Assembly (NCBI GenBank): GCA_014896485.1
Contig: JADBKH010000026.1
Span: 1-46,825 of the forward strand
Reading direction: 5' to 3'
DNA: 46,825 nt
From: Bacillota bacterium
GTDB lineage: Bacteria; Bacillota; Bacilli; Bu12
Below are positions 1-46,825 of the stretch, one piece after another; the stretch's first letter is position 1; every line of letters begins with the position of its first letter. The notes beneath the pieces are model-generated. The model worked only from the letters and a program-made list of their open reading frames with translations, was not told the DNA's origin and ran no database searches. Position numbers and translations under genes: made by a program.

Positions 1-990
1 ACTGTAAAAGAGCTTTTGGATCGAGGCTTCTGGACCCAGGTGATCCTTCTGCTGCAGCTGCGTGGCGATGTTGTATCCGATCAAACGGAGAATTTCATTC
101 TCCGTCCAGGAAGCCATCAGCTTCTGGCGATAATAGCTGTCCTGTGCCAAAACCCCATTGGGTCCCTCGAGCTGTTTGGAAAGGGACAAAAGCAGGTCGA
201 TCTCCTTGCGATAGCGCGCATACGATTCCAGGGCACCACTGCCGCGCTCAAACGAAAGGATGACGTTGGCGATCCGCCAGCCGTCGTTGACCTCGCCAAC
301 GATGTTCTCCTTGGCTGTGCGCGCGTTTTCGAACTTCTCCATATTGAACTCGGCATCCCCGGTGATCTGCCGGATGGGGCTGATCGTGATCCCGGGCTGG
401 TGCATCGGCACCAACAAAAACGAAATGCCGCGGTGCTTGGGAGCATTCGGATCGGTGCGGGCCAGCAAGAAGATCCAGTCTGCCAAATGGGCATTGGAGG
501 TCCAGATCTTCTCGCCGTTGATCACCCATTCATCGCCTTGCAAGACGGCCGAGGTCTTCAAGGCAGCCAAGTCGCTTCCGGCATCTGGCTCCGAATAACC
601 TTCACACCAGATCTCGTCACCGGCAAGCATGGGAGGCAGAAAGCGCTGCTTCTGCTCTTCGGTACCCTCCAGCAACAACGTCGGGCCCAACAGTGATTTC
701 CCCAGGAAGTTGATCCCTTGGGGTGCATCGACTTTGGCACACTCCTCGGCAAAAATCGCCTCTTCCACTTCGGTCAGTCCCTGACCCCCGTACTTCTTCG
801 GCCAGGAGAGACCTGCAAAACCGGCCTTGTAGATCTCCTTCTCCCACCATTTGCCGACTTCCGCGCGTTCTGCCGCTGTTTTGGGGAGCGGGTGCTCAGG
901 CGTGCCCCAACCTTTGGGGAGTACGTCGTGCAGGAATTCCTGTACGCGCCGACGAAAAGCCTCTTGTTCAGGCGTGTAGGCAATGTCCAC
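1..990 (-). CDS. Acyl-CoA dehydrogenase (C-terminus cut by window edge)
   Basis: FAD-dependent dehydrogenase that would introduce an alpha-beta double bond into an acyl-CoA thioester. The 330 visible codons begin at a GTG at 988-990, preceded by an AAGGAGG site about 7 nt upstream, and stay open to the window edge. Family landmarks are a SWPKKYGGQGLT segment near residue 65, the YSEPDAGSDLA flavin/substrate loop near residue 125 and an ERGSGALE segment further on. The catalytic base of this family usually lies nearer the C-terminus and is not visible. It is the last visible gene of a leftward operon, 48 nt after the DUF35 gene. The gene order thiolase-like, DUF35, acyl-CoA dehydrogenase resembles steroid or branched acyl-CoA side-chain degradation sets. 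The actual substrate cannot be read from the sequence. Confidence 0.93.
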   Translation of the reverse strand, partial: MDIAYTPEQEAFRRRVQEFLHDVLPKGWGTPEHPLPKTAAERAEVGKWWEKEIYKAGFAGLSWPKKYGGQGLTEVEEAIFAEECAKVDAPQGINFLGKSLLGPTLLLEGTEEQKQRFLPPMLAGDEIWCEGYSEPDAGSDLAALKTSAVLQGDEWVINGEKIWTSNAHLADWIFLLARTDPNAPKHRGISFLLVPMHQPGITISPIRQITGDAEFNMEKFENARTAKENIVGEVNDGWRIANVILSFERGSGALESYARYRKEIDLLLSLSKQLEGPNGVLAQDSYYRQKLMASWTENEILRLIGYNIATQLQQKDHLGPEASIQKLFYS

Positions 991-1038
991 GCAGTTTCCT
1001 CCTTCTCGTGAATCCGTTATGAAGATACAGCTTGCATC

Positions 1039-1452
1039 TCACTCAGCCAGGCGAAAAACGGGCAGGTTGACCTCCTCGTGCTCCTCCCAGTCCAAGTGCA
1101 CCCGTTTCCCGCAATCGAGCTGGCTGAGATCGTCGATGCCAACCAGCTCCGTCATCATGCGAAACCCCTCGTCCAGATCGACATAGGCGATCACGTAGGG
1201 CAGTTTCGCCCGAAAGTAAGGATGGCCATTTTGGCGGATAATGGTGTACGTGTAAAGCGTGCCTTCACCCTTGGAACTTTCCCAGCGCAGATCGACACTC
1301 GTGCAATGGGTGCAATGGCGGCGCGGGAAAAAGACAAGGCCCCCACACTGGTTGCAGACCTGGTAGCGCAGCGTATGTCCTTTCGTCGCCTCCCAAAACG
1401 CTTGGGTATCCGGTTCCGGAAAGCGCGGCAGTGGCCGCTCGATCTCTGCCAT
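1039..1452 (-). CDS. DUF35 zinc-ribbon/OB-fold acyl-CoA-associated protein
   Basis: This 137-residue protein has a rubredoxin-like zinc ribbon (C33-x2-C36 and C47-x2-C50) followed by an OB-fold with the GEGTLYTYTIIRQ strand pattern typical of DUF35. Family members bind acyl-CoA and act as obligate partners of thiolase-like enzymes; the DUF35 domain of ChsH2 is required by the steroid aldolase Ltp2. Its ATG overlaps the stop of the upstream thiolase-like gene by one base (TGATG at 1450-1454), so translational coupling and a physical complex are likely. It carries no catalytic motif of its own. Confidence 0.93.
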   Translation of the reverse strand: MAEIERPLPRFPEPDTQAFWEATKGHTLRYQVCNQCGGLVFFPRRHCTHCTSVDLRWESSKGEGTLYTYTIIRQNGHPYFRAKLPYVIAYVDLDEGFRMMTELVGIDDLSQLDCGKRVHLDWEEHEEVNLPVFRLAE

Positions 1453-2648
1453 CAGTCGTCTCCTCCCAACACGATGGTGCTACCGCAGTGGCTGCCACCC
1501 AACTGTCCGCCATTGCCATGTGCTACAGCCAACTTGGCCCCTGGAACCTGCGCCGTCGATTCCCCGCGCAGTTGTCTCGTCGCTTCCATCAATAAAAACA
1601 ATCCGCGCATCCCTGGATGATTCGAAGAGAGGCCCCCACCATCGGTATTGAGTGCTGGACCACCAGGCTGATCGAACTTGAGGCGGCCGCCTTCCACATA
1701 GGCGCCCCCTTCTCCCTTTTTGCAAAAGCCCAAATCTTCCAGAATGGTCAACACGGTAATCGTAAAGGAATCGTAGATCATGGCGATGTCGATCTCGTCG
1801 GGACGAACTCCCGCCTCCCCAAACGCCTGAGGCCCTGACTGCGCGGCAGCACTGACGGTCAGATCGCTGCCATTCTCGAGAAACCCGGTCGCCTCGCCAC
1901 TGCCGAGGATCCAGACAGGCTTGGTCTTCGTATCTCGGACGACCTCGGGGGATGCGATGACCACCGCACCGCCCCCGTCGGAGATCATGCAGCACTCCAA
2001 AAGATGCAGGGGATCGGCGATCATGCGCGAGGAAACGACATCTTCCACCGAAATCTCGCGCACGTCTTTGTAGCCGATCGCCCGCATCCCTTCCACCGCT
2101 TGGGGATTGCGCATTGCGTGGTAGCGGGCAGCGACCGCAATCTCGGCCAATTGTTCGCTCGTCGTGCCATACTGGTACATGTGCCGACGAGCGGCCAAAG
2201 CATAGCTGCCAACCAGCGTCAGCCCCCATGGATCGGTCATGTTGCTAAAGGCATTCGGCGGCTGGTGGGACACCCGGGCTCCGGTACCGATAGCCATCGC
2301 ATCACTGCGTGCAGTTGAGCCATAGGTGAGCAATGCGACTTTGCATTTGCCCGAAGCGATATCACGGCGCGCGTGGGCTGCCTGAAACTCGAAGGAGCTG
2401 CCGCCTGTCGAGGTGTTGTCGATGACATTGGGTTTGATGTTGAAATACTCGCAGATGTACAGCCCGCTCATCGGTCCAGCATCGCCGGCGTCATAGATCG
2501 CATCGACGTCGCTCCAGTTTAATCCTGCTTCGGAAAGCGCCTTGGCTGCACAATGTGCCTTGATTTCGAGCGCGTTGACTTCCCCATGAACATTGCGAGA
2601 TGGGTACTCATAGATACCGACAATGGCCGCACTGTGATCCCTTGGCAT
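1452..2648 (-). CDS. Thiolase-like (SCP2/Ltp-type) protein without nucleophilic Cys
   Basis: A 398-residue thiolase-fold protein of the sterol-carrier-protein/lipid-transfer subgroup. Typical thiolases carry a C-A-S-G nucleophile motif near residue 85; here the aligned stretch is T81-G-G-S-S85, so the cysteine is replaced. The histidine loop survives as SSNHPGMRG near residue 340. The C-terminal glycine-rich segment HGNGGQLGGSHCG lacks the classical CxGGG form. A YDSFT segment near residue 290 is also seen in Ltp-type proteins. Loss of the cysteine argues against Claisen condensation or thiolysis and fits a retro-aldol role such as that of Ltp2, which also lacks it. The neighbouring DUF35 and acyl-CoA dehydrogenase genes strengthen this reading. 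A ribosome site AAAGGACGAGG precedes the ATG. The substrate is unknown. Confidence 0.9.
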   Translation of the reverse strand: MPRDHSAAIVGIYEYPSRNVHGEVNALEIKAHCAAKALSEAGLNWSDVDAIYDAGDAGPMSGLYICEYFNIKPNVIDNTSTGGSSFEFQAAHARRDIASGKCKVALLTYGSTARSDAMAIGTGARVSHQPPNAFSNMTDPWGLTLVGSYALAARRHMYQYGTTSEQLAEIAVAARYHAMRNPQAVEGMRAIGYKDVREISVEDVVSSRMIADPLHLLECCMISDGGGAVVIASPEVVRDTKTKPVWILGSGEATGFLENGSDLTVSAAAQSGPQAFGEAGVRPDEIDIAMIYDSFTITVLTILEDLGFCKKGEGGAYVEGGRLKFDQPGGPALNTDGGGLSSNHPGMRGLFLLMEATRQLRGESTAQVPGAKLAVAHGNGGQLGGSHCGSTIVLGGDD

Positions 2649-2714
2649 CCCCTCGTCCTTTCATACGAAGATGCTGCGCCCTGCTGCTCTCTAGCTTTAA
2701 AGACACAGTTCAGT

Positions 2715-2735
2715 TTATTGAGGCGATTTCAATAA
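2715..2735. promoter_or_regulatory. 21-bp inverted repeat, candidate operator
   Basis: Two 7-bp arms, TTATTGA (2715-2721) and TCAATAA (2729-2735), form a perfect inverted repeat with a 7-bp centre. It sits 2 to 22 nt downstream of the -10 box of the acyl-CoA operon, so a bound protein would block initiation. Size and symmetry suit a TetR/FadR-type acyl-CoA-responsive repressor, but no such regulator gene is in the window. Function is inferred. Confidence 0.5.
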
Positions 2736-2737
2736 CG

Positions 2738-2766
2738 AAAATAAGCCATTCACTGACGCTTGTCAA
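2738..2766 (-). promoter_or_regulatory. Sigma-A type promoter of the acyl-CoA operon
   Basis: On the minus strand a perfect -35 TTGACA (2761-2766) is followed by a 17-nt spacer and a -10 TATTTT (2738-2743, four of six consensus bases). It points at the thiolase-like gene about 90 nt downstream. An inverted repeat lies just downstream, around the expected start of transcription. Confidence 0.65.
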
Positions 2767-2858
2767 CCTTCCGGTCGGTGGAGCGTCTCTGGCACCCGTA
2801 AGGTGCTGCGGGCGGACTGAATCGATTGAGAGCGTTCGCTTTATGAGGAGAAAGGATC

Positions 2859-3602
2859 CTACGAAGGAAGTGCGCTCTTTTCATCAGAAGGCGTCTCGCC
2901 GCAAAAGTAAGCGGCCAAGCTATCTACCATCGCCTGGACCAACGCACGTTGATAGTTCGGATCGCGCAAGCGGGCAGCTTCTTCGGGGTTGCTCAAAAAG
3001 CCCGTTTCTACCACTACTGCTGGCAGTCCCGGGTCGTGTACCATGTGCAATCGCCGCGCATCGATCGGGGCGCGCTGGGTCATAGCAACGGCATTGAGCC
3101 GCTCCTGCAGCAGCCCCGCCAGGCGCGTCGCTGCCGGATCCTGCGGATCCAAAAAGAGCTGGGGTCCATGTACCCGGGGATCCGAGAAACTGTTTTGGTG
3201 AATCGAAAGCACCACCTCTGCCCCAACTGCTTTTCCAAGGCGGGCACGATGCGCCAAATCCTCGTGTTTGGCATCTGGAAATCCTGGATGACTCGGCGTA
3301 GACAGGGAACGATCGCTCGTACGCGTCAACGTGACCGTAGCCCCGTTTTTGCGCAGCATTTCCGCAAGTAGCAACGCTATCTGAAGGTTGATCGTCTTCT
3401 CCTGTACCCCGTCTCGATTGACAAAGCCAGGATCCCAGCCCCCGTGACCGGGATCAAGTAGGATGTGATGACCCTTCAGTGCTGCCAACGAAGGCGCAGT
3501 TGCTAAGGTACCCGCTTGGACGCCCTGCATCCAGGGAAGGAACGCCACCAAACTCAAGGGCAAGATGAGCAGAACGGAAAAAAGAGCGCGACGAAAGATC
3601 AC
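2859..3602 (-). CDS. cwlD: N-acetylmuramoyl-L-alanine amidase, CwlD type
   Basis: A zinc amidase (Amidase_3) of 247 residues that removes the peptide from muramic acid. In spore formers CwlD acts with PdaA to make muramic delta-lactam in the spore cortex, which germination enzymes need. A hydrophobic segment at residues 5-30 is a signal peptide or anchor. The zinc ligands read as H53 (DPGHGG), E68 (QEKTINL) and H135 (SIHQNS), with catalytic E199 in VVVETGFLSNPEE. The start is a GTG with AAGGAG six bases upstream. It follows leuD by 69 nt in the same direction, probably as a separate unit. Choice of CwlD over a vegetative amidase rests on its short single-domain form and ending with no wall-binding repeats. 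Confidence 0.88.
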   Translation of the reverse strand: MIFRRALFSVLLILPLSLVAFLPWMQGVQAGTLATAPSLAALKGHHILLDPGHGGWDPGFVNRDGVQEKTINLQIALLLAEMLRKNGATVTLTRTSDRSLSTPSHPGFPDAKHEDLAHRARLGKAVGAEVVLSIHQNSFSDPRVHGPQLFLDPQDPAATRLAGLLQERLNAVAMTQRAPIDARRLHMVHDPGLPAVVVETGFLSNPEEAARLRDPNYQRALVQAMVDSLAAYFCGETPSDEKSALPS

Positions 3603-3671
3603 TCTAAACTCCTTTTGTTCGACAACACCTCCCTTTACGATGCCCGGGCTATGCTATCTGATACCCGACAC

Positions 3672-4289
3672 TTAACCTGCTTGCATGCTCGCCTCGTAAT
3701 ACGCCGGCCGCCTAGCCTCATAGGCGGCGATATCTGCTTCATAGCGCAACGTCACACCGATGTCATCCAGACCCTGCAACAGGCATTCCTTGCGATAGGG
3801 ATCGATCTCAAAGTGTGCTTGAAACCCGTGGGCGTCGCTCACCTGCTGTGCGTTCAGATCGATCGTCAGGCGATAACCCTCCTCGGTTTGCGTACGGTCA
3901 AAAAGTGCATCGACCTCTTCACTGCGCAGCACAACGGGCAAAAGGCCATTTTGGAGACAATTGTTGTAAAAGATATCCGCAAACGAAGGGGCGATGATGG
4001 CGCGAAACCCGTATTGCTGCAATGCCCAAGGCGCATGTTCCCGGGAAGAACCACAGCCGAAGTTGTCACGCGCCAACAAGATAGAAGCTCCCTGGTAGCG
4101 GGGCTGGTTTAAGACAAAAGCTGGATTGGGGGCGCCATCCTCCAGATAGCGCCAGTCATAGAACAAAAACGGCCCGAAACCGGTGCGCTCAATGCGCTTG
4201 AGAAACTGTTTGGGAATAATGGCATCGGTATCGACATTGACACGGTCCAGGGGCGCAACCAGCCCCGTATGGGTTGTAAAGGATTCCAT
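3672..4289 (-). CDS. leuD: 3-isopropylmalate dehydratase small subunit
   Basis: Swivel-domain subunit (205 residues) of isopropylmalate isomerase, which converts 2-isopropylmalate to 3-isopropylmalate through an isopropylmaleate intermediate. It begins with the family signature of a short beta strand and [11 protein letters not shown], and carries the substrate-binding loop [15 protein letters not shown] near residue 77. Length is normal for bacterial LeuD. Its ATG overlaps the leuC stop (TGATG at 4287-4291), so the two subunits are translationally coupled. The same enzyme pair also converts citramalate to beta-methylmalate, which matters because cimA lies about 16 kb away. Confidence 0.97.
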
Positions 4290-5713
4290 CAGACAGGCAC
4301 CTCCTCGGACTGCGGTTCAATGCTACGGACATCGACAAAATGACCAGCCAACGCCGCCGCAGCCGCCATCCCCGGATTGACCAGGTGTGTCCGTCCTCCA
4401 CGTCCCTGTCGCCCCTCAAAATTGCGGTTGGAAGTCGAGGCACAGCGCTCCCCCGGCTGGAGAATGTCCGGATTCATGCCCAAACACATCGAACATCCGG
4501 AGAGGCGCCATTCAAAACCCGCGTCGCGGAAAATTTTGTCGAGTCCTTCCGCTTCGGCCTGACGCTTGACTTCCATAGATCCCGGAACGACCATGGCCCG
4601 CACGTGGGGGGAGACGTGCCTGCCGGCGACCACCCGTGCCGCAGCCTGCAGATCCTCCAGACGCGCGTTGGTACAAGAACCGATGAAGACCCGATCGATG
4701 GAGATCTCGGTGATGGGCGTTCCAGGTGTCAATCCCATATAGGCCAAGGCTTGCTCCGCTGCCCGGCGGGCGACGGGATCGCTGAAGCTTTCCGGATCCG
4801 GCACGCGTTCAGTAACTGCTACGGTCATCGAAGGATTGGTACCCCAGGTGACCTGTGGGGCCACGTCTGTCACATCGAATCGAATCACCCGATCATACGT
4901 CGCGCCTGGGTCAGTGCGCAGCTGCCGCCAAGCGTTTACCGCTTCTTCCCACAATGCCCCCTTTGGAGCAAAGGGACGCCCCTGCAGGTAGGCAAAGGTC
5001 TTCTCATCGGGCGCTACCATGCCGGCGCGCGCTCCTGCCTCGATGGTCATGTTACACAGCGTCATTCGCTCTTCCATGGAAAAGCGTTCGATCACTGGCC
5101 CTGTATATTCGATCACATATCCTTGACCCACCGCTGTGCCATAGCGTCCGATAAAAGCAAGAATGAGGTCCTTGGCGGTCACACCGCGTTGCAGCCGGCC
5201 CTCAAAGCGCACCTCCATCGTCTTGGGACGCTGTTGCCGCAGACATTGCGTCGCAAGGACGTGCTCAACCTCGCTGGTACCGATTCCAAAAGCCAAGGCG
5301 CCAAAGGCTCCATGGGTAGCTGTATGGCTGTCTCCACAGACGATCGTCTTGCCCGGTAACGTCAATCCCAGTTGGGGCCCGATCACATGGACGATTCCTT
5401 GCTCGGGGTCACCCAAGTCAAACAGACGGATCCCAAACGTCCGACAATTGTCCCGTAGCGTATCAATTTGTTGCTTAGAGACCGGATCGCGGATCGTGGT
5501 GAGATCGTCGGTAGGAACGTTGTGATCCATGGTGGCAAAGGTGAGATCTGGCCGGCGCACGTGGCGATGCGCCAACCGCAAGCCCTCAAAGGCCTGTGGA
5601 GAGGTAACCTCGTGGACCAGATGGAGGTCGATATACAACAGCGGAGGTTGTCCTTCTTCCTCTCGCACAAGATGTGCATCCCAGATTTTTTCAAAAAGTG
5701 TGCGCGGACCCAT
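4289..5713 (-). CDS. leuC: 3-isopropylmalate dehydratase large subunit
   Basis: Aconitase-family subunit that carries the [4Fe-4S] cluster for isopropylmalate isomerisation. From the ATG at 5713 the protein has 474 residues, the usual LeuC length, and starts [14 protein letters not shown]. The cluster ligands are C347 ([11 protein letters not shown]), C407 and C410 (SGCSMC), and the [23 protein letters not shown] block lies at 126-148. The reading frame is open for 37 codons further upstream, but those residues do not resemble LeuC and only the 5713 start has a strong site (GGGGAGGG). It lies 126 nt downstream of the flavoprotein gene in the same direction; I find no T-box or attenuator in that gap. 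leuA and leuB are outside the window. Confidence 0.97.
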
Positions 5714-5839
5714 TTCCACCCTCCCCTGGTAATTCAACTGGATGCTTTGAGACGTCACCGCGTCATTTACCGAACGTACTTGCAAGGATACACGGGCCCA
5801 AGAAGGCATGCAAGGCAGCATCACACTTCTGAGCCGCAG

Positions 5840-7183
5840 TCACGGCCCCCAACTGCGCTCAAAACTCCAGTCGGCTGCTCCCGGCTGGATGAACGGGAAG
5901 GTGCGCAGCTGCGCTATGGTCCATCCAGAGGCCATCGCCATAGCAACGCGATCGATCAACTCCGCTGCTTGCGGACCGATTGCCGCTGCGCCGACGATCT
6001 GCTGCTGGGCGTCGGCAATCAGGTGGAGCCGCATCAGAGGACGTCCCTGTAGCTGCCTGAGCATACCGCCTTCAAATTCGACCGTTGTGACCTGCTCACC
6101 TGCTTGCGGAGCCACCTGCCCTACCGCAGCATAGCCTGGCACCACAAAGAGGGCACGGGGCAACCGCAGCAGATCGACCGAAAGGGACGCGGCACCCAGC
6201 GCCACATGGACCGCTGCCCGCCCTTGTGCTGCAGCTTTGCTGGCCAAATGAGGCAGTCCAGTCACGTCACCGGCTGCAAACAGTCCGTCCACTCCGGTAA
6301 AGCCGTGGGTATCCACTTGCAAAAACCCCTCTTGCGTCGTCTTCGCCCCCAGTGCCACCGCTTCTTGCACCAAAGCGGTCGGTCCCCTGCCAGCAGCGAC
6401 GATGAGGCGATCGGCAGAAAACCGCTTTCCCTCGGCCGTCTCGATCCACACGCCATCCCGCTCCTTATGGGCTGCCACCACTTGTTGGGACGGTAGGAAA
6501 CGCACCCCCAATGCATGCCACTGTTCCACCAACAGCGCACCGACCTCCGGCCACTCCCACATCAATGGTTTTGTATGGGGGTCGATGAGGGTCACCTCAC
6601 AGCCGTAGGCAGCCAACAAGAAAGTCAGCTCCATACCGGTCGCCCCACTGCCGGCAACCACCGCCCGGGTGGGAAGAAAAGGTTTTGCCACAGCCTGACG
6701 AGGGGCCCAGATGGCTTCCTCGTCGGCGGCCATCCCTTCCGGAAAGCGCTGCTGTGCACCTGAAGCCAAGAGGACGGCATCACCGGTCAGATCAAACGTG
6801 TCTGCTGTTCCTTGCACGTGCACTTGATGTGGCGTGCGCAAATGGGCTTCGCCATAGTGAACCGTTACCCCCATTTCCTCGAGCAACCGTTGCCAGGCCG
6901 CAGCAGCCGCCCCAATGCGTTCGCGTTGTTTTCGTGCCAGCGCCTCCCCCTGTTTGCGCACCGACGTAAAGGCCGCATAACGATCTTCGGCCAGACCTGC
7001 CTGAGCCGCTTCTACCGCTGCCTCAATTGCATGTAGGTGCACTTTGCTGGCAAACATGGAGTGCCACAGTGCGTTGCCGCCTACCCGCTCCTTTTCGATC
7101 AGATCGACCTCAGCCCCCAAGGCCGTAGCCTCTAAAGCGGCCGCGACGCCAGCCGGCCCCCCGCCAATGATCACGATCCGCAA
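5840..7183 (-). CDS. Pyridine nucleotide-disulfide oxidoreductase-like flavoprotein lacking redox disulfide
   Basis: A 447-residue two-dinucleotide-binding flavoprotein of the lipoamide dehydrogenase/mercuric reductase superfamily. It has an N-terminal FAD Rossmann motif (MRIVIIGGGPAG), an NAD(P) motif near residue 175 (AVVAGSGATGMEL), the second FAD segment (GLFAAGDVTG) and a C-terminal dimerisation domain. The usual CxxxxC disulfide after the first FAD site is missing: where GGTCLNVGCIPSK is expected the protein reads GGNALWHSMFASK. The C-terminal His-Glu pair that normally serves the disulfide is also absent (FPFIQPGAADW). It may therefore be an NAD(P)H-quinone or diaphorase-type reductase, as known for the divergent mycobacterial LpdA. 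The TTG start at 7183 with GGGGCGAGG upstream gives the natural N-terminus; longer starts would run into the divergent thioredoxin gene. Confidence 0.85.
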   Translation of the reverse strand: MRIVIIGGGPAGVAAALEATALGAEVDLIEKERVGGNALWHSMFASKVHLHAIEAAVEAAQAGLAEDRYAAFTSVRKQGEALARKQRERIGAAAAAWQRLLEEMGVTVHYGEAHLRTPHQVHVQGTADTFDLTGDAVLLASGAQQRFPEGMAADEEAIWAPRQAVAKPFLPTRAVVAGSGATGMELTFLLAAYGCEVTLIDPHTKPLMWEWPEVGALLVEQWHALGVRFLPSQQVVAAHKERDGVWIETAEGKRFSADRLIVAAGRGPTALVQEAVALGAKTTQEGFLQVDTHGFTGVDGLFAAGDVTGLPHLASKAAAQGRAAVHVALGAASLSVDLLRLPRALFVVPGYAAVGQVAPQAGEQVTTVEFEGGMLRQLQGRPLMRLHLIADAQQQIVGAAAIGPQAAELIDRVAMAMASGWTIAQLRTFPFIQPGAADWSFERSWGP

Positions 7184-7217
7184 CGTCCTCGCCCCTTTCC
7201 TTCGATTGGTAAAACCG

Positions 7218-7226
7218 TGGTATACT
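7218..7226 (+). promoter_or_regulatory. Extended -10 promoter of the thioredoxin-like gene
   Basis: TATACT at 7221-7226 is preceded by TGG, forming an extended -10 element; no good -35 is present 17 nt upstream. The thioredoxin-like ATG lies 21 nt further on. The element sits in the 64-nt gap between divergent genes. Confidence 0.5.
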
Positions 7227-7247
7227 TGGCTCAAGGCAGGTGATTCC

Positions 7248-7583
7248 ATGCAGACGTTGTCACAAAAAGATGCGTTTGACCAGCTCGTCGCCCAAGGGAC
7301 GGTTCTGGTCGAATTCTACGCCGACTGGTGCCCTGATTGCCGCTTCATCGAACCGGCACTGCCCGAGATTGAAGCCAAGTACAGTGACCGGCTCACCTTG
7401 GTTCGGGTCAATACCGACCAGTTTCCGGAACTGGCTCAACAATACAACATCCTCGGCATCCCGAGTTTTCTGCTTTTCCACTCCGGCAAAGTGGTCGGTC
7501 GCTTTGTCAGTAAGTTGCGCAAAACCAAAGAAGAGGTGGAAAACTTCCTCGATCAGACGCTATCCGCTCACTCCGTTTCTTGA
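7248..7583 (+). CDS. Thioredoxin-family protein with WCPDC active site
   Basis: A 111-residue single-domain thioredoxin. The redox motif is W27-C-P-D-C31 instead of the common WCGPC, which would be expected to alter the redox potential. The cis-proline loop (GIPSFLLF) and the FYADWC strand are intact. There is no signal peptide, so it is probably cytoplasmic. The ATG at 7248 has GGCAGGTG upstream; the reading frame is open further upstream but lies antisense to the flavoprotein gene. It is divergent from a flavoprotein that resembles a disulfide reductase yet has lost its cysteines, an intriguing pairing. A strong hairpin follows the stop codon. Confidence 0.93.
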   Translation: MQTLSQKDAFDQLVAQGTVLVEFYADWCPDCRFIEPALPEIEAKYSDRLTLVRVNTDQFPELAQQYNILGIPSFLLFHSGKVVGRFVSKLRKTKEEVENFLDQTLSAHSVS

Positions 7584-7600
7584 CATCGGTGGGGCAAACA

Positions 7601-7626
7601 CGTTCTCCCGTTTTCACGGGAGAACG
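7601..7626. other. Perfect 11-bp stem hairpin after the thioredoxin gene
   Basis: CGTTCTCCCGT (7601-7611) pairs perfectly with ACGGGAGAACG (7616-7626) around a 4-nt TTTC loop. It begins 17 nt after the thioredoxin stop and ends 20 nt before the GTG of the small membrane protein. Neither flank has a U-tract, so it may be a weak terminator or an RNA processing/stability element between the two genes. Confidence 0.7.
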
Positions 7627-7646
7627 CTCTTGTGAGGAGGGTCGGT

Positions 7647-7805
7647 GTGGTTGCGCCACTTTTCTGGTTGGCCGTTGGCCTTTTTTTGCTTTGGGTGGTG
7701 CTTCACTTCGCCTTTGGCATTCTCGGTTTGCTGTGGCGCATCGCCCTCCTGGTAGCCATCGTCGCAGGCATTCTTTGGCTGATCGACCGGTTCCGTCACC
7801 CCTGA
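7647..7805 (+). CDS. Small hydrophobic two-helix membrane protein
   Basis: A 52-residue gene starting at a GTG with AGGAGGG about 4 nt upstream. The product has two hydrophobic stretches, roughly residues 4-24 and 27-46, separated by GLLWR, and ends in a short basic tail DRFRHP. The pattern resembles the lmo0937/DUF5670 family of small membrane proteins, which have no assigned function. An alternative GTG two bases earlier is in another frame that reads less like a membrane protein. It lies 42 nt upstream of the potassium transporter gene and may be cotranscribed with it. Function is unknown. Confidence 0.65.
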   Translation: MVAPLFWLAVGLFLLWVVLHFAFGILGLLWRIALLVAIVAGILWLIDRFRHP

Positions 7806-7847
7806 GATCCTTGATCTGATCCATCTACTGCGCTAAAAAGAGGGTAC

Positions 7848-9227
7848 TTGTTCTGCGACAGTGCGACGGAGAGGTTTGAAAAAACGGCCAAGCGACGACG
7901 CTATCGGTTGCTGGATACGCCTGCAAAGCGCATAGCACTCTATTACTTATTATTCTCTTTAGCCGGGGCTTGCTTGCTCCTCCTCCCTTTTGCGCATAGA
8001 CATTCCCTTTCTTTTGTCGACGCTTGGTTTACCGCTGCCAGCGCCGGCTACGTGACCGGGTTGTCGGTCGTCACAACGCGAACGGCCTTTACGCCAATCG
8101 GCCAGGGGATCATCGCGTTGCTGATTCAGATCGGCGGATCGGGTATCACCTTTGTCACGACCGTCTTTTTTTTACTGGCCAGGCGACGGATCAACCTCCA
8201 TGAACGCATGCTCATCGCACAAGACCGCAATGCGAGCGTCCATGGTGCAGTTCGCCTGATCCTCCACATCCTTTACTACGACCTGATCATCGAGGGCAGT
8301 GCGTTGCTCATCCTCTTTTTTCACTTCCATTTTGTCCATGGTTACCCGTGGTTGCGGGCCGCTGGAATCGCCACTTTTCACGCCATCAGCGCTTTCAACA
8401 ACGCCGGTTTTGACCTGTGGGGCAATTCGCTGATCGGCTTTCAACGCGATGTCCTCGTCATCCTAATCACCGGCCTGCTGATCATCACAGGAGGCTTGGG
8501 CTTTGCGGTACTCACCGAGATCGCCGAGGAAAGGCCATGGAGCCGTCAGGCGAAACGCAAGTGGAGCCTGCACGCCCGTGTCGTCTTGCAGATGACGGCG
8601 ATCCTCCTCTTCGTGCCCACGCTGATCTTTTTGGTGCGGGAATGGAACGACATCTTCCAGAACCTGCCTTTCGGATATAAAATTCTCAACGCCTGGTTTC
8701 AATCCGTGACGACACGAACCGCAGGCTTTAACTCGGTGGACATTGGGCAGTTGACCCAAACCTCCCTGATGCTGATGATCATTTTGATGTTCATCGGTGC
8801 CAGTCCCAACTCGACAGGAGGTGGCATCAAAACAACGACTTTCTACGTGCTGGTCCGCTTCTACGCAGCACGGATCACTGGACGTCGGGAAGTGACGAGC
8901 CAGCAACGGAGATTGACCAACGAGGATGTCTTAAAAGCCCATGCTGCCTTTGGGGTCTCCCTTCTGGTCGTTTTGGGCATGGTTTTTCTACTCACTTGGC
9001 TGGAACCGAACATTTCCTTTTTACGGCTGTTGTTTGAGGTGACTTCCGCATTCGGAACAGTCGGCCTCACCACAGGCATCACACCGGGGCTGAGCACAGC
9101 GGCAAAACTGGTGCTGATCGTCACCATGTACCTCGGGCGCATCGGCGTGCTCACCTTCCTGGTGAGCATCGCCGAGCGTCCGGAACCGAAGGCGCATTAT
9201 GTCAAGGAATCGATGTATATTGGTTGA
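7848..9227 (+). CDS. ktrB: Potassium uptake membrane subunit (TrkH/KtrB family)
   Basis: Integral membrane subunit of 459 residues with four M1-P-M2 repeats like potassium channels. The four pore loops are recognisable: AGYVTGLSVVTT, FNNAGFDLW, TTRTAGFNS and FGTVGLTTG, each with the selectivity-filter glycine. The segment GASPNSTGGGIKTTT is the conserved loop before the last repeat. A basic cytoplasmic N-terminus (residues 10-27) precedes the first helix. The best start is TTG at 7848 with AGAGGG just upstream; a later in-frame TTG lacks a good site. It is followed 24 nt downstream by the gating subunit gene, so the two form a Ktr-type two-component system. Sodium dependence is typical of KtrAB but not shown here. 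Confidence 0.94.
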   Translation: MFCDSATERFEKTAKRRRYRLLDTPAKRIALYYLLFSLAGACLLLLPFAHRHSLSFVDAWFTAASAGYVTGLSVVTTRTAFTPIGQGIIALLIQIGGSGITFVTTVFFLLARRRINLHERMLIAQDRNASVHGAVRLILHILYYDLIIEGSALLILFFHFHFVHGYPWLRAAGIATFHAISAFNNAGFDLWGNSLIGFQRDVLVILITGLLIITGGLGFAVLTEIAEERPWSRQAKRKWSLHARVVLQMTAILLFVPTLIFLVREWNDIFQNLPFGYKILNAWFQSVTTRTAGFNSVDIGQLTQTSLMLMIILMFIGASPNSTGGGIKTTTFYVLVRFYAARITGRREVTSQQRRLTNEDVLKAHAAFGVSLLVVLGMVFLLTWLEPNISFLRLLFEVTSAFGTVGLTTGITPGLSTAAKLVLIVTMYLGRIGVLTFLVSIAERPEPKAHYVKESMYIG

Positions 9228-9251
9228 TCCAGGGAGTGCAGCAAAGAGGAG

Positions 9252-9929
9252 ATGCGCATGGCACGTCACGAAGCCAACACCTTTCTGATTGTCGGTGCGG
9301 GACGTTTTGGAAAAGGAGCCGCGCGAGAGCTGCTGGCCGGAGGACAAGAAGTCCTGCTCGTGGACAAGCGAGAACAACCGCTTGAAGAGATGCAGGATTT
9401 TCCCAACTGCATTGTGCGGGTCGGAGATGCCTCCGATATGGAGTTTTTGGAAGAGATCGGTGCACAAGAAGCCAAAGCGGCCATCGTGGCCATCGGAGAC
9501 AACGAACTGGCCAGCTTGCACGTCACTTCCAATTTGAAAGACATGGGGCTCTACGTCGTCGCCAAGGCAACCAGCCGGGCACACGGCACCATCTTGGAAC
9601 GCCTGCGGGCCGATCATGTCGTTTACCCGGAATATGAAGCTGGAAGACATCAGGGCCGGCTGCTGATGGGTTCCTCACTCCTCGAAAAGATCGACCTCTC
9701 CAACACCTATTCAATGGATGAGTACCAGATCCGTCGACCCCTTGCCGACAAAACACTCGCTGAGCTCAATTTAACCCAGCGCTTTGGAGTTCAAATCGTC
9801 GCGATCTTGCGCGGAGAGGCCCTCATCCTTCCCCGCGCCGACGAAGTGCTACGCATAGGGGATAAAGTGCTGGTATTGGGCGAAAGCACTGCCCTGGAAA
9901 AGATCGAACGCTTTATGAGCGGCGAGTGA
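9252..9929 (+). CDS. ktrA: Potassium uptake regulatory subunit (TrkA/KtrA, RCK domains)
   Basis: Cytoplasmic gating ring subunit of 225 residues. The N-terminal RCK domain has the nucleotide-binding signature FLIVGAGRFGKGAA (residues 11-24) and an acidic ribose-binding residue at the end of the second strand (VLLVDKRE). A DASD segment and an RCK_C domain from about residue 140 complete the KtrA-like architecture. ATP/ADP or NAD(H) binding switches the channel subunit in known Ktr systems. It begins with ATG after an AAGAGGAG site and ends 29 nt before the convergent prfB stop; no terminator hairpin is visible in that gap. Confidence 0.95.
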   Translation: MRMARHEANTFLIVGAGRFGKGAARELLAGGQEVLLVDKREQPLEEMQDFPNCIVRVGDASDMEFLEEIGAQEAKAAIVAIGDNELASLHVTSNLKDMGLYVVAKATSRAHGTILERLRADHVVYPEYEAGRHQGRLLMGSSLLEKIDLSNTYSMDEYQIRRPLADKTLAELNLTQRFGVQIVAILRGEALILPRADEVLRIGDKVLVLGESTALEKIERFMSGE

Positions 9930-9958
9930 CGCTTTGTTTCTCGACACGTTTTGATCGC

Positions 9959-11087
9959 CTACCCTGACACCGATGGGGCAGCAACCCCTATTTGGCTGCG
10001 CAGGTAGGCCTCGATGAAAGGATCGATCTCCCCATCCATGACTGCTTGGACGTTGCCCACCTCGACACTCGTCCGGTGATCTTTGACCATCTGGTAGGGT
10101 TGAAAAACATAGGAGCGGATCTGACTCCCCCACGCGATTTCACGTTGCTCCCCCTTCAGTTCGGCCATCTGCTTCTGCTGCTCCTCCAGCTTACGCTGGT
10201 AGAGTTTCGCACGCAGCACGGTCATCGCTGCTGCACGATTCTGAATCTGGCTGCGTTCATTTTGGCAACTGACGACGATACCTGTCGGCAGGTGGGTAAC
10301 GCGCACCGCAGACTCGGTCTTGTTGACGTGCTGTCCACCGGCACCGCTCGAACGAAAGGTATCGATCCGCAGATCTTCCGGCCGGATCTCGATTTCCTGA
10401 TCCTCCTCACCGATCTCGGGCAATACCTCGACAGAAGCAAACGATGTATGTCGCCGCGCATTCGCATCAAACGGCGAGATGCGTACCAGGCGATGCACCC
10501 CGTGTTCGCTACGCAAGTAGCCGTAGGCGTACTCCCCCGCAATGCGCAGGGTGGCCGACTTGATCCCGGCCTCTTCCCCTTCCAGCTCGTCTAACAGGGT
10601 GACCGTGTATCCGTGGTTTTCCGCCCAACGGGTATACATGCGCAACAACATCTGGCACCAGTCCATCGCCTCCGTGCCACCTGCTCCGGCATGCAGCGTC
10701 AACAGGGCGTTGTTCCGATCGTGGGGCTGGGAGAGCATCCATTGCAGTTCCAGTTGCTCGACACCTCGCTGCAAAGTTTGAAACGTCTCCTGAGCCTCCT
10801 GTCCGACCTGAAGATCGCCCTCTTCCTCCCCGAGCTCGAGCAACACCTCCAAGTCGTCGGCCAAGCGTACAAGCCGCTGCACCTGCTCGATCTGCGCTTT
10901 CAGACGGCTCATCTCATCCAACAACCGTTGTGCTTGTTGCGGGTCGTCCCACAAGTTCGGCTGAGCCGCCTGTTCGCTCAGCTCGGCCAATCGCTTTTCT
11001 TTGAAAGGGAGGTCAAAGAGAATCCCTCAGCTCAACGAGATGCTGACGCACCGGGGTGAATTCGATCCCGATCTCTTCCAATGTCAT
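9959..11087 (-). CDS. prfB: Peptide chain release factor 2 (programmed +1 frameshift)
   Basis: Release factor for UAA/UGA codons. The gene is in two frames: 24 codons from ATG 11085-11087 to CTT, then an in-frame TGA at 11013-11015, with the remaining 351 residues in the +1 frame starting GAC. The site CTT-TGA-C with AGGGA a few bases upstream (11023-11027) is the conserved RF2 autoregulatory signal, in which low RF2 favours the shift. The product of about 375 residues carries the SPF anticodon-like tripeptide (VRISPFDAN) and the GGQ loop (RSSGAGGQHVNKTES) that triggers hydrolysis. It lies 18 nt downstream of secA in the same direction, the gene order known from Bacillus. An annotation starting at 10990 would miss the N-terminal domain start. 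Confidence 0.97.
11012..11027 (-). promoter_or_regulatory. prfB +1 programmed frameshift element
   Basis: Minus-strand order: a Shine-Dalgarno-like AGGGA (11023-11027), a short spacer, then the slippery codon CTT (11016-11018) and stop TGA followed by C (11012-11015). All parts of the known RF2 recoding signal are present. Confidence 0.95.
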
Positions 11088-11105
11088 AGGGCTTCACTCC
11101 TCACA

Positions 11106-13964
11106 TTAAGCGTTCTCGACGCGGCCGTGACAGTACTTGTATTTTTTCCCGCTGCCACACCAGCACGGATCATTCCGCCCGATCTTGTGCTCATTTCGGA
11201 CCGGCTGCGGTGGGGCCGTTTCCGGCGATCTCCCCGAAGCAGCCGCGCCCTGTGCACGCTCTTCTCCTTCCGCCGACCACTGGGCACTGGGCTCTCCGAC
11301 CTGCCGGCGCCGAAAGGCATCCAACGAGGTCACGTTGGCGGAGACCACCGCCGGTTGCGCAGCAACACCCACGCCGACAGGCTGAGCCACCTCTTGTTCG
11401 ACCGAAGCCGTAGCCGTTGCGCCGCCCTCGGAAGGTGCCGCCGGCTGGGCAAGGGTGATCACGGCCTTGAAGACGAAGGTCGCAACCTCTTCTTGGATAG
11501 AAGCGATCATGTCGTCAAACATCTGCGAGCCTTCCAAACGATATTCGACCAGCGGATCGCGCTGTCCGTAGGCCCGCAGTCCTATTCCGTCGCGCAAATC
11601 ATCCATGGCATCAATATGCGCCATCCACTTGGTGTCGACGGCGCGCAGCACGACCATTTTGCAGAACTCATTGGTCAGCTGCGGACCCAGTTGGGCTTCG
11701 CGGGCATCAAATTGTTCGTTGGCATGGCGCAAAAGCAGCGTTTTGATCTCTTCTCGGGTCAAACCGTCGAAGTCGTCGAGCACCACCCGATTCGCGTCGA
11801 GAAACGTGTTGTGGCAATGGTCGAGCAACCCTTGCAAATCCCACTCATCGACCGGCACCCCATCCCCCATATAGGTGTCTAGAGCACGATCGATCACCGC
11901 TTCGACCATTTCCATCACAATGGGACGCAACGACTCTGCGCCGATCACTTCCCGGCGCTGCTTGTAGATGACTTCTCGCTGCTGATTCATTACGTCATCG
12001 TAATTGAGCACCTGCCGACGGGCTTCAAAGTTATTCGCTTCCATCTTACGCTGCGCCGACTCGATCGCGCGGGTGACCATGCGATCCTCAATCGGCTCAT
12101 CCTCTTCCAGGCCGAGGCGGTCGAGCAACGGTGCGATACGGTCAGCCCCGAAGCGTTTCATCAGGTCATCTTCCAGCGACAGATAGAAGCGCGTCTTACC
12201 CGGATCGCCCTGCCGGCCGGCGCGCCCACGCAGCTGATTGTCGATCCGCCGTGCCTCATGACGCTCCGTTCCGATGATGTAGAGGCCACCGAGCTCGACA
12301 ACCCGCTTTGCCTCTTCATCGGTGATCTGCTTGTATTTTTCCACCAGTTGCTGATAGCGTTCCCGTGCCTGCAGCACTTGTGGATCCTCTGTCGGGGTGT
12401 GCTCGACTGCTACCGCGAGGATCTCCGGGGGATAGCGATCGGCCAACTCCTGGCGGGCCAAGTACTCTGGGTTGCCCCCCAAAACGATGTCGGTTCCCCG
12501 GCCTGCCATGTTCGTGGCAATCGTCACCATCCCCAGGCGACCCGCCTGCGCGACGATCTGTGCCTCTTGTTCATGATACTTCGCATTGAGCACCTGATGA
12601 GGAATACCTGCCTTTTTGAGCAGGGCAGAGAGGTGCTCCGATTTTTCAATCGAAGTGGTACCAACCAAGACCGGCTGGCCCTCTTCGTGATGTTCCCGAA
12701 TATCCTTGACAACCGCCCGGAACTTGGCTGCTTCGGTCTTGTAGACCATATCCGGCTCGTCGGTACGGATCATCGGCCGGTTGGTTGGAATAATCACGAC
12801 TTCCAAGCCATAGATCTTCCGAAACTCTTCTTCTTCGGTTTTGGCAGTACCGGTCATACCTGCCAGCTTGTGATACATGCGGAAGTAGTTTTGAAAGGTG
12901 ATGGTTGCCAGCGTCTGCGTCTCGTTTTGAACTTCAACGCCTTCTTTTGCCTCAATCGCCTGATGCAACCCGTCACTGTAGCGACGGCCAAACATGAGTC
13001 GCCCGGTAAACTCATCGACGATGATTACTTCGCCGTCTTTGACGACGTAATCCCGATCGCGTTGCATCAATACCTGTGCTTTCAAGGCATTTTGGACAAA
13101 ATGGTTGAGCTCGAAATGATCGGGATCGAACAGGTTCTCGATGCCAAAATACCGCTCCGCCTTGCTCACCCCCTGATCGGTGAGGGCGACGGTCTTGGTC
13201 TTGGCATCAATGGTGTAGTCCTCTTCTGCATGCAACGTTTTGGCAAAGGCAGCTGCTTTGTAATACATGTCGGTCGACTTCTGTGCCTGCCCCGAAATGA
13301 TCAAGGGCGTGCGTGCCTCGTCGATGAGAATCGAGTCTACCTCGTCGACGATGGCATAATGCAATGGACGCTGTACCATCTGCTCGGCGTAGACGACCAT
13401 GTTGTCTCGCAAGTAGTCAAAGCCAAATTCGTTGTTCGTGCCGTAGGTGATATCGGCACGATAGGCCGCCTGTTTTTGCTCGGGTGGGGTATCGTGGATA
13501 TTGAGCCCAACCTGCATGCCCAAGAACTTGTAAATTTCTCCCATCCATTCCGAGTCGCGCTTGGCCAAGTAATCGTTGACCGTGACGATATGGACCCCTT
13601 TGCCCTCCAGCGCATTCAGGTAGGCCGGCAGGGTAGCGACCAGTGTCTTTCCTTCACCAGTCTTCATCTCAGCGATCTTACCTTCATGCAATACGATGCC
13701 ACCCAGCAGCTGGACATCGAAGGGGCGCATGCCTACCGTACGCCACGCCGCCTCTCGCACCGTCGCAAAGGCTTCAGGAAGAAGATCGTTGAGCTGCTCG
13801 CCATTGGCCAAACGTTCACGAAAGCGTACCGTCTGCTGGCGGAGCGCTTCATCCGAGCTGTTTTGCATTTCAGGTTCCAACGCATTAATACGCGCTACCA
13901 GCGGCTGTAATCGGCGTATTTCGCGATCATCGCTGGAAAAGCGCTTCTTGATTCCATCAAACAT
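11106..13964 (-). CDS. secA: Preprotein translocase ATPase SecA
   Basis: Motor ATPase that pushes unfolded preproteins through SecYEG. The 952-residue protein has Walker A MKTGEGKT at 100-107, the DEVDS Walker B box near 209, the preprotein cross-linking domain after about 225, the second nucleotide fold with [10 protein letters not shown] and the helical wing/scaffold. The C-terminus ends in the zinc-binding CxC-x8-CH motif ([15 protein letters not shown]) that contacts SecB or lipids. It is about 110 residues longer than Bacillus subtilis SecA because of a low-complexity Ala/Gln/Glu/Pro-rich linker before the zinc motif. GAGGTG precedes the ATG by four bases. It is followed directly by prfB. 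Confidence 0.98.
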
Positions 13965-13998
13965 AGTTCACCTCGATATGTCTTTCAAAGCCTGGGCC

Positions 13999-14007
13999 AT
14001 TATACCA
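13999..14007 (-). promoter_or_regulatory. Extended -10 promoter of secA-prfB
   Basis: A perfect TATAAT (13999-14004, minus strand) is preceded by TGG, making an extended -10; the -35 region is poor. Expected transcription start is about 25-30 nt before the secA ATG. Confidence 0.6.
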
Positions 14008-14080
14008 CGCCCAAACCAAGCACAGTTGGACCGCACATACTTCTGCTTTTCGATCTACGCAGGGATGCCTGTCCACGATG

Positions 14081-15499
14081 TCAGGGAAGCACGCGTCGAA
14101 CAAGAGAGGTAACGCTTTCAACATGGGGGGTCTGCGGAAAGAGATCGACTGGCTGCACCCGCTCGATCTCGTATCCGAAAGGCAGCAGCCAAGCAAGGTC
14201 GGTTCCCAACGAATCTGGATTGCAAGAGACATAGACAATGCGCGATGCCCCACTGCGCCCGATACTGCGCATCACTTTGCCCCCTGCCCCACTACGAGGC
14301 GGATCGAGCACCACGACATCGGGGGGATCGCCTGCTGTCACACGGGGAAAGGTCCGACGTACGTCCCCAGCGAAGAAACGGACATTGTCGATACCGTTGG
14401 CCTTTGCATTGGCCACTGCCTGATGCACCGCTTCGGGAACAATTTCAACCCCGATCACTTCCTGTACGTGTTGGGCCAACGCCAGGGAGAAGGTCCCTAC
14501 GCCACAAAAGAGATCGGCAATCTGCATCGACGGGGTCGGCTGGACTAGATCAATTACCAGAGCGAGCAAGTGCTCGGCCTGTTGAGTATTGGTCTGAAAA
14601 AAGGTCTCAGGCCCGAGCGTATAGCGCAAACCGCCCAACCGCTCTTGAATCGACGGCTGTCCAAAGAGCAGTCGACGCTGCTGCAGATGCAGCGCATCAC
14701 CAGCTTGCGGATCGATCACCCAATAAAAGCTGCAAAAGCCCGGCATTTGTGCCTGCAGCAGCTGGACCAGCCCACCCAACGCTGCTTGTAGCCCAGGATC
14801 GTCGCGCTGGGTGGAAAGCGTCACCATTCCCTCTCCGGTCGCAAAGGACGATCGGACAGCCGCATGTCGCAACAGCCCTTCCTGGGTTCGCCGATCATAG
14901 CCCGGCAATCCCGCCCCTTTCGACCATGCCGTTAAAGCGGCAAGCGCTGCCTCGATGGCAGGAAGGGCAATGGAACAGCTGTGTAATGGCACGACCTCTT
15001 GCCAATCCGCACGCGCATGAAGGCCCGCCATCCCTTCAAGCGTAAAGCTGAACTCCATCTTGTTGCGATAATGATAGGGCACTTCCATTCCCCACACCTC
15101 GTCGACCTGTGGGAAAGAAATACCTGCCTTCTTTAAACCGTCTATCACGCGTGCTCTTTTCAACTGCAGTTGCTCTTCGTAAGCGACATGCTGCAGCAGA
15201 CAGCCGCCACAGCGGCCAAAGGCAGGACAGCGCGGCTGCGTGCGAGCAGCAGCTGTGGCGGTGCGCGCAATCTCTCCAATCACCTGGCGTTTGCGCCCCA
15301 TCCGTCGGATGCGCAGCTGGGCGCGTTCACCCGGAAGCAGGTAGGGAACCTCAAAACGGTCGCCTTCTTTTGTGCAACACCAAACCGTGCCGTTGGATGT
15401 CCACTCCTCCGCGATGACCTGCACCAAGCGTTCTGCCTCTTCCAAGGACTCGTTTCCCCCATCTTTCGCACTTTTCTTGATTGTATACTCCGGCTGCAT
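14081..15499 (-). CDS. 23S rRNA (uracil-C5) methyltransferase, RlmCD/RlmD-like
   Basis: SAM-dependent enzyme that methylates C5 of uridine in rRNA. It opens with a TRAM-like RNA-binding domain (GDRFEVPYLLPGERAQLRIRR). Cysteines CPAFGRCGGC provide most of the [4Fe-4S] ligands. A Rossmann methyltransferase domain follows (ADLFCGVGTFSLALA), then LDPPRSG and the catalytic-cysteine motif VSCNPDSL near the end. The 472-residue length from ATG 15499 is typical. The frame stays open upstream but would overlap the divergent lipoprotein gene. A TTG about 24 codons inside, with AGAGG upstream, is an alternative start. Bacillus RlmCD modifies U747 and U1939; which site is used here cannot be told from sequence. 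Confidence 0.9.
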   Translation of the reverse strand: MQPEYTIKKSAKDGGNESLEEAERLVQVIAEEWTSNGTVWCCTKEGDRFEVPYLLPGERAQLRIRRMGRKRQVIGEIARTATAAARTQPRCPAFGRCGGCLLQHVAYEEQLQLKRARVIDGLKKAGISFPQVDEVWGMEVPYHYRNKMEFSFTLEGMAGLHARADWQEVVPLHSCSIALPAIEAALAALTAWSKGAGLPGYDRRTQEGLLRHAAVRSSFATGEGMVTLSTQRDDPGLQAALGGLVQLLQAQMPGFCSFYWVIDPQAGDALHLQQRRLLFGQPSIQERLGGLRYTLGPETFFQTNTQQAEHLLALVIDLVQPTPSMQIADLFCGVGTFSLALAQHVQEVIGVEIVPEAVHQAVANAKANGIDNVRFFAGDVRRTFPRVTAGDPPDVVVLDPPRSGAGGKVMRSIGRSGASRIVYVSCNPDSLGTDLAWLLPFGYEIERVQPVDLFPQTPHVESVTSLVRRVLP

Positions 15500-15574
15500 T
15501 ACGATCAGCGACAAAAGCTTCTCATATCTGGCCAGCCGGCGGCAAACGATAGCTCCAGGGGAGAGGGTGCAGGC

Positions 15575-16762
15575 ATGCGAGCCCATCGTACAATGGCGTT
15601 TCGATGGATGGGCCTCCTGTTGCTCTGCAGTATGCTCCTCGCTGGCTGCGCAGCGCCTTCGGCTACACTCTCTACTTCGAAAGAGAAGCACCCATCCGCT
15701 GCCACAGCCCAGCAGGCCAGCGTGCCTACAGCGGCACAGCCGCAGCGGGTGGAGCAACAACCTCTTCCACCTGCTTCCCCTCCACCGGTGCTGCTTTCGC
15801 CCACTCCAGGGAAACTTCCCGCCGCACAGCACTTTACGTTGCGCTTCGATCGCCCGCTCTCCAGCCTATTGGTAACCGGTGGTGCGTCTCAGACGCACCC
15901 CATCGATCCCGAGCAGACCCGCTGGGAGGTACAACTCACTCCTTTCGTGCAAGGAACGACCTACTCCTTGGGCATCCAACCGACCGGAAAAGACGGGACG
16001 ATCGGCGATCTATATCGTTTTCAGATGACGACTCCCCCGCCATTGCACGTCTGGGTCAATACCGACAAGATGCGCAGTGCGGGCGTGGCCATGCCAGTCG
16101 TGGTCGTCTTTACCGATACCATTCCACAGCAAGAGCGCACCCAAGTGGTCACCGCCCTACACTTTGATCCTGCGGTGGCGGGAGCATGGAAGTGGCAGAA
16201 CGATCACCAGCTGCAGTTTACGGGGAACAAGTGGTGGCCGGCCAACACCACCATCACCCTTACAGGTAAGTTGGCAGGCCTGCACGGCAAGCAGGGTGGC
16301 TTTCTCGAAAATGATCTGCGTTCCCAGTTTCATACCGGGCCTTTACGAGAGATTGACGTCCACTTGAGTACCCAGACCCTGGTCGCTAAAGAGAATGGCA
16401 AGGTGGTCACCCAGTTTCCCATCTCGAGTGGCCTCCCTGGCCATGAGACCCCCACTGGCAGCTTCTTCATCTATGAGCGGTATGCAGTCAAGGAGATGCG
16501 TGGCGATAATCCCAATGCACCCGACTATTACGACGTGCCAAATGTTCCTTATGCCCTCTATTTTGCCCGCGGTGGATACGCCATTCACGGTGCTTGGTGG
16601 CACAACGACTTTGGTCAGCCAATGAGCCACGGCTGTGTCAACGTCCCCACCAAGCGTTTTAACACACGCTGGCCCCAGGTACCGGAAAGGGCTGGCTGGC
16701 TCTACCAATGGGCCCAGCTGGGCACGCCTGTCATCGTCGACGGACATACACCAGGTGCCTAG
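15575..16762 (+). CDS. Lipoprotein L,D-transpeptidase (YkuD)
   Basis: Cell-wall enzyme that makes 3-3 peptide cross-links or attaches groups to meso-diaminopimelate. The 395-residue precursor has a lipoprotein signal (LLLLCSMLLAGC, lipid-modified C25), a Pro/Ala/Gln-rich tether to about residue 75, one or two immunoglobulin-like domains to about 265, then a YkuD domain. The catalytic signature is H338 in the IHGAWWHN segment with S351-H-G-C354-V-N. The ATG at 15575 has GGGGAGAGGG upstream; the frame is open much further 5' but antisense to the methyltransferase gene. The Ig-like plus YkuD layout resembles actinobacterial LdtMt2. Its stop codon shares a CTAG with the stop of the convergent HMG-CoA reductase gene. 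Confidence 0.93.
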   Translation: MRAHRTMAFRWMGLLLLCSMLLAGCAAPSATLSTSKEKHPSAATAQQASVPTAAQPQRVEQQPLPPASPPPVLLSPTPGKLPAAQHFTLRFDRPLSSLLVTGGASQTHPIDPEQTRWEVQLTPFVQGTTYSLGIQPTGKDGTIGDLYRFQMTTPPPLHVWVNTDKMRSAGVAMPVVVVFTDTIPQQERTQVVTALHFDPAVAGAWKWQNDHQLQFTGNKWWPANTTITLTGKLAGLHGKQGGFLENDLRSQFHTGPLREIDVHLSTQTLVAKENGKVVTQFPISSGLPGHETPTGSFFIYERYAVKEMRGDNPNAPDYYDVPNVPYALYFARGGYAIHGAWWHNDFGQPMSHGCVNVPTKRFNTRWPQVPERAGWLYQWAQLGTPVIVDGHTPGA

Positions 16763-18051
16763 CGCAATCCTCCCCGGGTGAGATGCGCCTCGTAAAAATT
16801 GGCGCTGCCTGCCACACTCATTGAAGCGATCGCCGAGATCTCCAGGCAAAGAACCGCAGCTGCGACCAGTTGCGCAAACTGTTGCGCCTTCCCAGCTCCG
16901 GCGCAGTCCATCAAGCGCAGGTAGGCACGGGCATAGGGTAGCGTCGTGCCCCCTCCGATGGTGCCGACTTCTATTGAGGGCATGCGCACCCCGAAATGTA
17001 CCGAACCGTCGGGGAGATTCCGTGAAGTCGTCTGGCACATTGAACTGGTTCCCACCATGCCGAGATCTTGGCCAGTCGCAGCGTAGATGGCTGCTACAGC
17101 CGTCGCTGGCGTAAAGGCAGAAGAGACCATGCCGCTGGAAATCGCCCCTTGCAGACCGACATGGGCAACGCGATCCAACTGTTGCGGCGTAATGTGCAGG
17201 ACCCGGGAGAGCACATTGGGAGTCAGTGTTGCTTCTGCTTCTGCAACTTTGCCGTGGCCCCCCTCGATAAAGTAAAGGTAGCTGACCTTCTTGTCGCCCC
17301 CCATGTTCATCTCCAGGTACCACTCTTCAGGTTCTATGCCGGTCTGTGAGCGAAAGCGTGGTACCACAAACCCTTCGTTAAGGACATAGGCATTGCGTGT
17401 CGCAAGATTGGCGCCGACGGCATCTCCCGTGGAAAACTGATAGAGCAGATGGCAGGTATCCCCCAACACGAAAGGGCGAACGGCCAAAAGTTCGGCATGG
17501 CGTGAAATGGGAGCTACACCATTGGGCCGCTGCTTTTGCCAAGAAGGCGGAGGATCTTGCAGCCAATCGTGCATCTCCTGCTCATGTGCTTGCACCCACC
17601 GGGCCAAAGCAACTGCTTCTTGGGTACTGTGCAGCAAAAAAGCCGAGTCACGGGTAATGCGATCGTCGAGCAGAAACGTACGAATTCCCCCAGAAAGGGA
17701 GGTTGCAATGATCCCACGTTGCATCGACGCAGCCAATCCACCTTCCGTCTCTGCCAGCGGCAGGTAGAAGGCCCCCTCCTGGCGGCCGCTCTCTCTCAAG
17801 TGACGATCTTCGAAGGCGTACGTCCCATATTGTACCTGCATCGGTCCGCAGACGGCGACCGGCCAAACCATGCTGCCCGTCTGGGCTTCCAGTGCATTGG
17901 CGTACGTAGCGTCGCCGCCAGGGCCGGGTGTTTCAAAGATAAAATCGTCCTCTGCCGACCAATGTGGCAGGGCGCGGAGGATATCGCGACGTTGTGCAAT
18001 CTGTTCCGGCTTGTTCTTGCGTGGCCAACGTAGTGGATTTCCCTCGGTCAT
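16759..18051 (-). CDS. Hydroxymethylglutaryl-CoA reductase family protein
   Basis: NADPH-type reductase fold that converts HMG-CoA to mevalonate (or the reverse). All four catalytic residues of the class I enzyme can be placed: E103 (AETEGGL), K254 (GGDKKVSY), D329 (ATGQDLG) and H423 (YEAHLTRGG). The nucleotide-binding TGDAVGANLA corresponds to GDAMGMNM in the classical enzymes, and SIEVGTIGGGT is conserved. At 430 residues it has no membrane domain. It diverges from textbook HMGR in the DKKVSYLYFIEGGHG stretch. It lies 41 nt downstream of the heparinase-like gene in the same direction, with GGGGAC before the ATG. No other mevalonate-pathway gene is in the window, so pathway role is open. Confidence 0.87.
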   Translation of the reverse strand: MTEGNPLRWPRKNKPEQIAQRRDILRALPHWSAEDDFIFETPGPGGDATYANALEAQTGSMVWPVAVCGPMQVQYGTYAFEDRHLRESGRQEGAFYLPLAETEGGLAASMQRGIIATSLSGGIRTFLLDDRITRDSAFLLHSTQEAVALARWVQAHEQEMHDWLQDPPPSWQKQRPNGVAPISRHAELLAVRPFVLGDTCHLLYQFSTGDAVGANLATRNAYVLNEGFVVPRFRSQTGIEPEEWYLEMNMGGDKKVSYLYFIEGGHGKVAEAEATLTPNVLSRVLHITPQQLDRVAHVGLQGAISSGMVSSAFTPATAVAAIYAATGQDLGMVGTSSMCQTTSRNLPDGSVHFGVRMPSIEVGTIGGGTTLPYARAYLRLMDCAGAGKAQQFAQLVAAAVLCLEISAIASMSVAGSANFYEAHLTRGGLR

Positions 18052-18092
18052 CGTTGTCCCCGTTCTACATCTTTTTCAGTGATATTGTCTCA

Positions 18093-19925
18093 TTATACGG
18101 TCGCAGCGCGCTCTATCTCTACCTCGACCAACGGCGTTTCATCAGGGTGGAAGGTAAATTGCAGCGCGACTTTCTCCCAACGTGTGGTGGCCTGTAGATA
18201 CTGGGAGTGAAACCCTGCATTCCAAGAAAAAAGAGGACTCTCTGCCTCCGTGGGCAGGGGTAGCAACAGCGTCAGCATGTCGACAGTCGTGCCTCGGGTG
18301 GACACCTGCGCAGTAGGCAGTGGGCGTGGAGCCGAAGCGCCTGCAGGAAGATACCAGCCCTGAATACGGGGCTCTGTCAGACCGCTGACGACATTGCGTT
18401 CCAGGTTGCCCGCGGTCCGACTGTAAAGATACATCCCCGGCTCTCCAAAGAAACGCAACGCCTCGCCCGCCAGTTGTACTTTTTTGGATCGCACGTGAAA
18501 CAGCAATGTATAACGATGTTCTGCACCATCTTCCGGCAGAAAACGGTCCCATATCAACAGGTGAAAGACCGGCCACTGTACAAGGACCACAGTTCGGCGA
18601 TGTTCGACTTTTGCCGTTCCGGCCACGTCAAAACCACCGCGATAGCTGGCACTGACGGCGGACCACCCCGCTTGTTGCCAGATTTCCGAGAGCGCCTCTG
18701 CGGAACGATAGCCATACCGCTGCCCTGCACCGTCGACGAGCGCAGCATTGTGCGCAACCGTATGTGGAAAGTAATTGGCCCATTTGCCTTCCGCCAAGTC
18801 AGAAGGGCCGCCTTCGACCAAAAGCGGCGCACCATAGGCATGGAGCAATACATTGAGCCCATCGGCGTGCTGCTCGAGCAAGATGCGGGGCGAAGCGTCA
18901 AAAAAGAAGTAGGGAGCATAGGGAGAAGATCCTCCCTTGTAGGCCGCAACCCCGGCCCGTTGAAAAACAGCAAAACGATTCTGGGAAGAGTCAGAAGGTA
19001 ATGGAAGCCCAGCTACGCGGCATGCCTCCGAGACCCGCTCCTTCAGAAGCGCGAAGTGCAGAGAAGGGGACTCACCGACAGGAGGCAAGTATCCTTGAGG
19101 ATCGGCGATCGCGTCCAAAAAACGATAGAGCACCCCGATCAGCTCCTCCCATTGCGGATGAGCCTCTTTTCCGTTGAGGCGTTCGGAGACGGCCAGTGAA
19201 GCGTAGAGGGCAAAGACGAGCAAAGCAACCGTCGGCAATTGCGCCGTCGGTTCGCCCCCTTCAGCAAACTGAACTTTCGCTTGGTCGAGCAGCGAAGCTC
19301 CCTTTTCTCGCCATTGTGCCGCTTCTCTCAGCTCAAAAAAAAGGGAGCCGGTCGTATACAACGCTGCCCCTTCCATGGCTGCCTCGACCGCTTCGAGCAA
19401 TCCCGACGCAATCGCGGCAGCAGAGCGGTCCAGATCTGCTTCGATCGTCAAAGCACTGCGTTCTATGATCGCCAGCAGATTCACCGTCACTTCGGCAGGG
19501 ACAGCACCCGAAGCGCAAAATGCATCGAAGCTCGCTGGCAAAGCACCCAAAAGCTGGCTGGCCAACCGCTGCATCTGAGTCGCATCGGCCTCAAAGGCAC
19601 CCTGCTCCCCTGCATGGGTGCGCTGCATCTCGTGCAGCAGCTGGGCAAAACGCGCTGTTGCCACCGGATCGCGCCGTTGCCGATATTGTTCGGCCAGCTC
19701 CCACAGACCCGCCTCTTGCAGGCCATTGGCATGTTGCTCTTCCCCTTGTGCCACCGAGACCAGGGCCCGATAGCTCCATTGGGAGAAGAAGACCGGCTGC
19801 TTGCGTTGGGCGTAATAGGATGCCACGGCTTCTGTCCTGGCATCCTCGTCGGCTTGGGAAAGCTGTGCCAAGCGTACGCCCAAAGCTTCCTGCGGATCGA
19901 AGTTCGGCAGGTAAACGCGGTCCAT
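18093..19925 (-). CDS. Heparinase II/III-like protein
   Basis: A 610-residue protein with an all-alpha N-terminal half (to about 320, alpha/alpha-toroid type) and a beta-sandwich C-terminal half of the heparinase II/III family. The family core GLNVLLHAYGAPLLVEGG and FPHTVAHNAALVDGAGQ is clear, including the histidines expected in the active site. Family members cleave uronate-containing polysaccharides by beta-elimination. No signal peptide is visible, so the enzyme appears cytoplasmic, unlike most secreted lyases. The ATG at 19925 has AGGGG seven bases upstream; an ATG eight codons earlier has none. It precedes HMG-CoA reductase in an apparent two-gene operon. Substrate is unknown; it may act on imported or endogenous glycan. 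Confidence 0.83.
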   Translation of the reverse strand: MDRVYLPNFDPQEALGVRLAQLSQADEDARTEAVASYYAQRKQPVFFSQWSYRALVSVAQGEEQHANGLQEAGLWELAEQYRQRRDPVATARFAQLLHEMQRTHAGEQGAFEADATQMQRLASQLLGALPASFDAFCASGAVPAEVTVNLLAIIERSALTIEADLDRSAAAIASGLLEAVEAAMEGAALYTTGSLFFELREAAQWREKGASLLDQAKVQFAEGGEPTAQLPTVALLVFALYASLAVSERLNGKEAHPQWEELIGVLYRFLDAIADPQGYLPPVGESPSLHFALLKERVSEACRVAGLPLPSDSSQNRFAVFQRAGVAAYKGGSSPYAPYFFFDASPRILLEQHADGLNVLLHAYGAPLLVEGGPSDLAEGKWANYFPHTVAHNAALVDGAGQRYGYRSAEALSEIWQQAGWSAVSASYRGGFDVAGTAKVEHRRTVVLVQWPVFHLLIWDRFLPEDGAEHRYTLLFHVRSKKVQLAGEALRFFGEPGMYLYSRTAGNLERNVVSGLTEPRIQGWYLPAGASAPRPLPTAQVSTRGTTVDMLTLLLPLPTEAESPLFSWNAGFHSQYLQATTRWEKVALQFTFHPDETPLVEVEIERAATV

Positions 19926-19991
19926 CGGTTCATCCCCTGATCTAAGCATAGCATCGCTGACCTTTCCCTGCCAGAGCGCTCCAGGAAGTGC

Positions 19992-20021
19992 TTGATCCGT
20001 CCACTACTGCTACGCTATACT
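19992..20021 (+). promoter_or_regulatory. Promoter of the cimA T-box leader
   Basis: A -35 TTGATC (19992-19997) and -10 TATACT (20016-20021, five of six) are separated by 18 nt. Transcription from about 20028 would begin just before stem I of the T-box leader. Confidence 0.65.
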
Positions 20022-20027
20022 GTAGCA

Positions 20028-20301
20028 AAGTTGCACATTGCTGAAAACGTTGAAGAAGTCAGTAGATCGCACAGGCACTCCAGAGAGGCCGGGGTTGGTG
20101 GAACCGGCTGTGTCTGTGGGGTTGAATATCGCTTCTGAGTGCAAGATCGAGGCAGCATTCTGCAAAGTAGGTCTTGCCGGAGCCCCCGTTATCGGTGGTC
20201 GGCCGCAGTGTAAGCTGTCGGCCGATGATGAGCTGGCCAGCAATGGCAAAGCGGGTGGTACCGCGGGTAAGCGCCCGTCCCTCAAGGGATGGGCGCTTTG
20301 T
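20028..20301 (+). promoter_or_regulatory. T-box riboswitch, isoleucine specifier AUC
   Basis: Leader RNA that senses uncharged tRNA. Stem I is recognisable: AGTAGA on its 5' side, inner helix CACAGGCAC/GTGTCTGTG (20070-20078 with 20110-20118) and the AGAGAG...GGTTGGTGGAACC distal part. The specifier loop reads GAA-T-ATC before GCTTCTGAG, giving ATC (Ile) at 20128-20130. The T-box sequence GGGTGGTACCGCG is at 20253-20265, followed by a terminator hairpin. Uncharged tRNA-Ile would pair with the specifier and the T-box bulge and let transcription continue into cimA 28 nt downstream. Confidence 0.93.
20269..20301 (+). terminator. T-box-controlled terminator before cimA
   Basis: AAGCGCCCGTCCCT pairs with AGGGATGGGCGCTT around a 2-nt gap, with one G-U pair, followed by a short T-rich stretch (TTTGTG). 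Part of its 5' arm must be freed for the competing antiterminator with the T-box sequence. Confidence 0.85.
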
Positions 20302-20327
20302 GATCGTAGGGAGCAAAGGAGCGCGAG

Positions 20328-21953
20328 ATGACCCGAATCGAACTTTTTGATACAACATTGCGGGATGGTTGCCAAGGAAGCGGCATCAGTTTTTCCGTTC
20401 GAGACAAGGTACAGGTCGTCAAAATCCTCGATCGATTGGGCATCGATTGGGTGGAGGGCGGATGGCCCGGTGCCAATCCGAAGGATACGGCCTTCTTTGA
20501 AGCCATGCGCACGGAGCCGTTGACCCATGCACAACTGGTCGCTTTCGGAAGTACACGACGTGCCTCTTACCGCGCGGAAGACGATCCTGGCCTCATCCAA
20601 TTGACACAATGTTCGGTTAAGGCATTCTGCATTTTCGGAAAGTCGTGGACGCTACATGTAACACAAGGTCTACGCGTCTCATTGGATCAAAACCTCGCGC
20701 TGATTGCTGACAGCATCGCCTTCTTGAAAAAATACGGAGAGGTCTTCTATGATGCTGAGCATTTCTTTGATGGATATAAGGCCGATCCGGCGTACGCCTT
20801 GCAGACCTTACAAGCTGCAGCAGACAGCGGAGCGCGGACCTTGGTCCTCTGCGACACCAATGGCGGTACGATGCCCTGGGAGATTGAAGCCATCGTCGGT
20901 GAGGTCGCAGCACGATTTCCAACCCTTCCCCTGGGCATCCATGCCCACAACGACAGCGGGCTGGCGGTCGCCAATACCCTTGCAGCCGTACGTGCCGGCG
21001 TCTGCCACGTTCAGGGAACACTCAACGGTTATGGCGAACGAACGGGCAATGCCCAGCTGTCGACAATCATCGCCGATCTCCTGCTGAAAATGAAAGCCGA
21101 ACTCACCTCTCCCATCGATCTCAAAGAGCTCACGGCTGCCTGCCGCAGCATCGCCGAACTGGCCAACCTGCCGCTGCCGGAAAATACGCCCTATGTGGGA
21201 CGCTCTGCATTTGCCCACAAAGGAGGGGTGCATGTTGCTGCCGTCAACGTCGATCCGCATATGTACGAGCATGTCCCACCCGAAGCGGTCGGCAACAGCC
21301 GGCGGGTGCTGGTCTCTGAGCAATCTGGCCGCGCCAATCTGTTGGTCGCAGGAGATCCGGACGCGGCAGACACGGCACAGGCTTCTGCCGCCCTTACCGC
21401 ATTGCTGGGACGCACCCCAACGCGGCAAGAAGCGGCGCAGCTGGTCGAGGAGGTCAAGCGACTGGAGTTCGGTGGCTATAGTTTCGAGGAGGCAGAGGGC
21501 AGTCTGGTGTTGATCGCAACGCGCCTGTTCGGCTTACCGCTGCCTGTCGAGCCTCTTGCCTACCATGTCGCCATCGACGAGCACAGCGACCGACCGGTAT
21601 CAGAAGCGACCGTCCAGATCAAGGTAGGTGGCACTTTGATGCACACGGCTGCCGCCGGCAACGGACCGGTTCATGCGCTTGATCAGGCGCTGCGCAAAGC
21701 ACTCGTCCCCCATTTTCCAGAGCTGGCCCAGGTGCGTTTGCTGGACTATAAAGTGCGCGTTTTAGACGGAGACTCGGGCACACAGGCACAGGTGCGTGTC
21801 ACCATCACTTCGGCGCTTCGGGAAAGACAATGGGGAACGGTCGGGCTTTCGACCAACGTGGTCAACGCCTCCTGGCAAGCGTTGTGGGAAAGTCTCGCCT
21901 ATCCGATCGCCCTGCATCTCGTCGCCCAACAGGAGACACCGGCACTCCTGTAA
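20328..21953 (+). CDS. cimA: (R)-citramalate synthase
   Basis: Condenses pyruvate and acetyl-CoA to citramalate, the first step of the threonine-independent isoleucine route. The 541-residue protein has an HMGL-like TIM barrel (FDTTLRDG at 7-14, metal-binding GIHAHNDSG near 204) and a C-terminal regulatory LeuA-dimer domain from about 400. VEGGWPGANPKD in place of the isopropylmalate synthase EVGFP motif is typical of the long CimA family. The T-box leader with an Ile codon confirms the assignment over homocitrate or isopropylmalate synthase. ATG has GGAGCG upstream. The stop lies 8 nt from the convergent alr stop. Isoleucine would also be expected to inhibit the enzyme through its C-terminal domain. 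Confidence 0.96.
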   Translation: MTRIELFDTTLRDGCQGSGISFSVRDKVQVVKILDRLGIDWVEGGWPGANPKDTAFFEAMRTEPLTHAQLVAFGSTRRASYRAEDDPGLIQLTQCSVKAFCIFGKSWTLHVTQGLRVSLDQNLALIADSIAFLKKYGEVFYDAEHFFDGYKADPAYALQTLQAAADSGARTLVLCDTNGGTMPWEIEAIVGEVAARFPTLPLGIHAHNDSGLAVANTLAAVRAGVCHVQGTLNGYGERTGNAQLSTIIADLLLKMKAELTSPIDLKELTAACRSIAELANLPLPENTPYVGRSAFAHKGGVHVAAVNVDPHMYEHVPPEAVGNSRRVLVSEQSGRANLLVAGDPDAADTAQASAALTALLGRTPTRQEAAQLVEEVKRLEFGGYSFEEAEGSLVLIATRLFGLPLPVEPLAYHVAIDEHSDRPVSEATVQIKVGGTLMHTAAAGNGPVHALDQALRKALVPHFPELAQVRLLDYKVRVLDGDSGTQAQVRVTITSALRERQWGTVGLSTNVVNASWQALWESLAYPIALHLVAQQETPALL

Positions 21954-21961
21954 CGAGGACT

Positions 21962-23089
21962 TTACCCTTCAGGGGCGTGGATATAGGTGCGCGGGATGCG
22001 GACAGAAAGGCCACAGAGGATTTCGTAGGGGATGGTCTGAGCCCACGCAGCCCAATCGTCTGCCGTAATCCGCTCTTCCCCATCTTCTCCCAAGAGGGTA
22101 ACACGATCACCAAGTGCTACCTGTGGCAGATCGGTAACATCGAGCATCAGTTGATCCATGCAGATCCGTCCGATGATCGGGACACGCTGCCCCCGCACCA
22201 GTGCCCACCCGCGGTTGGAAAGCAGGCGTGGCACGCCATCGGCGTAACCGATGGGTAGGGTAGCAACGCGGGTCTTGCGCCTTGCGACAAATGTCCTCCC
22301 GTAACTGACCGAAGATCCAGCTTCGAGCTCTTTGAGGTAGACGATGTGGGTGATCAAAGAGAGCGCGGGCCGGAAGCGCTCCGCCCCCTCCGGACGTGGC
22401 GGATAGCCATACACCGCAATGCCTGGCCGAACCAAATGAAAAGCATACTGGGGATAGCCCTGGACCCCTGCTGAATTGCAGACATGGAGCACAGGTCGCC
22501 AGCCTTGCTGGGCAAGGGCTTGCCGGAACCGTTGAAAGCGCTGCACTTGTTGGTCCGTAAAGGCTGGATCGCGCTCATCTGCCGTGGCCAGGTGGGTATA
22601 AAGGCCTTCAATGCCCATACCGGCTTCCCGAGCACGCTGTGCCAGCGCAACGGCATCGGGGACGGCTCGCGTCCCAAGCCGCCCCATACCCGTGTCCACC
22701 TTTAGGTGCAAATGGGCACAACGGCGCGTCTGTGCTACGGCAGCGGCAACCGCCTCTACCTGCTGTGGATGTAGCAGGGTTAGCGCGATCTCACGTGCCA
22801 CAGCTTCGCCACAATCCCGTGGATCGACAGAACCAAAGACCAACAGAGGTGCGCGGATACCTGCTTCCCTCAGCTCTATCGCTTCTTCCAACGTCGCAAC
22901 AGCCAGCCAAGAAGCCCCGGCAGAAAGTGCGCTCCGCGCCACAGCGGCAGCGCCATGGCCATAGCCGTTGGCTTTGACCACAGCGCACAGCTGGGTGCCC
23001 TTCGGCACCATGGTCCGCAGCACAGCGGTATTCTGCTGGATGGCTGTCAGATCGACAATCGCTTCAGTCGGTCGAAAACGCCTGTTCAT
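21962..23089 (-). CDS. alr: Alanine racemase
   Basis: PLP enzyme that interconverts L- and D-alanine for peptidoglycan. The 375-residue protein carries the PLP lysine K39 in AVVKANGYGHG and the catalytic tyrosine Y263 in SVSYGRTF. The second-domain motif GRICMDQLMLDVT is intact. The ATG at 23089 matches family N-termini (RPTEAIVDL) and has AAGGGG about 10 nt upstream; the frame extends 38 codons further without similarity. Monocistronic as far as visible, and divergent from the aminotransferase gene. Confidence 0.97.
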   Translation of the reverse strand: MNRRFRPTEAIVDLTAIQQNTAVLRTMVPKGTQLCAVVKANGYGHGAAAVARSALSAGASWLAVATLEEAIELREAGIRAPLLVFGSVDPRDCGEAVAREIALTLLHPQQVEAVAAAVAQTRRCAHLHLKVDTGMGRLGTRAVPDAVALAQRAREAGMGIEGLYTHLATADERDPAFTDQQVQRFQRFRQALAQQGWRPVLHVCNSAGVQGYPQYAFHLVRPGIAVYGYPPRPEGAERFRPALSLITHIVYLKELEAGSSVSYGRTFVARRKTRVATLPIGYADGVPRLLSNRGWALVRGQRVPIIGRICMDQLMLDVTDLPQVALGDRVTLLGEDGEERITADDWAAWAQTIPYEILCGLSVRIPRTYIHAPEG

Positions 23090-23174
23090 CGCGCTCGTTC
23101 CCCTTCTGGTATCCTTGGAAAGGTCGTCCACTCTCTTTCCCATCATATCCATGAGACAGCACCTCGTCACGCGT

Positions 23175-23203
23175 TTGACAGAAAGCAGGCAACGCCCTAC
23201 CAT
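23175..23203 (+). promoter_or_regulatory. Promoter of the aminotransferase-arcC-arcA operon
   Basis: Perfect -35 TTGACA (23175-23180), 17-nt spacer and -10 TACCAT (23198-23203, four of six). The first ATG is about 50 nt downstream with AAAGGAGAGGG. I see no clear ArgR or CcpA site beside it. Confidence 0.6.
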
Positions 23204-23254
23204 GAGAAGGATGTATGTAAATGTGTTTTATGAATTCGGAAAGGAGAGGGAGCG

Positions 23255-24595
23255 ATGGGCACCATTGCCATACGGGAGCCACTTCCCGGTCCGCGTGCTC
23301 GGCAAGTACTGGCAGAGCAGGCCGATTTCTTGCCTGCTGCGCTGGCCAGCAGCCTCCCAACCGTCGTTGCTGAAGGACACGGGGCGGTGGTGACCGACGT
23401 AGATGGCAATCGGTTGATCGACCTGTCTGGGGGCTTCGGATGCCTGGCGGTTGGTCACAGTCATCCTCATGTGGTCAAAGCAATCCAACAACAGGCAGAA
23501 CGCTTTTTGCATACCGATTTCAGCGTGCTGCCCTACGCCTCGTATATCGAACTCGCCGATCGCTTGGCAAAGCTCGCCCCAGGTTCATCGCCCAAAAAAG
23601 TTGCGCTGTTTAACAGCGGAGCCGAAGCCATCGAAAATGCGATCAAAATCGCCCGCCAACAGACCGGACGCCCGGCCCTGCTCACCTTTGAAGGCGCCTT
23701 CCATGGCCGGACGATGGGCGCACTCACCTTGACCAGCCAACCTTCCCCCTACAAAGTGGGCTTTGGCCCTTTTCTTCCGGAAGTCTATCGCGTCCCGTTT
23801 CCCAACCCTTACCGAAACCAACCTCCCCAGCAGTTGACGGCCCAGACGCTTGAAACCCTGGAACGAATGTTGCACACCGCTGTCGACCCCCGCACAGTCG
23901 CTGCAGTCGTGGTGGAACCGATTCAGGGAGAAGGTGGCTTTGTCGTTCCGCCATCAGATTTTTTGCCTGCCCTGCGCACCTTTTGTGACGCGCACGGTTT
24001 TCTGCTGATCGTCGATGAGATACAAACCGGCTATGGGCGGACAGGCACCTTTTTCGCTTGCGAGCAGTACGGTGTCGAACCTGATCTGCTCACCATAGGC
24101 AAATCGATTGCCGCAGGCCTGCCTCTCTCTGCAGTCGTCGGCAGATCGACGATCATGGACGGTATCGTGGCGGGCAGTATTGGCGGCACCTATGTCGGCA
24201 ATCCCGTCGCCTGTGCTGCAGCGTTGGCTGTGCTCGACGTCTTTGAATCGGAAAAGCTCGTCGAACGTGCACAGCTTCTTGGCCAAAGGCTTTGGGAACG
24301 CCTCTCGACGTGGCAGCAGAAGTACCCATTGATCGGTGACATCCGTGGCGTCGGCGCCATGCGAGCCTGCGAATTGGTCTTGGATCGCGAGACGCGGCAA
24401 CCGGCTCCCCAACAGACAGCCGCCATCCTCCAAGATGCGGCCCGGCGCGGGGTTATTTTGGCCAAAGCCGGAATCTACGGCAACGTGATCCGCTTTTTGA
24501 TGCCGCTGGTCACCCCTCTAGAAGTCCTGGATGAGGCGCTCGATGTGGTAGAATTTGCCTTTGCAGAGGCTGAAAGCAACCGAGGAAGTAGGTGA
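23255..24595 (+). CDS. Class III aminotransferase (4-aminobutyrate/ornithine type)
   Basis: PLP-dependent omega-aminotransferase of 446 residues. It shows NSGAEAIENAIKIAR (120-134), FHGRTMGALTLT, D254 in IVDEIQTGYGRTG and the PLP lysine K283 in TIGKSIAAGLP. Overall pattern is closest to GabT-type 4-aminobutyrate aminotransferases, but ornithine or acetylornithine are possible amino donors. It leads an operon with carbamate kinase (3 nt gap) and arginine deiminase, so an arginine-derived amine is an attractive substrate (inference). A strong AAAGGAGAGGG site precedes the ATG. Confidence 0.92.
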   Translation: MGTIAIREPLPGPRARQVLAEQADFLPAALASSLPTVVAEGHGAVVTDVDGNRLIDLSGGFGCLAVGHSHPHVVKAIQQQAERFLHTDFSVLPYASYIELADRLAKLAPGSSPKKVALFNSGAEAIENAIKIARQQTGRPALLTFEGAFHGRTMGALTLTSQPSPYKVGFGPFLPEVYRVPFPNPYRNQPPQQLTAQTLETLERMLHTAVDPRTVAAVVVEPIQGEGGFVVPPSDFLPALRTFCDAHGFLLIVDEIQTGYGRTGTFFACEQYGVEPDLLTIGKSIAAGLPLSAVVGRSTIMDGIVAGSIGGTYVGNPVACAAALAVLDVFESEKLVERAQLLGQRLWERLSTWQQKYPLIGDIRGVGAMRACELVLDRETRQPAPQQTAAILQDAARRGVILAKAGIYGNVIRFLMPLVTPLEVLDEALDVVEFAFAEAESNRGSR

Positions 24596-24598
24596 GGC

Positions 24599-25597
24599 AT
24601 GGCTTTCCCACTCACAGAAGCCGTCGCCCAGAAAGATGCGCTGCAGGGCCGGGCGATCACCGTCTTGGCCGTAGGCGGCAACGCCATCGAACGGCCCGGT
24701 ACACAACTCTCTTACGCCACCCAACTGGCGACCGTTCGCACCACGGCCGCACAGCTGGCTCCTTGGCTGGCCAGCGAGGCCCCTGTTGTCGTGGTGCATG
24801 GCAATGGCCCACAGGTCGGACGGCTGTTGGCCCAAAACGAAATCGCCTCAGAAGGGATCCCCGCATTGCCACTCTCTGCAGTGGTAGCAGAGAGCCAAGG
24901 CCTGCTCGGTGCCATGCTCCAACAGGCTTTTCAAGAGGCACTGGCGCAGCAGGGCAGTTCGCGGCCGGTAGCCACCATTCTCACACAAAGCATCGTCGCA
25001 GCCGACGATCCTGCGTTTGAGCGTCCCACCAAGCCCATCGGACCGCTGCTTTCCAGCGAACGGGCCCAGCAAATTCGTCGGGAAGGGGGCGAAGTCGTCA
25101 AAGAGATCGGGGGCGGATGGCGCCGTGTGGTCGCTTCACCACGGCCGCTTCGTTTTTTGGAAGAGGAGCCCATCCGCCAGTTGACAGACAGTGGCGTTGT
25201 CGTCATTGCAGCTGGCGGTGGTGGCATTCCGGTCGTGGCGGAGACGCCATCCCAACTCCGCAGCATTGACGCGGTCATCGACAAGGATTATGCGGCAGGT
25301 AAGCTGGCCGAGCGCATAGGGGCACAGCGATTGATCATCCTGACTGCAGTAGAAGGAGTTGCACTCGATTTTGGGACGCCTGCTCAGCGCTACTTGCGGG
25401 AGTTGACAGTTAGCAATGCCCTCCAACAACTGCACTACGGTCAATTTCCACCAGGTTCAATGGGACCCAAGGTGGAAGCTTGTGTCCAATTCGTACGCTC
25501 AGCGCCGGGCCGTGAAGCGATCATTGGTTCTCTTGAACAGGCTGCTGCTGTCCTGTCGGGCACAGCTGGGACGCGTTTTATCGATGAGCCACGTTAA
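24599..25597 (+). CDS. arcC: Carbamate kinase
   Basis: Transfers phosphate from carbamoyl phosphate to ADP, giving ATP, ammonia and CO2 at the end of the arginine deiminase pathway. The 332-residue protein has AVGGNAI near residue 24, VVVHGNGPQVGRL near 62, AAGGGGIPV near 204 and the IDKDYAAGKLAE segment, all typical of the amino-acid kinase fold in ArcC. The first 18 residues are an unusual extension. It starts 3 nt after the aminotransferase stop and precedes arcA by 33 nt. Confidence 0.95.
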   Translation: MAFPLTEAVAQKDALQGRAITVLAVGGNAIERPGTQLSYATQLATVRTTAAQLAPWLASEAPVVVVHGNGPQVGRLLAQNEIASEGIPALPLSAVVAESQGLLGAMLQQAFQEALAQQGSSRPVATILTQSIVAADDPAFERPTKPIGPLLSSERAQQIRREGGEVVKEIGGGWRRVVASPRPLRFLEEEPIRQLTDSGVVVIAAGGGGIPVVAETPSQLRSIDAVIDKDYAAGKLAERIGAQRLIILTAVEGVALDFGTPAQRYLRELTVSNALQQLHYGQFPPGSMGPKVEACVQFVRSAPGREAIIGSLEQAAAVLSGTAGTRFIDEPR

Positions 25598-25630
25598 ACG
25601 GATCGTCACTTTTCATCAAAGGAGCACCAG

Positions 25631-26872
25631 ATGGCAAAGCCCTTTTCGACATCCGAACCGATTCAGGTGAGTATCACGTCTGAGATAGGGCGATTGCGTG
25701 CCGTACTGCTTCACCGACCTGGCCCTGAGCTGGAACGGTTGACACCAGAGACGTTGGACGAGTTGCTCTTCGATGACATCCCTTGGATCGACCGCGTACA
25801 GCAAGAGCACGACGCGTTTGCCCAGCTTTTGGTACAGCAAGGGATCCACGTCTACGAGCTAGAGGATCTCGTTACAGAAGTACTGCAACAGCCCCAAGGT
25901 GCAGCAGCACTCGTGTCTGCACGCATCCACACGGAGACCATGGACGAGAAGCATCGTGAAACACTTTCCACATGGCTGCTCAATCAGCCGCCGCAAGAAC
26001 TGGCCCGCTACCTGATGGCAGGCGTCTTGCGTTCGGATGCTCCGGATCTGACCTCCCAGCAGCATTTGCGGGGTTGGGTTCCCGAACGCTACCCGTTTCT
26101 CTTGCTGCCATTGCCCAACCTTTATTTCACGCGCGACCCAGCGATGGTGATCGGATCGACGGTCATCACAGGAACCATGCGCATGCTGGCGCGCCGTCCG
26201 GAACCGCTCTTTTTGCAGACTGTCCTGGGTTTCCATCCTGCTTTTCGCCAAGTGGATCGGCTGCTCTCCCCCACCCATCCCTTTAGCTTGGAAGGGGGCG
26301 ATCTCCTGGTGCTCTCCGCTCAAGCCGTTGCCATCGGTTTTGGGCAGCGGACACAGCCTGAAGCGGTGGAACATCTCGCTGAAAAATGTTTTGCCGCCCA
26401 GCCACAACTCGAGCACGTCCTCGCTGTCCAACTTCCTTCTGAACGTGCATTCATGCATTTGGATACCATCTTGACGATGGTCGACGTCGGCCGTTTTGTC
26501 ATCTATCCGGGCATTGAAGATGCGCTGCGCACTTTCTCATTGGAACGGGAAGACGAGGAGGGGGCGTTCCACATCGTTGCATATTCAAGCCTCGCCGATG
26601 GCCTTCAGCACGTGCTGGGCGGCCGTGCACCTGAGTTGATCGCTTGTGGTGGCAACGATCCGATCATCTCCGCCCGGGAACAGTGGAACGATGCTGCCAA
26701 TACCTTGGCACTTTCCCCTGGACGCATCATCACGTACGATCGCAATGTTGTTTCCAATCGCATCTTGCGCCTAAGCGGTCTGGAGGTACTCGAAATCAGC
26801 GGTTCCGAGCTCTCCAGGGGACGTGGTGGCCCCCATTGTATGTCTATGCCACTTCAACGCGATCCGATTTAA
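25631..26872 (+). CDS. arcA: Arginine deiminase
   Basis: Hydrolyses arginine to citrulline and ammonia. The 413-residue protein starts SEIGRLRAVLLHRPGPELERLTP, has the FTRDP motif (YFTRDPAMVIG), FSLEGGDLLVL, the FMHLDT histidine loop and the nucleophile C403 in GRGGPHCMSMPL. ATG is preceded by AAAGGAGC. arcC lies directly upstream, but no ornithine transcarbamylase or ArcD antiporter is in the window. The last codons overlap the possible start of the downstream membrane protein. Confidence 0.97.
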   Translation: MAKPFSTSEPIQVSITSEIGRLRAVLLHRPGPELERLTPETLDELLFDDIPWIDRVQQEHDAFAQLLVQQGIHVYELEDLVTEVLQQPQGAAALVSARIHTETMDEKHRETLSTWLLNQPPQELARYLMAGVLRSDAPDLTSQQHLRGWVPERYPFLLLPLPNLYFTRDPAMVIGSTVITGTMRMLARRPEPLFLQTVLGFHPAFRQVDRLLSPTHPFSLEGGDLLVLSAQAVAIGFGQRTQPEAVEHLAEKCFAAQPQLEHVLAVQLPSERAFMHLDTILTMVDVGRFVIYPGIEDALRTFSLEREDEEGAFHIVAYSSLADGLQHVLGGRAPELIACGGNDPIISAREQWNDAANTLALSPGRIITYDRNVVSNRILRLSGLEVLEISGSELSRGRGGPHCMSMPLQRDPI

Positions 26873-27377
26873 TTCGAGGTGGTTTTCGATTACCGTTCAT
26901 TCAAAGGGATGGCCTTCCCTACGTTTTTGGGTACGTGGGGCAATCATTGCAGCGCTCTACGCTGTCCTCACCGTTGCCTTGGCTCCGTTTGGGTTCGGGC
27001 CTTTCCAGGTACGTGCCAGTGAAGCGCTGACTGTTCTGCCAATCTTCTGGCCCGAAGCCATATTTGGTCTCTGGTTCGGTTGCCTTATCGGTAACCTGGC
27101 CAGTCCTTTTGGGATCATTGACATCTTGGGCGGCAGCACAGTCACGTTGATCGCCGCCTTGGCAACCTATGCGCTGCGCCGACGGGGCTTGGTGGCACTG
27201 CTACCCCCTGTCGTGCTCAATGCAACGCTGGTCTCTATGTGGGTCTCTGCTCTCACCCGAACACCTTACCTGTGGACAGCCGGAGGCATCGCGATCGGTG
27301 AAGCGGTCTCTGTCGGCATCCTGGGGGTTCCCCTGCTATTTGCCTTGCGACGTTTGCCAGAGCAAGTCTTGCGCTAA
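26823..27377 (+). CDS. QueT-like ECF-type membrane protein
   Basis: Integral membrane protein of up to 184 residues with about five hydrophobic segments. The stretch RGAIIAALYAVLTVALAPFGFGPFQVRASEALTVLP and the following FWPEAIFGLWFGCLIGN match the QueT transporter family, known from queuosine-precursor uptake. The start is unclear: no ATG, GTG or TTG lies between the overlap with arcA and the first helix. The GTG at 26823 is inside arcA; an ATT at 26889 with GAGGTGG six bases upstream would give the natural family length. No preQ1 riboswitch is present; position at the end of an arginine operon leaves the substrate open. Confidence 0.78.
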   Translation: MVAPIVCLCHFNAIRFNSRWFSITVHSKGWPSLRFWVRGAIIAALYAVLTVALAPFGFGPFQVRASEALTVLPIFWPEAIFGLWFGCLIGNLASPFGIIDILGGSTVTLIAALATYALRRRGLVALLPPVVLNATLVSMWVSALTRTPYLWTAGGIAIGEAVSVGILGVPLLFALRRLPEQVLR

Positions 27378-27386
27378 AACCACGTA

Positions 27387-27407
27387 ATGGCCCCTCTAGG
27401 GGGCCAT
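27387..27407. terminator. Hairpin between convergent QueT-like and CotF-like genes
   Basis: ATGGCCCC (27387-27394) and GGGGCCAT (27400-27407) form a perfect 8-bp stem with a 5-nt loop, 9 nt after the QueT-like stop. U-tracts on either side are short, so it may work moderately in both directions. Confidence 0.55.
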
Positions 27408-27448
27408 CATCTTGTAATGGGACCACCGATGAAGCATCTGTTGGCTTG

Positions 27449-28021
27449 TCAGGCGTTGATCTGGTTGGCATCTTGGATGCACTGCTGAATGACGGTCGCC
27501 ACCGCCTGTGTCTGCTCGGAGGTAGCATAACGGACCTCGTAGCCCTGATGGGCATGCAGCCACTGCCACAATTGCATCTGCTGCTGGGAGCACTGCTGCG
27601 CCATCTGCTGAAACATTTGACGCGCTTGCTGGCTCGCCGATTCCGTAGCACCCCTGCTCGCCTCAGAGGCCCCCACCTTGGCCAGGATCATCATCAGATC
27701 GGCTTTTTCCCTGTCACTGATGGGCAGGCTTGCACCGGCCGTCGGGGTCGCAGTCGGTGCCTGACCCAACGTTCCCACTTCAGTCCGGAAAGGAGCATTG
27801 CCCTGCCTCCCTTGTCCGCTGGCAGAAGCGGCAGTGCCGAGTCCTTGGGTCATCTGCTGCAAATGCTGCATGGCCAACTGGCCACTGCGCTGAAACATCT
27901 GCTCCAATTGCGTGTCCTGTGCCCGGGCGCACAGCGTTTTGGAAAGCTTGTGGGCCAAGCCTTCAATGCGTGCACACTCTTCCATGGTTTCGATTTCCTT
28001 GGTCGTCCACTGCACGGGCAT
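27449..28021 (-). CDS. Gln-rich helical protein, CotF-like spore coat candidate
   Basis: A 190-residue protein with two similar helical halves, residues 1-60 and 100-190, joined by a Gly/Ala/Pro/Thr-rich linker. The second half (SDREKADLMMILAKVG, then QQARQMFQQMAQQ and WLHAHQGYEV) follows the CotF pattern of a helix pair ending near a GWY-like turn. Glutamine and methionine are enriched, as in many coat proteins. The start at ATG 28021 has GGAGG four bases upstream; the longer open frame lacks one. It is isolated between convergent and upstream genes. Role in the spore is inferred from family resemblance only; no clear sporulation promoter was found. Confidence 0.6.
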   Translation of the reverse strand: MPVQWTTKEIETMEECARIEGLAHKLSKTLCARAQDTQLEQMFQRSGQLAMQHLQQMTQGLGTAASASGQGRQGNAPFRTEVGTLGQAPTATPTAGASLPISDREKADLMMILAKVGASEASRGATESASQQARQMFQQMAQQCSQQQMQLWQWLHAHQGYEVRYATSEQTQAVATVIQQCIQDANQINA

Positions 28022-28158
28022 CACTCCTCCGTCGCTTTGATTCGATGCTCTGGAAAGGATCGCCATGCGGCCGCAGAGACCTGTACCGGCACGTCGAACC
28101 CAGCGATAGGTTTTCCCATCGGGTCGAAAGCATGTATCGGGTGATATGAGACACGTCG

Positions 28159-28172
28159 ATTTCCCGGGAAAT
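28159..28172. repeat. 14-bp perfect palindrome
   Basis: ATTTCCCGGGAAAT is a perfect palindrome in the 199-nt gap between the nitrilase stop and the CotF-like start. It lies about 140 nt upstream of the CotF-like gene. It could be an operator, but a chance palindrome is not excluded. Confidence 0.5.
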
Positions 28173-28220
28173 AAAGCAGAGTCTGTCTTCGCTTGTCGAC
28201 AGAGGTTCCTTACTGGGGGA

Positions 28221-29234
28221 TCAAGGATGGGGAAGCGTGACGACAAGGATGCCTTCGCGATCGCTCTCTGGAACCACACGCAAAAATCCCTTGCGGGCTC
28301 CGATATCGCGATACCCCTTTTCACTCGTTACCGCCGAGCGGGAGAAGATGGCGGACTGCCCAAAGAAGTCCAGATCAAAGAGGGATCCACACATCATGGG
28401 ATTGAGCGCGTAAGCAAAGGTGCCTGTGCCCGCCACCGCGCGCCAGGATCCTTCCGACCATTCTTGTTGTTGTGCAGGCGTCCATGGAGCCGGATTGGCC
28501 GACGGCTGTACCAAAATATCGGCCCGTAGCGTTGCCAGCCGTGCAAGGATCGTTTCCTGGAACGCATCCAAACAGACAGCGACGCCGATACGCCCAACTT
28601 CGGTATCGACGACCGACAACTGGGACGGATCTCCTGCGTGCAGCTGCAGCCCTTCCCGATCTTCCAAGGGCGTAAGAAAGCACTTTGGCCAGGCACCCAA
28701 AATGCTGCCGTCGGGGCCGAACAGGTAGGCCGTGTTGTAGATATGCGGATCGACGGGACGAAGGGAAACACGCCCGCCTTGAAGGAGATAACGCGGACCT
28801 TCAAAGGAACCGCCCAGCACATACATGTGGTACCGCGCCGCCAGTCGCGAGAAGGTAGAAAAATAAAGCTGCGCCGCTCCTTTGCTGCGCGCATACCAGA
28901 GCGCCTCTGGCCAGCTCAGTCGAAAGCGCAACCGTGCCGCAGAAACGGCAAAGCGGTGTCGCTGTATCTCGCGAGTCAACGCCTCTTGCATGGTGGCAGA
29001 ACCGATCAGCGCCGCGTACTCCCCGGCTGCGATCAGCGGCAGACCAAGATCCTCCGGAAAAGCCACGAGCGTAGGCAAGCCAGGTGCAGCACGTGCGACC
29101 ACATCTTCCATACACGCTGTCAGATGCGCCACCCATTGCTGGGGCTCCAAAAACTCCTCGATGCGCCAACAATACTGCACCACTGCCAAATTGATTTGGT
29201 CGGCCACGGAAGCTCGGGATCCCCCTCTCTTCAC
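28221..29234 (-). CDS. Carbon-nitrogen hydrolase (nitrilase family)
   Basis: Amidase or N-carbamoyl hydrolase of the nitrilase superfamily, about 337 residues. The Glu-Lys-Cys triad is visible as AFPEDLG, WPKCFLTPLED and AVCLDAF. The protein is longer than usual between the Glu and Lys motifs (a segment around ARLRFRLSWPEALWYARSKG). The GTG at 29234 overlaps the upstream stop as GTGA; other possible starts are GTG 29252 and GTG 29207. It ends the four-gene run with hpf, a PfkB kinase and an unknown protein. Substrate is unknown. Confidence 0.88.
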   Translation of the reverse strand: MKRGGSRASVADQINLAVVQYCWRIEEFLEPQQWVAHLTACMEDVVARAAPGLPTLVAFPEDLGLPLIAAGEYAALIGSATMQEALTREIQRHRFAVSAARLRFRLSWPEALWYARSKGAAQLYFSTFSRLAARYHMYVLGGSFEGPRYLLQGGRVSLRPVDPHIYNTAYLFGPDGSILGAWPKCFLTPLEDREGLQLHAGDPSQLSVVDTEVGRIGVAVCLDAFQETILARLATLRADILVQPSANPAPWTPAQQQEWSEGSWRAVAGTGTFAYALNPMMCGSLFDLDFFGQSAIFSRSAVTSEKGYRDIGARKGFLRVVPESDREGILVVTLPHP

Positions 29235-30385
29235 GTCACGATTTCGCTGCACCCTCCTGCATCACGAGAGGATGCGTGTTCCTTGTGGAGCGTTTTTGGC
29301 AGCTGAGCGGGCAAGAATCGGACTGCGCCGCTGACCAGCGCATGTCCCCCACAGAGGATGGGCAATGGAGCGGCCGCCAGTGCTTCTTGCCACCGATCAA
29401 ACCACTCTTCCCCCCTGTTTTCGGCATCGCCGAGATCTGCCCTAAAGCGCAGCTCCTCCTCCCAGTGCAGTCCAAGGTGGGCCCACAGGGGGCGCGTATC
29501 CCACAATACCGCATCGGCGACCTGGCCCAATGCCTGCAAAAAAGCTGGCAGACCGACCGATTCGACAAAATAGCCGAGCAGCGAGCGAACTGTCTCTTCA
29601 TGCGTACGCCCCAACGCTTTCATGCCTCGCTCCTCCGAAAAAACACGGATACGCAGACGCAGATGGGCATTCAGAAAAGCGACCGCATGGGGAGGAACCC
29701 GTCCGATCAAAGCCAGTTCCGTATACGGATGATCGGCCAACGCCGACAAGACGGCATCCCGGCGTTGGCGAGGCCAATCGATCGTGGCAAGAAACGACGC
29801 CAGATGGGGACCCAAGTGGGGGTGACCTTCCATCATCAGCAGTTCAGTGGGTGTGTCGAAGTCGCAGATCCACGGCGTCTCCAGTGGCAAAAGCTGCAAA
29901 GGCAAACCTGTCCGCTCGCTGAGCGAGACCGCAAGTTGGTTGTCTGAACAGTACAACGGTCCCGGAAGCAACGCTTGTGCGAGCGTCGCTGGGGCAAAGG
30001 CGGTCATATCGGCGGATTGGGGATTGTTCGCCCAGATTCCAGGGCGCTGCAAGCGGGCAGCGATCTCCGCAAAAGAAGAAGCATCCAGCAGGGGAGCAGC
30101 AGCGCCCCCGAGACAGAGCAATCCCTGCGCCCCAAACCGGGCGGCAACATCTACCAAGAGGGCGGCCAACCCCCCTGCTGTCGGCATGGGCACTGCGATG
30201 GCCCCCTCTTGCCGTGCCTGCAGGGCCACTTCAGCTCGATTGGTAGCAACGACCACTGCTGCATAAGTCCCCGAAGCAAGTAACCGCTCGACCGTGTCCC
30301 ATGTTGCTGCGCGCCGTGCAGTCCGCATCTGCGCACTTCTCCAACCAAAGACAGGCGGCTCACCTGCGAGCACGAGTGCCACCAC
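29231..30385 (-). CDS. Uncharacterised protein with nucleotidyltransferase-like N-terminus
   Basis: I do not recognise this 384-residue protein with certainty. It begins VALVLAGEPP and has alternating strands and helices, a CSDNQLAVSLSERTGLPLQLLPLETPWICDFDTPTEL segment resembling the end of a GT-A/MobA-like nucleotidyltransferase domain (residues 145-185). A second all-helical region (about 210-320) includes ALIGRVPPHAVAFLN and RVFSEERGMKALGR. The typical G-G-x-S-x-R-hG-x-x-K loop is missing, so catalysis is uncertain. The start GTG lies 5 nt after the PfkB stop and the end overlaps the nitrilase start by 4 nt, so it is in the middle of a coupled operon. Function not assigned. Confidence 0.7.
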   Translation of the reverse strand: MVALVLAGEPPVFGWRSAQMRTARRAATWDTVERLLASGTYAAVVVATNRAEVALQARQEGAIAVPMPTAGGLAALLVDVAARFGAQGLLCLGGAAAPLLDASSFAEIAARLQRPGIWANNPQSADMTAFAPATLAQALLPGPLYCSDNQLAVSLSERTGLPLQLLPLETPWICDFDTPTELLMMEGHPHLGPHLASFLATIDWPRQRRDAVLSALADHPYTELALIGRVPPHAVAFLNAHLRLRIRVFSEERGMKALGRTHEETVRSLLGYFVESVGLPAFLQALGQVADAVLWDTRPLWAHLGLHWEEELRFRADLGDAENRGEEWFDRWQEALAAAPLPILCGGHALVSGAVRFLPAQLPKTLHKEHASSRDAGGCSEIVT

Positions 30386-30390
30386 GCCGG

Positions 30391-31335
30391 CTATAGCGCC
30401 ATCTCCTCGACCCTCACCTCTTCAGCCAGTTGACGGGCCAGTTCGGCCGAAAAAAAGGGACCCTCATCCGATTGAGCACAGGCCGTCCCTGCTCCTGCTC
30501 CCAGTGCCAAGGCCTCCTGCATCGGCTTGTGTTGCTGGAGCGCAGTCAGCAGCCCAGCTAGAAAGGCATCCCCTACACCAACGGCATTTTGGGCCTCGAC
30601 AGCAGGTCCATAGTAATGGTAGCAACGGGAGCCATCGGAACAAAAGCCCCCCAGACGACCGATCGAAACAATCGCCCATTGCGCCCCGCGCTGGGCAATC
30701 TCTTTGGCTGCCAAGGCAAACTCATCTGCTGCATAGAGCAGGCGGCCCAGCAGCGCTTCGGTTTGTTCCTGATCCGGCTTGACCAAAAACGGACGCGCCT
30801 GGATGATCTCGGCCAACGCATCCGGCGTCGCATCGGCTACCACGGCAAAGCCGCGTTGTGCAGCCTTGCGTGCCAACTGGGCATAATACCTCTTGTCCAC
30901 CCCAGGGGGCAGACTGCCTCCAATTACGATGCTGTAGGCACCCTCTGCCAGTTCAAAAAAGGCTTCTTCTACTTCTTCCAGCAATCGTCTGCCGACCGTT
31001 GCACCCGGCTCGTGCACCCGCGTATGCTCACGAGTGGCAAGATCGATGATATCGACATTCTGTCGGGTAGGCTCTGACGTCCAGACAGGACGTACGCTCA
31101 CACCAGCAGAACTGAACGACTGAACCAATTGGCGACCGCTCTCCCCACCACAGACAAAGACCGCTGCGCTCTCCCCACCCAGAGTACGCACGCCCCAAGC
31201 GACCTGCAGCCCATGGCCGCCTGGCGCACTCCGCACCCGGACGGCACGGTTGACCTCGTTGAGCGTCAAACGAGGCACTTCCAAAAAGCGATCGACCGAA
31301 GGATTCAGCGTCAAGGTTACAATCGTGGCGACCAC
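30391..31335 (-). CDS. PfkB-family kinase, 1-phosphofructokinase/tagatose-6-P kinase like
   Basis: A 314-residue ribokinase-fold sugar kinase. TLTLNPSVDRFLEV at the N-terminus and the phosphate/substrate segment IGGSLPPGVDKRYYAQL match the FruK/LacC branch. Two conserved sites are altered: the GGKGINVA motif reads GGHGLQVA (residues 39-46), and the GAGDxFxAG catalytic loop is GVGDAFLAG, keeping the aspartate near 253. It is positioned 4 nt after hpf and 5 nt before the unknown protein gene. No fructose PTS or sugar regulator is nearby, so the substrate may differ from fructose-1-phosphate. GTG start with GAGGGG directly ahead. Confidence 0.85.
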   Translation of the reverse strand: MVATIVTLTLNPSVDRFLEVPRLTLNEVNRAVRVRSAPGGHGLQVAWGVRTLGGESAAVFVCGGESGRQLVQSFSSAGVSVRPVWTSEPTRQNVDIIDLATREHTRVHEPGATVGRRLLEEVEEAFFELAEGAYSIVIGGSLPPGVDKRYYAQLARKAAQRGFAVVADATPDALAEIIQARPFLVKPDQEQTEALLGRLLYAADEFALAAKEIAQRGAQWAIVSIGRLGGFCSDGSRCYHYYGPAVEAQNAVGVGDAFLAGLLTALQQHKPMQEALALGAGAGTACAQSDEGPFFSAELARQLAEEVRVEEMAL

Positions 31336-31339
31336 CCCC

Positions 31340-31924
31340 TCACCCTTCTGGAGCGATCAATCCGCAACTGCCGTCACGACGGCGATAAACGACATTCACT
31401 TCTCCGTCATCGGCGTTCTTAAACACAAAAAAGTTGTGACCCAGCAACTCCATTTGCAAGATCGCCTCATCCACCGTCATCGGCTTGAAGGCGAAGCGTT
31501 TGACACGCACCAGTTCCGGAGGCTGATCTTCTTCTTCTTCGGTTTCCGCGCCTCCCATAGCGTGGTTGGCGGATACAGCACCGCCAGCCACGGCTTGTGC
31601 CGCTTCATTCACTTCCGCTGTCTTTTGGCGCAACTTGCGATGGATCCGGGTCTTATACTTGCGAATTTGGCGTTCGAGCTTATCGGCGACCAAGTCGATC
31701 GCTGCGTACATGTCGTCCGTACGTTCCTCCGCACGCAACACCAAGTGGTTGAAGGGCAGCGTCACCTCTACAATGTGCTGTCCTCGTTGGACAGAAAGGG
31801 TCACGGTCGCTGGAGAAAGCGCCTGCAGGTTGTATCGCTCATCGAGGCGACCTATCTTTTTTTCAACGTACGTGCGCAGTGCGTCGGTAACCGTCAGGTC
31901 TTTTCCATGTACGTTGATTTGCAT
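31340..31924 (-). CDS. hpf: Ribosome hibernation promoting factor, long form
   Basis: A 194-residue protein that dimerises 70S ribosomes into inactive 100S particles when growth slows. The N-terminal S30AE domain (1-105: INVHGKDLTVTDALRTYVEKKIGRL) sits in the decoding/tRNA region; an acidic linker (115-140) leads to the C-terminal dimerisation domain (LVRVKRFAFKPMTVDEAILQMELLGHNFFVF). AAAAGGGGTG precedes the ATG. In many Bacilli hpf lies beside secA, but here it is 17 kb away and heads a leftward run with a kinase, an unknown protein and a nitrilase. The upstream gap could hold an alternative-sigma promoter, which I could not identify clearly. Confidence 0.96.
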   Translation of the reverse strand: MQINVHGKDLTVTDALRTYVEKKIGRLDERYNLQALSPATVTLSVQRGQHIVEVTLPFNHLVLRAEERTDDMYAAIDLVADKLERQIRKYKTRIHRKLRQKTAEVNEAAQAVAGGAVSANHAMGGAETEEEEDQPPELVRVKRFAFKPMTVDEAILQMELLGHNFFVFKNADDGEVNVVYRRRDGSCGLIAPEG

Positions 31925-32094
31925 CGAAACACCCCTTTTCTACAACGATAGCAACGGCAGTTGCCAAGGAGGGTCCACTCCTCTTCTTTGATGATAGCCG
32001 ATCTCGCTCCCAATGCCCACCTCTACGACCAAACCGATTGAACTATTTCCATCCCCTGTTTGGTCCGGTAAAATAGATAGGAGGAGGCCAAAAT

Positions 32095-32586
32095 GTGGCG
32101 ACCATGACGCTCCCGCGGCACTTTATCAGCGGCACCCATCAACACCTCAGTTGGGATGATATGGTCTCTGACATGCTCCGTTTCGTCACAGCTTTTCCAG
32201 CCGACGATTTTCACTGTATCATCGGCACTGACTCGCAACCGCGCTTACAGTGCCGTTTTGTAACGGCCATTGTGCTCCACCGGATCGGGCATGGTGGCCG
32301 TTTTTATTACGCCTACTATCCCGAAGAAAAGACGCCTGTGCTCAGCCAGCGCATGTACGAGGAAGCAGCGCGTTCGCTTTTGGTCGGCGAAATCCTACGA
32401 GAACGCTTCGCCCATACGCCCCTGCAGCAAGTTCCAATGGAAATCCATCTCGATGTCGGGCTGCATGGTGCAAGTCGGCAGGTGGCCAGCACGCTGCGTG
32501 CCCTGGTTGAACAGAGCGGGTATATTGCTCGCATCAAACCCGATGCTTTTGGAGCTTCCAAGGTCGCCGATCGCTATACCAAATAA
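32095..32586 (+). CDS. YkuK-like RNase H-fold protein (DUF458)
   Basis: A 163-residue protein of the YkuK/DUF458 family, with the GTDSQ segment (residues 44-48) that in this family sits at the start of an RNase H-like fold. Hydrophobic strands alternate with helices to the C-terminus ASKVADRYTK. The GTG at 32095 is preceded by GGAGGAGG with 7 nt spacing; the ATG two bases earlier runs into a stop after four codons. It is divergent from hpf and convergent with the MFS gene. Cellular role is unknown. Confidence 0.9.
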   Translation: MATMTLPRHFISGTHQHLSWDDMVSDMLRFVTAFPADDFHCIIGTDSQPRLQCRFVTAIVLHRIGHGGRFYYAYYPEEKTPVLSQRMYEEAARSLLVGEILRERFAHTPLQQVPMEIHLDVGLHGASRQVASTLRALVEQSGYIARIKPDAFGASKVADRYTK

Positions 32587-32595
32587 TTGGCTCCC

Positions 32596-32624
32596 AAAAA
32601 GGCCCGCACCCAAAGGATGCGGGC
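32596..32624 (-). terminator. Terminator of the efflux operon
   Basis: A 10-bp stem with one mismatch (32602-32611 with 32615-32624) and AAA/TTT loop. On the minus strand it is followed by TTTTT (32596-32600), a good rho-independent terminator for the MFS gene; on the plus strand it may weakly terminate the YkuK-like gene. Confidence 0.85.
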
Positions 32625-32650
32625 TTGTAATGGCGGTTGGAGCAGGCAGC

Positions 32651-34588
32651 TCACTCACCGGCTGCTTCGATGCTTGTTTGTTGTGTCGGCTCTTCAACCG
32701 GCACAGGGATTTGACGTTTCTCCCCGCTTCTCTTATCCCGACGCACATCGCGCAGGAAAAACGAGAGCACCAGCGCTACCACGGTAAACCCCGTTGCCCA
32801 GTAAAAGGCATCGTTGATCCCTGCAACAGAAGCCTCTTGGCCTGCTTGCTGGTAAAGCATCATCGATGTCATCACCTGTGCCTGTTGAGAAGGCATTCCT
32901 GTCTGTGCCGCCATTCCGGCTACAGCACCTTGAAAAGCCTGACTGACTTGGGGCTGAACGGTCGAGGCTGCAGCGCCAAAAACACCGAGGTGGAAATTGG
33001 TCCGCGTCGAAAAGATGGTCGTCAAAAAGGCCGTTCCGATCGAGCCGGCCACCTGCCGAAGGGTATTGCTCATGGCAGTGCCATGGGTATTCAGACGTTG
33101 TGGCAATTGGTTTAATCCTGCTGTCATGATGGGCATCATCAACAAAGACATCCCAAACGAACGCACAATATAGAGCAGCATGATATGGCTGTAGCTTGTC
33201 GTCGCCGTCAGCCGTGTAAACTGGAACGTCATCACTGCCGTGATGATCAATCCCACGACTGCCAAAGGCCTTGGCCCAATGCGATCGAAAATCGCGCCAG
33301 CCACAGGACCCATGAATCCCATGATCAGCGCCCCCGGCAAGAGCAACAGACCGGCTTGCATCGGCGTAAAGCCGCGCAGCGTCTGCAGGTAGATGGGCAG
33401 CAGGAACATCCCCGCAAACATGGCCATCGTCAAAATGGCATTGATGATGTTGGAGAGGGTAAACATGTCGTAGCGAAAAACCCGAAACTCCAGCATCGGA
33501 TTGTCCACCTGCAACTCCCGCATCACAAACAATCCCACTGCAATAGCACCGATCACCAGACTGATGATCACATTGGTGCTTCCCCAACCGTTGTTACCTG
33601 CTTCGGAAAAACCATAGAGCAGGGCCCCAAAGCCGACTACCGAGGTCAAAATCCCATAAAAATCGGCTTTGGGGTAATGACGTTCCCCGATATCACGCAA
33701 ATAACGCAGGGCCAAGACGATGTCGATGACCCCGATCGGTACCATGATGAAAAAGAGTATTCGCCAGCTGTAATCGGTGACGATCCAGCCTGCAAGCGTA
33801 GGGCCAACGGCAGGCGCAAAGATCATGCCCAACCCCAGGATGCCCATCGCGCGCCCACGGGCTTCGGGTGGAAAAATGGTCAGAAAAATGTTCATCGTCA
33901 GCGGCATCATGATGCCGCCACCCATTGCCTGGATGATGCGACCCATCAACATGATGCTGAAACTTGGTGATACGCCACAGATGAACGATCCTGCCGTAAA
34001 GAACACCATCGCTGTCGTAAAGAGGAAACGCGTTCCAAATGTCTCCATCAGAAAAGCCGAGATGGGAATCAGCACGCCGTTGACCAACATAAAACCGGTC
34101 ATCAACCACTGTGTGGTGTTGGCTGAAGTGCCAAAGTCATTCATCAGCCGGGGAATAGCAACATTGAGCACGGTCTGGTTCAAGATCGCTACAAACATGC
34201 CGAGCATCAGTACAGCCATCAGTGGCCCCAGATGCACGCCTTCTGGCAATCGTGCCCCCAAGGCGCCCGATTGCGTACCACCCGCAGGGGCAGCAGAAGC
34301 CTTCCAAGACGTTTGCTGTGGCAACTCCCCCGATAGGAAGGCGGCCCTTCCCTGAACAGCCGGTTCGACAGAGGAGACAGCCCCCTCTCCTCTCCACTCT
34401 GTCGAAAGGGACGCTTCCCCAATTTCCGGCTTTGGAGCGGTCCGTTCGCTGACTGGCAGTACCTGCTGGCGGGATTGCCGAACCGGGGAGCGCTGCACGC
34501 CACTACGACGCTGACGGCGCATCAACAGGTTGATGACTGCCAAGACGACCACCGCAAAAAGCGCATAGCCTATCCAAAAAACTTGCAC
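32651..34588 (-). CDS. DHA2-family MFS drug transporter with extra N-terminal anchor
   Basis: Proton-driven multidrug exporter of the EmrB/QacA group, 645 residues, with about 14 helices from residue 120 onward. Motif A-like GRIIQAMGGGIMMPLTM, RAMGILGLGMIFAPAVGPTLAGWIV and the PRLMNDFGTS entry segment are typical. Unusually, a single hydrophobic segment (4-23) and a roughly 95-residue polar linker precede the transporter body; most homologues start near residue 115. The GTG start has GAGG about 8 nt ahead. It follows the membrane fusion protein gene by 45 nt, and both probably work as a pair under the MarR-type regulator upstream. Substrates are unknown. Confidence 0.93.
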   Translation of the reverse strand: MQVFWIGYALFAVVVLAVINLLMRRQRRSGVQRSPVRQSRQQVLPVSERTAPKPEIGEASLSTEWRGEGAVSSVEPAVQGRAAFLSGELPQQTSWKASAAPAGGTQSGALGARLPEGVHLGPLMAVLMLGMFVAILNQTVLNVAIPRLMNDFGTSANTTQWLMTGFMLVNGVLIPISAFLMETFGTRFLFTTAMVFFTAGSFICGVSPSFSIMLMGRIIQAMGGGIMMPLTMNIFLTIFPPEARGRAMGILGLGMIFAPAVGPTLAGWIVTDYSWRILFFIMVPIGVIDIVLALRYLRDIGERHYPKADFYGILTSVVGFGALLYGFSEAGNNGWGSTNVIISLVIGAIAVGLFVMRELQVDNPMLEFRVFRYDMFTLSNIINAILTMAMFAGMFLLPIYLQTLRGFTPMQAGLLLLPGALIMGFMGPVAGAIFDRIGPRPLAVVGLIITAVMTFQFTRLTATTSYSHIMLLYIVRSFGMSLLMMPIMTAGLNQLPQRLNTHGTAMSNTLRQVAGSIGTAFLTTIFSTRTNFHLGVFGAAASTVQPQVSQAFQGAVAGMAAQTGMPSQQAQVMTSMMLYQQAGQEASVAGINDAFYWATGFTVVALVLSFFLRDVRRDKRSGEKRQIPVPVEEPTQQTSIEAAGE

Positions 34589-34633
34589 CGCTCCAACCTC
34601 ACTTCCGTCCTGGAAACACCCCGTACGTATTCC

Positions 34634-35332
34634 CTACCGATGGATCCGTACTGTCACGTTCATGCCGGGAACGATGCGCAGTCCCTGTTGATCACTGATC
34701 GAGATGCGCACGGGAATGACCTGCGTTACTTTTTGATAGTTGCCGGTTGTGTTGTTCTGGGGCAACAGCGACCCGACAGAGGCAGCGGTGTAACCAATCT
34801 CTTCCACCTTTCCGGAGAGGGTGGTGCCAGGGAAAGCATCGACGTAGATATCGACATCCTGCCCCACTTTGACATCGCTGATCACCGTCTCTTTAATGCG
34901 CGCAGTCACAAAAAGGTGGTTCAGATCATAGAGCGTGGCCAAAGGGGTCCCTGGTGCGACAAACGTGTTCACCACTGCCTTGTTGTCCGCCACTGTCCCA
35001 CTTTGAGGAGCCTCAATAGGCACGGTTTGGGTAGCAGGAGCAGCGCTCGCCGAACGGCCTTGACCACCAGCAGCTGCTGTCGCCCCGGCTGCTTGCGTCT
35101 CGATTTCGCCCAATTCGTCTCCTTTGTTAAACGTCTTGCCTTCGGTAGCATTCCACTTGGTAATCGTTCCTGCTACAGGAGCGACCACCTGAATCGGCGT
35201 CCCGTCAATATTGGCATTGTCCGTGCTCAAGTAATTCTGTGCATTGTTGATGTAATACCACGCGCCAAAAGCCAGGCCAACCAACACGACGACAATGATG
35301 ACATTGAGGACAATCCACCGTCTGCTGTTCAC
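34634..35332 (-). CDS. HlyD/EmrA-family efflux adaptor
   Basis: Membrane fusion protein of 232 residues with one N-terminal membrane anchor (residues 8-27), a split biotinyl-lipoyl domain (STDNANIDGTPIQVVAPVAGTI and IEAPQSGTVADNKAVVNTFVAPGTPL) and a beta-barrel domain. The coiled-coil hairpin is almost absent, replaced by a short Ala/Gly-rich segment (81-100); this is usual in Gram-positive EmrA-like proteins, which have no outer membrane to span. The GTG start overlaps the marR stop as GTGA (35329-35332). It would assist the downstream DHA2 transporter. Confidence 0.93.
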   Translation of the reverse strand: MNSRRWIVLNVIIVVVLVGLAFGAWYYINNAQNYLSTDNANIDGTPIQVVAPVAGTITKWNATEGKTFNKGDELGEIETQAAGATAAAGGQGRSASAAPATQTVPIEAPQSGTVADNKAVVNTFVAPGTPLATLYDLNHLFVTARIKETVISDVKVGQDVDIYVDAFPGTTLSGKVEEIGYTAASVGSLLPQNNTTGNYQKVTQVIPVRISISDQQGLRIVPGMNVTVRIHR

Positions 35333-35784
35333 TTCTCTGTCTGCTCCTCCTCGGCAATATCGATGGCATGGAGAAAATTCTGCAAGAGTAACTCTAACCG
35401 ACAGCGATCTTGCTCCGGAAGGGCCATCGCACGGTGGAATGCAGCCATGCTCACAGACCCTTCCCCAAAGGCGGCTCGCAGCTTCTCCTTTCCACCGTCG
35501 GCAAGTCGAATCGCAATAGAACGACGATCTTTGGCCTCCCGCTGACGTTCCACGAGCTGCGCTGCAACCAAGCGATCAACCACTGAACTGACCGTACTGT
35601 CAGCCAGCTGGACCGAGCGTGCCAACTCGTTGAGGCCCATCTCTGGCTGCTCGTTCAACCTACGCAGGATCAAAAGCTGCAAAGGTGTCACGTGTACACG
35701 ATCCGCATCGGCCCGTAAATCGCGAAAGAAGGCACGGTTGATCTCCCGAAGCAAACGCAAGATCGTGGTGATCTCACCGCTCAC
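35329..35784 (-). CDS. MarR-family transcriptional regulator
   Basis: A 151-residue winged-helix dimer regulator. The recognition region LNELARSVQLADSTVSSVVDRLVAAQLVERQREAKDRRSIAIRLAD (about residues 53-98) is the standard MarR HTH plus wing with the DxRS motif. The first gene of a leftward operon with the emrA-like and emrB-like genes, it probably represses its own operon and is released by ligand. The GTG at 35784 is used because the family N-terminus begins near there; the frame is open for 35 more codons. Confidence 0.92.
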   Translation of the reverse strand: MSGEITTILRLLREINRAFFRDLRADADRVHVTPLQLLILRRLNEQPEMGLNELARSVQLADSTVSSVVDRLVAAQLVERQREAKDRRSIAIRLADGGKEKLRAAFGEGSVSMAAFHRAMALPEQDRCRLELLLQNFLHAIDIAEEEQTEK

Positions 35785-35820
35785 ACCTTGCCAACCCCCT
35801 CTTCGCCAGACCAGGATCAG

Positions 35821-35849
35821 AGTATAGGCTGACAATGCTTCGCATGCAA
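35821..35849 (-). promoter_or_regulatory. Putative promoter of the marR-efflux operon
   Basis: Minus strand -10 TATACT (35821-35826, five of six) with TTGCAT (35844-35849) 17 nt upstream, about 40 nt from the marR GTG. A MarR operator would be expected close by but no clear palindrome was found. Confidence 0.45.
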
Positions 35850-35958
35850 ACTCTTCTGGTCGGAATGATTGCAGGCATATAAATGTCAAAGATTACTTTG
35901 AGGAAAAGGGCAGTACAGTGGACGTAGTTCTGGTAGACTAAAGGTAAAGGAGGAGACT

Positions 35959-37053
35959 TTGACCGCTGCCGCAACCCGACGTACCTTTTTCCGCGGGAGC
36001 GTCCCAATTCTGTTGGCCTGGCTTTTCTGCGGTGTCATCGAAGCCTCTCTGGCCACCTGGGGCTGGCTACACGAAAGCAGTCCCTATCCTTATCACGGTG
36101 AGCCCGGTTGGCCGAATGCGCTGACGGGCTTTGATACGGAACATTATGTCCGCATTGCCCGAAAAGGATATACCGACAGCCATCCGTACGAAGTGGTCTT
36201 CTTTCCCCTCTATCCCCTGCTGATCCGTGCCGTCGCACCGCTTGTGGGTTTTTCTTGGGGAAGCTTGGCCGTCTCCTGGGCCGCATCGCTGACTTTTTTT
36301 GCCGCACTCCATCGGTGGACCCGGGGAAATGTTCCCTGGTACCTTGTCTTTAGCCCGGTTGCGGTCTTTTTGTTCTGCGGCTACTCGGAATCCCTTTTTT
36401 TGGCACTTTCCGCCTGGGCGGGCTGGCTGTGGAAAGAGGGCCGATATCCATGGGCCGCCTTCTTACTTGGATTGGCCGGACTGACCCGCAATGCAGGAGA
36501 TGTCCTCATCGCCGCCTTCTTTTTTGCCAGTTTGAGTCGAGTACAAGTCAAGGGAGCGCTGTGGTGCATCGCTGCTGGCGCAATCGCGCTGCTGTACCCC
36601 CTCTATTTGTGGCAGCATGTCGGCGATCCGTTGGCTTTCATGCGATACGAGGCGGCCTGGAGCCGTACAGCGATGCCTCCTTGGATGAGCTTTCTCCTCG
36701 ACATGCGCAACGGGTTCTGGCAGCTCTATCTTCTGCATTGGACCGCGACTGCCTTTGCGACCTACCTCGCAGTGCGCTACGGAAAACAGGAAAGGGGAGC
36801 AGCACTCTTCGTGCTCCTGGATCTGTTCCTCGCCCTCTCGGCCCCCATCTACTTTCCTCCTCCCCATCCGCAACAACTATTGGGCACCACTAGCCTCTTG
36901 CGCTATATCGGAGGCTTGTATCCTCTCTACATTTGGGGATACACTGCCATCGACCGTCTGCCGTTGCCCATCAAGGGAACGGTTTTGGTCTTGCTAGCTG
37001 CAGCGAACAGCTGGATTGCCTACCTATGGGGCACTGACTTTTTCATCGAATGA
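35959..37053 (+). CDS. PIG-V-like mannosyltransferase family membrane protein
   Basis: A 364-residue polytopic membrane glycosyltransferase with about eight hydrophobic segments. The first loop has FDTEHYVRIARKGYTD and FFPLYPLLIR, which match the PIG-V/GT-C pattern; SPVAVFLFCGYSESLFLALSAWAG and GLAGLTRNAG are further family marks. Such enzymes use lipid-linked sugars to glycosylate membrane-side acceptors. The start is TTG at 35959 with AAAGGAGGAG five bases upstream. It stands 27 nt ahead of the SpoU methylase gene. Acceptor and sugar donor are unknown. Confidence 0.82.
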   Translation: MTAAATRRTFFRGSVPILLAWLFCGVIEASLATWGWLHESSPYPYHGEPGWPNALTGFDTEHYVRIARKGYTDSHPYEVVFFPLYPLLIRAVAPLVGFSWGSLAVSWAASLTFFAALHRWTRGNVPWYLVFSPVAVFLFCGYSESLFLALSAWAGWLWKEGRYPWAAFLLGLAGLTRNAGDVLIAAFFFASLSRVQVKGALWCIAAGAIALLYPLYLWQHVGDPLAFMRYEAAWSRTAMPPWMSFLLDMRNGFWQLYLLHWTATAFATYLAVRYGKQERGAALFVLLDLFLALSAPIYFPPPHPQQLLGTTSLLRYIGGLYPLYIWGYTAIDRLPLPIKGTVLVLLAAANSWIAYLWGTDFFIE

Positions 37054-37080
37054 AGTACCAGTTTAAGCAGGGGGATTGAG

Positions 37081-37626
37081 ATGTCAGAAGTCTTGCCAAA
37101 CAAAGCGTTGCTGTTATGGCTGCACCGCGTCTCCAAGGCCCCGAACCTGGGGCACGCTTTGCGCATTGCCGATGCAGCCGGTTGCGGTTTGATCCTTTCG
37201 GCAACTTCCCTCTCTCCCCAGCAACGGGAAGTTGCAATGACTGCCCAAGGCACGCAAGACAAGGTCGAGGTTGCGTCCTTCGCTACCTTTGAAGAGGCGC
37301 TTGCAGCCTTGCGTGCAGCCGGTTATCGCATCCTCGGCACGTCTCCACGCGGTGCTCACTATTATGCGGAGCGCTCGCTGTTGGGCAACGTGGCTTTGCT
37401 CTTTGGGCACGAATCGCAAGGCCTTTCAGAAGCCGAATTGGCCTGTTGTGACGATGTGCTGACCATTCCCATCTACGGTGCCGTAGAGAGTCTCAACCTA
37501 GCCTCTGCCATTGCCGTCTTAACCTACGAAGGGATCCGCCAGCGTATCGCTCAAGGTATGCTGCCGTTTCACGCAACGGAAAAATTCAACCGCAATGCGC
37601 GGCCAAATCCCCTTTCTGCCCAGTAA
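37081..37626 (+). CDS. SpoU-family RNA 2'-O-methyltransferase
   Basis: A 181-residue SPOUT enzyme. Motif 1 is seen as APNLGHALRIADA, motif 2 as LLFGHESQGLS and motif 3 as IPIYGAVESLNLASAIAVLTYE; the last two form the trefoil-knot SAM site. Motif 1 has L where many have a different residue before G, and its arginine is kept. The short length with no extra N-terminal domain is closest to TrmH/TrmL-type tRNA methylases. AGGGGG precedes the ATG. A terminator follows at once. Confidence 0.9.
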   Translation: MSEVLPNKALLLWLHRVSKAPNLGHALRIADAAGCGLILSATSLSPQQREVAMTAQGTQDKVEVASFATFEEALAALRAAGYRILGTSPRGAHYYAERSLLGNVALLFGHESQGLSEAELACCDDVLTIPIYGAVESLNLASAIAVLTYEGIRQRIAQGMLPFHATEKFNRNARPNPLSAQ

Positions 37627-37660
37627 AAAAGCCCTTTTGTGCGCAGGGCACAGGGCTTTT
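37626..37660. terminator. Bidirectional terminator between SpoU and TagO-like genes
   Basis: AAAAGCCC and GGGCTTTT form the outer stem and TGTGC/GCACA an inner stem. Runs of T on the right and A on the left let it serve both convergent genes. Confidence 0.85.
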
Positions 37661-37687
37661 CATGCGATCAACCGGTGGGAAGAGCGC

Positions 37688-38746
37688 CTATTTCCCAGGC
37701 GGTGCAGGAAATTGTGCACCGGGTTGCTGTAACGGCACCGGCCGTAATCCCACTTTGTCCGCAGCAATCAGCAGGCCCACAAAAAGGGTGGCTACAATCG
37801 CGGTTCCCAATGAGGTACTCAGATAGGTCAATGCCACTGCACCTCCACCGAGCACGGCACAGACGCCATAAATGGTCAACACTACTTGGCGATGAGAGAG
37901 CCCCAAAGCCAGCAGCTGATGGTGGAGATGCATCTTGTCTGGTTGAAAGATGGGGCGGCGCCAGATGGCTCGCCGAACAACCGCAGTCAACGTGTCAAAG
38001 ATAGGTACACCCAAAATGAGCAACGGTACCACCACCGAAACGGTTGTCGCTGCCTTAGTCGTACCCAATACAGAGAAGACAGCGACCAAAAACCCGATCG
38101 TCAGACTGCCGGAATCACCCATAAACAGCCGTGCCGGATGCCAATTGTAGGGCAGGAAGCCGACAATGGCCCCAAACAAAGCGGCACATAGTACCAGAGC
38201 AATAGAGCTTGAACCGACCGCGACATCCACTGCAAAAATTGTGGCCGTCGCAATGCCGCTCACACCCGCTGCCAAACCATCCAGTCCGTCGATTAGATTG
38301 ATGGCATTTGTAATGGTGACAATCCAGCCAACAGTCAGAATTGCCGCCAACCAGAAGGGGAGTTCGACCGGCCCGCCAATCCAGGAGAGCTTGTCGATAT
38401 GCACCCCGAATGCGACGACCACGACAGCCGCAAAGAGCTGCACCGCAAACTTCCATTTCGCTGGCAAGGAGAAACGATCATCCAGTGCACCGACCAGCGT
38501 CAGAATCGTCGCTGCAGAAGCAATGGCAGCTGTCTGCCGATCCCAACCCACCGTCATCGTGATACCGAGCAAGAAAGCGGCCCAGATGCCGATCCCACCC
38601 AAGCGAGGCATGGGATGATCGTGAACCTTCCGTGCATTTGGCTGATCGACGGCACCCCAAAGAAGTGCGAGGCGACGGGCAACGGGGACGAGTATCAAAG
38701 CTGCGAAAAATGCGATACTCGCTACCCGCGCATATTCCGCGAACAT
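37688..38746 (-). CDS. tagO: UDP-GlcNAc:undecaprenyl-phosphate GlcNAc-1-P transferase (MraY/WecA/TagO family)
   Basis: Membrane enzyme, 352 residues and about ten helices, that starts wall teichoic acid or other surface polymers by making undecaprenyl-PP-GlcNAc. It has VGALDDR (first Asp pair), INLIDGLDGLAAG, RLFMGDSGSLTIGF and the HLHHQLLALG histidine motif typical of the WecA/TagO side of the family, which lacks MraY-specific residues. AAAGGAG precedes ATG 38746 by 9 nt; a TTG two codons earlier is less well spaced. No other teichoic-acid gene is in the window, so the end product is not known. Confidence 0.88.
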   Translation of the reverse strand: MFAEYARVASIAFFAALILVPVARRLALLWGAVDQPNARKVHDHPMPRLGGIGIWAAFLLGITMTVGWDRQTAAIASAATILTLVGALDDRFSLPAKWKFAVQLFAAVVVVAFGVHIDKLSWIGGPVELPFWLAAILTVGWIVTITNAINLIDGLDGLAAGVSGIATATIFAVDVAVGSSSIALVLCAALFGAIVGFLPYNWHPARLFMGDSGSLTIGFLVAVFSVLGTTKAATTVSVVVPLLILGVPIFDTLTAVVRRAIWRRPIFQPDKMHLHHQLLALGLSHRQVVLTIYGVCAVLGGGAVALTYLSTSLGTAIVATLFVGLLIAADKVGLRPVPLQQPGAQFPAPPGK

Positions 38747-38880
38747 TGCCAACGTCTCCTTTCCGCCGTCTTGGATTCTGCTTCAATCTCCGCAAGGAAG
38801 GTAACACAGCAAGCTTGTCCACGCAACTCTGCCAAGTAGCAAAAAAGGGAATATCCAGCAAAACCATCGCCGATCCACGC

Positions 38881-38916
38881 AAAAAAGGCGGGTCGCCTGC
38901 CTGCACGTGACCCGCC
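38881..38916 (-). terminator. Terminator of the ferredoxin gene
   Basis: Minus-strand GGCGGGTC (38909-38916) pairs with GACCCGCC (38887-38894), then TTTTTT (38881-38886). The loop is GC-rich and 14 nt long. It lies 26 nt after the ferredoxin stop. Confidence 0.9.
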
Positions 38917-38942
38917 CATCTTGTCTATCGGGCCTCTTCCTG

Positions 38943-39179
38943 CTAGCTGTTAAAGTAATTCCGATTTTTCTCGATGTAGCTCTTCCATTCTTCCGGCGTA
39001 TCGTCTTCAAAAAAGATGGCAGTCACTGGGCAAACCTCTTCACAAGCACCACATTCGATGCACTCGTCGGGATTGATGTAGCATTGATCTTCGCCTTCAT
39101 AGATGCAGGCAACAGGGCAGGCATCGATGCAGCTCTTGTCTTTGACACCGATGCAGGGCTCGGCAATGATGTAAGCCAT
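38943..39179 (-). CDS. 7Fe ferredoxin ([3Fe-4S][4Fe-4S])
   Basis: A 78-residue electron carrier. C9, C17 and C50 would bind a [3Fe-4S] cluster and C21, C40, C43 and C46 a [4Fe-4S] cluster, as in Azotobacter-type and thermophilic Bacillus-type ferredoxins; position 13 is lysine, in line with a 7Fe form. The conserved C25 is also present. The acidic surface (many Asp/Glu) is normal. Monocistronic, with promoter and terminator of its own. Redox partner is not indicated by neighbours. Confidence 0.96.
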   Translation of the reverse strand: MAYIIAEPCIGVKDKSCIDACPVACIYEGEDQCYINPDECIECGACEEVCPVTAIFFEDDTPEEWKSYIEKNRNYFNS

Positions 39180-39216
39180 CGGATAAATCCCTCCATTTTG
39201 GCAACTGTACGCCGTA

Positions 39217-39244
39217 CTTTTACATATGCAAATCCGCCTGTCAA
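39217..39244 (-). promoter_or_regulatory. Promoter of the ferredoxin gene
   Basis: Minus-strand -35 TTGACA (39239-39244, perfect) and -10 TAAAAG (39217-39222) with 16-nt spacing, about 40 nt upstream of the ferredoxin ATG. Confidence 0.6.
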
Positions 39245-39349
39245 TACAGATTCCAGGTTGTGGTGATTTGCCAGACTTGATTCAGACAGCGATGCCCTCC
39301 AAGATGGAAAGGATCACCGCAAAAGCAGGACGAACGGGGGCAATCGGCA

Positions 39350-41020
39350 ATGGAGACCACACCATCGGCAAAAGATGCTTTCAACCAATTGGCCACGCAG
39401 GCCATCGAAGAGCAACTTGCGTTCTTTCCTTTGATGGGCACCGACCTTGGCTTTCACCAGTACGACCAGGAGCTCGGCAGTTTTGCACAAGAGGATCTCG
39501 ATGCTTTCTCACGACGCCTCGCCCTACGGCAAACACAACTGCAGTCGATCGATCGGAGTCAGCTCGATGCCGAAAGTCGTGCCGACTATGACACGCTGGC
39601 AGATGCGCTACAGGCCACCCACTTTGACATCACGACACTGCAACAGTTTCAAACCGATCCCAACTTTTATGTCGGCTGGATGGTCCAAAGTGTGCTACTG
39701 TTGGCGCGCCGTCACTTTGCTCCGCCACAGGAACGTGCTCAGGCTGCTATCGCACGACTCAAGCAGGCACCACGTCTCTTTTCCCAGGCGGTCGCCAACC
39801 TCCAAAGGCCACCCCGCATCGCCGTCCAGATTGCCTTGGATCAACTTCCAGCGACCGCAGCGTTCCTGGAAAAAGAATGGCTCGAAGCCTTTGGGTTGGA
39901 GCAAGGCGCCTTGCAACACGAACTCGCAGAAGCAGCCGGGCAAGCAGCAGCCGCGTTGCGCGATTTTGGCCGACGACTCGAGCAACGCCTGCCGCAAGCG
40001 GACCCGGTCTTTGCTATCGGCGCGGAGCGCTTTCGCCAAATGCTGCGGTGGCATGAGCATGTCGAGACCCCTTTGGATCAGTTGATCGAAGAGGGCTTTG
40101 CGGAACTGCACCGCAAACAGGCCCTCTTTCGCGAGACCGCTCGGCAGATCGATCCACAAGCCGATCCGATCGAGACGTTGCGCCGCCTCCAGCAGGATCA
40201 TCCTGGTGCATCAGAAGTGCTGTCCTACGCACAGCAACTTCTCTCTGGGCTGCGTCAGTTCATTATCGACCACGATCTCGTCTCTCTGCCGACCCTCGAA
40301 ATGCCGCAGGTGGTCGAAACCCCTCCCTTTATGCGTGCGACCACCCTGGCTTCCATCGATCCCCCTGGCGCCTTTGAGAGAGTTGCCACCCAAGCCTATT
40401 ATCAGGTGACCTTGCCCGATCCCACTTGGCCAGCCCAGCAAATTGACGAGCAGCTTCGCGCCCTCAATCGGCCCGTGATGCACATCATCTCCGCACATGA
40501 GGTCTATCCGGGACATTACGTCCAGTTCTTGCACCTGCCCAACACGCCCAGCAAAGTGCGCAAAGTCTTTTCATCTACTGCTTTTGTGGAAGGCTGGGCC
40601 CATTACACCGAAGAACTGATGGTCGAAGCCGGTTTTGGGGAAGGCGATCCGCGCATGCGCTTGGTGCAGACAATGGAGGCGTTGGAGCGGATCGGCCGAT
40701 ACCTGGTCTCGATCCAGATGCACACCCAGGGCATGCCCTTTGAGGAAGCCGTCACCTTCTTCAAAGAGGAATGCTACATGGAAGAGCAAGCGGCTCGCCG
40801 CGAAGCGCTGCGGGGTACCGGCGATCCGATGTACTTGGCGTATACGCTGGGCAAGCTCTCCTTCCTCCAGCTACGCGAAGAGGTGAAGCAACGCTTGGGC
40901 ACACGTTTCTCCCTGCGTATCTTTCACGATGCCTGCCTCGATGAAGGCTTCCCTGCCCTCCCCATACTGCGGGAGCGTCTGCTTGGCGAAGGCGGTCGCT
41001 TCTCTTCTATATCTTCATAA
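39350..41020 (+). CDS. DUF885 family protein, HExxxGH zinc-peptidase-like
   Basis: A 556-residue, largely helical protein of the DUF885 family. It has a metallopeptidase-like HEVYPGHY motif at 383-390 and FVEGWAHYTEEL about 25 residues further on, supplying possible metal-binding residues in the fashion of M32-type carboxypeptidases. No signal peptide, so cytoplasmic. ATG has GGGGG about 10 nt upstream. Some DUF885 members are linked with peptide degradation, but substrate is not established. It stands alone between the divergent ferredoxin gene and a small peptide gene. Confidence 0.92.
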   Translation: METTPSAKDAFNQLATQAIEEQLAFFPLMGTDLGFHQYDQELGSFAQEDLDAFSRRLALRQTQLQSIDRSQLDAESRADYDTLADALQATHFDITTLQQFQTDPNFYVGWMVQSVLLLARRHFAPPQERAQAAIARLKQAPRLFSQAVANLQRPPRIAVQIALDQLPATAAFLEKEWLEAFGLEQGALQHELAEAAGQAAAALRDFGRRLEQRLPQADPVFAIGAERFRQMLRWHEHVETPLDQLIEEGFAELHRKQALFRETARQIDPQADPIETLRRLQQDHPGASEVLSYAQQLLSGLRQFIIDHDLVSLPTLEMPQVVETPPFMRATTLASIDPPGAFERVATQAYYQVTLPDPTWPAQQIDEQLRALNRPVMHIISAHEVYPGHYVQFLHLPNTPSKVRKVFSSTAFVEGWAHYTEELMVEAGFGEGDPRMRLVQTMEALERIGRYLVSIQMHTQGMPFEEAVTFFKEECYMEEQAARREALRGTGDPMYLAYTLGKLSFLQLREEVKQRLGTRFSLRIFHDACLDEGFPALPILRERLLGEGGRFSSISS

Positions 41021-41144
41021 TAGATGTGTACAAGCCTGTGGATAAAGTCGTGGACAACCTTGTGCCAGGTACTGATGTGCAGAGATTCCAGTTAATGGTA
41101 TTCATGTAGGTTGGACACATCACCACGGATGAGGAGGTCTGATC

Positions 41145-41234
41145 GTGCTGGGATCATTGCTCGGCAGTCTTGGACAATTGCTTGATTCTCTACTCCTTCT
41201 CTTGTTGCAACTCCTCGGTAATCTGGCGCCCTAA
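41145..41234 (+). CDS. 29-residue leucine-rich small peptide (candidate)
   Basis: A short open frame begins at a GTG with GAGGAGG 7-8 nt upstream and ends TAA. The product has 15 leucines out of 29 residues, one aspartate, no basic residue, and a central run DSLLLLLLQLL flanked by G-S-L repeats at the N-terminus. It could be a small membrane peptide, an amphipathic secreted peptide or a hydrophobic toxin. It lies between DUF885 and a diguanylate cyclase gene; a clear promoter was not found. The strong ribosome site is the main evidence that it is real. Confidence 0.45.
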   Translation: MLGSLLGSLGQLLDSLLLLLLQLLGNLAP

Positions 41235-41335
41235 AACAGGGACGTTTTCTTACTACATCCTTCGGCAGAAGTAGACAGGGCAATCTTCCTGCTTCTCAAA
41301 GCAGAATGGTTCCCCTTCTTCGTTTGCTGGATGTG

Positions 41336-41365
41336 TTGCAAACAGATATGGGAAAAACGTATTGT
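41336..41365 (+). promoter_or_regulatory. Putative promoter of the diguanylate cyclase gene
   Basis: -35 TTGCAA (41336-41341) and -10 TATTGT (41360-41365) with 18-nt spacing, about 45 nt upstream of the GTG start. Confidence 0.45.
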
Positions 41366-41411
41366 GTATTTTTGGTTTGTTGAACACATTTTCAGGTAAG
41401 GGAGAAAACCT

Positions 41412-42500
41412 GTGGGACGCTTCCTCCAGGTGGTTGGGCCGCTCCTGACAATCGGCGCCATTCTCCGCGCGTTTGCAACAAACGCGCACTTCCCTGTAAC
41501 GCAAATTGCAGTCGCGTTGCTCTATCTGGTAATCGCACCTTTACTCGTCTACGGCATGCATACGCCGTCCTGTTCGCTGCAACGCCGTAAATTTCTCCAG
41601 CTGTTGCTCCTTCTCGCGTGTGCTGCTTTGCAATGGTGCGCACCTGTGGTAGAGACCGTCGAACTCTATGCCTGGGCGTTGGCCTGCATCGCCATGGATG
41701 GCCTGACCCGCCGTGGAACTGTCTTATCAACGGCAACTGCTGGGGCAACGATGCTCACTCTGGAACTGCTCCAAGGAGAGGTCCCGCTCCAACCCTTCTC
41801 CGTCCTAAGCAACATCATCTGGATTGCTGCCATTTTCGGGAGTATCACCGTATTTGTCTCTTATCTGAGCAATGCCCAGCACCAAGCACGCCGGCAAGCG
41901 GAAGAAAACCTTCTTCTCTATGAGAAGCTGCAGCAGGCCTACCAAACGCTCCAGAGAGAGCATCGCCAGGCACAGGCGGCGGCGCTGCAAGATCCACTGA
42001 CAGGCGTTTACAACCGTGCCTATCTCAATGAAACGCTGGAAGAGCAGCTGCGGGCTTGTCTCCCCCAAGGCCGTCCGTTTTCCCTGCTGATGATCGATGT
42101 GGACCATTTTAAGGAATTCAACGACCACTTCGGCCATTTGGCTGGCGATCACATGTTGCAGGAATTGAGCCAGATCTTTCTAGCTGCGGTTCGAGAAACC
42201 GATGCGGTCATCCGATACGGCGGCGAAGAGTTCTGCATCGCCTTACCAGGGGCCGATCTGCATACCGCGCAGGAGGTTGCCCATCGCCTGCGGGAGAATG
42301 TCGCCACCCACCCACCCCGCTCGGTGAGGGTGCTCACACGAGAAAACGAGGCGCCTGTTTTCCTCACCATCTCCATTGGACTTGCGGTTGCACCGATTCA
42401 TGGAACGGCACTGCCGGAATTGCTCGCCGCTGCCGATCAAGCCCTCTACCAAGCAAAAAGCGCCCGCAATCAGGTGATTGTGGCGCCCTTGCCGACATAA
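41412..42500 (+). CDS. Membrane-anchored diguanylate cyclase (GGDEF)
   Basis: Makes cyclic di-GMP from two GTP. The 362-residue protein has about five membrane helices in residues 5-155, a coiled-coil linker (156-192) and a GGDEF domain. The catalytic motif is GGEEF at 270-274, the metal-binding D229/D231 pair (LMIDVDHFK) is intact, and RETD at 261-264 is a full inhibitory I-site, so product feedback is likely. The GTG start has AAGGGAG about 7 nt upstream. The sensed signal is unknown; no EAL or PilZ protein is in the window. Confidence 0.94.
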   Translation: MGRFLQVVGPLLTIGAILRAFATNAHFPVTQIAVALLYLVIAPLLVYGMHTPSCSLQRRKFLQLLLLLACAALQWCAPVVETVELYAWALACIAMDGLTRRGTVLSTATAGATMLTLELLQGEVPLQPFSVLSNIIWIAAIFGSITVFVSYLSNAQHQARRQAEENLLLYEKLQQAYQTLQREHRQAQAAALQDPLTGVYNRAYLNETLEEQLRACLPQGRPFSLLMIDVDHFKEFNDHFGHLAGDHMLQELSQIFLAAVRETDAVIRYGGEEFCIALPGADLHTAQEVAHRLRENVATHPPRSVRVLTRENEAPVFLTISIGLAVAPIHGTALPELLAAADQALYQAKSARNQVIVAPLPT

Positions 42501-42516
42501 GTTGCGACGACGTTGG

Positions 42517-43764
42517 CTACACGACTGGTACCTCACGTAAAAAACGATCGATGACATAACCGACTTGGCCCTGCTCGATCAGGAAGCCGTCATGGCCAAA
42601 GAGTGAGTGGAGCTCGGCATAAGCAGCTCGACCGCCTCCGCTGCGCACCTTTTCGACAATGTCGCGTTGTTCATCGGCTGGGTAGAGCCAGTCACTGTCA
42701 ATCCCCACGACCAGCAAAGGTGTCTCCAGGTCGGCCAAGACACGCGCCACTCCCCCTCGACCTGCACCCAGATCAAAACGATCGAGCGCTTCCGTCAGAT
42801 AGAGATAGCTGTTCGCGTCGAACCTTTCTGCCAGTTTTTGGCCTTGGTGGCGCAGGTAGCGTCCCACTTCAAAAGGAGCACGAAACCGATCAGACGTCTC
42901 TCCTTGCAGGCGCTGGCCAAAACGTTTCTGCAGCTCCGCCGGACTGCGGTAGCTTACCATGGCCAACTCTCGTGCCAACTGCAGGCCCCGTTTCGGTCCG
43001 AGCCCTGGATAATAGTGGCCATCGGCAAAATCCGGATCTTCTCGGATTGCATCTCGGCCAATCTGATTGAGCGCAATCGAAAGTGCATTGGCACGTGCAG
43101 GTGCTGCGATGGAAACGACCGCGCTCGTAAACGCAGGGTAGAGCACAGTCCACTCCAAGGCCTCCATGCCGCCCATCGACCCTCCCACTGCCGCAACGAC
43201 GTGACGCACGCCCAACTGATCCAACAGAAGGCGCTGCAAACGTACGGCGTCCCGCAGCGTGATCGGCGGAAAATCGCTGCCAAAGGGCCGTCCAGTGGCA
43301 GGATTCAAGGAAAGGGGTCCAGTTGTCCCATAACAACCACCCAAGATGTTCACACAGACCACATAATAGCGACGCGTATCGAGCGCTCGGCCGGGACCCA
43401 CAACTCCTCGCCACCATCCGTCGCGCCCTGCGACATGCTGAGAACCGGTCAAGGCGTGGAAGACGATAATAGCATTGCTACCATCCGGATCGAGGCGTCC
43501 ATAGGTTTCGTAGGCCACGTCGACAGCCGTCAGACGTTGTCCGCTGTCGAGCTGAAAGAAACGGCCTTCGGGTATCACACGAAGCCGGCCCGCCTCATGC
43601 GGTACATCGCGGCGTTCGAGTGGAAAATGGACAATCTTTGCCGGCTGTTGTGGACGCGGAAGCGGTTGAATCGCCGGGACAGCCTCTTCACCTATCTCGT
43701 CAGGAAGCCCTCCTGAAACGCCGACATTGAATACCCGGGCGACCTCCGGCCATTCTTCTGCCAT
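42517..43764 (-). CDS. metX: Homoserine O-acetyltransferase
   Basis: Alpha/beta-hydrolase enzyme that acetylates (or in some relatives succinylates) homoserine. The catalytic serine is in GGSMGGMEAL, the aspartate in GIDSDWLYP and the histidine in LFGHDGFL; NILGGCYGTTGP is a family signature. The 415 residues include an N-terminal extension of roughly 45 beyond most MetX proteins. The ATG overlaps the metY stop (TAATG at 43762-43766), which supports this start. It is the second gene of the SAM-riboswitch operon. True acyl-CoA preference cannot be read safely from sequence. Confidence 0.95.
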   Translation of the reverse strand: MAEEWPEVARVFNVGVSGGLPDEIGEEAVPAIQPLPRPQQPAKIVHFPLERRDVPHEAGRLRVIPEGRFFQLDSGQRLTAVDVAYETYGRLDPDGSNAIIVFHALTGSQHVAGRDGWWRGVVGPGRALDTRRYYVVCVNILGGCYGTTGPLSLNPATGRPFGSDFPPITLRDAVRLQRLLLDQLGVRHVVAAVGGSMGGMEALEWTVLYPAFTSAVVSIAAPARANALSIALNQIGRDAIREDPDFADGHYYPGLGPKRGLQLARELAMVSYRSPAELQKRFGQRLQGETSDRFRAPFEVGRYLRHQGQKLAERFDANSYLYLTEALDRFDLGAGRGGVARVLADLETPLLVVGIDSDWLYPADEQRDIVEKVRSGGGRAAYAELHSLFGHDGFLIEQGQVGYVIDRFLREVPVV

Positions 43765-45050
43765 TAGGCGCTCACCTGCTCCAGCGCTTGGGAAAGATCA
43801 TCGATTAGATCTTGCACATCTTCAATACCGATGGAAAGACGTACCAGATCCGGCGTCACACCGGCTGCAAGCTGCTCTTCCTCAGAAAGTTGTTGATGGG
43901 TTGTAGAAGCAGGATGGATCACCAACGATTTGGCATCCCCGACATTGGCCAACAGGGAGAAAAGATGCAATGCGTCGATGAATCGGCGCCCCGCCTGAAG
44001 CCCACCTTCGATGCCAAACGAAAAGATAGCTCCGGCACCCCGAGGCAGATACTTCTGTGCCCGAGCGAAACCGGGATCCTCCTCTAAACCAGGATAAGCT
44101 ACCCAGGATACCCGATCGTTTTCTTTTAAAAATCTCGCGACGGTTTTGGCATTTTCGACATGACGTTGCATCCGCAGCGGCAATGTCTCCAACCCTTGCA
44201 GGAAGAGAAACGCATTCAATGGGGCAAGGCATGCGCCCGTATCGCGTAGCAAGACCGTACGCGCGCGCAGGATATAGGCTGCCTGACCCCCAGCTTCGAC
44301 CCAACGTACCCCGTGATAATTGGGATCGGGGTCGGTCAGGCGACCAAAGCGGCCACTTTCTGCCCAATCAAATTTTCCCGAGTCGACGATTACGCCTCCG
44401 ATGGAAGTCCCGTGACCCCCAATGAACTTCGTCGCCGAATGGACAACGATGTCGGCTCCCCAATGGATCGGCTGACAGAGATACGGTGTGGCAAATGTGT
44501 TGTCAATGATCAACGGCAACCCGGCCTCATGAGCGATGGTCGCCACCTCTTCCAAAGGAAAGACATCGTCTTTGGGATTACCGATGATTTCACCAAAAAT
44601 GGCCTTGGTTTTCGGCGTGATCGCCTGTCGGAACGTCTCCGGATCCCGCGTGTCCGCCCAGCGGACCGTTATCCCCAAGTCTGCCAGTGTGTGGCTGAAC
44701 AGGTTGTACGTTCCCCCATAAAGGGTTGATGAAGAAACAATTTCGTCACCACTGCCAGCGATGTTGAGAATGGCATACGTGATCGCTGCAGATCCGGACG
44801 CTGTTGCCAAGGCACCGACGCCCCCTTCCAGGGCCGCCATGCGATCTTCAAAAACTGCATTGGTGGGATTCATGATCCGGGTATAGATATTGCCGCTCTC
44901 CTGCAACGCAAAAAGCGCTGCGGCATGCTCGGCATTGTGAAAAACGTAGGAAGAAGTCTGGTAGATGGGTACAACGCGCGACCCCGTGGTCGGGTCGGGC
45001 TGTTGTCCTGCATGAACTGCCAAAGTATCAAACCGATACGACGTGGACAC
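43764..45050 (-). CDS. metY: O-acetylhomoserine sulfhydrylase
   Basis: PLP enzyme that makes homocysteine from O-acetylhomoserine and sulfide. From the GTG at 45050 the protein has 428 residues and begins [36 protein letters not shown], the usual MetY start. The PLP lysine is in [13 protein letters not shown] and the [13 protein letters not shown] segment precedes it. AAAGGAGCGG is 7 nt upstream. The frame is open for 43 more codons but those lie in the riboswitch leader. Coupled to metX, it gives a complete transacylation-plus-sulfhydrylation branch controlled by SAM. Confidence 0.96.
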
Positions 45051-45093
45051 CGATGACCCGCTCCTTTCGAAAGGTACTGCGTTTTGGAGGCAT

Positions 45094-45119
45094 GAAAAAG
45101 CCTCTTCATTGAGAAGAGG
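45094..45119 (-). terminator. SAM-riboswitch terminator
   Basis: CCTCTTC (minus strand, 45113-45119) pairs with GAAGAGG (45101-45107) around a 5-nt loop and is followed by CTTTTT. It ends 43 nt before the metY start. Confidence 0.93.
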
Positions 45120-45137
45120 AACGGGTCGTCTACCGCG

Positions 45138-45246
45138 CTCCCTCATCTCCCAGGACATACGTCCTGCAGGAATTAGCACATTGCTGACCGGGTAGTCAGC
45201 TGTTGCCGGGCTTCATCGGGCCAGTCCCTCCGCCACTCTTGATAAG
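45138..45246 (-). promoter_or_regulatory. SAM-I (S-box) riboswitch
   Basis: The minus strand carries the S-box core in order: CTTATCAAGAG, GGCGGAGGGACTGGCCCGATGA, CCCGGCAAC, GTGCTAATTCC and GGGAGATGAGG. These make P1-P4 and the SAM pocket with the kink-turn. SAM binding stabilises P1 and lets the downstream terminator form, so metY-metX are off when SAM is plentiful. Confidence 0.97.
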
Positions 45247-45292
45247 GTTGCTCACCTATGCAATTGTGAAGATGCACCTTTGTGCTGGCTGC

Positions 45293-45321
45293 ACTCTACC
45301 ACGAGGACGTCATCCTGTCAA
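45293..45321 (-). promoter_or_regulatory. Promoter of the metY-metX operon
   Basis: Perfect -35 TTGACA (45316-45321, minus) and -10 TAGAGT (45293-45298) spaced by 17 nt. Its -35 overlaps the stop codon of the upstream methyltransferase gene. Transcription would begin some 40 nt before the riboswitch. Confidence 0.65.
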
Positions 45322-46442
45322 CGATCGGATGGCTCGGCCAGTGGATCGTCCAAGTCAAAACCACGATACTGCAGTAAAACTTGAAAATACTGTCCCATCG
45401 TATAGACCAGTTGCCAGACCTGTCCATTTCGCCGCAAGGCCATGTTATCAAAGAGGCGTGTCGGATCGGCAGGGGTCAAATAGGTGTCGATCCCCAATGC
45501 GAGCAGATAGACCCCCATCTTGTAGGGCCCCCAAAATCGCAACCCACACACTTGGCCGCATTCAATGAGCTGAGAAAAATCAACACGACTGCTCAGATCG
45601 ATCTCACCGGCGCGCCACAACGGATTCTCGACTTGGCGCTGCCCACTGTAACCGACCAAGGTTCCTTGGGGATCGTGGTGTAGCCGCGCTTGGCGAAGAT
45701 CGCCATAATCGATGGTCAGGACTGCTAGTTTTTTGGCAATCTCACTGATATGCGTATAGAGAGCGCTGACATCGGGGGCCCACTCAAACCGCCAACCCTC
45801 TTGCAGCTCGGAAGCCACCTCGGCCACTGCTGCTGGCATCTCATCCATCGGCAGTGGCAGCAGTGTCTCGGTCAAATCACCTGCTTCGGCGGTGATCCCT
45901 ATCTCGCGCAAACCTCCCCCTTCCTGGGTAAAGATCCGTACCGGCAATGCGTCAAAAAGCTCATTGGAGAGCACCACGGCCGCTTCGACGCCATGTGGCA
46001 GCGTCCAGCTCACTTTCTGCGCGAAGCCTTCCAGCCGCGTCTGCTCCCGCGCGCGTAGGACAGGAGAACGCTCGAAAAGCACATACTGTTCCAATGCCTC
46101 CCAACAGGCTGCTGCTCGCTCCTGCAAAGTCTGTAGGATATCCTGGGCCAGGTAGCCCTCTCCAGCCCCCAGCTCGCAGATAAAAAAAGGAGCTGGGCAA
46201 CCCATCTGTTCCCATATGGTGGCAATGTGATGGGCCAGCGTGTATCCGAAAAGCGGCGTCACATGGGGGGCCGTGACAAAGTCGCCCTCTTTGCCAATCG
46301 CAGCTCCCCGGGTATAGTAACCATCGGGGCCATACAACGCTTCATTCAAGAAGACATCGTAGCGTAAGGGACCTTCTCGGCGGATACGATCTTCGAGCCG
46401 CCTGGCCGCTGCGCTTTCTATCTTCGACCGGTAAAAGCGCAT
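45318..46442 (-). CDS. COG1565/NDUFAF7-like SAM-dependent methyltransferase
   Basis: A 374-residue protein of the MidA/NDUFAF7 family. It has FLNEALYGPDGYYTRG and GDFVTAPHVTPLFG near the N-terminus, a SAM-binding CELGAGEGYLAQDIL (residues 89-103) and the SNELFDALPVRIF motif, then TIDYGD. The mitochondrial relative methylates an arginine of respiratory complex I; bacterial targets are not well defined. The start at 46442 has GGAGGGAGAG ahead. It is divergent from the Asp23-family gene and upstream of the metY promoter. Confidence 0.9.
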   Translation of the reverse strand: MRFYRSKIESAAARRLEDRIRREGPLRYDVFLNEALYGPDGYYTRGAAIGKEGDFVTAPHVTPLFGYTLAHHIATIWEQMGCPAPFFICELGAGEGYLAQDILQTLQERAAACWEALEQYVLFERSPVLRAREQTRLEGFAQKVSWTLPHGVEAAVVLSNELFDALPVRIFTQEGGGLREIGITAEAGDLTETLLPLPMDEMPAAVAEVASELQEGWRFEWAPDVSALYTHISEIAKKLAVLTIDYGDLRQARLHHDPQGTLVGYSGQRQVENPLWRAGEIDLSSRVDFSQLIECGQVCGLRFWGPYKMGVYLLALGIDTYLTPADPTRLFDNMALRRNGQVWQLVYTMGQYFQVLLQYRGFDLDDPLAEPSDR

Positions 46443-46535
46443 TCTCTCCCTCCATCGGGCATACGTTCGCAGAGGCTCCCTGCCGCTGGGATTCTGTCAT
46501 ACGCGCACAACGTTTACAATAGAGAGGGTGAAACC

Positions 46536-46825
46536 ATGCCAGATCAATACAACGAGATGGGCCGGACCAGTATCGATCGCCGTGCTGTCGCACAGATTGC
46601 CGCCAATGCAATCCGCCATTGGGAAGGCGGCGTGCGGCTTTTCTCTGAGAAGACGGACGAATCCCCGACCGAAATGCCCCATGACGTACAGGTGGGTGTT
46701 GACAACTTTGGGGAGCTGACGATCAACATGGACCTCGCGGTACGTTACGGCGTGCCCATTCTACCCGCTACCCAGGAAGCTCGGAAACGGGTGCGCGAGC
46801 ACATTGCGACCATGACCGGCTTTCG
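46536..46825 (+). CDS. Asp23/Gls24 family protein (C-terminus cut by window edge)
   Basis: The 96 visible codons start at ATG 46536 with GAGAGGG about 7 nt upstream. Features of the Asp23 family are ISIDRRAVAQIAANAI-like first helix (SIDRRAVAQIAANAI), a central VGVDNFGELTINMDLAVRYGVPI and VREHIATMTGF near the end. Family members are small cytoplasmic or membrane-tethered proteins tied to cell-envelope stress. The N-terminal half contains a variable insert (LFSEKTDESPTE). A TACAAT box at 46515-46520 could be its -10, but the spacing to the ATG is very short. The gene runs off the window. Confidence 0.85.
   Translation, partial: MPDQYNEMGRTSIDRRAVAQIAANAIRHWEGGVRLFSEKTDESPTEMPHDVQVGVDNFGELTINMDLAVRYGVPILPATQEARKRVREHIATMTGF

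Follow-up and report, generated by a model that had tools for sequence, protein, structure and literature searches.

Hibernation promoting factor (HPF) is, to our knowledge, nearly universal in bacteria, and in Bacillus subtilis its gene heads the order hpf(yvyD)-secA-prfB. How ribosome hibernation is coupled to metabolism is still largely an open question. One metabolic enzyme that binds HPF has been described, namely YwlG of Staphylococcus aureus (PMC9522360). Among the nucleotidyltransferases of GT-A fold, FbiD binds PEP by means of two Mg2+ ions held by D116, D188 and D190, and also by means of S166, T148 and G163 (PMC6450877). The present analysis concerns a 384-residue protein, designated NTx, encoded in a stretch of DNA of 46,825 nucleotides from a Bacillota bacterium (the window). 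Situated behind hpf in about 30 families, NTx is a concrete candidate for a link between hibernation and metabolism.

The hpf region of the window

A preliminary description of this DNA had reported four tightly packed ORFs, and these were found in the places indicated there, all on the minus strand and arranged head to tail (Table 1). The interval of 29231-31924 given in that description omits the nitrilase gene, although its text counts the nitrilase in. The gap between hpf and the kinase gene is 4 nt and that between the kinase gene and NTx is 5 nt. When the longest nitrilase ORF is used, the NTx and nitrilase genes overlap by 22 nt; a nitrilase start at 29234 would give a 4-nt overlap (GTGA), and a GTG start at 29207 a short gap. 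The HPF of the window is a genuine long HPF, with a ribosome-binding N-domain and an S30AE C-terminal dimerisation domain. None of the four proteins matched a described anti-phage defence system in PADLOC, and nothing was found in Rfam.

Table 1. Features of the hpf-NTx region and of the displaced secA and prfB genes in the window
Feature	Position	Strand	Basis
hpf, long ribosome hibernation promoting factor, 194 aa	31340..31924	-	PF02482, PF16321, TIGR00741 above cut-off
PfkB-type kinase, 1-PFK/hexose kinase group, 314 aa	30391..31335	-	TIGR03168
NTx, unrecognised 384-aa protein	29231..30385	-	no Pfam/NCBIfam match
NTx N-domain, residues 1-191, GT-A nucleotidyltransferase fold	29813..30385	-	Foldseek and profile
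DFDTP motif, residues 175-179, equivalent of FbiD D188/D190	29849..29863	-	42-member alignment
NTx C-domain, residues 192-384	29234..29812	-	no confident known match; 22 invariant positions
FSEERGMK signature of C-domain, residues 249-256	29618..29641	-	all eight residues invariant, 42 members
Nitrilase-superfamily (carbon-nitrogen) hydrolase, 343 aa	28221..29252	-	PF00795, 54.2 bits (cut-off 23.2)
Promoter-like site 5' of hpf	31991..32019	-	9/12 consensus matches; weak evidence
Terminator-like hairpin after Coat_F-like gene downstream of cluster	27385..27409	-	10-pair stem; strong
secA, displaced third member of ancestral hpf-NTx-secA-prfB block	11106..13964	-	TIGR00963 above cut-off
prfB, end of ancestral block	9959..10990	-	identified by sequence

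Only two terminator-like matches, both weak, were observed on the minus strand inside the four-gene cluster, and the number of terminator matches is close to the chance level (6 found vs 4.5 expected). The pattern of promoter- and terminator-like sites would fit a single transcript of the cluster, although it is no proof of one.

The statement that hpf is normally beside secA stands in an altered form: NTx normally lies between the two genes, and in the window secA and prfB are found approximately 14 kb past the nitrilase gene, on the same strand. The window is a broken version of the hpf-NTx-secA-prfB block.

Distribution of NTx and its linkage to hpf

The 384-residue protein had been described as unrecognised, and this was borne out, as no match to NTx was obtained in Pfam, NCBIfam, PHROGs or PADLOC. 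When nearest relatives were sought with the NTx sequence on its own, there were zero matches, and the orphan status suggested by that result was overturned by profile searches. One scan of genome contigs yielded 148 relatives, and 80 loci were kept, almost all of them with hpf upstream in the same orientation. NTx was present in 77 of 399 genomes drawn from the phylum and in 10 of 400 sampled from the window's class, the other 390 being without it; both draws were made without regard to hpf. NTx is a large uncharacterised two-domain family distributed across the Bacillota (Firmicutes).

The loci then gathered numbered 156, and in 146 of them hpf was situated upstream of NTx in the same orientation. 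Removal of duplicates left 145 distinct loci that were testable, 140 of them with hpf so placed; five loci with sufficient upstream DNA have no hpf. The unbiased genome draws gave a similar picture: of 83 testable NTx loci, 78 are closely preceded by a co-oriented hpf, as is the case in 29 of 32 families. Because a random upstream neighbour would be hpf only about once per few thousand genes, this pairing is far from chance, and its recurrence in 29 families cannot be explained by chance. The original suggestion had named a narrow occurrence of the gene order as grounds for refutation; judged in this way the order of four genes, which is not conserved, falls, whereas the hpf-NTx pair, kept phylum-wide, stands.

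Tumebacillus flagellatus is one of the species with the pair. The median gap between hpf and NTx is 72 nt. Some loci contain other genes in this interval: a B12-radical SAM enzyme gene in L009, L039 and L099, an ORF recognised by eye as Fic/Doc-like in L002 and an ORF on the opposite strand, recognised by eye as peptidase-like, in L143 and L147.

The wider surroundings of NTx were also considered, with the window prfB serving as the query to locate prfB beyond secA in other loci. It is apparent that the arrangement hpf-NTx-(0-4 kb)-secA is present in 30 of 31 wide loci, usually followed by prfB. Such constancy would be expected if NTx were an enzyme of metabolism with no part in hibernation, such as one that activates a phosphorylated metabolite with NTP, whose gene was inserted a single time between hpf and secA early in the ancestry of the Bacillota and was then inherited vertically with the block. 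We regard this passive synteny as the principal competitor of the reading favoured below, and as only somewhat less probable than it. The insertion of unrelated genes in the block is consistent with it, as are the tree distances, in which NTx correlates equally with HPF and with SecA (0.53 each; the HPF-SecA correlation is 0.70). These distances were rejected as a means of singling out HPF over SecA as the partner of NTx and, since the two correlations are equal, co-inheritance of the block has to be reckoned with. The broken blocks argue the other way: NTx stays with hpf, with no secA in the neighbouring DNA examined, in four cases (the window, L214, L059 and L038), but remains beside secA after the loss of hpf in one (L177). 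Moreover, the genes intervening between NTx and secA vary by lineage, whereas the adjacency of hpf and NTx is far more constant. A role for NTx in SecA-dependent secretion was considered as well, on account of its membership of the block, and found no support beyond synteny.

Domain structure of NTx

An AlphaFold model of NTx was obtained with a pLDDT of 91.4 and a pTM of 0.89. In Foldseek searches, the folds nearest to the N-domain were those of the 3-phosphoglycerate guanylyltransferase 7p97 (E 1.4e-8, target TM 0.67), FbiD (6bwg, E 8e-8) and CofC (2i5e), and a profile search retrieved 6bwg at an E value of 1.3e-4. Predicted structure and profile together place the N-domain with CofC, MobA and KdsB among the nucleotidyltransferases of GT-A fold. 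It has no LAGG-type loop, so that the preliminary characterisation of the protein as NTP-transferase-like without the usual loop proved apt.

Forty-two NTx members, with 29-38 % identity to the window copy, were aligned, and 35 positions were invariant. In the N-domain these include D175, D177, T178 and P179 (DxDTP), as well as T48, N120-N121, S124, D126 and D148-N149. The family motifs FEGG and FHFG, both in the N-domain, have been lost from the window copy. Residue equivalences to FbiD, read by hand off the profile alignment, place D188 and D190 at the invariant D175 and D177 of NTx, and T148 at the invariant D126; the S166 loop falls in the D148-N149 region, and D116 corresponds to the non-acidic A96. 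The pocket has thus been retained yet rebuilt, which suggests that the substrate differs or that the metal site has moved.

The C-domain is conserved more strongly than the N-domain, with 22 invariant positions, all of whose residues are retained in the window copy. Near-invariant motifs are RVFSEERGMKALGR, DTRxxxxH and GGHSLVSG, and RxRVFSEERGMKALGR and RFxSDLG were found in addition. Comparison of the C-domain with the PDB gave no significant sequence match and no confident fold match (best E 0.016). The fold candidates aspartate transcarbamoylase (E 0.016), PPK2 and small TOPRIM were dropped as weak (TM about 0.2-0.3), and matches to viral structures, likewise weak, were set aside. As there is no confident match to this domain in Pfam, NCBIfam or solved structures, its structure could define a new domain.

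In NTx members from three families the C-terminus is prolonged by an RCK_C-like (TrkA_C) extension. The score for L003 (40.3 bits) is above the cut-off of 27, and those for L178, L112 and L121 (26.5 to 20.9 bits) are just below it. A different extension, matching nothing, is present in L133, L106 and L107, and the window NTx is without the RCK_C extension. In several Gram-positive proteins the RCK_C domain serves as a receptor for c-di-AMP. Ligand control of the NTx proteins that bear them is plausible, and c-di-AMP may be the ligand.

Since the first metal Asp (FbiD D116) is not conserved, catalysis by NTx is not assured. NTx might be a catalytically dead nucleotidyltransferase that now binds a nucleotide or metabolite in order to regulate, for example, HPF, as the absence of the LAGG-type loop and the presence of RCK_C-like sensor domains in some members would also allow. 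We regard this as unlikely, given that the whole family keeps the second Asp pair unchanged, together with many polar residues of the pocket, and that the dense invariant charged residues of the C-domain look like an active site.

Proposed role of NTx and comparison with described systems

The two remaining genes of the cluster were examined in terms of their sequence families and contexts. The kinase passes TIGR03168 (250.8 bits, cut-off 216.4) and falls below the cut-off for TIGR03828 (1-PFK; 231 bits, cut-off 292). Its catalytic GxGD motif, read in the sequence, is kept as GVGD, and its first signature is altered (PGGHGLQVA). The window genome also encodes an ordinary PfkA, and the sole other match to the window kinase is distant. 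The nitrilase has a CN_hydrolase domain, and the columns of its Glu, Lys and Cys triad are conserved in its relatives. A single dedicated pathway of hpf, kinase, NTx and nitrilase by which a nucleotide-sugar or amide metabolite would be made or broken during dormancy, as had been proposed from their tight packing and as the lack of a strong terminator between the genes would permit, is very improbable, because neither the kinase nor the nitrilase was found beside hpf or NTx in any other genome or NTx locus examined and because relatives of the nitrilase occur in unrelated gene contexts, even in NTx-carrying genomes (G270 and G317). The kinase is a local insertion between hpf and NTx in the window; both it and the nitrilase are lineage-specific neighbours, outside the mechanism proposed here.

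The reading that we favour, with a probability of roughly 0.4, is that NTx is an NTP-using or NTP-sensing enzyme of a growth-arrest or hibernation programme, concerned with some nucleotide-linked metabolite that goes along with ribosome hibernation. Several observations suggest it: the upstream position of hpf in nearly all loci, the median gap of 72 nt, the survival of the hpf-NTx pair after its separation from secA, the agreement of model and profile, the 35 invariant positions, the RCK_C-like extensions and the precedent of YwlG. As secA and prfB are common to the block and the tree correlations are equal, the link of NTx to HPF is not singled out among its neighbours. The lack of the first metal Asp, the five loci without hpf, the persistence of NTx beside secA in L177 and the loss of FEGG and FHFG from the window copy also count against this reading. 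NTx would be produced along with HPF on the cessation of growth. Binding of NTP, or of a nucleotide-linked ligand, would fall to the N-domain, with the invariant DxDTP pair and the neighbouring invariant residues named above (T48, N120-N121, S124, D126 and D148-N149) as contacts. The C-domain, many of whose invariant residues are Arg, Glu, Asp or His, may supply the other half of the active site and receive a partner substrate that is phosphorylated or anionic in some other way. In this way NTx might make, remove or sense the metabolite in question, and in the lineages with added RCK_C-like domains a small ligand, for which c-di-AMP is a plausible candidate, would govern this activity.

A bolder version of this proposal would have NTx make a nucleotide-linked starvation signal, or nucleotidylate HPF or a ribosomal partner, and so control entry into and exit from hibernation across much of the Bacillota, with the RCK_C variants under c-di-AMP control. 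It must be considered a long shot.

No description of an hpf-linked nucleotidyltransferase-like protein, or of the hpf-NTx pair, was found in the open-licence papers searched, which is not proof of absence. The fold of the N-domain is known; its union with the C-domain and the linkage to hpf are, as far as searched, undescribed.

Of the characterised enzymes, CofC and FbiD (2-phospho-L-lactate, PEP or 3-phosphoglycerate guanylyltransferases; TIGR03552; 7p97, 6bwg and 2i5e) share with NTx the GT-A fold and the DxDTP metal pair. Weak matches to TIGR03552 were obtained from 17 of the 42 NTx members, the best (E 4.8e-4) being far below the family cut-off, and the window NTx gave no match to this family. 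NTx lacks the three-aspartate, two-metal site of CofC/FbiD (D116, D188, D190), as D116 is absent; it also has a changed substrate loop and adds a C-domain of approximately 180 residues without known counterpart. The KdsB/NeuA cytidylyltransferases and the MobA-like NTP_transf_3 proteins (PF12804, PF02348) have the same fold and are weakly matched by some members, but NTx differs from them in the missing LAGG loop and in its C-terminal half, and the window copy is unmatched. YwlG is metabolic-enzyme-like and tied to HPF, as NTx would be if it acted on HPF; unlike NTx, it resembles glutamate dehydrogenase rather than a GT-A protein, and its link to HPF derives from pull-down and not from gene order. 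Finally, the Bacillus-type hpf(yvyD)-secA-prfB order is the same block that underlies the NTx locus, the difference being that in NTx loci the NTx gene stands between hpf and secA.

The flanks of the window cluster

It is apparent that the nitrilase gene is followed directly by a gene for a Coat_F-domain (spore-coat type) protein, after which a terminator-like hairpin is found. The Coat_F-domain gene may be included in the same transcript as the cluster. An RNaseH_like protein is encoded divergently from hpf.

Features of the window and of loci in other genomes (by eye, assigned by visual inspection)
Feature	Locus	Position	Strand
HMG-CoA reductase	window	16759-18051	-
Aminotransferase, carbamate kinase, arginine deiminase-like run (by eye)	window	23255-26872	+
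Terminator-like hairpin	window	27409-27385	
Coat_F-domain protein	window	27449-28018	-
RNaseH_like (PF04308) protein	window	32095-32586	+
NTx-secA interval genes, example	L012	2320-4519	
NTx-secA interval genes, example	L061	8032-9824	
Nitrilase relative and adjoining TypA/BipA-like translation GTPase gene (by eye)	L225	3573-6614	

Extensions and insertions in other loci

The copies of NTx, the nucleotidyltransferase-like protein, in loci L003, L178, L112 and L121 carry a TrkA_C/RCK_C-like extension at the C-terminus; those in L106, L107 and L133 have a different C-terminal extension of approximately 90 residues, without a match. A B12-binding radical SAM enzyme gene is situated between hpf and NTx in L009, L039 and L099, and before NTx in L003. 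This insertion beside NTx represents one lineage. In L002, hpf is separated from NTx by a Fic/Doc-like ORF of approximately 137 aa (identified by eye).

Genes between NTx and secA

In many lineages, the NTx-secA interval contains a gene for a protein of approximately 215 aa, whose LeuA_dimer-like match is weak, together with genes for a DUF5317 protein and for an HD-GYP-like membrane protein (identified by eye). Within the corresponding stretch of the window, the HMG-CoA reductase gene adjoins that of a heparinase II/III-like protein, and the arginine deiminase-like run is located on the strand opposite to NTx and secA.
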